This document shows, one piece after another, positions 1-37,851 of a stretch of 37,851 bases of DNA. The notes below the pieces were generated by a model. That model searched no databases. It saw only the letters and a list, made by a program, of their open reading frames with translations, and was not told where the DNA came from. Source of the stretch: Elusimicrobiota bacterium (GTDB taxonomy: Bacteria > Elusimicrobiota > Elusimicrobia > Elusimicrobiales > UBA9959); assembly GCA_030651035.1 (NCBI GenBank), contig JAUSCK010000180.1:1-37851 (forward strand), given 5' to 3'. Made by a program: the position numbers and the translations under genes. How positions within the stretch are numbered: position 1 is the stretch's first letter; each line of letters opens with the position of its first letter.

Positions 1-18
1 ACTTTATTGGTAGTCTTC

Positions 19-32
19 ATACTATATAGTAT
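19..32. repeat. 14-bp perfect palindrome in AT-rich leader
   Basis: The sequence atactatatagtat equals its own reverse complement. It lies in an AT-rich stretch (1-110) unlike the GC-rich genes that follow, far upstream of the first gene. It could be an operator or a small cruciform site for something left of the window. Apart from this and a possible -10 box, I see nothing in 1-212. Confidence 0.4.
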
Positions 33-185
33 ACAAGCATATCAACAAAATGTCAAGTGTTTTTTTATTTATTTTAAAAATGCTGCGGATGAAATCAGCT
101 TAGAGTGTGGGAAATATTCCGAGATGGAGGTAATGCACCCCAAAAAGTTTCCGGCGCCTTTTATCCCATGCTCACCGGTTTTAAG

Positions 186-191
186 TATAAT
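186..191 (+). promoter_or_regulatory. possible -10 box of the DUF2914 gene
   Basis: A perfect TATAAT stands 33 bases before the ATG of the first gene. No good -35 hexamer is found 16-18 bases upstream, so this is a weak call. A strong ribosome site, aaggggagg (213-221), follows just ahead of the start codon. Confidence 0.3.
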
Positions 192-224
192 TAAAATGAA
201 TTCCGGATTATAAAGGGGAGGCTT

Positions 225-653
225 ATGAAAAAAAACTTGTTGATATCGGCGATCCTGGCGGCAACGGCCTGTGCGGCATACGCGCAGACCGCCCCGGAGG
301 AGCAGAAAGCGGCGCCGGCGATAAAAGTGGAAAAGATAGTGACTGCGGCTTCGGTGGAAAACCGGGAGCCGGTCGGGGAAACTTCTACTTTTGACAGCAC
401 CACCACCCAGGTATACACCTGGACCAAAATAACCTCGGAACAGGTTCCGGCGGCTATAAAGCATGTCTATTACCACAACGATAAACTGGTCCGGGAGATC
501 ACGCTCTCGGTTAATTCCAGCCCCTACCGGGTGTGGAGCGTAAAGAACGTCACCCCCGGCAACTGGAAAGTGGACGTTACCGACGAAGCCGGCACGGTGC
601 TGGCCTCCGCGACATTCACCGTAGGCGGGCCCGCCCCGGAAGCCGCCAAGTGA
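225..653 (+). CDS. secreted DUF2914 domain protein
   Basis: 142-residue exported protein of unknown function. Residues 1-20 form a Sec signal peptide (two Lys, hydrophobic core, cleavage after AYA). A short Ala/Glu/Lys-rich linker follows, and from about residue 50 to 138 there is a DUF2914-type domain. Its typical features are visible: REPVGET, the TWTKI strand, the HVYYHNDKLV segment, SPYRVWSVK, and the closing ASATFTV strand. DUF2914 is a small beta-rich extracytoplasmic domain with no assigned activity. The start is set by aaggggagg four bases before the ATG. The gene is monocistronic, ended by a strong hairpin, and convergent with the C11 protease. The family call is good; the role is unknown. 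Confidence 0.8.
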   Translation: MKKNLLISAILAATACAAYAQTAPEEQKAAPAIKVEKIVTAASVENREPVGETSTFDSTTTQVYTWTKITSEQVPAAIKHVYYHNDKLVREITLSVNSSPYRVWSVKNVTPGNWKVDVTDEAGTVLASATFTVGGPAPEAAK

Positions 654-695
654 GTTAAAGAATACCGCGGCGCCGCCCGCGACATTCTCGGATGT

Positions 696-737
696 AAAAA
701 CAGGGGGCAGCGATGCTGCTCCCTGTTTTTATTTTTC
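696..737. terminator. bidirectional Rho-independent terminator
   Basis: A 16-bp stem (696-711 with 715-730, one G-T wobble) closes a three-base loop. A-tracts lie on one side and T-tracts on the other, so it can end both the plus-strand DUF2914 transcript and minus-strand transcription from the C11 gene. Its right arm overlaps the end of the HTH remnant at 729-830. Confidence 0.85.
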
Positions 738-830
738 CAGGAAAAACACTTCCTCCATTTTTTTACCGAAGTAGGCGGCGATCTTCAGCGCCAGCGCCAG
801 GGCCGGCGCGGAGCTGTTGAGGTCTTTGTG
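729..830 (-). pseudogene. C-terminal scrap of an XRE-type HTH regulator
   Basis: The minus strand has an open stretch of 33 codons that ends in TAA (729-731). It reads ...SAPALALALKIAAYFGKK followed by MEEVFFLEK. That resembles the last helix and tail of small Cro/C1-type (XRE) regulators, whose ends commonly read PSLxLAxKIAxxFxxxIEEVF. An in-frame TGA lies directly upstream (831-833) and no start codon or N-terminal half is present. I read it as the leftover 3' end of a deleted regulator gene. The call rests on motif resemblance in a short peptide. Confidence 0.45.
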
Positions 831-860
831 TCACCGGAATTCACGGGAAGGGGCTATTTC

Positions 861-2198
861 TTAACGGCGGTACCAGTGGACGAACTCGTTCCACCTCGTG
901 GCCCTGGCCCAGGCCAGTTCGCTGTAGCCTTCCCCGTATGAATACATACCCGGCAGGTACACGGCCAGGCCGCGCGCCTGCGAATAATCTATCCCGGGTA
1001 TCTCTATAGGGTCGTCCACGAGGTCATCCATATACGAGCCGGGCGGCTCGTTATTATAGCGGCTGTGCAGCACCAGGTCTCTGTCTATAAATCCGATCAG
1101 CGCGGCGCCGGCCGCCCCGACTCCGGGGTCTTTTGTTTTTTCACCGACAAGCCGCACGAACCAGGACAGGTCCTTGTTATCGTTCAGCGCGAAGTTGCCG
1201 GCGAAAGCGCGCGAATCCTGCGCTTCTTTTTTAAGCCCGGCGGCCATCACGGCGCCGACCCAGGCGTCTATCTTCCGCGGCAGGCCGGAGAGCGCCGCGG
1301 CTTTCAGCACGCTCTGGGTAGCGCCCTTGTTCCTGGCTTTATATTGGTCGACAAAGGAGTCCACGGCCTGCCGGGCCAGGTCCGCCGGCGGCACTTCAGG
1401 CCTGGCCGCGAGCGGGGCCAGGAAGGCGGCATAGTCGTAGCCGTCACCGGGCTCGGTCTCCTCCGAACCCACAATATAATCAGCGTAATCTTTAATTTCA
1501 AATCCGACTTCGGCCATCTGCATCAGGCAGGCGTCGGTGGCAAAAACGTCCACCTTGCCGATCTCACTCAGGGCCTGGCCCAGCTGGGGCGTGGTCAGGT
1601 GGTTGCCGGTCTCCGAGTCAAAGGAGATACCCCTGCCGGCTTTAGTCCGCGCGCCTTTTTCCCAGCCCGAGCCGTGGTTCCACACTATCAGCATATATTT
1701 GCGGGCCGGGTATTTTTCTTTAGCCCATTGCCCGAAGGCGGCCAGGGCCTTGTAGTCCCCCATGTCCACTTTGCCGAGATCTTCCACCGTTTCGGAGGTC
1801 ACTTTCGCGTCGTCTGAATCCTTCCGTATAAGATATCGGCGCGTGCCGGTCCAATCGCCGTCGGAAAAGGCATACCCGGCCATCCTGCCCGCCTCCACCA
1901 CTATATTGAGTTTGTCGGTGGACCCGACCGCTTCCATCTCATTGATGTCATTAAGCCCCTGCTGCTCCAGGTTGTTCTTGCTGTTCATAAAAACCATTAT
2001 GGTCCATTCTTTGATGGAGGGCCCGCCCCGGCCTGGATCCGCGGCTTGCTGCGGCGCGGGCGGTAAAAAATCCGAGAGCCGCCCGCTGTCAGGCAGGGCG
2101 GTGGAGAAATCCTCGGGCGTTCCGGCAAAACAGTGGACGACGGGAAGCGCAAGGAAGGACAATAAAAGGACTGACCTGCAGGATGAAGGTTTTATCAT
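861..2198 (-). CDS. secreted clostripain-family (C11) cysteine peptidase, paralogue 1
   Basis: 445-residue exported peptidase of MEROPS family C11, cleaving after basic residues in characterised members. An N-terminal hydrophobic segment (about residues 8-25) is a signal peptide. The C11 fold starts at EWTIMVFMNSKNNLE (about 64). The catalytic dyad is visible: His175 in WNHGSGW and Cys224 in TDACLMQMAE. The following EETEPGDGYDY loop and the C-terminal ELAWARATRWNEFVHWY segment are shared with the paralogues ending at 17639 and 19063. The start is uncertain: an AGGAG lies about 15 bases upstream, further than usual. It sits downstream of the FkbM gene on the same strand with a 100-base gap, so may be co-transcribed. 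Confidence 0.85.
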   Translation of the reverse strand: MIKPSSCRSVLLLSFLALPVVHCFAGTPEDFSTALPDSGRLSDFLPPAPQQAADPGRGGPSIKEWTIMVFMNSKNNLEQQGLNDINEMEAVGSTDKLNIVVEAGRMAGYAFSDGDWTGTRRYLIRKDSDDAKVTSETVEDLGKVDMGDYKALAAFGQWAKEKYPARKYMLIVWNHGSGWEKGARTKAGRGISFDSETGNHLTTPQLGQALSEIGKVDVFATDACLMQMAEVGFEIKDYADYIVGSEETEPGDGYDYAAFLAPLAARPEVPPADLARQAVDSFVDQYKARNKGATQSVLKAAALSGLPRKIDAWVGAVMAAGLKKEAQDSRAFAGNFALNDNKDLSWFVRLVGEKTKDPGVGAAGAALIGFIDRDLVLHSRYNNEPPGSYMDDLVDDPIEIPGIDYSQARGLAVYLPGMYSYGEGYSELAWARATRWNEFVHWYRR

Positions 2199-2298
2199 TC
2201 AGATACAGTTTAACTCCTGCAAAAGTATTATTAAAGGGCAAAAGACCCAGGCGACCGCGGCCAAAAGGGAATACGGCCGCTTTAAGGCTCCTGCGGCC

Positions 2299-3381
2299 CT
2301 AAATTACCGCGTACAGGACCAGCTCGCACGAGACCGGCTGATGCTGGCGCAGGTAAAACCGGTACTCCGGCACCAGCGACCTGATGAACAAGGGGATCTC
2401 GAACAGGTCGCCGGGCTTGTGATATAGACAGACGGCGAGCTTGGGACGGTTCCGCTTTATCGTCCCGGCCGCCCCGGTCAACGCTTCCAGCTCGGCGCCT
2501 TCCACGTCCAGCTTTATAAACGTAGCTTCGGGAGCCGCATTATCTATGGCGTCGACTTCGACGGCGGTGTTCCCGGTTTCGGAGATCGCCGAAATGGACG
2601 GCCCTTCCGAAGCATAAAAGCGCAGTGTATCCGTCTTGCGCCATAGCCCCTTGGTGATCAGGCGCACGTCGCGCCACCGCTGCCTGCCGGCCAGCCCGCG
2701 CAGCTTGGCCGCGTTGGCCGCATCGGGCTCGAAAGCATAGCACCGGGAATACTTGTTCTTTGTTTTTCGCATGAACGCGAGCATAGTATCCCCGGAATAC
2801 GCGCCGCCGTCCACGAACACTTCGCGGTCCGAAAGGGAGATTATTCCTTCCGGGAAATACTGGTCCTTGCGCCAGACATCGGACAGGAGCCCCTCGTCTC
2901 CGCCCAGTTTGGAATTCACGAACGCGGCGTAGGTTTTTTGGGATAGTTCATCGCAAAACATTTCGTAAACCATGCCGAACCGCTCTTTATGCAGTTCCAC
3001 GTAAGCGCGGTCGATCTTATAATTCAGCAATGCGCCGACCGCGTCGAAGAAATACACCCCCGCTGCCTGGCTAAGGTCTTTTTTTTCGAGCTTCTTCCTG
3101 GCCAGCCTGGAATCGGCAAAACCTATGACGATGTTAAATTTCTCGTACCTCCGCTTTATCTCATCAAAGCTGACCGCTCCGGACGAGGACGTGAATCCGT
3201 CGTCCACAAAACTCGCCGATACGTTCAGGCCAAGACGCGCCAGGTATGCCCGCAGATAAGGAGCATACCAGCCGGCCCCGTAGAGCACCAGCGGCAGCCG
3301 GGCGGAAGCCTTAAGGGTTTCAATATCGGCCCCGGCCCTCCCGGGCGCGTCGACAATTTTGTCTAAAAACATATCCCTCAT
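2299..3381 (-). CDS. FkbM-family SAM-dependent methyltransferase
   Basis: 360-residue cytoplasmic protein. Residues about 28-110 resemble a Rossmann-like nucleotide-sugar module (LVLYGAGWYAPYLRAYL). The C-terminal half is an FkbM/Methyltransf_21 domain: EVFVDGGAYSGDTMLAF is the SAM-binding motif I, CYAFEPDAANAAKL supplies the acidic ribose-binding residue, and FIKLDVEGAELEAL is the family signature. Such enzymes usually O-methylate sugars or secondary metabolites, so a role in surface glycan decoration is plausible but not shown. The start has GAGG close upstream and is nine bases after the stop of a small ORF (3391-3519). A 6-bp GC hairpin (2275-2280/2293-2298) follows the stop codon but has only a weak T-tract. 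Confidence 0.85.
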   Translation of the reverse strand: MRDMFLDKIVDAPGRAGADIETLKASARLPLVLYGAGWYAPYLRAYLARLGLNVSASFVDDGFTSSSGAVSFDEIKRRYEKFNIVIGFADSRLARKKLEKKDLSQAAGVYFFDAVGALLNYKIDRAYVELHKERFGMVYEMFCDELSQKTYAAFVNSKLGGDEGLLSDVWRKDQYFPEGIISLSDREVFVDGGAYSGDTMLAFMRKTKNKYSRCYAFEPDAANAAKLRGLAGRQRWRDVRLITKGLWRKTDTLRFYASEGPSISAISETGNTAVEVDAIDNAAPEATFIKLDVEGAELEALTGAAGTIKRNRPKLAVCLYHKPGDLFEIPLFIRSLVPEYRFYLRQHQPVSCELVLYAVI

Positions 3382-3390
3382 CCTATCCGG

Positions 3391-3519
3391 CTACAAAGAC
3401 TTTTGCCAGTCTCTTCCCGGGTTTTTTTTACCGAGCTTTAATATTCCGGCGATATCGGGTATCTTACCCGCGGTCCGGGCCCTCTCGAACTGCCTGAGGT
3501 TATATTTCTTTTCAGCCAT
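3391..3519 (-). CDS. possible 42-residue small protein upstream of the FkbM gene
   Basis: The minus strand encodes a 42-residue basic peptide beginning MAEKKYNLRQFERARTAGKI and ending RDWQKSL. Codon use looks like that of the neighbours. AAGGG lies just before the ATG, and the TAG stop is nine bases before the FkbM start, which fits an operon. An overlapping frame (3438-3563, starting MAFVLGWVEF) has a better Shine-Dalgarno, aaggagggg (3567-3575), but a less protein-like composition. One of the two may be a leader peptide. No family is recognised. Confidence 0.4.
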   Translation of the reverse strand: MAEKKYNLRQFERARTAGKIPDIAGILKLGKKNPGRDWQKSL

Positions 3520-3632
3520 ACCCTTATTAAACAAAATTCCACCCACCCCAAAACAAACGCCATCAGCCCCTCCTTATTTCCTAAAATAGCAGGAATGGTA
3601 TTTTTCGGTTTTGACGCAGCTGAGGTAATAAT

Positions 3633-5186
3633 ATGGGCAAGAAAAAAGTTCTTCTTATCATCAGGGACGGGTGGGGGATGGCCAAGGCCGACAAGTTCAA
3701 CGCCGTGGCCAACGCCAAGACGCCCAACATGGACCGCTACCTCAAAACCTATCCCAACACGGTCCTCGAACCCGCCGGCGAAGCCGTCGGGCTGCCCAAG
3801 GGCTACCAGGGCTCCTCCGAAGTGGGCCACCTCAACATGGGCGCCGGCCGCATAGTGATACAGGAACTCAAGCGCATCATGGACATGATAGAGGACGGAA
3901 CCTTCTTCGGCCGCCCCGCACTTAAAGCCGCACTCGACAACTGCGTAGCTAAAGGCAGCGCCCTCCACCTGATGGGCCTGGTCCAGGACGAAGGCGTGCA
4001 CGCCCACCAGGACCACATGTACGCCATCATGCGCCAGGCAAAGAAGATCGGCATAAAGAAAGTCTACATCCACTTCTTCGCCGACGGCCGCGACACGCCA
4101 CCGCGCAGCGCCCTCAGCTTCCTGAAAATGCTGGAAGAAGTGATCAAAGAGGTTGGCATCGCCTCGGTCGGGACCATAATGGGCCGCTACTATGCCATGG
4201 ACCGCGGCGAAAAATGGAAACTGACCGACCAGACCTATAACGCCATCACCAAGGCAGAAGGCGCCAGGTCCCCAAGCGCCGAAGCCGCCCTCAACGACGC
4301 CTACGCCTCGCTGAAGAACCCCAACGGCCTGCCCATAGTCGACGAATACATCCCCCCCACCATCGTCGGAGATTACCCCGGCATGAAAGACGGCGACTCC
4401 GTGATACATTTCAACTTCCGCCAGGACCGCGCCATACAGCTCACCAAAGACTTCGTGGAAGACACTTACCCCGGCAGCCGCTGGAAGAAAATGGACGTGG
4501 TCTACTGCGGCCTCACCCGCTACTACGACGAGTTTAAGTTCAGCGCCCTCCCCCCCATGGACGAGGGGGGCGGCATGGACAACCTGCTCGGCCAGATCAT
4601 CTCCGAGCGCGGCCTGAAACAGCTGCGCCTCGCCGAGACGCAGAAGTTCAAGCATGTCACCTCCTTCTTCAACGGCAAGCGCACAGAGGCCTACAAGAAC
4701 GAGGACCAGGTGGAAATTAAAGGCACCTGGGACCCCTCCGGCTTCGGCGAGCACCCGGAGATGAACGCCCCCGAGGTCCGCGCGCGCGCCCTCGCGGAAA
4801 TAGCCTCGGAAAAATACGATTTCATAGTCGTTAACTTCGCCAACTGCGACATGGTGGGCCACACCGGCATCTACGACGCCACGGTGAAGGCCGTTGAAGT
4901 GACCGACGCCAGCGTAGGCATGCTGGTGGACGAGGCCCTGAAGCACGCTTACACCGTGATGGTCACCTCCGACCACGGCAACGCCGAGGAGATGTGGAAC
5001 TACAAGCTGGACATGCCCATGACCTCCCACACCACCAATACCGTTGAATTCATCTATATCGCCAAGGACGCCCCGGGCGTGAAGCTGCGCCCGCACGGCA
5101 TCCTTTCGGATATAGCCCCGACGGTGCTGGAAGTGCTGGGCCTGGAGCAGCCTAAGGATATGACGTCGGAGTCGTTGATCTCTTAA
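3633..5186 (+). CDS. gpmI: 2,3-bisphosphoglycerate-independent phosphoglycerate mutase
   Basis: 517 residues, the usual length for GpmI. It interconverts 3- and 2-phosphoglycerate in glycolysis using two Mn ions and a phosphoserine intermediate. Visible family features are RDGWG (metal-binding Asp12), the nucleophile Ser62 in GSSEVGHLNMGAG, FADGRDTPP, NFRQDRAIQLT, FVVNFANCDMVGHTG-type metal ligands near residue 400, and TSDHGNAEEM close to the C-terminus. GAGG lies eight bases before the ATG. The stop codon abuts the ATG of the next gene, so the two are translationally coupled. The long minus-strand open frame opposite this gene is a high-GC shadow. Confidence 0.97.
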   Translation: MGKKKVLLIIRDGWGMAKADKFNAVANAKTPNMDRYLKTYPNTVLEPAGEAVGLPKGYQGSSEVGHLNMGAGRIVIQELKRIMDMIEDGTFFGRPALKAALDNCVAKGSALHLMGLVQDEGVHAHQDHMYAIMRQAKKIGIKKVYIHFFADGRDTPPRSALSFLKMLEEVIKEVGIASVGTIMGRYYAMDRGEKWKLTDQTYNAITKAEGARSPSAEAALNDAYASLKNPNGLPIVDEYIPPTIVGDYPGMKDGDSVIHFNFRQDRAIQLTKDFVEDTYPGSRWKKMDVVYCGLTRYYDEFKFSALPPMDEGGGMDNLLGQIISERGLKQLRLAETQKFKHVTSFFNGKRTEAYKNEDQVEIKGTWDPSGFGEHPEMNAPEVRARALAEIASEKYDFIVVNFANCDMVGHTGIYDATVKAVEVTDASVGMLVDEALKHAYTVMVTSDHGNAEEMWNYKLDMPMTSHTTNTVEFIYIAKDAPGVKLRPHGILSDIAPTVLEVLGLEQPKDMTSESLIS

Positions 5187-5423
5187 ATGTTCATAAAACT
5201 GAAAGTCCACCCCGACTCGCGGCGGGACAAGCTGGTAAAAAAGGCTCCCGACGCCTACGAGATCTGGACCAAGTCCCCGCCCTCGCGGGGCCTGGCCAAC
5301 GCCTCGGCCATACGCCAGCTCTCGCTGGCGCTGGGCATAGAAGCCAAAAAAATAATGCTGATAAAAGGCGCCGCCTCCACCGCCAAAATAGTAAAGATCA
5401 TCTGCCCGGAAATAAAGAAATAA
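5187..5423 (+). CDS. DUF167 (YggU-type) small protein
   Basis: 78-residue cytoplasmic protein of the DUF167/YggU family, an alpha/beta fold with no proven biochemical role. The N-terminal strand IKLKVHPDSRRDKLV, the central KSPPSRGLANASAIRQLS (the PxxGxAN signature) and the end KIMLIKGAASTAKIVKI match the family well. Its ATG directly follows the gpmI TAA, so translation probably depends on ribosomes finishing gpmI. The family is often found beside unrelated housekeeping genes, so the pairing says little about function. Confidence 0.85.
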   Translation: MFIKLKVHPDSRRDKLVKKAPDAYEIWTKSPPSRGLANASAIRQLSLALGIEAKKIMLIKGAASTAKIVKIICPEIKK

Positions 5424-5430
5424 TTTCACA

Positions 5431-5953
5431 GAAGGGACCGCGAGGGCAGGAATGAAAACGCGCCTCGCAAGGGGTGGCGTGGGTATGGGCCCGGCGGGCG
5501 CGCTATCGGCCACACCGTGGCCGCGCTCACCCCTCGGGCATGAACACTGAATTGTGTCGCTCCGCTCCACCCCGCTCTTACGTAAGCTCCGGCCTGCGGG
5601 AAGGCCCGCCGAACCCATACCCTCGCCGCCCTGAAAGCTCGTTGCTAACGGAGGGGGAGACCGCAGGGGCCAGGTTAGCAAAAGCCGCCGGAAGGCGAGG
5701 CTTGCGTAAGCGCCGAGCCTGAGGCAGGCAGGTGAGGCCCGGCAGTGCCGGGCCGCAAGGGCGGAGGCGGTTTTTTACGTAGCAAAACCGCCGAGCCGGG
5801 GCCGAGCAAAGCCGCTATGCGGCTTATGCGTGGCCGCGTACGGTGTACGCGACGCCGGTTTTGCGTTCTGGCCCCTGCGGTAGGCCCCCGAACTTTTCCC
5901 GAAGCGGTCAAAGTTCGGGGCAAGCCCCGACTTCGCATCTCGCGGTCCCCTTT
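5431..5953. other. highly structured 520-bp intergenic element (candidate large ncRNA or palindromic mobile element)
   Basis: No convincing gene lies between 5424 and 6010. The block is bounded by an 11-bp perfect inverted repeat (5434-5444 with 5939-5949). Inside are two nested domains. The left one pairs 5481-5489 with 5614-5622 (9 bp) and 5493-5499 with 5604-5610 (7 bp) around a hairpin at 5507-5523. The right one pairs 5660-5672 with 5869-5881 (13 bp) around perfect hairpins at 5736-5754, 5766-5792, 5809-5825 and 5835-5851. An 11-bp hairpin (5886-5896/5910-5920) follows, and a perfect 10-bp palindrome lies at 5577-5586. I do not recognise RNase P RNA, tmRNA or 6S RNA. Short frames inside it are low-complexity shadows. 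The strand of any RNA is unknown. Confidence 0.6.
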
Positions 5954-5998
5954 CCCATTATCTTTTTAAATATATAGATTTCCACGAGGGACTTACAG

Positions 5999-6004
5999 TA
6001 TAAT
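5999..6004 (+). promoter_or_regulatory. -10 box giving a leaderless start for the DsbA-like gene
   Basis: A perfect TATAAT is followed by six bases (ccttat) and then the ATG at 6011. This places the expected transcription start on the A of the ATG. No Shine-Dalgarno is present in between. No clear -35 hexamer is seen; the upstream AT-rich stretch 5956-5980 may substitute. Confidence 0.55.
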
Positions 6005-6010
6005 CCTTAT

Positions 6011-6649
6011 ATGATAGACCGGAATAACGCGCGGCTGCTGGCTTTGGCCGGCATTATGATCTTTGTCTCCACCATAGCCGTGCTGCTGGCCCGCCAGTTC
6101 AACATAGGCCCCGAGCGCCCCTCGCCGGACTTCCGCACCTTCGGGCCCCGGACCGCCCCCGTCCAGATCTACGAATACACCGACTTCGCCTGCCCCGCCT
6201 GCCGCCACGCCGCCGTCAAGGTGGACGAGATGATAAAAATTTTCGGGCCCGGCCTGCGCGTCAGCTTCAAGCATTACCCGCTGCTCAGGATCCACCCATG
6301 GTCGTTCCACGCCGCCGCCTACGCCGACTGCGCCGGCGAGCAGGGCAAATTCAAGGAATACGGCGACCTCCTGTTCGAGAACCAGGAAAAATGGGCCCAG
6401 ACCAAGGAGAAGCCGAAAGAATTTGAAGACTACGCCGCCCGGCTCAAGCTGGACTGGCCCAAAATGCTGGCCTGTTCGGATTCCCCGGAAACGATCAGGC
6501 GCCTGAAACTCGACATAGCCGAGGCCGACATGAAAGGCGTGAACGCCACGCCCACCTTCTTTATAAACGGCAAGCGCGCCGTGGGCGGCGGCCAGCTGGT
6601 GGACCAGGCCAGGAAATTTGAGAACATACTCAGGGCGGCCAAACCATGA
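6011..6649 (+). CDS. membrane-anchored DsbA-family thiol:disulfide protein
   Basis: 212 residues. A single membrane helix (about residues 8-27) anchors a thioredoxin-like domain outside the cytoplasm. The redox motif is Cys61-Pro-Ala-Cys64 in YEYTDFACPACRHAAV, and the cis-Pro loop is ATPTFFING near residue 180. Between them is the helical insertion typical of DsbA and of the Thioredoxin_4 family (related to BdbD). It would oxidise or isomerise disulfides in exported proteins; the secreted proteases nearby are possible clients, but that is inference. It starts without a ribosome site, six bases after TATAAT. Its stop overlaps the start of the MauE-like gene by four bases, so the pair is coupled. 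Confidence 0.85.
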   Translation: MIDRNNARLLALAGIMIFVSTIAVLLARQFNIGPERPSPDFRTFGPRTAPVQIYEYTDFACPACRHAAVKVDEMIKIFGPGLRVSFKHYPLLRIHPWSFHAAAYADCAGEQGKFKEYGDLLFENQEKWAQTKEKPKEFEDYAARLKLDWPKMLACSDSPETIRRLKLDIAEADMKGVNATPTFFINGKRAVGGGQLVDQARKFENILRAAKP

Positions 6650-7104
6650 ACGGCAAAATCCAGATAAAAGACCTGATCGGCCTGCTGGCGCGGCTGGCCG
6701 TGGGCGGCCTGTTCATTTACTCCGGCCTGATAAAAGCCCTCGCCCCGGCCGAGGAATTCGGCTACGCCATAGAGAGCTATAAGGTGCTGAACGCACAGCT
6801 CTCCCTCTGGGCGGCCTACGTTGCGCCCTGGGTGGAGCTTTACGCCGGGCTGCTGCTGGCGGCCGGGGTCTTCACCCGCCTTTCAGCCGTTTTCAGCGGG
6901 GCCCTGCTCCTGTTTTTTGAGGCGTTGCTGGGCCAGGCCTGGCTGCGCGGGCTGTCCATAACCTCCTGCGGCTGCTTCGGCAGCGGATACGGCAATTCCA
7001 TAACCCGCGAATTCACGCAGAACCTGGTTTTCCTGGCGCTGGCCTGGATGGCCGCCAGATACGGCGGCCATTGGTCCGCCGACAAGGCGGTAGAGACCCT
7101 ATGA
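6646..7104 (+). CDS. MauE/DoxX-like membrane protein
   Basis: 152-residue integral membrane protein with four predicted helices (about 10-30, 55-75, 80-98, 122-142). The LLARLAVGGLFIYSGLIKAL opening and the SCGCFGSG motif (Cys108, Cys110) are typical of the MauE branch of the DoxX-like superfamily. These proteins often pair with thioredoxin-fold partners, and the paired cysteines may relay electrons or disulfides across the membrane. The overlap with the upstream DsbA-like gene supports a redox partnership. It also overlaps the next gene by four bases (ATGA). Exact substrates are unknown. Confidence 0.8.
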   Translation: MNGKIQIKDLIGLLARLAVGGLFIYSGLIKALAPAEEFGYAIESYKVLNAQLSLWAAYVAPWVELYAGLLLAAGVFTRLSAVFSGALLLFFEALLGQAWLRGLSITSCGCFGSGYGNSITREFTQNLVFLALAWMAARYGGHWSADKAVETL

Positions 7105-7934
7105 AACGCCTCCTGCTGATAGCGGCCCTGGCCGCCTTCGCCGCCGCGCTTGCCGCTTTCAGGCCTTATGACCAGGGCGCCCGCTCAAAGGCCGCCTGGA
7201 TGACGGTATCCGCCATAAAAACCGGCCAGGAGTATTACCTGGAGGTGGCGCAGGACGGCCAGGCTATAATGCGCGAGGAAACCTCAAAAAGCCTGATAAC
7301 CAGGCGCGGCAGCATAAAGCCGCAGCTGATAAAGGACTTCTTCCGCGAAATCGAGAACTCCGAGATAATAAACTCCCAGAACATCAAGCGGAGCAAGATG
7401 GTGTTCTACCGCGGCGACCTGCTGAGGGTCTCCGCCTACATAAGCGGCGAGCTCACCCGCACCGAAGCCCCCCTCAACAATTTCGGAGAGGCCTTCTCCT
7501 ACGCCTTCAGCGAGGTAAGGAAGGCGGTAGCCGTGCTGCCGCAGGAAACGGCGGTGAATTCCTTCCTGCGCGCCGAGCCCGTGGAGGGAGAAGAACTGGA
7601 CTCTTTCAGGGCGAAGGCCGAAGCGGGCCGGGAAGTGAAGAATATAGAGACCGAAGACCTGAAGAAAGTAAAACCGCTGCTGGCCGCCATAAAAGAGCCT
7701 TACCGCCTTGTGCCCATCGAGAACCCGGGGGCCCTTAAGGAACTGCAGGACTTTATTTCCAGCCGCCAGCTTTACGGCCTGCGCGCCCTTTTTTACGTGC
7801 CCAGCACGCGCGGCACCTATAAATGCCAGCTGCTGGACGTCCAGCGAAAACAGGCGGTCGCTCCGGCGCCGCAGAAGGGCCCCACCAGGAAACCCGCGGC
7901 CGCAGAAAAGACCAAAGAAAAGACAAAACGGTAA
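7101..7934 (+). CDS. exported protein of unknown function
   Basis: 277 residues. The start at 7101 (MKRLLLIAALAAFAAALAAF) is preferred over an in-frame one 30 bases upstream, because it gives a clean signal peptide and overlaps the MauE-like stop as ATGA. The mature part is mixed alpha/beta and hydrophilic, with a repeated KNIETEDLKKVKPLLAAIKE-type helical region. It ends in a basic, Pro/Ala/Lys-rich tail (about 253-277) that may bind peptidoglycan, nucleic acid or the membrane surface. No domain is recognised. As third gene of the DsbA/MauE operon it may be a client or accessory of that redox pair. Confidence 0.7.
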   Translation: MKRLLLIAALAAFAAALAAFRPYDQGARSKAAWMTVSAIKTGQEYYLEVAQDGQAIMREETSKSLITRRGSIKPQLIKDFFREIENSEIINSQNIKRSKMVFYRGDLLRVSAYISGELTRTEAPLNNFGEAFSYAFSEVRKAVAVLPQETAVNSFLRAEPVEGEELDSFRAKAEAGREVKNIETEDLKKVKPLLAAIKEPYRLVPIENPGALKELQDFISSRQLYGLRALFYVPSTRGTYKCQLLDVQRKQAVAPAPQKGPTRKPAAAEKTKEKTKR

Positions 7935-7985
7935 AAAAGCGCGGATTTTTTGTTAGAATACCCGTGTGCCTGTCTACGTAAGATT

Positions 7986-8007
7986 TCTCCTCTCCGCAAG
8001 GAGGGGA
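7986..8007 (+). promoter_or_regulatory. hairpin masking the ribosome site of the receiver gene
   Basis: Bases 7986-7992 pair with 8001-8007 (seven pairs, one wobble) around an eight-base loop. The right arm is the Shine-Dalgarno GGAGGGGAG itself, six to eight bases before the TTG at 8013. Folding would hide the site, so translation could depend on RNA structure, upstream ribosomes or temperature. Confidence 0.4.
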
Positions 8008-8012
8008 GTGGA

Positions 8013-8474
8013 TTGAAACAGAATAACCCTATGGCAGAAGAACCCAGAATTAAAGTGGTGGCAGTCGACGACGATGAAACCATACTCGAAATTTACGAGA
8101 CCGGGCTCGCCGCGGCCGGCTGCGAGGTGCGCACCTTCGTGGACCCCAAAAAAGCCCGGGAGTTCTTCGGCGCGGCCAAGCCCGAAGAGATGCCCGACGT
8201 GATACTCATGGACATCATGATGCCCGGAGTGGACGGCATAAGCCTGATGGGCGATATCCGCTCCAAGGACGCCGCGGCCCACATCCCGATAATAGCCGTC
8301 AGCGGCCTGAACGACGCCGCCACGCTCAACGACGCGCTTCTCTTCGGCGCCATGGACTACATGGTAAAGCCTTTTGAACTGGACGCCCTTACAGCCAAGA
8401 TAAAAAAAGCCGCCGAGCTCTCGCGCAGGCGGGTCCAAAGCGCAGCTCTGGAAAAACAGCCGCCCAAAACCTGA
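8013..8474 (+). CDS. single-domain response regulator (CheY-like)
   Basis: About 153 residues holding one receiver domain. The acidic pocket is VAVDDDE, the phospho-acceptor Asp lies in DVILMDIMMPGVDG, and the conserved Lys is in DYMVKPFELD. There is no output domain, so it probably acts by protein contact or in a phosphorelay. I place the start at TTG 8013 because GGAGGGGAG stands at the right distance; ATG 8031 has no ribosome site and would remove six residues. No kinase is adjacent; the nearest encoded kinase is at 15.2 kb. A strong terminator follows. Confidence 0.85.
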   Translation: MKQNNPMAEEPRIKVVAVDDDETILEIYETGLAAAGCEVRTFVDPKKAREFFGAAKPEEMPDVILMDIMMPGVDGISLMGDIRSKDAAAHIPIIAVSGLNDAATLNDALLFGAMDYMVKPFELDALTAKIKKAAELSRRRVQSAALEKQPPKT

Positions 8475-8494
8475 CCGCGCAGGTGACAGCTCCC

Positions 8495-8528
8495 GGGCCG
8501 CCTGATTTGCAGGCGGCCCTTCTTATTT
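8495..8528 (+). terminator. Rho-independent terminator
   Basis: A perfect 9-bp GC stem (8495-8503 with 8511-8519) encloses a seven-base loop and is followed by ttcttattt. It ends the receiver gene transcript ahead of the membrane protein gene. Confidence 0.85.
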
Positions 8529-8599
8529 ACAATAATATATAAGAATTCGAGAATGAGAGACGGGGGCGCGAAGCGCAGCTCAACCAAGGAACAGGAATA

Positions 8600-9757
8600 A
8601 TGATAAAAACTCTAAAAACCGTATTTACAAAAAAAACCCACGAGGGCACCACGGAAAGGCTGCTGCAGTATTCTTTCAGCTATTTCGCGCTTTACGTCGT
8701 CACGGGCTACCTGGCCAAGTATTTCGCCAAAACGCTCGGGATGGGCGGCAATACCTACACGGTGTACAACACTATAGGCGGCATGCTCATCTGCAACCTG
8801 GTGGTCCTCGCCTGGGGCTGGTACAAGTTCCAATCCTCCGAACGGATAAATTTCCTGGGAATGAACATCCCCCGCGAGTTCCTCTATATCATCCCCTCCG
8901 GAGTCTGCACGGCCGTCATCATCCCCACCACCACGCTGATGTATGTGCTGCCGATCTCGGTGATGGTCGCCATGATCATCATGCGGGCCAGCGTCATCAT
9001 CATCAGCCGCATCATCGACACGATACAGATAAAGCAGGGCGTGCTCAAGAAAACCGTCTACTGGGAAGAGAACGTAGCCGTGGTCTTCGCGCTGGTCGCG
9101 GTCAGCATCAAGTTCATCTACGTCAAGCCCGGCGACTTCGACTTCCTCGGCAATGCCGCCGCGATGACCATCCTCGCCGCCTACCTGACGGCCTACTCCA
9201 TCCGCATCTATATCTTTAACTACTACAAGAACACCCGCAAGCCCGGCGCCATCTACGACACCAAGGGCTTCTTCGCGGTGGAGCAGATAGCTTCCTCGCT
9301 GGCCCTGATCACAGCCGGGGCCATCTTCTTCTACTCCATAGATCTGGCGGCGGCCGATCCCAAAACCTTCGCCTTCCAGTTCAAGGATTCCCTGGTCAAT
9401 ACCCCGGCCCTGTGGAAAGAAGGCATACTCTCCGGCCTGCCGTTCGGCGCCGCGGCCTTCTTCTCGGTGTTCCTGTTCATGTTCAAGGGCCGTACCGCGA
9501 CCTTCGCCGGCCTGGTGAACCGCGTCACCTCGCTGGTGGCCGGCACCGTGGCTACGCTGGTGGTCTGGTGGCTGATAGCCGGGCAGAAGCCGCCGGCCAT
9601 GGAAGACTGGTTCGGCCTGGCCGCCATCTTCGTGGCCATCTACTTCATGGGCAAAGCCGAACAGAAACGCGCCTGCGAGCTGGCAAAAACCCACGAGGTT
9701 GAGCTGGAGAAAGACACTGAACTTGTCTGCGACCCCGCCAACGGCGCGGCTAAGTAA
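8600..9757 (+). CDS. polytopic membrane protein, possibly transporter-like
   Basis: 385-residue inner-membrane protein with about nine or ten hydrophobic helices (for example near 28-46, 58-76, 93-112, 116-135, 155-172, 184-205, 228-250, 283-303, 312-333, 340-360). Both ends are charged, with a Glu/Lys-rich C-terminal tail. The overall layout recalls drug/metabolite or nucleotide-sugar (EamA/DMT) transporters, but no signature is decisive. The gene lies just upstream of ugd and a UDP-xylose synthase gene. A role in moving a sugar nucleotide or glycan precursor is therefore attractive but unproven. AGGAAC/AGGAA precedes the ATG. Confidence 0.65.
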   Translation: MIKTLKTVFTKKTHEGTTERLLQYSFSYFALYVVTGYLAKYFAKTLGMGGNTYTVYNTIGGMLICNLVVLAWGWYKFQSSERINFLGMNIPREFLYIIPSGVCTAVIIPTTTLMYVLPISVMVAMIIMRASVIIISRIIDTIQIKQGVLKKTVYWEENVAVVFALVAVSIKFIYVKPGDFDFLGNAAAMTILAAYLTAYSIRIYIFNYYKNTRKPGAIYDTKGFFAVEQIASSLALITAGAIFFYSIDLAAADPKTFAFQFKDSLVNTPALWKEGILSGLPFGAAAFFSVFLFMFKGRTATFAGLVNRVTSLVAGTVATLVVWWLIAGQKPPAMEDWFGLAAIFVAIYFMGKAEQKRACELAKTHEVELEKDTELVCDPANGAAK

Positions 9758-9792
9758 AAGGACGGCATACCAGCAAAAATATCGGAGCCATA

Positions 9793-11121
9793 ATGAAAAA
9801 GACCAAGAACGGCAAAGTGAATATCTGCATAGTGGGCGCGGGCTACGTGGGCCTGGTCAGCGGGGCCTGCCTGGCGGAGGTCGGCCACCGCGTGGTCTGC
9901 GTAGACAGCGATCCCGCCAAGATAAAGATGCTCGGGAAGGGCATCATGCCCATCTTCGAGGACGACCTTGAGCGCGTGGTCAAGAAGAACGTGAAAGCCG
10001 GGCGCCTGCACTTCGCCAATTCCATAAAGGACGGCATGCACCACGGCGGCCACCGCGCCGAGGCAGTATTTATAGCCGTGGGCACCCCGCCCCGCGACGA
10101 CGGCTCCGCCGACCTTTCCGCCATAGAGAAGGTTTCCGAGCAGGTGGCCCTGAACATGACGGACTACACGGTGATAGTGGAGAAGTCCACCGTACCCGTG
10201 TCCACCTGCCACTGGATAGAGAAGACCGTGAAGCGCAACAACAAGCACCACATCCCTTTCGACGTGGCCTCCAACCCGGAGTTCCTGCGCGAGGGCACCG
10301 CCGTGTGGGACTTCCTGGAGCCCGACCGCGTGGTGGTGGGCGTGGCCTCAAAGCAGGCCGAAGAGCTGATGCGCCGCATCTACAAGCCCATAAAGGGCCC
10401 CCTGGTCATCACCAGCGTGAAGAGCGCGGAGCTTATAAAGCACGCCTCCAACTCTTTCCTGTCCACCAAGATCTCCTTCATCAACGCCGTAGCCAACATC
10501 TGCGAGAAGACCGGCGCGAACGTGGAAGACGTGGCCCGGGGCATGGGCCTCGACAAGCGCATCGGCCCCGCTTTCCTGAAGGCCGGCATTGGCTTCGGCG
10601 GCTTCTGCTTCCCGAAAGACCTGGAAGCCTTCTACTGGCTGAGCTCGCAGGTCGGCTACGACTTTGAGCTCCTCAAGACCGTGAAAGATATCAACGAGGG
10701 CCAGAAGATGTGGCTGCTCAAAAAGATCGAAGAGGAGCTCTGGAACCTTGAAGGCAAGACCGTAGCGCTGCTGGGCCTGGCCTTCAAGCCGGAGACCGAC
10801 GACATGCGCTTCGCCCCGTCCATCGATATCGTGCGCGAGCTCCTCAAGCGCGGCGCCAAAGTGCGCGGCTACGACCCCGTCTCCCAGGAAAACGCCAAGA
10901 AGTGCCTTAAAGACATCTATTTCGCCAAGGACGCCTATGACTGCGCCAAAGGCGCCGACTGCGTCTGCGTGGTCACAGAGTGGAAAGAATTCGCGAAGCT
11001 GGACCAGAAGAAACTGCTGGCCGTAGTGAAGCACCAGATAATGGTGGACGGCCGCAACCTTTACGACCCCGCCAAGATGCGCGATATGGGCTGGGCGTAT
11101 AAATCCGTGGGAAGACCGTAG
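9793..11121 (+). CDS. ugd: UDP-glucose 6-dehydrogenase
   Basis: 442 residues, normal length. It oxidises UDP-glucose to UDP-glucuronate with two NAD. The N-terminal Rossmann motif is NICIVGAGYVGLVSGACLAE. VGTPPRDDGSADLS, KSTVPVSTC and NPEFLREGTAVWDFLEPDRV are family hallmarks. The catalytic Cys272 lies in GIGFGGFCFPKDLEAFYW; the residue before Cys-Phe-Pro-Lys-Asp is Phe where most homologues have Ser. The C-terminal UDP-binding domain begins near GLAFKPETDDMRFAPSIDIV. GGAG lies seven bases before the ATG. Its product is the substrate of the decarboxylase encoded next. Confidence 0.95.
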   Translation: MKKTKNGKVNICIVGAGYVGLVSGACLAEVGHRVVCVDSDPAKIKMLGKGIMPIFEDDLERVVKKNVKAGRLHFANSIKDGMHHGGHRAEAVFIAVGTPPRDDGSADLSAIEKVSEQVALNMTDYTVIVEKSTVPVSTCHWIEKTVKRNNKHHIPFDVASNPEFLREGTAVWDFLEPDRVVVGVASKQAEELMRRIYKPIKGPLVITSVKSAELIKHASNSFLSTKISFINAVANICEKTGANVEDVARGMGLDKRIGPAFLKAGIGFGGFCFPKDLEAFYWLSSQVGYDFELLKTVKDINEGQKMWLLKKIEEELWNLEGKTVALLGLAFKPETDDMRFAPSIDIVRELLKRGAKVRGYDPVSQENAKKCLKDIYFAKDAYDCAKGADCVCVVTEWKEFAKLDQKKLLAVVKHQIMVDGRNLYDPAKMRDMGWAYKSVGRP

Positions 11122-11156
11122 GATGATCTGCTGACGCATTATTCACATTGATGAGC

Positions 11157-11201
11157 AGGATAGACAGGATAAAAAAGAGAAATAGAAATCCTGTCCATCC
11201 T
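11157..11201. repeat. imperfect inverted repeat between ugd and the UDP-xylose synthase gene
   Basis: The arms aggatagacaggat (11157-11170) and atcctgtccatcct (11188-11201) pair with one mismatch around a 17-base A-rich loop. The rest of 11122-11264 is AT-rich and gene-free. Sequences of this ATCCTGTCCATCCTG kind are, to my knowledge, scattered between genes in many bacteria, so this may be a dispersed palindromic repeat. Confidence 0.6.
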
Positions 11202-11246
11202 GTTTATCCATGTTTAATCTTTCATGCGGCGAACTGATTTATAAAT

Positions 11247-11252
11247 TATAAT
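11247..11252 (+). promoter_or_regulatory. possible -10 box of the UDP-xylose synthase gene
   Basis: A perfect TATAAT lies 12 bases before the ATG at 11265, with GGAG between them at a good ribosome-site distance. No strong -35 is evident. If used, the mRNA leader would be very short (about six bases). Confidence 0.35.
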
Positions 11253-11264
11253 AATGGAGCTTTC

Positions 11265-12194
11265 ATGAGAATACTCGTTACGGGAGCGGCCGGGTTTTTG
11301 GGCAGCCACCTTTCGCGCTATTTGCTGGGGAAGGGGCACTCCGTAATAGGCATAGACAACTTCATAACCGGCAGTATAGACAACATCCAGGACCTGTTCA
11401 AGAAAGAGGGCTTCGAGTTCCAGAAGTACGACGTAACCAACCACCTGCACGTGCCCGGCAAACTGGACGCCGTCCTGCATTTCGCCAGCCCCGCCAGCCC
11501 GATAGACTACCTCAAGTTCCCCATCCCCACCCTGAAGGTCGGCGCGCTGGGCACGCACAAGGCCCTGGGCCTGGCCAAGGCGAAGAACGCCATCTTCATG
11601 ATAGCCTCCACCTCCGAGGTTTACGGCGACCCGCTGATAAACCCGCAGCACGAGGGCTACTGGGGCAACGTGAACCCGATAGGCCCCCGCGGCGTCTACG
11701 ACGAGGCCAAGCGCTTCGCCGAGGCCATGACCATGGCCTACCACCGCTACCACAAGATGCAGGTGCGCCTGCTCCGCATCTTCAATACCTACGGCCCCAA
11801 CATGCGCCTGAACGACGGCCGCGCGGTGCCCAATTTCATGACGCAGGCGCTGAAAGGCAAGCCGATAACGGTTTACGGCGACGGCACCCAGACCCGCAGC
11901 CTCTGCTACGTTTCGGACCTGATAGAGGGCATTTACCGCCTGCTTATAAGCAAGGAGAACAACCCAGTCAACATAGGCAACCCGCACGAGATCTCCCTGC
12001 TGGAGCTGGCGGAGACGATAAAGCGCCTGGCCGGCAGCAGGTCCAAAATAGTTTTCCGCCCCCTCCCCGAAGACGACCCCAAGGTGCGCCGCCCCGACAT
12101 AACCCGCGCCAGGAAAATACTGAAATGGCAGCCCAAGGTAGACCTTGAAGAAGGCCTGAAAAAGACCATCTCCTATTTCAAAGCCAGGGTCTGA
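11265..12194 (+). CDS. uxs: UDP-glucuronate decarboxylase (UDP-xylose synthase)
   Basis: 309 residues, a short-chain dehydrogenase/epimerase-fold enzyme of the bacterial UXS type. With bound NAD it converts UDP-glucuronate to UDP-xylose and CO2. Visible features are the Rossmann motif [16 protein letters not shown], the segment [20 protein letters not shown] typical of UXS, Ser116 in [10 protein letters not shown], and catalytic Tyr145 and Lys149 in [33 protein letters not shown] and [13 protein letters not shown] also match UXS rather than GalE. It lies downstream of ugd, completing the route UDP-glucose to UDP-xylose, probably for surface glycan. Confidence is high for the enzyme, less so for the exact end product. 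Confidence 0.92.
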
Positions 12195-12326
12195 CGCCCG
12201 CCGCGTCCCGATAGAACCCAGCGCAGGAATAAAAGCCGCAAGCGAACCCGGCAAAGGTTCCGCTTTCGTCGTGGTTTCCCCCGCAGCGGGGAAAATATAA
12301 TTTGGAGCGCAGGCCCGAAGGACAGC

Positions 12327-12372
12327 CCGGCCCTCCGTTTAAAGGAAGGGCCGGTCGAATTCAAGCGGTTTT
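12327..12372. terminator. probable terminator between convergent genes
   Basis: Arms ccggccct (12327-12334) and agggccgg (12347-12354) form a strong stem, and a run of seven T follows at 12366-12372, farther from the stem than usual. It separates the plus-strand uxs-type gene from the minus-strand lipoprotein gene. Other hairpins in 12195-12326 include tttcccc/ggggaaa near 12275-12295; I see no gene there. Confidence 0.4.
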
Positions 12373-12373
12373 T

Positions 12374-12745
12374 TTACGGGGAGGTCTTTTCCAGCCGCAA
12401 GGTTACCAGGCCCTTGTCAGTTCCCCGTATTTCTTCCACATATACCGAGTATTTACCCATTATTATCGTTTGCCCCGCACGAGCTTTATAGTCCTTTTCC
12501 TGCGGGGGATTCCCATCGATAAACAGCGACAATACGGCTATTAAACCCTGCTTTTTTACGCCGGCCTTATCGACATACTCAGCTTTAATTATGTTTGCGA
12601 CACCCAGCTTGAGTGTATCGAAAGTGCCGACATTCCCCTGTTTTATCTGTATAACCTCACCTCCGGATCCGGGCACTTTTTCTACCGGGACGCAGCCGCC
12701 CAGACCGACTAACATTAATGCTGAGAATAAAATGTCTTTTTTCAT
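12374..12745 (-). CDS. small lipoprotein, unknown function
   Basis: 123 residues. The N-terminus MKKDILFSALMLVGLGGC is a lipoprotein signal with the lipobox ending at Cys18. The mature part is a short beta-rich domain (GTFDTLKLGVANIIKAEYVD... YSVYVEEIRGTDKGLVTLRL) with no recognised family. AAGGA lies nine bases before this ATG; an ATG three codons earlier is too close to it and overlaps the upstream stop. The gene follows the calpain-like protease gene with only five bases between, so it is in the same operon. It could be an inhibitor, anchor or partner of that protease, but nothing in the sequence proves this. Confidence 0.7.
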   Translation of the reverse strand: MKKDILFSALMLVGLGGCVPVEKVPGSGGEVIQIKQGNVGTFDTLKLGVANIIKAEYVDKAGVKKQGLIAVLSLFIDGNPPQEKDYKARAGQTIIMGKYSVYVEEIRGTDKGLVTLRLEKTSP

Positions 12746-12750
12746 GAAAA

Positions 12751-14301
12751 TCATTCCTTTTGGATGGTGTTGACGTATACGTCCGCGTAATTCGCCTGGA
12801 ATTCGGCCTCGGTGAGCGTGACATTCTTAAATCCCCATGGATTTCCCATGGTCACGGTCCCTTTCACCGTATCCACGCCCAGAATATAGTAAGCATGGCC
12901 GCCGACAACGCCCAGGTTCGTAGGCGTCTTATAGCTGCCTGCCGCTATGGCATAGCCTTTTTTCTCCCATTCAGCGATCTTTTCAAGGCTTGTGGACTTC
13001 GAGGACTGCGTGGTGCTCGCCTTGCCGGTTATCTCCGCCATCGCGGCGCTTGGCCAGCCGCCCTCTCCGATAGCGGTATATGAGCCCTGGAACTTGGCGT
13101 ACGCTTTTTCATAGACCATGCCCCACATATTCTCCCGCTTCCCGGTATCGGAAGTGCCTTTGGAATTATTGAACTCAGGTTTGCCCGCGTTCGTCGGGAA
13201 CTGATTATCCACGGTGACCGTTTCTTTAGTGTAGGCCGGCCCCCAGAATTTATACCACGGTTTCTCGCGGTAGAAATCCACGGAATATGTTCCGTCCTTA
13301 TTTTCTGTGATACTGTTGCGGATAAAATCGGGGTCCTTTTTTGCTATGGCCGCCGCCGAAGCCAGGAAGTAGCAATCCCCGGTATTACCCTGGTTGATGG
13401 CCATGGTATACATGTCGCCGGTCTTGTTAGCGCCGGTGGCATACAGATTGCCCTCGATCTTCTGGTAGACAATACCAGCCTTGTTGATCTGGGGATTCTC
13501 AGGCGGCTTCCCGCCGAGCAGGGGCGGGGCTTTGCCCTTCTGCATTAATTCGAGTTTCTGCTCTTCCGGGGTTTTCCCGGCTGTTGCCATTACCCCTGGT
13601 TTCAGCGAAAGGCCTTTTCCGGCAAGGCCGCTGCCGGCAGGGTCCGCCTCCCCCCTGGCGGCTCCGCCGTCGAAGAACTTGCCAATAGCGGCAGTATCGC
13701 CCTGGTTTGCCTGGCTGGAAATGCCGGACAGCCTTTTGCCGGTACCGTCGGCGTTGAATTTATCCAGTTTTTTCTGCTGCTTGGCGGAATCTTCTCCGAG
13801 CTTGGGCTTAAGGGCCTGGATCTTGAGAGCTTCCTTATATTGCCCGGCCCACGACACATCGTTATCTTCAAGCCAGTTAACGTCGTTTTCGGTCAGAGCG
13901 CCGTTTTCGCGGCGCGCATTGATCCCTCTCAGGATCCGGAGCTTTTCAGACAGGAGCCCGCCTTCCTGCCTGAAGCAGGCCTTGGCGTCCGCCTCGCCTT
14001 CGGAGTCGATTTCCAGCAGACGGTCGCCGTCGAGCGGGCTGGAGGAGAGCAGCTTGACGGATTTTCCGGCTTCCGCGCAGGCCTTCTTCCCTTCCGTGAG
14101 CATGGTTTTCTGCTCGGAGGCCGTGAGGGCGTCCCAGGCCGCTTCGTCAACTTCCTGTCTTTGCTCCAGGTAGTCCCAGCAAGTATAGCTGGACGCGCGC
14201 CATTGAACGCCGGCGGCAGTTTCCTCGGCCGCCAACCCCGCGTTTTGCGCGGCATAAAAAGAGAACGCCAGAGCGACCAGGTATAAATATTTTTTCAGCA
14301 T
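12751..14301 (-). CDS. secreted calpain-like (C2) cysteine peptidase
   Basis: 516 residues from ATG 14301, preceded by GAGAGGG. Residues 1-25 are a signal peptide (LYLVALAFSFYAAQNAGLAA). The region 30-290 is a helical, Lys/Glu-rich pro- or partner-binding segment with four cysteines in its first 110 residues. The C-terminal 220 residues form a calpain-type catalytic core: Gln304 and Cys310 in NQGNTGDCYFLAS, His469 in GGHAYYILGVD, and Asn487 in GNPWG. No C2-like or EF-hand calcium domain is visible. Extracytoplasmic calpain-like enzymes are uncommon relative to cytosolic ones in eukaryotes; bacterial examples include Tpr of Porphyromonas. Promoter TTGACT-17-TATATT lies upstream. Confidence 0.88.
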   Translation of the reverse strand: MLKKYLYLVALAFSFYAAQNAGLAAEETAAGVQWRASSYTCWDYLEQRQEVDEAAWDALTASEQKTMLTEGKKACAEAGKSVKLLSSSPLDGDRLLEIDSEGEADAKACFRQEGGLLSEKLRILRGINARRENGALTENDVNWLEDNDVSWAGQYKEALKIQALKPKLGEDSAKQQKKLDKFNADGTGKRLSGISSQANQGDTAAIGKFFDGGAARGEADPAGSGLAGKGLSLKPGVMATAGKTPEEQKLELMQKGKAPPLLGGKPPENPQINKAGIVYQKIEGNLYATGANKTGDMYTMAINQGNTGDCYFLASAAAIAKKDPDFIRNSITENKDGTYSVDFYREKPWYKFWGPAYTKETVTVDNQFPTNAGKPEFNNSKGTSDTGKRENMWGMVYEKAYAKFQGSYTAIGEGGWPSAAMAEITGKASTTQSSKSTSLEKIAEWEKKGYAIAAGSYKTPTNLGVVGGHAYYILGVDTVKGTVTMGNPWGFKNVTLTEAEFQANYADVYVNTIQKE

Positions 14302-14340
14302 AATTAAACCCTCTCGTATCAACTGACTCCCAGCCTATAT

Positions 14341-14369
14341 AATATAAGGGAAAAACAGGGTTAAGTCAA
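14341..14369 (-). promoter_or_regulatory. promoter of the C2 peptidase operon
   Basis: On the minus strand TTGACT (14364-14369), a 17-base spacer and TATATT (14341-14346) stand about 40 bases before the ATG at 14301. Both hexamers match the sigma-70 consensus at five of six positions. Confidence 0.65.
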
Positions 14370-14428
14370 GGGCATTAATTCTGAATGCGGCAATTTCTTT
14401 TACCCGGGGAAATGACGGAAGTTCGCGG

Positions 14429-15229
14429 TTATTTCTGCTGCAGCAGCCGGGCTTTTACAATCTTAGACAAGGCGTCAAGATTTACAGGCTTAGAAAGGTA
14501 GTCAAAGGCGCCTATTTCCAGGCATTCGCGCGCCACCACCTCGTCATCGTTGCCGGTGATCATCATAAACCCTGTCTTCGGCATCTCCGGCACCAGTTCC
14601 TTAAGCACCGCTACGCCGTCTCTTTTAGGCATGGAAATATCGAGCAGGACGATATCCGGCCGGCGCGCGCGCGCGAGCTCAAGCGCCTCGAGCCCGTCCT
14701 TTGCCTCAAGGACCTCATAAGCCAGGGAAGACAAGATCCGCTGCAGGATCGCGCGCTGCGCGGGATCGTCGTCGGCAATAAGTATGAGCCCGGCTGTCCG
14801 GCCGGGCGCGGTTTTGGCCTGGAGGGGCACTGCCTGTTCAGCCTTCACCGCCGGGGGCTCCTCTTTGCGCTTAACCCCCAAAAGGCGGTCTACCTCGGCC
14901 AGCACCGGGGAAAGGCCGTCGCCCTTGGAAAGAAAAGCGGCCGCGCCGTTGCGGAGGTAAGCGCCGACCTCTTCAGGGTCGCAATAGCCGCTTAGGATCA
15001 GTATCGGGGTTGTTTTTGAAATTTTGCGGATATTGTCGAAAACCCCGGAGCCTGACATCACTGGCAGGTTGCGGTCAAGCACCACAAGGTCCGGCAGGGC
15101 ATGTTTAAAAGCCTGCACGCCGTTGGCGCCGTCGGCGGCGGTAACCACCTCATGTCCGGCGCGCGTAAGGAAAACTGAAAGCGCGTCCCGCACTATCCCG
15201 TCGTCGTCAATGATAAGTATCTTGGCCAT
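14429..15229 (-). CDS. double-receiver response regulator (REC-REC)
   Basis: 266 residues with two receiver domains and no output domain. Receiver 1 (about 3-118) has LIIDDDG, the phospho-Asp in DLVVLDRNLPVMSG and Lys in AAFLSKGDG. After a Pro/Ala/Lys linker, receiver 2 (about 146-262) has LIADDDP, DIVLLDISMPKRDG and DYLSKPVNLD. Receiver 2 is closely related to the single receiver at 19324-19740: both contain LKELVPEMP, an ITGN segment and GAFDYL. It lies 18 bases downstream of a histidine kinase gene, its likely phosphodonor. TATAAT in that gap (15237-15242) is seven bases from the ATG, so an additional leaderless transcript is possible. Confidence 0.87.
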   Translation of the reverse strand: MAKILIIDDDGIVRDALSVFLTRAGHEVVTAADGANGVQAFKHALPDLVVLDRNLPVMSGSGVFDNIRKISKTTPILILSGYCDPEEVGAYLRNGAAAFLSKGDGLSPVLAEVDRLLGVKRKEEPPAVKAEQAVPLQAKTAPGRTAGLILIADDDPAQRAILQRILSSLAYEVLEAKDGLEALELARARRPDIVLLDISMPKRDGVAVLKELVPEMPKTGFMMITGNDDEVVARECLEIGAFDYLSKPVNLDALSKIVKARLLQQK

Positions 15230-15236
15230 AGGACTG

Positions 15237-15242
15237 ATTATA
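15237..15242 (-). promoter_or_regulatory. -10 box for a possible leaderless REC-REC transcript
   Basis: TATAAT on the minus strand is seven bases upstream of the ATG at 15229 with no Shine-Dalgarno between (cagtcct). A matching -35 is not evident because the upstream bases are the 3' end of the kinase gene. Confidence 0.4.
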
Positions 15243-15247
15243 TTACA

Positions 15248-16018
15248 TTAGCCCGGCTCCGCGGCTGTCGATGCCGGCAAGAAAACCGCGAATTCGCTAC
15301 CCTGGCCCGGCACGCTTTTCGCCTCGACCCAGCCATTGTGCTGTTTTACCACGCCGTAAACCGTCGACAGCCCAAGACCCACCCCCAGGCCTTTTTTACC
15401 TGCTGAAAACAGGGGTTCAAAAAGACATTCAAGGACTTCCGCGCTTATTCCCGCGCCGCTGTCCCGGACGGTAATCTTCACGAACAGGGACCCGGCCTCC
15501 GGCGGTTTTGGCGAGTTTACAGCGTCGCCCTCAAGCCGAACGGATGAGGAGCTGACGACAGCCGTTCCGCCCCCGGTCATGGCCTCGCGCGCGTTAAGCA
15601 GCAGGTTTGCCAGCGCCTGCTCCACCAGCGCGGCGTCGGCTATTACTCCGGGCAGCCCGGGCTCAAGCCGCGCCTCGATCTTAAAATTCCCGTCCTGGGC
15701 CAGCTCCGCCCTTTTCAGCGTAGCCGCTATTATGTCGTTAACGCCGCAGGGCGCCTTATGCAGCATCTGCCTGCCGCCGGAAGCGATAAGCTGTTTCCCG
15801 AGAAAGGCGGCCTTGGCAACGGCGATGCGGATCTCCCGCAGATCCTGCGCCAGGGGGTCGTCAGCCTTGACGCCGTTCATGGCCAGCGTGGCATAGCCCT
15901 CTATAGCGCCCAGGATATTGTTGAAGTCGTGCGCCACCCGGCAGGACAGCCGCCCGAGCGCCTCCATTTTTTTCTTTTCCGGCAGGCAATTGCCCCCTTT
16001 TTGTGTTTGCTGGTCCAT
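15248..16018 (-). CDS. soluble histidine kinase core without sensor domain
   Basis: 256 residues. The dimerisation/phospho-acceptor segment is at the very N-terminus, MEALGRLSCRVAHDFNNILG, with the phosphorylated His in VAHDFNN. A HATPase_c domain follows, with the N box ANLLLNAREAMTGGG, G1 VRDSGAGIS and G2 KGLGVGLGLSTVYG. It has no sensor, no membrane helix and no receiver, unlike the hybrid kinases to the right that share the same core type. It probably phosphorylates the REC-REC protein encoded 18 bases downstream. A PAS-like scrap lies on the opposite strand upstream, so this copy may be a stripped-down survivor of a larger kinase family. Confidence 0.87.
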   Translation of the reverse strand: MDQQTQKGGNCLPEKKKMEALGRLSCRVAHDFNNILGAIEGYATLAMNGVKADDPLAQDLREIRIAVAKAAFLGKQLIASGGRQMLHKAPCGVNDIIAATLKRAELAQDGNFKIEARLEPGLPGVIADAALVEQALANLLLNAREAMTGGGTAVVSSSSVRLEGDAVNSPKPPEAGSLFVKITVRDSGAGISAEVLECLFEPLFSAGKKGLGVGLGLSTVYGVVKQHNGWVEAKSVPGQGSEFAVFLPASTAAEPG

Positions 16019-16047
16019 GTTTTCCCGGTATACCGCCTCTGTTTTTG

Positions 16048-16053
16048 ATTATA
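16048..16053 (-). promoter_or_regulatory. possible -10 box of the kinase/REC-REC operon
   Basis: A perfect TATAAT on the minus strand lies 29 bases before the ATG at 16018. It is preceded by TTTG, and no good -35 is seen at 16-18 bases. Confidence 0.35.
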
Positions 16054-16068
16054 CAAAAGATATACGAT

Positions 16069-16176
16069 ATGCGCTGTGGACAAGAGAGCGGCCCGGGTGA
16101 AGCCGACAAGTATTTCCGCCTGATAGCGAAAAACCTGACCGACATGATAGCGCCGGGCGCCGCGCTGAAGAAGTAA
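16069..16176 (+). pseudogene. PAS-like N-terminal scrap of a sensor kinase
   Basis: A 35-residue plus-strand frame carries ADKYFRLIAKNLTDMIA and then ends APGAALKK-stop. The first part matches the common opening of PAS domains in sensor kinases (Y-F-R-L-x-x-x-N-x-x-D-x-I). The rest of the PAS domain, normally continuing with a V-L-D-x-x-G stretch, is absent. I read it as a fragment left by loss of a kinase gene, though a real tiny ORF cannot be excluded. Confidence 0.35.
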
Positions 16177-16184
16177 CAGAAGAC

Positions 16185-16252
16185 TAGCCACAAAAAGCAC
16201 AAAAGTCTCAAAATAAATTTTTATTATGTGCTTTATGTGCCTTTTGTGGCCA
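16185..16252. repeat. imperfect inverted repeat of the GCCACAAAA type
   Basis: Left arm tagccacaaaaagcacaaaa (16185-16204) pairs with the right arm ending gtgccttttgtggcca (to 16252) with few mismatches, around an AT-rich loop. It looks like a dispersed intergenic palindrome rather than a terminator. It shares no arm sequence with the repeat at 11157-11201. Confidence 0.6.
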
Positions 16253-16265
16253 ATTCCCGCAGCAA

Positions 16266-16293
16266 AAAGGGCCGGCTTTTAAGCCGGCCCTTT
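16266..16293. terminator. terminator of C11 paralogue 2 (stem GGGCCGGC)
   Basis: A 13-bp perfect stem (16266-16278 with 16281-16293) lies 21 bases after the protease stop. Read on the minus strand it is followed by a T-rich run. The GGGCCGGC stem is the same as in the terminator at 17768-17797. Confidence 0.85.
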
Positions 16294-16313
16294 CTTATTT
16301 GTACCTTCCTTAA

Positions 16314-17639
16314 TTAAGGCTGGTTGATCCAGGTCACGAACTCGTCCCACTGGGAGGCCTTGGCCCAGGCCAGGTCGGCGTAGCCGGTTGCCAGGCTGCC
16401 GCCGGGGAAGTAGGCCGCCATGCCCTTCGCGAGGATGTATTCCTTCGGGCCGCTCCAGTAGCCGCCCTTGTCGTTGCGGGTGCGGTTGGTCAGTACCAGT
16501 TCGCCGGTGATGAAGGTCATCAGGGCCTGTCCTTTAAGCTTCACGTCGGCGTTCGCGGAACCTTCCACCACGCGGCGGGTGAAGTCGTACAGGTCGCGGT
16601 TCTCTTCTATGGCGAAGTTGATGGAGGCGTCGCGGGCGCTCACGGCCAGGGCTTTCTCTCCGGAGGCCATCATGGCGGCCGCGAAGTCGTTAGTCACGGT
16701 CAGGAGCTTATTCACCGACGAACCTTTAGCAAGGCTCTGGGTGTGGCCCTGGTCGATGCTGTCGTAATGGTCGGCATAGGCGTTCACGGCCTGCTTGCCC
16801 AGTTCCAGCCCGGTCATGGTCGGTTTCGCGATCACGGGGCCCAGGAAGGTGTTGTAGGTATAGCCGTCGCCGGGCTCGGTCTCTTCGGAACCCACTATAT
16901 AATCCACTGAATCTTTTATCTCATAGACCACTTCGGCCATCTGCATCAGGCAGGCGTCGGTGCCGAATACGTCCAGCTTGCCGATCTCTTTCAGCGCCAG
17001 GCCCAGCTGCGGGGTATTGATGTGGTTGCCGCTCTGCTCGTCATAGGAGATGCCTTTGTCCACGCGGGTCTTGGCGAGCCCTTTCTCCCAGCCGGAGCCG
17101 TGGTTGGAGATTATCAGCATATACTTCTTGGCGGGATAGGCGGCCTTGGCCCATTTGCCGAAGGCGGCCACGTTCCTGTAGTCGCCCATGTCGGTCATGC
17201 CCATGTCCTGCAGCATTTTGGAGCCCATCTTGGTCTTGTCGGTATCTTTGGTGATCAGGTCGCGGCGCACGCCTTTCCAGTCGCCGTCGGAAGAATCGTA
17301 GCCGTCTATGCGGCCCACTTCGGCGACTATGTTTACTTTGGCGGTGGAGCCGATCATCTCCATCTCGTTGAGGTCTTTAAGCAGGTAAGGTTCCAGGTCG
17401 TTCTTGGCGCTGGAGAAAACCATTATGGTCCACTCAGCCAGGGCGGGGGCCGGCGGCTTCTTGCCGAACAGCCAGTCGGTGAAAGCGTTCTTGTCCTGGG
17501 TCGGCTCGGGGATGACCACGGCGGAATTATCTATCTCGGCCTTAAGATCAAAACCGCCGCGGTCAAAATCGACCGCGGCAGCGGCGAGAGAAGCGAAAAG
17601 CGAAACAGCCACGGCTGACAGGGATATTTTGCGGATCAT
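16314..17639 (-). CDS. secreted clostripain-family (C11) cysteine peptidase, paralogue 2
   Basis: 441 residues from ATG 17639, which has GGAGGAAACC directly upstream; an in-frame start 36 bases earlier lacks this. Signal peptide: residues 1-22 (MIRKISLSAVAVSLFASLAA). The core begins EWTIMVFSSAKNDLE (about 69). The catalytic pair is His180 in SNHGSGW and Cys230 in TDACLMQMAEV. The loop SEETEPGDGYTYN and the C-terminal DLAWAKASQWDEFVTW are shared with the other two copies. The propeptide segment (25-65) is different from theirs, which suggests different activation or targeting. It has its own promoter and terminator. Confidence 0.87.
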   Translation of the reverse strand: MIRKISLSAVAVSLFASLAAAAVDFDRGGFDLKAEIDNSAVVIPEPTQDKNAFTDWLFGKKPPAPALAEWTIMVFSSAKNDLEPYLLKDLNEMEMIGSTAKVNIVAEVGRIDGYDSSDGDWKGVRRDLITKDTDKTKMGSKMLQDMGMTDMGDYRNVAAFGKWAKAAYPAKKYMLIISNHGSGWEKGLAKTRVDKGISYDEQSGNHINTPQLGLALKEIGKLDVFGTDACLMQMAEVVYEIKDSVDYIVGSEETEPGDGYTYNTFLGPVIAKPTMTGLELGKQAVNAYADHYDSIDQGHTQSLAKGSSVNKLLTVTNDFAAAMMASGEKALAVSARDASINFAIEENRDLYDFTRRVVEGSANADVKLKGQALMTFITGELVLTNRTRNDKGGYWSGPKEYILAKGMAAYFPGGSLATGYADLAWAKASQWDEFVTWINQP

Positions 17640-17681
17640 GGTTTCCTCCAGGCTCTTGCGGTTGTTGCGGTCCATGGTTAT

Positions 17682-17709
17682 ATTCTAACCTCCTGTTGAT
17701 TTTTCACAA
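17682..17709 (-). promoter_or_regulatory. promoter of C11 paralogue 2
   Basis: Minus strand: TTGTGA (17704-17709), 16-base spacer, TAGAAT (17682-17687), about 42 bases before the ATG. Both hexamers are reasonable sigma-70 matches. Confidence 0.5.
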
Positions 17710-17767
17710 GGGACCGTGGACCCAGAGCGGCCTGGGCCCAAAGGTCCCGGCCCCGACCAACCAAAAA

Positions 17768-17797
17768 GAAGGGCCGGCTGTTGCCAGCCGGCCCTTC
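17768..17797. terminator. terminator of C11 paralogue 3 (stem GGGCCGGC)
   Basis: A 13-bp stem (17768-17780 with 17785-17797) with loop ttgc, followed by TTTTTGG when read on the minus strand, about 18 bases after the protease stop at 17816. It is a near copy of the stem at 16266-16293. Confidence 0.85.
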
Positions 17798-17815
17798 GTT
17801 CAGCGAACTGCTCGC

Positions 17816-19063
17816 TTATTTCGTGTACCAGCCGATGAACTCATCCCACTGCCCGTCCCTGGACCAGGCCAGGCCGGCATAAGAGGAGTTGACGTAGTTG
17901 GGCATATATATCGCTATACCGTGGGAGTCGCTGTAGGAGCTGTTGGTGCGGTTATGCAGCACCAGGGTGCCGGTGATATAGGTCTGCAGGGCCTTCGCGG
18001 CGGCTTTCACTTCCGCGTTCGCGGAGGAAGCGCCGTAGAGGCTCAGGAAGTGCCACAGGTCCTTGTTCTCGGCATAGGCGTAAGACTGCGCGCCGTTCAT
18101 CGCGGTCTTGATCAGGGGCTTCTCGTTGGCAGCCATGGCGGCTTTCACGAAGTTGTTGATCAGGGGCATGAACCCGTTCATAGCCGAGGCCAGCACGAGG
18201 CTCTGGGTGTGGTCCTGGGAACCGTAATGGTTCGCGTAGGCGTCCACGGTCAGCTTGCCGAGTTCCGCGCCGAGCATGGTGGGCTTGGCTACGAGCGGGC
18301 CGAGCATCAGGTTATAGGTATAACCGTCGCCGGGCTCGGTCTCTTCGGAGGCCACTATATAGTCGACATAGTTTTTGATCTCGTAATTCACTTCCGGCAT
18401 CTGCATCAGGCAGGCGTCGGTGCCGATCACGTCTATCTTGCCGATGGCCGCCATCGCCAGCCCGAACTGGGGGGTGGTTATGTGGTTGCCGGTCTCGTCG
18501 TCGTAGGAGATGCCTTTGGCGGCTTCGAGGCCGCGGGACTTGATCCAGCCGGCGCCGTGGTTCCACACTACAAGCATATACCTCTTGGCGGGGTAGGTGG
18601 TCATAGCCCACTTGGTGAACTCAACCAGGTGTTTATAGTCGCCCATGTCCACTTTGCCCAGCTCGGCAACTATAGGGGAGGTTATTTTAGTGAAGTCATT
18701 ATCTTTCTTCACAAGGTAGCGGCGGGAGGTCTTCCAGTCGCCGTCATTGCTGGCGTAGCCGGCTATGCGGCCGACTTCGGTCACTATGTTGACCTTGTCG
18801 GAGGAGCCTATCATCTCCATCTCGTTCATATCGAGCAGGGCATACTTTTCCAGGTTGTTCTTGCCGTTGACAAAGACCATGATGGTCCATTCTTTGTCTA
18901 TCTTGCCTTTCTCAGCCGCGGCGGGCACGGGCACGCTCAGGTCAAGGTTGGCTATTATCTGTTGAAGGGATGCTTTGTTGGGGGTGTCAAAAGAGATTTC
19001 AGCTGACACCAGGGTAGAGACTGCGGCGATCATTGCGAACACTGCGATTGCTTTCTTAAACAT
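17816..19063 (-). CDS. secreted clostripain-family (C11) cysteine peptidase, paralogue 3
   Basis: 415 residues. GGGAGGAAGTA precedes the ATG. Signal peptide: residues 1-21 (MFKKAIAVFAMIAAVSTLVSA). The core starts EWTIMVFVNGKNNLEKY (about 58). The catalytic residues are His169 in VWNHGAGW and Cys218 in TDACLMQMPEV. It is the shortest of the three, with a shorter propeptide and a shorter C-terminal half. It is adjacent to paralogue 2 in the same direction, which looks like a tandem duplication, but the spacer holds a separate terminator and promoter, so the two are independently expressed. The promoter -10 box sits inside a 16-bp palindrome. Confidence 0.87.
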   Translation of the reverse strand: MFKKAIAVFAMIAAVSTLVSAEISFDTPNKASLQQIIANLDLSVPVPAAAEKGKIDKEWTIMVFVNGKNNLEKYALLDMNEMEMIGSSDKVNIVTEVGRIAGYASNDGDWKTSRRYLVKKDNDFTKITSPIVAELGKVDMGDYKHLVEFTKWAMTTYPAKRYMLVVWNHGAGWIKSRGLEAAKGISYDDETGNHITTPQFGLAMAAIGKIDVIGTDACLMQMPEVNYEIKNYVDYIVASEETEPGDGYTYNLMLGPLVAKPTMLGAELGKLTVDAYANHYGSQDHTQSLVLASAMNGFMPLINNFVKAAMAANEKPLIKTAMNGAQSYAYAENKDLWHFLSLYGASSANAEVKAAAKALQTYITGTLVLHNRTNSSYSDSHGIAIYMPNYVNSSYAGLAWSRDGQWDEFIGWYTK

Positions 19064-19127
19064 TACTTCCTCCCGTACTGCGGCTTGGTCTTGTAGTGTG
19101 CGGCTACTTTTATAGTTTAAGCACTAT

Positions 19128-19161
19128 CTTGATTATAATCAAGACCAAAGGGCCTAGTCAA
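19128..19161 (-). promoter_or_regulatory. promoter with palindromic operator upstream of C11 paralogue 3
   Basis: Minus strand: TTGACT (19156-19161), 18-base spacer, TATAAT (19132-19137). The -10 box is embedded in cttgattataatcaag (19128-19143), a perfect 16-bp palindrome, so a dimeric repressor bound there would block polymerase. Because the palindrome is symmetric, TATAAT is also present on the plus strand (19134-19139). Confidence 0.6.
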
Positions 19162-19303
19162 GTCTTAGTCTTTGTGCCTATTGCTTTTTGGGCCCAAAGG
19201 CCCATGGACATGTCAAGGCTTCATAGGAGAAAGTGCAATTTGAAGGACAAAAATAAAATCCGGGCTGTTTTAACAGTTTTCCCGGCTCAGACCAAAGGGC
19301 CTA
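19144..19303. repeat. cluster of CCAAAGGGCC-type motifs
   Basis: Copies of accaaagggccta occur at 19144-19156 and 19290-19302, and a related gggcccaaaggccc lies at 19190-19203. Another relative, gggcccaaaggtcccgg, is near 17735-17751, upstream of paralogue 2. Short palindromes (cctatggcatagg, taggccta) adjoin the right copy. Function unknown; no gene is evident in 19064-19323. Confidence 0.45.
19249..19286 (-). terminator. terminator of the six-gene signalling operon
   Basis: On the minus strand CCGGG (19281-19285) pairs with CCCGG (19260-19264), with an inner ctgt/acag helix, and is followed by attttattttt. It lies about 40 bases beyond the stop of the single receiver gene (19324). Confidence 0.7.
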
Positions 19304-19323
19304 TGGCATAGGCCTATTGGCCG

Positions 19324-19740
19324 TCAACAGGCGGGCGGCCTGCGGGCGAGAAGCCACGCTTTTACACACTGGGCAAGAGTATCCAGGTCAGCCGGCTTCG
19401 GAAGGTAGTCGAAAGCTCCCAGCCGCAGGCAAGTGAGAGCGACCCGCTCGTCCTCATTCCCGGTGATAATTATAAAACCCGTATCCGGCATTTCCGGAAC
19501 AAGCTCTTTCAAAACCTCAAGCCCGCCCTTTCCGGGCATACCGATATCAAGCAGCACTATGTCGGGGGGCCGTGTGCGCGCCAGGGCGACGGCCGCGCAC
19601 CCGTCCGCGGCCGCGACAACCGTATACCCCTGCATGCGCATAAAACGGAACAGCGCCGTTCTTATTTGCGGGTCATCCTCGGCCACCAGCACATGGCCGC
19701 GCGCCGCGCCGCCATCGTCCACTCCGGTGATTCCAGACAT
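19324..19740 (-). CDS. single-domain response regulator
   Basis: 138 residues from ATG 19740, which has GGAGGGTG nine bases upstream; an earlier in-frame start lacks a ribosome site. One receiver domain: LVAEDDP, phospho-Asp in DIVLLDIGMPGKGG, Lys in DYLPKPADLD. It is the closest relative in the window of receiver 2 of the REC-REC protein at 14429-15229. It is the last gene of the operon, downstream of a hybrid kinase gene, and is a likely phospho-target of it. No output domain is present. Confidence 0.85.
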   Translation of the reverse strand: MSGITGVDDGGAARGHVLVAEDDPQIRTALFRFMRMQGYTVVAAADGCAAVALARTRPPDIVLLDIGMPGKGGLEVLKELVPEMPDTGFIIITGNEDERVALTCLRLGAFDYLPKPADLDTLAQCVKAWLLARRPPAC

Positions 19741-19818
19741 AAAATTCACCCTCCCTGCTTGTCCCTGCAATAAACGCTGCCGGAACGACCCTTAAGCGCC
19801 TTCAGGGCCGGCTCGGCG

Positions 19819-21501
19819 CTACGCCTTCGATTGGTCAGCGGGGGCGTCCAGCACCGCGCGCACCTTGGCCAGCAGGCCGTCGATGGTAAAAGGTTTGTAG
19901 ATAAAGGCCAGGCCCGGCTCCAGCACTCCGTGTTTTACGATGGCGTCATCGGTATAGCCGGACATGTAAAGTATCCTGCCGGCCAGCCCCTTGCGCGCTA
20001 CCTCGCGGGCCAGCTCGCGGCCGCTCATCCCGGGCATTACCACGTCCGTCACCACCAGGTCCACGGGGTGCCCGCGCTGTTCAAGCTCCTTAAGGGCCTC
20101 CATCCCGCAGGAGGCCGTAAGCACCGTGTAGCCGCCGGACGAAAGCACCCGTCTGACCAGACGGCGCAAGCTCTCCTCGTCCTCGACCAGCAGGATGGTC
20201 TCGCTTCCTTTTAGCTCCCCGGCGCCCTGCCGGGCCTTATCAGCAGCCGCCCCCGGCCCGGACTCGCAATACGGGAAATAAATGCAGAACTGCACGCCTT
20301 TGCCCGACTCACTCTCCACCCCGATATCGCCGCCGCTCTGCTTTACGATCCCGAAAACCGTGGACAGACCCAGCCCCGTGCCTTTGCCCTGCTCCTTAGT
20401 GGTATAGAACGGCTCATAAATGTGGCTCATGACTTCCGCGGTCATGCCGCAGCCCGTATCTCTCACTTTTAAACACACCAGCGGCCCGCGCGGCAGGTCC
20501 GGTTGCGCCAGGAACAGCACCGGGGACGGGACCAGCAGTTCGGTTGACAGCTCTATTTTCCCGCCTCCGGGCATGGCGTCGCGCGCGTTCACCATCAGGT
20601 TAACCAGCACCTGCTCTATCTGGCCGGTATCGAGCATCGCCAGGCAGGGCGCGGGAGCCAGCTTTGTAGTAAGCGCTATATCCTCCCCTATCAGGCGTCT
20701 GAGCATATTGGTTACGTCGGCCACGCACTTGTTCAGGTCCGTCACCTTGAGCACCATAATCTGGCGCCGGCTGAAAGCCAGCAACTGCCTGGTAAGCCCG
20801 ACCGCGCGGCCTGCCGCTTTCAATATTTCCCGCACATCCATCATTTTAGGGTCCTGCGGGTCCAGGCCCTTGCGTATGAACTCAGCGTAGCATTTAATGG
20901 CGGTAAGGATATTATTGAAGTCGTGCGCCACCCCGCCGGCCAGCCGGCCCACGGATTCCATCTTCTGTGCCTGTTGTAACTGCTCCATGAGTTTCCCATG
21001 TTCCGCCTCCGCCAGTTTGCGTTCCGCAAGCTCCTGTTTAAGCGCATTTGTGCGCTCCGCCACAAGGTTTCGGAGCTTCTCAGCCTCCAGCTCCTGCGCC
21101 GCGCCGGCCGCCTTGATTTTTGCCATGGCCCGGATCAGGGCGACCAGTTCCTCCACTTCAAAAGGTTTGTGCAGGAAGCCCTCTCCCCCTGCCTTTAAAG
21201 CTTTAATGCGATTTTCTTTATCGGTCGCACTACCCGTCAGGAATACTACCGGGATGTTTTTCAGGCGGCCGTCCGCCTTCAGCCGCCGGCACACCTCGAA
21301 CCCGTCCATACCGGGCATTACAATATCAAGCAGGATCACATCCGGATCTTCGGCCAGCGCAAGCCCTATGCCTTTGGCGCCGCTTGTCGCCGTAAAGACA
21401 GCGGCCCCGGGCAACGCGCCAGCCATTACGGTTTCTAATACTGACAGGTTATCCTGTATGTCGTCGATCGCGAGTATTTTAAGTTTATTCCTCTTGTCCA
21501 T
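19819..21501 (-). CDS. soluble hybrid kinase: REC - coiled coil - HisKA/HATPase - REC
   Basis: 560 residues, no membrane helix. Receiver 1 (about 6-125): AIDDIQDN, phospho-Asp in DVILLDIVMPGMDG, Lys in FLHKPFEVE. A coiled coil (about 130-185) leads into the phospho-acceptor segment GRLAGGVAHDFNNILTAIKC. The ATPase domain has NLMVNARDAMPGGG, VRDTGCGMT and GKGTGLGLSTVFG. Receiver 2 (about 435-553): LVEDEES, DLVVTDVVMPGMSG, YKPFTIDGLL. The kinase-receiver core is nearly superimposable on those of 27280-29226 and 36009-37851, including the tail VLDAPADQSKA. The input is therefore a phosphorylated receiver rather than a ligand domain. Fourth-to-sixth genes of the operon are REC-GGDEF, this kinase and a receiver. 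Confidence 0.9.
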   Translation of the reverse strand: MDKRNKLKILAIDDIQDNLSVLETVMAGALPGAAVFTATSGAKGIGLALAEDPDVILLDIVMPGMDGFEVCRRLKADGRLKNIPVVFLTGSATDKENRIKALKAGGEGFLHKPFEVEELVALIRAMAKIKAAGAAQELEAEKLRNLVAERTNALKQELAERKLAEAEHGKLMEQLQQAQKMESVGRLAGGVAHDFNNILTAIKCYAEFIRKGLDPQDPKMMDVREILKAAGRAVGLTRQLLAFSRRQIMVLKVTDLNKCVADVTNMLRRLIGEDIALTTKLAPAPCLAMLDTGQIEQVLVNLMVNARDAMPGGGKIELSTELLVPSPVLFLAQPDLPRGPLVCLKVRDTGCGMTAEVMSHIYEPFYTTKEQGKGTGLGLSTVFGIVKQSGGDIGVESESGKGVQFCIYFPYCESGPGAAADKARQGAGELKGSETILLVEDEESLRRLVRRVLSSGGYTVLTASCGMEALKELEQRGHPVDLVVTDVVMPGMSGRELAREVARKGLAGRILYMSGYTDDAIVKHGVLEPGLAFIYKPFTIDGLLAKVRAVLDAPADQSKA

Positions 21502-21567
21502 AAAGCATCCCTCGGGCGGCCAGGCGCCTCAACCAGCCGGCGGCCCGGCAGCACCGCTGCCAAGCCC

Positions 21568-22506
21568 TTACTCCCCCCGCCTGTCTTTCAGGTAGATACT
21601 CCCGGCGCGGTTTTTAAGGCCCTTCAGGTATTTTTTTATCTCGCCGGCCGCATCCACTATTTTGGCGTAGTGGTCCAGCGCCCGCTTTTCATTCGTGGCT
21701 ATGGCGATAGTAAGCGTCATAAGCGGGAATTCACGGGTTTCCCCGGAGCGGTCTTTTGAAACGATAAACCCGCGCGCCCGGTCGGCCTCGCTATAAAACC
21801 CCGGGGCCAGCGCGTCGAACCCTGCGGCTATCGCCCGGGCCAGCTCCTCCGCCTTGCGGGGGTTTGCCATCACCACAAAGTCGTCACCGCCTATATGCCC
21901 CACAAAGATATCCTCGGCAACAAAATTATTCTCCATGTTCAGCAGCAAACCGGCGACGCCTTTAATAGCGTTATCCCCGTTCAGGTAGCCGTAGTTGTCG
22001 TTATACGCCTTGAAGTTGTCGATATCAATATAGAAAAAAGCCAGCGGGCCGCCCTCTTTTATGCGTCTTTTGGCATCCTCTTCTATGGCCGGGCCCCCGG
22101 GCAGGAAGGTCAGCGGGTTCGCGCTGAGCATGCGGCGGTTCCTCCGGGAGGCGCTTTCGACCCTTGAAACAAGGTCCAGTGGATCGAAGGGCTTGGAGAT
22201 GAAGTCATCCGCGCCCAGGCCGAAGCCCAGGGCCTGCTCCTGCGGCTCGCCGTCGCCGCTTATAATGATCACCGGTATCATGGCCAGCCGCGGGTTGCCG
22301 CGTATGCGCGTCAGCAGCTCGCGCCCGCCCAGGCGCGGCATATTGAGGTCGAGCAGTATTACATCCGGCGGGCGGCTGGAAATACTTTCCAAAGCCGCCA
22401 CCCCGTCTTCCGCGGTTTCCACCTGCCAGCTTGAGCCTTCAAAAACACGGCTGATTATTCTGTGAAAAGTTTTATCGTCATCCGCCACCAGTATAGTCTT
22501 ATTCAT
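21568..22506 (-). CDS. response regulator with diguanylate cyclase domain (REC-GGDEF)
   Basis: 312 residues. Receiver (about 1-122): LVADDDK, phospho-Asp in DVILLDLNMPRLGG, Lys in FISKPFDPLD. The GGDEF domain (about 145-305) has the substrate-binding FFYIDIDNFKAYNDNYGYLN and the active-site signature GHIGGDDFVVMA, GGDDF in place of GGDEF, an accepted variant. It should make cyclic di-GMP when phosphorylated. The allosteric inhibitory site normally reads RxxD just before the signature; here it is VAED, so product inhibition may be lost. GGGGGAG precedes the ATG. It is transcribed between the FlgO-like and hybrid kinase genes. Confidence 0.9.
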   Translation of the reverse strand: MNKTILVADDDKTFHRIISRVFEGSSWQVETAEDGVAALESISSRPPDVILLDLNMPRLGGRELLTRIRGNPRLAMIPVIIISGDGEPQEQALGFGLGADDFISKPFDPLDLVSRVESASRRNRRMLSANPLTFLPGGPAIEEDAKRRIKEGGPLAFFYIDIDNFKAYNDNYGYLNGDNAIKGVAGLLLNMENNFVAEDIFVGHIGGDDFVVMANPRKAEELARAIAAGFDALAPGFYSEADRARGFIVSKDRSGETREFPLMTLTIAIATNEKRALDHYAKIVDAAGEIKKYLKGLKNRAGSIYLKDRRGE

Positions 22507-22515
22507 AGCTCCCCC

Positions 22516-23427
22516 TTACTTAACCCCGCATTCATCCAAAACCTGCTTCTCTATTTTCAGCATGGCGAACACCGCCGACATTTTCTCCGGTTCGGGGGGC
22601 GCGTACTCTCCCTCCCTGAAATATGCGGTGAGCAAGCTGTAGAACCTGGCTTTCACGCCGGGGTCTTTTATTTCGCTGCCGGGATTTCTTGTCAGGCTCC
22701 GCAGGCTGAAGCCCGGGGCTTTCATTTTAAGCGCCCAGTACCGCGCCTTCGCGTCCACCAGCTCCTCGTTCAGTTTCGCTACCAAACTCCACCGGCCCGG
22801 GCAGGACTGGTCAGCGGGCTCCGCGACGGCATCGCGGAAAGCGGTCCAGGAGGAGGCCGGGGCGGGCCTGTCCCATTCAGCGGGCAGCTCCGGGAACGTA
22901 ACCTCCGGCGGCTCCATCGAGGCGAAGTCGCCATCCGACAGCTCCGGCGGTAGGCGCCCGGCCTCCGTCTCCGCCGCCAGCAGCACGCGGCCGGTTTTCA
23001 GATCTATAAGCCGGGCCAGCACCTTAAGATTTTCCCCGTCGGCAAAAACCACCCCGGTTACCACGGCGTCGAGCGAGAGGGCGTTTTTCAGGATCTCTGC
23101 CTTGTCGGCCACCCCGCCCGCGGCTGAGGAGAGCCGGGTTTCTTTCAGGACCCTTTCCAGCAGCGTCCGTTCGATAAGCGCGGTTTTTTTTGAGCCGGCG
23201 AGATAAAGCCCTATTTTTTCGGCGGCGTATTCGGTATCGTTCCTGCCCGCTCCGCCCTTGGCGGAAAAGGCAAGCACGGCTATTTTTTTAAGCGAGTTGG
23301 TTTCGGCGCATTTAATTATCTGCGCGGAAAGGTTCCGGTAGCCGTCGGCCCCGGCGGCCGCCGGCGAGGAGAGAAGGGCGAGTGCCGACGTCAGCCCCGC
23401 GATAAGTTTCAACCCTTTGTTTTCCAT
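22516..23427 (-). CDS. exported FlgO/CsgG-like protein
   Basis: 303 residues from ATG 23427, preceded by GGAGGAAATTAT; a start 42 bases earlier has no ribosome site. Signal peptide to about residue 26 (GLTSALALLSSPAAAGA). Residues about 30-165 resemble the FlgO/CsgG-type fold: KKIAVLAFSAKGG, a KTALIERTLLERVLKE segment, AVVTGVVFADGENLKVLARLIDLKTGRVL. FlgO-type proteins are outer-membrane-associated and CsgG forms secretion channels; here no beta-barrel hairpins are obvious. The C-terminal 130 residues are Pro/Trp-rich with no known domain. Location in a signalling operon suggests a periplasmic input or output component, by inference only. Confidence 0.65.
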   Translation of the reverse strand: MENKGLKLIAGLTSALALLSSPAAAGADGYRNLSAQIIKCAETNSLKKIAVLAFSAKGGAGRNDTEYAAEKIGLYLAGSKKTALIERTLLERVLKETRLSSAAGGVADKAEILKNALSLDAVVTGVVFADGENLKVLARLIDLKTGRVLLAAETEAGRLPPELSDGDFASMEPPEVTFPELPAEWDRPAPASSWTAFRDAVAEPADQSCPGRWSLVAKLNEELVDAKARYWALKMKAPGFSLRSLTRNPGSEIKDPGVKARFYSLLTAYFREGEYAPPEPEKMSAVFAMLKIEKQVLDECGVK

Positions 23428-23494
23428 ATAATTTCCTCCGGCACATATAGCATACCGGAGCAGGTTCATGGAAACTTCGGGTTAAGTTCAGATT

Positions 23495-24187
23495 TTATTC
23501 AAATTTGTAACCGTGGCCGGTTACCCGCACCAGCCGGGCGGCAAGCTTGGGCCCGAGTTTCTTTCTCAATGAAGAAACATGGGTTTCAACCGTATGGGGG
23601 TTATCATAGGTGGCCATGTCGTAGCCCCAAACTGTTTCAAGTATATAAGGAATCCCCAGTATCCGCCCCTTTTTTTCCAGCAGCAGGGTAAGCAGGTCGA
23701 ATTCTTTGCGGGTCAGGGCAACAAGTTTACCACCCAATTTTATAGTGCGGGCTGCGGGGTCCAGCTCAAGCCCCTGCTCCCGTATCTTGCCGGCGGCGGG
23801 GCCGGCAACCGCGCCGTAGCGCCGCAGCACGGCGTTTATCTTGGCCGCCAGCACGGCAAAAGGAAAGGGCTTGGTAAGGTAATCGTCCGCGCCCTTGTCG
23901 TAGCCGGCCACGATGTCGGCCTCTTCCGTTTTGCCGCCTGAAATTATTATCACCGGTATTGCGGCGGTTTCAGCCGAGCATTTTATGGCCTTGCACAAGC
24001 CGAAGCCGTCCAGCCCCGGCAGCCCGGCATCCGCCACTACCAGGTCCGGCTTCGAGTCGCGCGCGATCATCAGCGCCTCGGAACCGTTGTCGGTAAAAAC
24101 AACGGTGAAGCCGCGGTTCTCAAGGTAGCGCCGCATCACATCCAGCATCTGGCGGTCGTCTTCCACTAAAAGTATTTTTTTAGGCAT
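23495..24187 (-). CDS. OmpR/PhoB-family response regulator
   Basis: 230 residues. Receiver (about 1-118): LLVEDDR, phospho-Asp in DLVVADAGLPGLDG, Lys in DYLTKPFPF. A winged-helix DNA-binding domain (about 133-229) shows LTRKEFDLLTLLLEKKGR, the recognition helix region NPHTVETHVSSLRKKLG and the wing VRVTGHGYKFE. It is the only DNA-binding protein encoded intact in the window, so it is a candidate regulator of the inverted-repeat promoters nearby. Its cognate kinase is not adjacent; the hybrid kinase of the same operon may serve. AGGAAG precedes the ATG. Confidence 0.92.
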   Translation of the reverse strand: MPKKILLVEDDRQMLDVMRRYLENRGFTVVFTDNGSEALMIARDSKPDLVVADAGLPGLDGFGLCKAIKCSAETAAIPVIIISGGKTEEADIVAGYDKGADDYLTKPFPFAVLAAKINAVLRRYGAVAGPAAGKIREQGLELDPAARTIKLGGKLVALTRKEFDLLTLLLEKKGRILGIPYILETVWGYDMATYDNPHTVETHVSSLRKKLGPKLAARLVRVTGHGYKFE

Positions 24188-24209
24188 ATAAAGCTTCCTG
24201 TTCCCCTTA

Positions 24210-25265
24210 TCAGGCTTTCAGTTCGGGCACTGTGGAAAAAAGCTTTTCACATTCCCCGGGATATTTTGCGGCAAATACCGGCAGGGCCTTTTTTAATTTG
24301 CCGGTCCAGGACGGGCCGCGCGCAACTATAGCCGCATAAGCCAATAAGATATCCCCGGGACGGTCTTCGGATATTACACTGAACATGGCCGCGGCCTGGG
24401 CCAGATCTTTTTGCACCTTGGCCTGCATTGCCGCCGCCCGCTCCCGGCTTACTATCAGTTTATGAAAAGCGAACCTGGCGGGGGTCGGCAGGTTCACTAA
24501 TATCCCCTCGCCGTTCACAACGGCGGCCCGTTCCGCGGCCTCGATAAGATAACCAAGGAAGGGCAGCGGCTGCGCGGCGGTATTCAGCGCCGCGATAAAA
24601 ACCGGCTTAAGCGCTTCTTTTACACCGGGCGTCAGGATATCCACCGTGAGCGTGCTGCCGCGCACCTTAAAAGAAGTGGACGGTTTTTTGGGGTCCAGCT
24701 GCGGCACCGGCAGAAAACCAAGCTTAAGATTTTCAAGCGCCGCCGGCACATCGGCCTTTCCCGCGGGGAAAGCTATATTTATCGTCTTTGAAGCGGCTAT
24801 GTCTATATCCTGCGTTTTTACCGCCGCCTCCCAGTTAACGCCCAGCATGTTCCCTATGGCGGCAAAAGCGTGCGTTCCCACCAGCACACCCCCAAGGCGG
24901 AATACGCCGGTTGCGGCCAGGGCGGAAAGCACGCTGGCGTGGGCCGCGCCGGTATGCAGGCCGCCGCCGGCCTTTATCTGGGCGCAGAGCATCTTTATGC
25001 GGTCAAGGTCGGGCTTTAAAAAGGCTTTCTCTTCTTTGAATTTAGCGGCAAGCGCATCCAGCGCCGGAGCTTTGCGCCCCAGGTATAGCTGCACCGCGGC
25101 GCCGTTCAGGCCGAAATGCTGGAAATAGTAATAAGTTTCGCCTTTTATGTTTTTGGTAGTAAAACAGCCCTTGAGCGCCCCTATGGAGCGGCGCGCCTCG
25201 ACAGCGGTAAGCTGGTCCAGCAGTTCCGCGTACAGCGTATGTGTTTCGGGAGAGAGCCTGCGCAT
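24210..25265 (-). CDS. nucleotidyltransferase-fold protein (GSU2403/NTP_transf_8 type)
   Basis: 351 residues, cytoplasmic. An N-terminal helical region (YAELLDQLTAVEARRSIGAL) and YYYFQHFG are followed by a nucleotidyltransferase-like core. That core has LGGVLVGTHAFAAIGNMLG, the acidic pair in TQDIDIAAS, and LTVDILTPG as a third acidic strand. This layout matches the PF12281-type family, whose biological role is not well defined; members are often in accessory regions. The C-terminal half (about 250-351) is helical. First gene of the six-gene operon, directly behind an operator-bearing promoter, with GAGGGTG before the ATG. It could modify a protein or RNA by nucleotide transfer; this is not shown. 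Confidence 0.75.
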   Translation of the reverse strand: MRRLSPETHTLYAELLDQLTAVEARRSIGALKGCFTTKNIKGETYYYFQHFGLNGAAVQLYLGRKAPALDALAAKFKEEKAFLKPDLDRIKMLCAQIKAGGGLHTGAAHASVLSALAATGVFRLGGVLVGTHAFAAIGNMLGVNWEAAVKTQDIDIAASKTINIAFPAGKADVPAALENLKLGFLPVPQLDPKKPSTSFKVRGSTLTVDILTPGVKEALKPVFIAALNTAAQPLPFLGYLIEAAERAAVVNGEGILVNLPTPARFAFHKLIVSRERAAAMQAKVQKDLAQAAAMFSVISEDRPGDILLAYAAIVARGPSWTGKLKKALPVFAAKYPGECEKLFSTVPELKA

Positions 25266-25280
25266 AAAATCACCCTCGCT

Positions 25281-25322
25281 AAGTTATACGCATATTATAT
25301 CAACTATACGTATAACTTCCAA
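25281..25322 (-). promoter_or_regulatory. promoter with inverted-repeat operator for the six-gene operon
   Basis: Minus strand: TTGGAA (25317-25322), exactly 17 bases, TATAAT (25294-25299). A perfect 10-bp inverted repeat, aagttatacg (25281-25290) and cgtataactt (25309-25318), brackets the -10 box, one arm over the spacer and -35 edge, the other at the start-site region. The inner tatacgtata (25305-25314) is itself palindromic. The layout is typical of repression by a dimeric regulator. Confidence 0.75.
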
Positions 25323-25411
25323 TTCACTCGGTCTAAAAAGGTTTTTAGCCTTTCCCCCTGCGCCTTTGCCCGTGCGGCGGGGGCGTCCAGAACCTCTAAG
25401 CCGAAAACTAA
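25304..25411 (-). pseudogene. possible 3' scrap of a hybrid kinase gene
   Basis: The minus strand holds a 36-codon open stretch reading LEVLDAPAARAKAQG and on to a TAG inside the promoter (25304-25306). The first part closely resembles the C-termini of the intact hybrid kinases (REVLDGPADKAKA and RAVLDAPADQSKA). An in-frame TAA precedes it and the stop is displaced. It looks like the end of a lost kinase copy. The remaining 25412-25540 is gene-free with small hairpins (tgcgt/acgca near 25463). Confidence 0.35.
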
Positions 25412-25540
25412 TTATCTAAGAGCGTCCTCTGCGCCTTCCATCCCGGCCCAGAACCAACATTCGTGCGTTTAACGCAATAGCGTTTCGCCTGGAATCATAC
25501 AGGCGGGCAGGTCCTACCGCGGAGAGTAGCGGCGGCCGAA

Positions 25541-26713
25541 CTACGGGAGATCCAATTCCTTACAAAAACGCCCGAACGGAAGGACTCTCACCCCGCTGCC
25601 CGCATGTGTGAAATCCTTGGACCCGAGGTGCACCTGGTAGAATGCCGGGATTTTTGTGCGCTCTTTGAAATAAATGCTTGCCGGCGATACCGCGCGCTCA
25701 CCTGTTTTGCATTCTACCGCGAACTCTGCCACCCCGTCACGCAGAACCACGAAGTCAACCTCGCGCTTGTCGGTGTCGCGCAGATAGCGCAGCTCCATGC
25801 GCAGGCCCTGCGTATCTTCCTGCCAGTGGCAATATTTAAGGAGCTGGGAAGCAACCATGTTTTCAAAGCGCGGCCCGCCCTCCGGCGCCTGAGACCAGTC
25901 CCAGAGGTAGAGCTTGCGCTCCTTCTTCACCGCCCGGATGCGCGGGCTTCCGTAGGGGGAGATACGAAAGCAGACATAAAGCCTTTCAAGAATTGTCAGC
26001 CAGCGCTCCGCCGAGTCAAAGGACACCTGCAGGAGCCCGCTTAAGTTCTTTACTGAAAGGGGCGACCCCACGCAGTTTGGAAGATGATGGACGAGGAGTT
26101 CGATCAAAGACACTTCCTTGACCCGCTCCAGATCCCGAAGATCGTCGCGGAGAACCTGATCCCGTTGTTCTTTTTGCCAGCGGCGGTGTTCCCGATCGCT
26201 GCCCGCGAACAACGGCTCCGGAAAGCCGCCAAAGCGGAGCAGCTGCTGGACTGTTTTCGCGTTCGCTGCAGGGTCCAATTCGCGCAATGAGATGGGGTGC
26301 AGCCGATAGTAGTGGTATCTTCCCTGGAGGGAATCGCCGCCCTTGCGATAATAATCCAGCCTGGCGGAGCCCGTCACGATAATAGAAAGCTTTGATTTCT
26401 GCGTATCGTAAAATCCTTTGACAAGACTGCGCCAGCGCGCGAACTTGTGAATTTCATCGAGAAGTATGATACCCTCGTTGACGGGCAGCTCTCCGCTTAA
26501 CAGCCGTTCCCGATGTTTGCTCAGGTCCCAATTCATATAGGCCGGGTGCGTCTCGTTTTTCGGCGGGGTCTTCAGGAAGCTGAGGGCGAAGGTGGTTTTA
26601 CCGACCTGGCGCGGCCCGCCGATGAATACCATCTTTTTGGATAAATCATCATTCACGGACGCCCAGAGATAGCGGCGGAGGGGGTGTTTGGGAACATGAG
26701 TGTTTTTAGGCAT
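25541..26713 (-). CDS. AAA_14 / DUF4143 ATPase
   Basis: 390 residues. N-terminal P-loop ATPase: Walker A GGPRQVGKT (32-40), Walker B GIILLDEIHK (81-90), sensor IIVTGSARLDYY. The C-terminal DUF4143 region contains a winged-helix-like segment (LSGLLQVSFDSAERWLTILE) and a nuclease-fold signature near 316-340, EVDFVVLRDGVAEFAVECKTG, which matches the D...ExK pattern of PD-(D/E)xK enzymes. These proteins are common in mobile or accessory regions of bacteria and archaea; their function is unsettled. The gene replaces the 3' part of a Fic gene. Its ATG lies five bases after a -10 box, so the mRNA is probably leaderless. Confidence 0.88.
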   Translation of the reverse strand: MPKNTHVPKHPLRRYLWASVNDDLSKKMVFIGGPRQVGKTTFALSFLKTPPKNETHPAYMNWDLSKHRERLLSGELPVNEGIILLDEIHKFARWRSLVKGFYDTQKSKLSIIVTGSARLDYYRKGGDSLQGRYHYYRLHPISLRELDPAANAKTVQQLLRFGGFPEPLFAGSDREHRRWQKEQRDQVLRDDLRDLERVKEVSLIELLVHHLPNCVGSPLSVKNLSGLLQVSFDSAERWLTILERLYVCFRISPYGSPRIRAVKKERKLYLWDWSQAPEGGPRFENMVASQLLKYCHWQEDTQGLRMELRYLRDTDKREVDFVVLRDGVAEFAVECKTGERAVSPASIYFKERTKIPAFYQVHLGSKDFTHAGSGVRVLPFGRFCKELDLP

Positions 26714-26718
26714 ACCTT

Positions 26719-26746
26719 ATTTTACTAATTAGTAAAGTCATGTCAA
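26719..26746 (-). promoter_or_regulatory. leaderless promoter with 16-bp palindrome for the AAA_14 gene
   Basis: Minus strand: consensus TTGACA (26741-26746), 16-base spacer, TAAAAT (26719-26724), then five bases to the ATG at 26713. The spacer and part of the -10 are covered by tttactaattagtaaa (26721-26736), a perfect palindrome and likely operator. Confidence 0.65.
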
Positions 26747-26751
26747 TATGA

Positions 26752-27160
26752 CTATACGCGGATGGGCAGGTCCTTCAGCCTTTTAATCCCATACTCCTGG
26801 GCTGCCACATAATTCAGACCCCCCCGCGTCGCCGAACGGCACGCCGGGTGTCTCTTTGGTTTCGAACAAAAGCAAGTCCGAAAGTGAAGATTGCGCGCCT
26901 TCGATCTGAGAGGAGAGCGCCGCTTCTTTTCTGATATAGGTATAAAGCAGTATCTGCGGATTTGGCAGATTTGTGGCTATGGCGTCAAGCCGTCCCAGGG
27001 CTCTGCCGGCTTTTTCGGTCAAGGCCAGCAACTTCTCGTTATATTTAAGCGGCGGGTTAGGCGGCAGGGGAGCCGGAAGAAAGCAATAATATGGCTCCAG
27101 CCCCGGTTGCTTTTCCCACCGGCCTGATCTTTGACTTTTGCCTGGCATGCTTTCTGTCAT
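26752..27160 (-). pseudogene. truncated, frameshifted Fic-family gene (N-terminal part only)
   Basis: From ATG 27160 the peptide reads FLPAPLPPNPPLKY... LGRLDAIATNLPNP... YIRKEAALSSQIEGAQSSLS, the standard Fic N-terminal domain with its inhibitory-helix-like motif. At a run of seven C (26819-26825, G on the coding strand) the frame breaks. Removing one base restores LNYVAAQEYGIKRLKDLPIR, the expected continuation, which ends at TAG 26752-26754. The catalytic core with HPFxxGNGR is missing; the AAA_14 promoter begins at that point. A full Fic protein is about 350-380 residues, so roughly two thirds is gone. It is not expected to AMPylate anything. Confidence 0.85.
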
Positions 27161-27166
27161 AATTAA

Positions 27167-27195
27167 ATTATAAGGCAGCATGGTTTAATTATCAA
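27167..27195 (-). promoter_or_regulatory. promoter of the Fic remnant, leaderless geometry
   Basis: Minus strand: TTGATA (27190-27195), 17-base spacer, TATAAT (27167-27172), six bases, ATG (27160). The promoter remains intact although its gene is broken. The -35 lies between two copies of a 12-base direct repeat. Confidence 0.65.
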
Positions 27196-27253
27196 TGGTT
27201 TAATTAAACTACACAGTGCGAAAGTTTAATTAGATATTTTATAATTAAACTTT
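27180..27253. repeat. GTTTAATTA repeat cluster upstream of the Fic remnant
   Basis: Two direct copies of atggtttaatta (27180-27191, 27195-27206; the second extends into the palindrome gtttaattaaac, 27198-27209) are followed by a 12-bp perfect inverted repeat, aaagtttaatta (27221-27232) with taattaaacttt (27242-27253). At least four binding-site-like half-sites in 74 bases suggest cooperative regulator binding. The inverted pair could also act as a weak terminator for the kinase gene at 27280. Confidence 0.55.
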
Positions 27254-27279
27254 TAGAGTTTTCTTCCTAGTATGTTTGG

Positions 27280-29226
27280 CTACGCTTTCGCCTTATCCGC
27301 CGGGCCGTCCAGCACTTCGCGCAGTTTCAGCAGCACCGCGCCCACCGTGAACGGCTTGTAGATAAAGGCTATTCCCGGCTTAAGCACGCCGTGTTTTACT
27401 ATGGCGTCGTCAATATAGCCGGACATGTAGAGCGTGCGGCCGACAAGCTTGCGGCGCGCCAGTTCCGTAGCCAGCTCGCGGCCGCTCATGCCGGGCATCA
27501 CCACATCGGTCAGCAGCAGGTCCGCGGGTTTGCCGCGCTCCTCCATAAGCTTAAGGGCCGCCTGGCCGTCGGCGGCTACAAGCACAGTGTACCCGCCGCC
27601 GCGCAAGATCCGCTCGCCAAGGCGGCGCAGGCTTTCTTCATCCTCCACGAACAGAACGGTCTCCTGCCCTTTTGCCGCGGCCTTCGCCTCTTTGGCCGGA
27701 TCTATACTTATCAGGCAAGCTTCCGCCAGGGGCAGATAGATCAAAAAAGCTGTGCCTTTGCCCGGCTCGCTTTCAACCTCTATCTCGCCGCGGCTCTGCT
27801 TTACTATGCCGAAAACCATGGGAAGCCCGAGCCCCGTGCCCTTGCCCTGCTCCTTTGTAGTGAAGAACGGCTCAAAAATGCGGCTCTTAACTTCCCCGGT
27901 TATGCCGGTTCCGGTGTCGCGCACCTTTAAGCAGACCAGCGGCCCCGCAGGCAGCTCCGGGCGCGCAGTAAAGAACTCCTGCGGCGGGCGCATTATTTCC
28001 GTCTCCAGGATCAAAGTTCCCCCGCCTGGCATTGCGTCGCGCGCGTTCACAGCCAGGTTCAGGATAACCTGCTCTATCTGCCCCGCGTCCACCAGGGCCG
28101 GGCACGGCTCCGGAAACAGCCTGGTCTCCAGCGCTACATCCTCGCCTATAATGCGCCTGAGCATATTGGTAAGGTTTCCCACTATCCCGTTTACATCCGC
28201 CAGGCGCGGAACCATTATCTGGTGGCGGCTGAAAGCCAGAAGCTGCCGGGTAAGGGAGGCGGCGCGTTCGGCTGCATCAACTATCTCCTGGGCATCCTGT
28301 CGCTTAAGGTCTCCGGGAGCCAGGTCATTACGGAGGAACTCGGCGTAGCATTTTATGGCGGTAAGGATGTTGTTAAAATCGTGAGCGACCCCGCCGGCCA
28401 AAAGGCCCATCGCTTCCATCTTCTGGGACTGCCGGAGCTGCTCCTCGGTTTTCGCCTGCTTCTCCTCCGCCCGCTTGCGCTCGGTGATGTCAATTGTAAA
28501 GCCGGCAAGATAAGTGGCTTGTCCTTCCCGATAGACTGGAAATTTTATTGTTGAATAAAACCTTCCGTTCAGTTCTTCTTCAATTTTAACTTCTTTTCCT
28601 TCTTTTAAAACTCTCTTGTCATCTGCGACCATGCTCTTCGCAAGGTCTGACGGGAAAATGTCGTCCATGTTTTTACCAAGCAATTCGCTGATCGGTTTTC
28701 CGAGCATTGTCGCATAATTGTCGCTTAATCGGATCGCCTTAATATTTTCGTCTTTAAAGAATACATAAATCGGGCTATATTTCAGAAAGTGGCGGAATAT
28801 TTCTTCGCTCTCCCGCAGTGATTCATCCGCCTGCCTGCGCGCCCGGCGCTCTGCGGCCTCGCGCAGCTCCCGTTCAATGGCCGGGACCAGCCGCTTTAGA
28901 TTGCCCTTCATCAGGTAGTCGCTGGCGCCCCTGTTCAGCGCCTCCACCGCAATGTCTTCGCCGACTGTGCCGGAAATTATTACGAAAGGGATGTCGGGGT
29001 TCACTTCCCGTACGATCTTAAGCGCGTCCAGGGCGCTGAACTGCGGCATCCGGTAATCGGAGAGGATAATATCCCAGGTCCGCCTGCCTAATGCGGCCTT
29101 AACGTCTTCGGCTGTGTCCACCCGTTCATGAACAACCTCTATGCCGCCGCGCTGGAGCTCGTTGCGCACCAGTGAAGCGTCTTCCTCGGAATCCTCTACC
29201 TGTAAAATGTTTAGTTTTTTATTCAT
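27280..29226 (-). CDS. hybrid kinase: REC - PAS - HisKA/HATPase - REC
   Basis: 648 residues, soluble. Receiver 1 (about 5-125): LQVEDSEED, Asp in DIILSDYRMPQFSA, Lys in YLMKGNLKRL. PAS (about 140-255): FRHFLKYSPIYVFFKDEN... LLGKNMDDIFPSDLA, ending in the PAC-like GFTIDITERKRAEE. Kinase core: GLLAGGVAHDFNNILTAIKC, NLAVNARDAMPGGG, VRDTGTGIT, GKGTGLGLPMVFG. Receiver 2: FVEDEES, DLLLTDVVMPGMSG, YKPFTVGAVL. The DNA for the PAS part (roughly 28490-28790) is clearly richer in A and T than the flanking kinase and receiver DNA, which suggests a grafted sensor domain. Last gene of the CheR/CheB cluster, seven bases after the Rcp1-type receiver gene. Confidence 0.92.
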   Translation of the reverse strand: MNKKLNILQVEDSEEDASLVRNELQRGGIEVVHERVDTAEDVKAALGRRTWDIILSDYRMPQFSALDALKIVREVNPDIPFVIISGTVGEDIAVEALNRGASDYLMKGNLKRLVPAIERELREAAERRARRQADESLRESEEIFRHFLKYSPIYVFFKDENIKAIRLSDNYATMLGKPISELLGKNMDDIFPSDLAKSMVADDKRVLKEGKEVKIEEELNGRFYSTIKFPVYREGQATYLAGFTIDITERKRAEEKQAKTEEQLRQSQKMEAMGLLAGGVAHDFNNILTAIKCYAEFLRNDLAPGDLKRQDAQEIVDAAERAASLTRQLLAFSRHQIMVPRLADVNGIVGNLTNMLRRIIGEDVALETRLFPEPCPALVDAGQIEQVILNLAVNARDAMPGGGTLILETEIMRPPQEFFTARPELPAGPLVCLKVRDTGTGITGEVKSRIFEPFFTTKEQGKGTGLGLPMVFGIVKQSRGEIEVESEPGKGTAFLIYLPLAEACLISIDPAKEAKAAAKGQETVLFVEDEESLRRLGERILRGGGYTVLVAADGQAALKLMEERGKPADLLLTDVVMPGMSGRELATELARRKLVGRTLYMSGYIDDAIVKHGVLKPGIAFIYKPFTVGAVLLKLREVLDGPADKAKA

Positions 29227-29233
29227 AATAGTC

Positions 29234-29674
29234 TCACCCCTGCCGCGGCGGCTCGTTCAGGAGCAGCCAATAGGTCCCCAACAGGCCGATAGTCCCGGCG
29301 AACCGCGCGGAATCCACTTGCTTGAGCACATAGCTGTTGACGCCTAAACGGTAACAGGCGGCAATGTCTTTCTCCTCGCCGGAAGAAGTCAGGATCACTA
29401 CTGGCAGCAGCCGGGTGCGAGCATCGCCGCGCAGGCGCTCAAGCACCTCCAGGCCGCCTACCTTTGGCAGATTCAGGTCCAGAAGGACCAGGGCCGGAAG
29501 AACGGAGAGGTTGCGGCCGGCATAAGCGCCCATGCCGAACAGGTAGTCCAATGCCTCCGTGCCGTCGCGGACTACGGCGATCTCGTTTTTGATGCCGCTT
29601 TTTTTCAAGGCTCTGAGGATAAGTTCCTCCTCGTCCGCGTCGTCTTCCACCAGCAATAGCGTTCCATCAGCCAT
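29234..29674 (-). CDS. Rcp1-type single-domain response regulator
   Basis: 146 residues. One receiver domain of the Rcp1 kind that partners phytochrome-like kinases: LLVEDDADEEELILRAL, long insertion ALDYLFGMGAYAGRN, phospho-Asp in ALVLLDLNLPKVGG, VILTSSGEEKD, Lys in VNSYVLKQVD. No output domain. GGAGGAAG precedes the ATG. It lies 17 bases after the receiver-kinase gene, whose kinase core is of the phytochrome-associated type, so the two are a likely pair. Confidence 0.88.
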   Translation of the reverse strand: MADGTLLLVEDDADEEELILRALKKSGIKNEIAVVRDGTEALDYLFGMGAYAGRNLSVLPALVLLDLNLPKVGGLEVLERLRGDARTRLLPVVILTSSGEEKDIAACYRLGVNSYVLKQVDSARFAGTIGLLGTYWLLLNEPPRQG

Positions 29675-29691
29675 AAGAATCTTCCTCCCGG

Positions 29692-30801
29692 TCAGAGCGT
29701 GAAAAAGAAGGCCGCGCCTTTCCCCGGCGCGGCTTCGGCCCAGATGCGCCCGCCATGCCGCACAACTATCCTCTTTACGGTAGCCAGCCCGATGCCCATG
29801 CCGGTGAAATCGGCGCTCCGATGCAGGCGCTGGAAGGCGCTGAAAAGTTTATCCGCGTATGCCATGTCGAAACCGGCGCCATCGTCGCGCACAAAATAGA
29901 CCGTTCTGCCGTCTCCCGGGAGGGACCCCACCTCGATGCGCGCCGAGGGTTTCTTCGAGGTATATTTCCAGGCGTTGCCGATAAGGTTCTCCAGGACGGC
30001 ACGCAGCAGGTGCTCGTCCGCCTCCGCGCACAGGCCGGGTGCGATAACGAACTCCACATTGCGGTCATGCTCCGCGTCCTTGAGGCGCGCTGCAACCTCA
30101 CATGCGATGGCGGTGATATCTACGGGCCGGGTCTTAAGCTGGTGGCGGGTGATGCGCGAGAGTTCCAGCAATCCGTCTATCAACAGGCCCATCCTCTGCG
30201 CGGCCGCGCGCACGCGGTTGAAGTCCTGTATACCCTGTTCATCCAGTTTGCCGGCCTGGCTCTCCAGTATGGCGCGGGTAAACCCGTCTATGCTGCGCAG
30301 CGGCGCCTTCAGGTCGTGGGAGACGGCGTAGGAGAACGATTCAAGTTCCTCTACCAGGTCTTTAAGCTCGACCGTCCGCTCGGAGAGCTGCCGCAGGGCC
30401 TCTTTAAGCTCGCGGCCCTGCCGGTCCAGCCGCAGGAAAACCTCCACCTTACTTACCAGCACCCGGTGGTCGAAAGGTTTCAGCATGAAATCCACGGCGC
30501 CGGCCTGGTAACCTTTAAAAAGATACTCGGCATCACAATCGGCGGCGGACAGGAAGATTATGGGCAGTTCGCGGGTCCGCTCTTCGCCGCGCAGCAGCTC
30601 CGCCAGCTCGAAGCCGTTCATTCCGGGCATTTGCACGTCCAGAAGCCCCACGGCGAAATCATGGTGAAGGGTGGCTGCAAGAGCCTCGTTGCCATTGTTC
30701 GCTTCAATAACCTCCGCCTCCACTTCGCGCAGGACATGGCGAAGGGCGACAATATTTTCTTTTTTGTCGTCCACTATCAGGATCTTCTGTTTAACGGTCA
30801 T
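29692..30801 (-). CDS. receiver-histidine kinase (REC - HisKA - HATPase)
   Basis: 369 residues from ATG 30801 (GAGG nine bases upstream; an in-frame start seven codons earlier is less likely). Receiver (about 6-122): LIVDDKKEN, Asp in DFAVGLLDVQMPGMNG, Lys in FMLKPFDHR. A short coiled coil leads to the phospho-acceptor FSYAVSHDLKAPLRSIDGF and an ATPase domain with ENLIGNAWKYTSKKP, VRDDGAGFD and GMGIGLATVKRIV. The core resembles phytochrome-type kinases rather than the VAHDFNN type of its neighbours. It should receive phosphate from an upstream kinase, possibly the 1203-residue one, and pass it to the Rcp1-like receiver. Confidence 0.9.
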   Translation of the reverse strand: MTVKQKILIVDDKKENIVALRHVLREVEAEVIEANNGNEALAATLHHDFAVGLLDVQMPGMNGFELAELLRGEERTRELPIIFLSAADCDAEYLFKGYQAGAVDFMLKPFDHRVLVSKVEVFLRLDRQGRELKEALRQLSERTVELKDLVEELESFSYAVSHDLKAPLRSIDGFTRAILESQAGKLDEQGIQDFNRVRAAAQRMGLLIDGLLELSRITRHQLKTRPVDITAIACEVAARLKDAEHDRNVEFVIAPGLCAEADEHLLRAVLENLIGNAWKYTSKKPSARIEVGSLPGDGRTVYFVRDDGAGFDMAYADKLFSAFQRLHRSADFTGMGIGLATVKRIVVRHGGRIWAEAAPGKGAAFFFTL

Positions 30802-30828
30802 ATAAATACGCCTCAGCCGCACATCTTT

Positions 30829-31425
30829 TTAAATACCGCGCAGCGGTTCAAAGTTAAGCCCGGCCAGCAGCCGCCCCACATCCTCCGCCTTCAGCACTTC
30901 CAGGACGCCCCCGGCAGCTATAGCCGCCTGCGGCATTGCCGGGGACCCGGCGCCCGCCGGGTCCTGCGCTATGGTCAGGCCGCCGGCTTCACGGACGGCA
31001 AGCATGCCTTTGGCGCCGTCTGCGCTGGCGCCCGATAAAATGATCGCCACCACGCCCGCCCCCCAGGCCAGGGCGGCGCTTTCAAAAAGCACGTCTATGG
31101 AGGGCCGCGACCAGTTTACCCGCTCGTCCACGGAAAGGCCTATTGTCCCGTCCCTCTCCGCCAGCATATGATAGTTGGCGGGCGCGGTATAAATTTTCCC
31201 CCGCTCGATGATTTCTTTATCGCAGGGCTCTACCACCGCGAGCCGCGCCAGACGGCCCAGATGGGAAGCGAAGCCGCCGTCATCGCTCGGGTGCAGGTGC
31301 TGGACAACCAGTACCGGCAGGGCGAAACCCGCGGGAAGCGCCGCAAGTATTATGCCCAGGGCTTCAACGCCCCCCGCCGAGCCGCCTATAACAACGGCTT
31401 TATAGCGCGTCCCGGTTTCTTTCAT
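30829..31425 (-). CDS. cheB: CheB-type protein-glutamate methylesterase (catalytic domain only)
   Basis: 198 residues. The methylesterase triad is visible: Ser16 in VIGGSAGGVEAL, His43 in VVQHLHP, Asp136 in LSGASADGAKGM. The regulatory receiver of classical CheB is absent, so activity would be unregulated by phosphorylation or controlled through a partner. It removes methyl groups from glutamates added by CheR, whose gene overlaps this one by four bases. No MCP, CheA or CheW is encoded in the window, so the substrate is probably not a normal chemoreceptor. Confidence 0.92.
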   Translation of the reverse strand: MKETGTRYKAVVIGGSAGGVEALGIILAALPAGFALPVLVVQHLHPSDDGGFASHLGRLARLAVVEPCDKEIIERGKIYTAPANYHMLAERDGTIGLSVDERVNWSRPSIDVLFESAALAWGAGVVAIILSGASADGAKGMLAVREAGGLTIAQDPAGAGSPAMPQAAIAAGGVLEVLKAEDVGRLLAGLNFEPLRGI

Positions 31426-32252
31426 AGCGCCGCTTTCCTCTTATAAATCCTCGCCTTCCTATCCACCACTTCATAAAAACTGTTCACTTCGCTGAACCGC
31501 AGATCTTCCTTGGTGCCCAGGCACAGGAAGCCGCCGCTCACAAGGCTTTCAGTGAAAAGCCCCAGTGCCCGGTTCTGAAGCCCGCGGTTAAAATAGATAA
31601 GTACGTTCCGGCAGAAAACAAGGTGCATCTCGCCAAAGACGCTGTCGGAGGCCAGGTTATGGGTGGAGAAGACAATGCGCTCCCTGAGCTCCGCGTTCAT
31701 GGCAGCCGCGTCGTAGCGGGAGTGGTAATATTCCGAAAACGACGCCTTCCCCCCGGCCGCCTGGTAGTTATGCGTGGCTTCCTTCATTTTGGCGGCCCCA
31801 TACACGCCCTCGCGGGCCCGCTCAAGGGCCTCGTCGTTGAAATCGGTGGCGTAGATGGTAGCCCGGTCATATACCCCTTCCTCTTTGAGGATGATGGCCA
31901 GCGAGTAAACCTCTTCTCCGGTGGCGCACCCGGCGTGCCAGATCTTGAAGTGGGGCCAGGTTTTGAGCAGCGGAATGACCTGCTCCCTTACAGCGCGGTA
32001 AACCTGCGGGTCGCGGAACAGTTCGGTCACCGGGACGGAGAAATACCGGACCAGGCGCGAGAATAGGTCCCGGTCGTTCAGCACCTTCAGGGCCATCTCG
32101 GACACCGACGCGAACCCGCCCGACGCCATGAACTGCCGGACCCTCCGCTCTATGGACGCCCGGGCGTAGGAGCGGAAATCGTAACCGTACTTCCGGAAAA
32201 CTGCTTCCAGCAGCAGGTCTATCTCAGTCGGTTCCAGCCCGGGTCTATCCAC
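31422..32252 (-). CDS. cheR: CheR-type protein-glutamate methyltransferase
   Basis: 276 residues. The N-terminal CheR helical domain (about 8-72) includes SIERRVRQFMASGGF. The SAM-dependent catalytic domain has SVPVTELFRDP (usual form VTxFFRD), HAGCATGEEVYSLAI, YATDFNDEALERARE and LVFCRNVLIYFN. No TPR or pentapeptide-tether domain is attached. The start is GTG with TGAGGAAC just upstream. It follows the large hybrid kinase gene by 28 bases. The kinase carries a long Glu-rich coiled coil which is my preferred candidate substrate. Confidence 0.92.
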   Translation of the reverse strand: MDRPGLEPTEIDLLLEAVFRKYGYDFRSYARASIERRVRQFMASGGFASVSEMALKVLNDRDLFSRLVRYFSVPVTELFRDPQVYRAVREQVIPLLKTWPHFKIWHAGCATGEEVYSLAIILKEEGVYDRATIYATDFNDEALERAREGVYGAAKMKEATHNYQAAGGKASFSEYYHSRYDAAAMNAELRERIVFSTHNLASDSVFGEMHLVFCRNVLIYFNRGLQNRALGLFTESLVSGGFLCLGTKEDLRFSEVNSFYEVVDRKARIYKRKAAL

Positions 32253-32280
32253 GTTCCTCAGTCCTTCGCGCCGGCGGTAC

Positions 32281-35200
32281 TCATCTGCAAAGCCAGACGC
32301 GCATCATTGAAAACAGCCGGTCCTTGTCCACCGGCTTCGGCAGGTAGTCATTGGCGCCGGCGGCAAGACATTTTTCCCGGTCTTCCCGCATGGCCTTGGC
32401 GGTAAGCACGATGATCGGCAGCTTCCGGAATTTCTCCTGGGCGCGGATGCGCTTCATGGCCTCGTAGCCGTCCATCACAGGCATCATTATATCCATAAGC
32501 ACCAGGTCCGTGTCCGGGTTCTCAGCCAGCAGCCGCAGCCCCTTCTCGCCGTCCTCTGCCTTCAGCGTCTTTATGCCGTGTTCAGTGAGCAGGCGCGACA
32601 TGGCGAACGTCGTGCGCATGTCGTCGTCCACTATAAGCACTTTTTTGCCCTTCAGAAGCTGGTCCGCGCTGTGCAGGTCCCGGATGATCCTGCTCTGCTT
32701 TTCGGGCATCTCGCCGACTACCCGGTGCAGGAACATGGACACTTCGTCCAGCAGCCGCTCCTGCGACCGGACATCTTTTATGACTATAGCCTCGGCGCGC
32801 TCGCGGAAGGCCGTCTCCTCTTCGCGCGTGAGTTCCCGGGCGGTGTGGATTATAACCGGCGGCAGCGCTACGCCCTCAGTCTCCAGTTTTCTAAGAAGTT
32901 CCATGCCGTCTATGTCCGGAAGGCCGATGTCCAGGACCACGCAGTCGTAGCCGCCCGCGCGCAGCGCCTCCAGCGCCCTGGCGCCGGTCTCAACCCCGTC
33001 CACCTGCACGTCGCCGCCGCCGATCAGCTCAAGGATCTTAGCGCGCATCTCAGCTACATTCTCCACCACCAGCACACGCTTTGTCTTACCGGCCCAGGCA
33101 TGCTCAAACCTGCGGAAGGTGTCTTCCAGATCTTTCTGGGAGAGAGGTTTTACGGCGTGGCCTACGGCTCCCCTGCGAACGGCCTCAGACGAGGTTTCCT
33201 CGGCGGATACTACATGCACCGGGATGTGCCTGGTGTTGATGTTTTCCTTGAGCGCGTTCAGCACGTCCCAGCCATCCATGCCCGGAAGGTGAATATCCAG
33301 AATCACGGCGGCAGGCAAATACCTGCCCGCAAGCTCCAGCCCGGCCTCCCCGGTCAGGGCCAGCAGGCATTTAAAGCCCCTTGCGCGGCACTTCCCGTAA
33401 AGCACCCCGGCGAAAATGGGGTCATCCTCGATGACCAGCATAACCTTGTCGCCTTTTTTCAGGTCGCCGCGGTCATCCGCTGCCTGCGCAGCCGCGGGGA
33501 TCTGCCGCGCAACCTTGTCCGCCCTGCCCCCGCCGGCACTGGCGGCAACTGTTGCAATATCGCCCGTCGCGGCCTTGGGGCTGTAGGGCGCTGTCAGGGG
33601 AAGATACAGGGTAAACGCCGAGCCCTTGCCCGGTTCGCTATTAACCTTTATCTCCCCGCCCAAAAGGCGGGAGAGTTCCCTGGAGATGGAAAGCCCGAGG
33701 CCCGTGCCGCCGTACTTCCTGGCCGTCCCGCCGTCCACCTGCTGGAACGCCTCAAAGATGCGCTTCTGGTTCGACTGGTCTATGCCGATGCCGGTGTCCC
33801 GCACCTCTATGGCCAGGCATTCGCCGACGGAAAGGCCGCTTTTTGAGAGGTCCGTGCCCGGCGCGGGACGCAGGAAAGAGAGCGTGACGCTGCCCGAATC
33901 GGTAAACTTGATAGCGTTGGACACCAGGTTCCTGATAACCTGTTCTACGCGCTTGCGGTCGCTGACTATTTCCGCCGGTGCACCACCGCGCACCTCAATT
34001 GCCAGTTTAAGGCCTTTCGCCTCGGCCATGTGCCCGAAGGAAGCGTGCGCGCCTTCAGCCAGGCCGCTTATCAGCACCGTGCCGCGCTGCAGGTCCATCC
34101 GCCCGGCTTCTATCTTTGACAGGTCGAGTATCTCGTTTATAAGGCTCAGCAGGTCGCTGCCGCCGCCGTAGATGATCTTCGCGGATTCTACCTGGTCCTC
34201 TGTCAGATTGCCTGCCTTGTTCTCCGAAAGGGACTGCGCCAGCAGCAGCAGGCTGTTGAGCGGTGTGCGCAGCTCGTGCGACATATTGGCCAGGAACTCG
34301 GATTTATACTTGCTGACCAAAGCCAGGTCAGCGGCTTTTTCCTCTATCTCGTTGCGCGCTGTTTCCACGTCCCTGTTCTGCCGGTCCAGCAGCTTGTTTT
34401 TTTCCTCCAGTTCCTCGTTGGTGACCTCTAGCTCTTCCTGCTGGGTTTTCAATTCCTCTTCGGACGCCTTCAGCGCCTGGGCCTGCGATCCCAGCTCCTC
34501 GTTAGCGGTTTTCAGTTCCTCCTGCTGGGCCTGCAGCTCTTCCGCCTGGGTCTGCGACTCCTCAAGGCTCTGGGCCAGCTTCAGCCGGGATTCCGCACTC
34601 TCAACGGCCAGCGCTATGGCCGGCATGGCCTGATCTAAGTACTCCAGATGCCGGTCGGTAAGCTCGTTCAGCGTGCCCACTTCTATTACGCCCTTAACGC
34701 GCCCCTCGTAGATAAAGGGCGAGACACAGATGAACCGGGGGACGCGCTGGCCAAGACCGGAGGTAACTTTAATATAGTCTTCAGGCGCGTTTTTTATCAG
34801 TATCTGCTTTTTTTCCAGTGCCGCCTGCCCAACCAGACCCTCGCCAGGTTTGAATACATCAGGCAGATTCTTGTGCTTGCTGTAGGCGTAGCTTCCCATA
34901 AGGGAGAGGGCGGCGCTGTCCCCGTCCTGCGCCAGATATACCGCGCCGACCTGCGCGCCGATATAGGTTGAAATCTCTGAGATAACTTTGGCGGCAAGGG
35001 CAGCGGGGTCCGGGTCTCCGACCATGGCCTGGTTGAGGCGGGCTATGCCGGACTTCAGCCAGTCGGCTCTTTCCGCTGAATCCCTGTTATCCCTCAGCTT
35101 TGCGGCCATTGCGCTGAAGGACTGTACCAGGACGCCTAATTCGTCCCCCCGTTTTTCAGCGGCAGAAAGGTCAACATCAAGGTCCCCTGAAGCGATGCGG

Positions 35201-35892
35201 TTGGCCGCATTAACCACAAAATTCAAAGGCCCGGTGATGCCCAGGGATAGGAAGATAACTATCAGCACAGACAGCGCCACAGCCCCCGCGCCAAGGCTGA
35301 GCATAACTGTGCGCGTAAAATTCATGGTCTGCCCTATTTCGTGGAAGCGAATATCGCTGCGCGCTTCAGTATGGTGTATGAAATCATCGGCCTCGCTTAT
35401 CCATTGCTTAACAGCGGGGTAGGCCTTGCCGGTCATAAGGGCGGCCGCTTCCGCTGGTTTACCTGCCGTGGCCCGTTCAATAACCTGGTCTTGCAGCCGG
35501 GCGGCGTCAGCTTCAGTAGCCTTCAGCTTGCTGAACAGAAGAAGCCCCTTCGTATCATCCGGCGTGACGAGTTTTTCGATCGCGGCAAGAGCCTCAGCGT
35601 ATGCAGCCCTGCGTTCGGCCAATTTGGTCTTATACTCAGACGCCCGCTTGTTATCAGTTGTAATGTATCTTGCGATGATTATATCCCTGACAGAAATGGC
35701 TGTTTCCCTAGCCGCATCGATCATATTATTGGCCAGTTTAATACGGACATTGTTTACATTTACAATGTGGGCCAGCTTTTCATCAGTGATCCGGGCCTGG
35801 TGCAGGCCGACTCCGACGATAGCGGCCATAAAACCGATCGCAAGGCCGAACCCCAATATCAACCGCGTCCCGACTTTAATATTTCTGAACAT
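32281..35892 (-). CDS. membrane hybrid histidine kinase with HAMP, GAF, long coiled coil and three receivers
   Basis: 1203 residues from ATG 35892, preceded by AGGAGA (an in-frame start 39 bases earlier is rejected). Order: membrane helix (about 10-30); extracytoplasmic four-helix-bundle or CHASE3-like sensor (31-192); second helix (193-218); HAMP (about 218-270); GAF (about 285-430); Glu/Gln-rich coiled coil (about 435-525) with repeated EEL; HisKA with His539 in NMSHELRTPLNS; HATPase with NLVSNAIKFTDSG, VRDTGIGID, GGTGLGLSISREL; then three receivers, with Asp in AVILDIHLPGMDG, CVVLDIGLPDIDG and LVLMDIMMPVMDG. The sensor half looks like a chemoreceptor and the coiled coil takes the place of the MCP signalling hairpin. 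It heads the CheR/CheB operon. Confidence 0.93.
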   Translation of the reverse strand: MFRNIKVGTRLILGFGLAIGFMAAIVGVGLHQARITDEKLAHIVNVNNVRIKLANNMIDAARETAISVRDIIIARYITTDNKRASEYKTKLAERRAAYAEALAAIEKLVTPDDTKGLLLFSKLKATEADAARLQDQVIERATAGKPAEAAALMTGKAYPAVKQWISEADDFIHHTEARSDIRFHEIGQTMNFTRTVMLSLGAGAVALSVLIVIFLSLGITGPLNFVVNAANRIASGDLDVDLSAAEKRGDELGVLVQSFSAMAAKLRDNRDSAERADWLKSGIARLNQAMVGDPDPAALAAKVISEISTYIGAQVGAVYLAQDGDSAALSLMGSYAYSKHKNLPDVFKPGEGLVGQAALEKKQILIKNAPEDYIKVTSGLGQRVPRFICVSPFIYEGRVKGVIEVGTLNELTDRHLEYLDQAMPAIALAVESAESRLKLAQSLEESQTQAEELQAQQEELKTANEELGSQAQALKASEEELKTQQEELEVTNEELEEKNKLLDRQNRDVETARNEIEEKAADLALVSKYKSEFLANMSHELRTPLNSLLLLAQSLSENKAGNLTEDQVESAKIIYGGGSDLLSLINEILDLSKIEAGRMDLQRGTVLISGLAEGAHASFGHMAEAKGLKLAIEVRGGAPAEIVSDRKRVEQVIRNLVSNAIKFTDSGSVTLSFLRPAPGTDLSKSGLSVGECLAIEVRDTGIGIDQSNQKRIFEAFQQVDGGTARKYGGTGLGLSISRELSRLLGGEIKVNSEPGKGSAFTLYLPLTAPYSPKAATGDIATVAASAGGGRADKVARQIPAAAQAADDRGDLKKGDKVMLVIEDDPIFAGVLYGKCRARGFKCLLALTGEAGLELAGRYLPAAVILDIHLPGMDGWDVLNALKENINTRHIPVHVVSAEETSSEAVRRGAVGHAVKPLSQKDLEDTFRRFEHAWAGKTKRVLVVENVAEMRAKILELIGGGDVQVDGVETGARALEALRAGGYDCVVLDIGLPDIDGMELLRKLETEGVALPPVIIHTARELTREEETAFRERAEAIVIKDVRSQERLLDEVSMFLHRVVGEMPEKQSRIIRDLHSADQLLKGKKVLIVDDDMRTTFAMSRLLTEHGIKTLKAEDGEKGLRLLAENPDTDLVLMDIMMPVMDGYEAMKRIRAQEKFRKLPIIVLTAKAMREDREKCLAAGANDYLPKPVDKDRLFSMMRVWLCR

Positions 35893-36008
35893 AGCGAATT
35901 TCTCCTGTTTTAAAATCTGATCAGCGCACACTGTAATATTTACTGTAACAAAACTACTGAGGCCGGCAGTTAATAAAAGACAATGATCGGCTTAATTTGT
36001 GTTAAGCC

Positions 36009-37851
36009 CTACGCTTTCGCCTGGTCGGCTGGGCCGTCAAGGACCTCGCGCAGTTTTAACAGTACCGCGTCAACAGTGAACGGCTTGTATATAAAGGCTA
36101 TTCCCGGCTCAAGCACGCCGTGTTTTACTATGGCGTCGTCCGTATAGCCGGACGTATAAAGCGTCCGGCTCATCATCTTTCGTTTTGCCAGCTCAAGCGC
36201 CAGGGCTCGGCCGCTCATGCCGGGCATAACAACATCCGTCACTAACAGGTCCACGGGTTTGCCGCGCTCTTCCATAAGCTTAAGGGCCGCCTGGCCGTCA
36301 GCGGCGACAAGGACGGTATAACCCCCGGAGCGCAAAACCCGCTCGCCAAGGCGGCGTAGGCTTTCTTCATCTTCAACAAATAAAACTGTTTCGTGCCCTT
36401 TTACAGGGGCATCCTTATCCTTATCCTTATCCTTATCCTTATCCTTATCCTGCAATGGAGTTTCCGTAAACGGCAGGTAAACCGTGAAAAGCGAACCTTT
36501 ACCGGACTCGCTTTCAACCACTATCTCGCCCTTGCTCTGCTTTACTATGCCGAAAACAGTGGAAAGGCCCAGGCCTGTGCCTTTGCCCTGCTCCTTTGTG
36601 GTAAAGAACGGCTCAAAAATGCGGCCTTTAACTTTCCCGCTCATGCCAGTTCCGGTGTCGCCCACCCTTAAACACACCAGCGGTCCTTTGGGCAAGTCCG
36701 GCCGCTCAATAAAGAATTCTTCAGGCGGGCGGATTATTTCCGTCTCCAGCGTTATGGTGCCGCCGCCGGGCATGGCGTCGCGCGCGTTCACCGCCAGGTT
36801 CAGAATAACCTGCTCTATCTGCCCGGAATCCACATTGGCCAGGCAAGGCTCCGGGTGAAGTTTTACCGCCAGTTTTATATCTTCACTTATAATGCGCTTT
36901 AACATTCTGGTCATGCCGCCCATCAGCCCGTTTATATCCACAACCTTGGGCACCATTATCTGGCGCCGGCTGAAGGCCAGCAGTTGGTGGGTAAGCGCGG
37001 AAGCGCGGTCGGCGGCGGCTATAACCTCTTTCGCGTCCGCCAGCCGGGAATCGCCCGGCGCAAGTTCTTTAACAATAAACCCGGTGTAGCACTTTATGGC
37101 GGTAAGGGTGTTGTTGAAATCGTGCGCGATCCCGCCGGCCAGCAGCCCCACCGCCTCCATCTTCTGGGACTGGCGGACTTGTTCCCCCAATCGGACATTT
37201 TCCTCGGCGCTTGCCCTCCGCTCAATAGCGATGCCGATGCTGGCGCCGATATTTTCGAAGAACTTTATCATATCTAATGTGAATTGGTCCTTGCGCCGGT
37301 CATTGAGCTGCAGCAGCCCGATGATCTTATCCCTTGAGCGCAAGGGTATAAGAGCCACCGATTCGTAACCGGCTTTATTGCAGTTATTTAGCGTATGTGC
37401 CTGGAGATCTTTCGATGTAGTGTTCGCCAGCAGGTCCGTGGTGCAGTTGCTCCAGAAACTGCCGCCTTTAGTGAAGAACGGCAGGCGGGGGTCCGTCCTT
37501 CCGGAGACAATATTGCCGCACATGCACTCAAGGATTACCTTCCCCGAAGCATCCCGGGCACAGGCGCCGTTTGTCCCCAGCGCACACAGAGAGCGCTCCA
37601 GGCTGACGAACTTATCGGGGAAGCCGTTCGTCTGGTAGTAGGGATAGTCCTCTTCCGATTTAAGGCGGATCCCTACCGCTTCTATACCGGTAGACCGCTT
37701 CACGGCTACAAGTATTTCCTTGATGACATCCGTATGTTTGTCGGCAGCGGCCAGGCATTTGAATATGTCGGTAGCCAGCGCCTGCCGGGACTCCAGCACC
37801 TTGCGCCCGGTGATATTATCATGCATGAAAACGAATCTTTCCTGGTTATTT
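36009..37851 (-). CDS. hybrid kinase, 5' end outside window: (PAS) - GAF - HisKA/HATPase - REC
   Basis: At least 613 codons. The frame is open to the window edge; the first visible residues, ERFVFMHDNITGRKVLESR, are the tail of a PAS/PAC domain, so the gene starts further right and the ATG at 37826 is not the true start. A GAF-like domain (about 30-205 of the visible part) contains cysteine-rich ECMCGNIVSG and FWSNCTTDLL segments. The core is GLLAGGIAHDFNNTLTAI, NLAVNARDAMPGGG, VGDTGTGMS, GKGTGLGLSTVFG. Then a Lys-Asp repeat linker and a receiver (FVEDEES, DLLVTDVVMPGMSG, YKPFTVDAVL). A 7-bp hairpin (35989-35995/36002-36008) follows the stop at once. Paralogue of the kinases at 19819 and 27280. 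Confidence 0.9.
   Translation of the reverse strand, partial: NNQERFVFMHDNITGRKVLESRQALATDIFKCLAAADKHTDVIKEILVAVKRSTGIEAVGIRLKSEEDYPYYQTNGFPDKFVSLERSLCALGTNGACARDASGKVILECMCGNIVSGRTDPRLPFFTKGGSFWSNCTTDLLANTTSKDLQAHTLNNCNKAGYESVALIPLRSRDKIIGLLQLNDRRKDQFTLDMIKFFENIGASIGIAIERRASAEENVRLGEQVRQSQKMEAVGLLAGGIAHDFNNTLTAIKCYTGFIVKELAPGDSRLADAKEVIAAADRASALTHQLLAFSRRQIMVPKVVDINGLMGGMTRMLKRIISEDIKLAVKLHPEPCLANVDSGQIEQVILNLAVNARDAMPGGGTITLETEIIRPPEEFFIERPDLPKGPLVCLRVGDTGTGMSGKVKGRIFEPFFTTKEQGKGTGLGLSTVFGIVKQSKGEIVVESESGKGSLFTVYLPFTETPLQDKDKDKDKDKDKDAPVKGHETVLFVEDEESLRRLGERVLRSGGYTVLVAADGQAALKLMEERGKPVDLLVTDVVMPGMSGRALALELAKRKMMSRTLYTSGYTDDAIVKHGVLEPGIAFIYKPFTVDAVLLKLREVLDGPADQAKA
36411..36450. repeat. hexanucleotide tandem repeat inside a kinase gene
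   Basis: ATCCTT is repeated about 6.7 times without a mismatch, coding on the minus strand for alternating Asp and Lys (DKDKDKDKDKDKD) in the linker between ATPase and receiver domains. Copy number changes keep the frame and only alter linker length. The paralogues at 19819 and 27280 lack it. Confidence 0.9.

Follow-up and report, generated by a model that had tools for sequence, protein, structure and literature searches.

The double-hairpin elements of mitochondria are GC-rich, kept by pairing, mobile, and insert in one another. The ends of IS200/IS605 elements carry subterminal hairpins, and their movement leaves no target duplication. In bacteria, the closest described systems are the Rickettsia palindromic elements, or RPEs (PMC10969869, PMC3733652), and the palindromic REP/BIME repeats, found in many copies and in inverted pairs behind genes (PMC3733652); RAYTs flanked by TIRs unrelated to REPs have also been described (PMC3733652). 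Searches of the open literature found nothing on such palindromic repeats in the phylum Elusimicrobia, and nothing on nested palindromes; within the literature covered, repeats of this kind seem undescribed in the phylum.

The locus considered here is a block of 523 nt at positions 5431-5953 of the window (the whole stretch of 37,851 nucleotides that was analysed) from an Elusimicrobiota bacterium. It is flanked by a DUF167/YggU gene and a DsbA-like gene, and gpmI, DUF167/YggU, and dsbA are all on the + strand. A first-pass annotation had read the block as one large nested palindromic element, and had proposed that it was either a new structured RNA or a non-autonomous mobile element. The features of the region are as follows, with module ends uncertain by a few nt.

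3633-5186, + strand: gpmI (Pfam PF06415)
5187-5423, + strand: DUF167/YggU gene, the upstream flank, directly after gpmI (Pfam PF02594; synteny in the genus)
5434-5444: GGGACCGCGAG, left arm of the outer terminal inverted repeat, a perfect 11/11 complement of 5939-5949
5463-5636, − strand: left unit, a three-way junction of the GGGTGGCGAGGGTATGGG arm type (covariance model R1, 57.9 bits, E 2.2e-12)
5538-5568: small module of 31 nt within hairpin A of the left unit, missing at G000:C195 and G000:C289
5632-5652: linker joining the inverted units, ending in the left-end motif CGGAGGGG (from sequence; copies C195, C262, C212)
5653-5889, + strand: right unit, a three-way junction of the ACCGCAGGGGCCAG / TTAGCAAAA...TTTTGCGTT type, split by the inner module (R1 matches 5680-5775 and 5778-5894)
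5735-5834, + strand: inner module E3 (TGAGGCCCGGC...ATGCGTGGCC), about 100 nt, in the right unit just before hairpin B
5890-5928: 39-nt hairpin module GAACTTTTCCCGAAGCGGTCAAAGTTCGGGGCAAGCCCC, inserted in the right tail (presence/absence among copies)
5926-5949, + strand: CCCGACTTCGCATCTCGCGGTCCC, the right tail, which includes the right arm of the terminal inverted repeat
6014-6649, + strand: DsbA-like thioredoxin gene, the downstream flank (Pfam PF13462/PF01323)

The helices described by the first-pass annotation are perfect in the outer stem (5434-5444/5939-5949, 11/11), in the left domain (5481-5489/5614-5622, 9/9, and 5493-5499/5604-5610, 7/7), and in the helix closing the right domain (5660-5672/5869-5881, 13/13), and the outer stem and both sub-domains are present in the minimum free energy (MFE) fold of the block. 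The MFE of the + strand is −299.1 kcal/mol, compared with a mean of −247.2 (sd 6.2) for dinucleotide-shuffled sequences (z −8.31; 0 of 100 shuffles as good); that of the − strand is −293.1 kcal/mol (z −8.16; no shuffle as good). The pairing therefore exceeds what GC content gives, as had been claimed. The suggestion that the block contains no gene also held: inspection of its open reading frames, of 82 and 87 aa, revealed no plausible coding frame, and a 747-aa frame on the minus strand is antisense to gpmI. No recognized RNA class was matched at the Rfam gathering score, in keeping with the annotation; the top sub-threshold score was 18.9 bits against a cutoff of 37, and low-threshold matches were rejected as being at chance level only.

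Comparison with other copies indicates how the block was built. A search of its own genome, a fragmented MAG in which many copies lie at contig ends, returned 74 partial matches with break points at a few fixed places. The frame consists of two inverted three-way-junction units closed by tail repeats, with further hairpin modules within it. The left unit has copies elsewhere in the genome at 95-98% identity, and uninterrupted copies of the right unit occur in C36, C154, C210, C257, and C285. The match at G000:C11 spans 423 nt at 91.3% identity, broken by one long gap that coincides with E3 (5735-5834). This composite copy is missing only the inner module of about 100 nt, so the nesting is direct; the same 100-nt gap is found in C36. 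The 39-nt hairpin module is missing in C36, C154, C195, and C257 and present in C262, C88, and C249, and a 25-nt part of the 5538-5568 module was found at many further places. Since there are copies without E3, without 5890-5928, and without 5538-5568, at least three modules lie inside a frame of two units and two tails. In the tails, CCCGACTNNNCATCTCGCGG (allowing at most one mismatch) occurs 13 to 33 times per genome in five genomes, compared with 0 for the reversed control, and a related CCGCGAGATG motif bounds other composites as inverted pairs. Rather than a single-copy RNA, the block is made up of dispersed repeat elements nested in a cluster. The fold described by the first-pass annotation is real, but what was taken as one element is several, each with separate copies elsewhere.

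The three-way-junction unit was defined from 20 copies (own genome and G019), which align with an outer stem whose sequence varies, an internal loop that is conserved (GGnTnAGnAAAAC / GTTTTnCGTTCC), a hairpin A tipped by TTGCGTAA or TTGCATA, and a hairpin B with CACGGTGTG. The covariance model also matches the left unit, which has the other arm sequence (E 2e-12), and both arm types therefore share one build. Among 94 relatives from other genomes, double compensatory changes were found in 33 of 39 base pairs and 95.4% of cells were paired; the covariation score was 0.43, compared with 0.029-0.064 for slid controls, and was reached by 0 of 500 shuffles. These copies were aligned to the covariance model, which favours the structure, but the controls score far lower, and in the unfitted 20-copy alignment RNAalifold found compensatory changes at 23 of 39 pairs. 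Stem sequences vary from unit to unit, with compensatory changes preserving the fold. The check for compensatory changes that the annotation had proposed thus gave a strong and real signal, yet one that is a property of a multi-copy family. Mispairs in the stems are G-T in 142 cases and A-C in 26 (55 and 26 without one conserved wobble pair), counts that come from an alignment fitted by an RNA model.

Copies at other loci, also proposed as a check, extend well beyond this genome, with relatives of the block in 49 of 101 genomes searched. Of 295 genomes of the phylum, 34 contain matches to the covariance model; these come exclusively from five genera in one family of uncultured Elusimicrobia, and each of the carriers listed from the genus itself has at least nine scored matches. 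The exact right-unit pattern was found in at least 116 stretches of a species-level genome collection, where the records with a named taxon are Elusimicrobia or Elusimicrobiales MAGs. Viral contigs, phages, and plasmids gave no match to this pattern, and a phage or plasmid origin was rejected on that basis. The repeat family belongs to one branch of groundwater Elusimicrobia and is dispersed behind genes.

This placement was seen in two sets of loci. Among 46 intergenic regions with element motifs, called with a simple codon-based gene caller (own script) from a sample that includes contigs chosen for carrying copies, 36 are tandem, 9 convergent, and 1 divergent, compared with 305, 54, and 67 among all regions (p 0.004); in 28 of the 36 tandem cases the flank nearer to the element is the upstream gene's 3′ end. 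The corresponding numbers for 80 loci from named MAGs are 55, 18, and 4, compared with 201, 43, and 43 (p 0.005), with the element nearer the upstream 3′ end at 40 of 55 tandem loci; copies in one genome are not independent. The main unit was never found inside genes in either set, and its orientation to transcription is random (24 same and 31 opposite, 80-locus set). Most of 30 genomes retain the gene order gpmI-DUF167-dsbA. Between DUF167 and dsbA the distance is 11-76 bp in many species and 283-594 bp, with differently built folded elements, in G014, G016, G012, G020, G022, G027, and the window; with one genome per species, this between-species comparison shows only filled or short gaps. 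The intergenic 3′ placement, random orientation, and variable syntenic gap point to non-autonomous mobile DNA similar in type to REP, MITE, and RPE sequences, and not to a strand-specific RNA.

Module E3 has sharp ends (GTGAGG and, on the opposite strand, GTCACGC or similar) and occurs in 22 distinct contexts among the loci examined; these contexts comprise, among others, the two unit types and a third element in G022. In that genome, 12 copies of E3 are full length and share 97-100% identity, with different flanks at those that were read; E3 has spread recently there. The third element of G022 has the same ends at lengths of 129, 175, 257, and 303 nt, and the copies that hold E3 (C2, C20, C125, C65) are the 257- and 303-nt forms. 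It is itself palindromic and recently amplified (L399-L448), with ends GCTTCCGGGTTTAGCNTGGGTACGGGCCGG and about GTAGTCCGATAAAATACTGCGCTTGCCGG and 37 matches to one end. E3 replaces about 3 nt at its sites, so that any single case may represent either an insertion or a loss. E3 also lies beside a partial tRNA-like repeat (CGCCCGGCAG...TCGAACC) at the same place in G000, G018, and G022 (L200, L046, L411), which suggests an old shared insertion.

E3 is also found in frame within open helicase-like reading frames (DUF2075-like, by eye) in G000:C141, G022:C124, and G027:C3, and homologous genes without it are present in G019, G005, G028, G025, and G055. The E3-bearing genes also miss host segments, the G000 copy being without its Walker A stretch, and because of these losses they probably encode no functional helicase; mis-assembly at repeats is a possibility in these cases. 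The G000:C141 gene contains, in addition, a different palindromic sequence in three copies (NPNPA...SAMRARPEGVYASRRAPAMRAENFSRSFQA when translated), with the frame still open.

Taken together, we consider it probable that non-autonomous mobile palindromic elements, clustered and nested in one another, make up the block. Of the two options in the first-pass annotation, the mobile one gained from the dispersed copies, the nested insertions together with insert-less copies, the random orientation, the variable and sometimes nearly empty syntenic site, and the burst of near-identical inner-module copies in a relative. The other option, a structured RNA (a cis-regulatory or 3′-UTR element, or a small RNA) present in many copies with a fold acting after transcription, lost ground and now appears quite unlikely. 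Strong compensatory changes, conserved apical and internal loops, a position behind genes, and the excess of G-T over A-C mispairs, which would suit an RNA of that strand, all speak for it, but orientation to flanking genes is random, the minus strand folds equally well, inverted pairs of units are frequent, different species do not share the site, and Rfam has no match. A role as transcription terminators or mRNA 3′ stabilizers, kept by the host and spread by recombination, is very unlikely despite the location near 3′ ends, the enrichment in convergent and depletion in divergent regions, and a pyrimidine- and T-rich stretch after the tail. Many syntenic sites are without any element, ordinary A-stem-T terminators adjoin some copies, a terminator needs no nesting to more than 500 bp, and the position may simply follow from where the host tolerates insertions. 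An assembly artefact, or pairing that arose by chance from high GC, which the many copies at contig ends of a fragmented MAG might suggest, deserves practically no credence given the z of about −8, the covariation, and the same architecture in many separately assembled MAGs.

The nature of the mobilizing enzyme bears on whether these are REP/BIME elements moved by RAYT (Y1 transposase) genes of the same genomes. Y1_Tnp genes are present in 27 of 32 genomes of the genus, the inverted pairing, high copy number, and 3′-end position are BIME-like, and RAYTs with flanking TIRs unrelated to REPs have precedent (PMC3733652). However, in the 1.5 kb around each of 30 RAYT loci the element was found at none, with only three isolated 9-base tail matches; these loci carry inverted repeats of their own, such as AAAAAGGGGACAGGCTACTTTTT. 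Furthermore, G003, G016, G024, and G026, each at least 90% complete, carry the element without a Y1_Tnp match, and GTAG, the REP tag, is found in only 13 of 20 aligned units and partly within the stem. RAYT was rejected as the mobilizer because the element is not at its flanks and it is missing from some carriers, and the REP/BIME reading as a whole is unlikely. As a separate observation, the RAYT/Y1 transposase flanks in the genus (L124-L153) contain inverted repeats, many with GTAGCCTGTCCCC or similar, that represent a separate REP-like family. Composites of about 400 bp are bounded by inverted tails (CCGCGAGATG...CATCTCGCGG), which form terminal inverted repeats; in single units the two ends differ. 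No target duplication was evident by eye at six full composites, and a related element in G022 has one candidate of 8 bp. In five genomes, widely spaced tail pairs enclosed no autonomous partner sharing these ends, and an autonomous copy between distant tails was rejected, with only an XRE/HigB-like pair, ORF6N, DarT-like, or unrelated genes seen there by eye. At L188 2380-3436 (G000:C257), two inverted tail motifs enclose the XRE/HigB-like toxin-antitoxin pair (by eye), as if it were borne by a composite, and two ORF6N-like frames and a DarT-like gene (by eye) are near element copies at L189 (G000:C69). An attC-like reading of GTTAGC was dropped since the consensus does not fit.

For the nested mobile elements that we favour, a model can be proposed in which the folded unit itself is recognized by an enzyme acting in trans, most likely as single-stranded DNA exposed in replication. 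Any copy still able to fold could then be moved, because the fold is what the enzyme would recognize, and selection on a folded movement intermediate may account for the compensatory pairing. An element inserting at the junctions of earlier ones would harm neither host nor fold, and elements would therefore pile up within each other at safe positions behind genes. As a secondary effect, transcription of the upstream gene may meet a barrier in the terminal GC-rich stem. More tentatively, it is possible, if doubtful, that these repeats represent a class of mobile elements defined not by sequence but by a branched fold (a three-way junction, one conserved internal loop, and two conserved apical loops), moved in trans by a non-RAYT enzyme whose targets are the junctions of existing copies, so that nested structures arise. 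A multi-copy family that keeps a branched fold, with compensatory changes at almost all of its pairs, is a rare natural record of the structure that a mobilizing enzyme or host function requires, and it makes the spread of palindromic repeats without an obvious transposase directly testable.

The relationship to known systems is one of partial likeness. Single-strand recognition, as for IS200/IS605, is the working model here, with the difference that no transposase lies between the ends. The mitochondrial double-hairpin elements differ in that the present elements are in a bacterial chromosome and have a three-way junction and conserved loops, and there is no evidence for a common origin. Bacterial MITEs are similarly non-autonomous and dispersed, with inverted ends as seen on the composites, but here no autonomous partner with such ends was found in the five genomes. 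REP/BIME elements are likewise palindromic, in many copies, paired in inverted orientation, and behind genes (PMC3733652), whereas the units here are branched and about 140 nt, compared with 20-40 in REP. They have no consistent unpaired GTAG tag (GGTAG is in 13 of 20 aligned units, with its G and T paired in the stem), and the RAYT genes of these genomes are flanked by other repeats. RPEs share the palindromic form of about 100-150 bp, the restriction to a lineage, and the lack of a known transposase; they differ from the elements here in the three-way-junction build, conserved internal loop, and mutual nesting of the latter. The CGTC tag was not seen at the ends of E3 and the main units are only between genes, but E3 alone is found in frame inside protein genes, as RPEs are, and these cases add an unrelated lineage to the RPE phenomenon. 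The elements work like REP, RPE, and MITE sequences but lack defining features of each.
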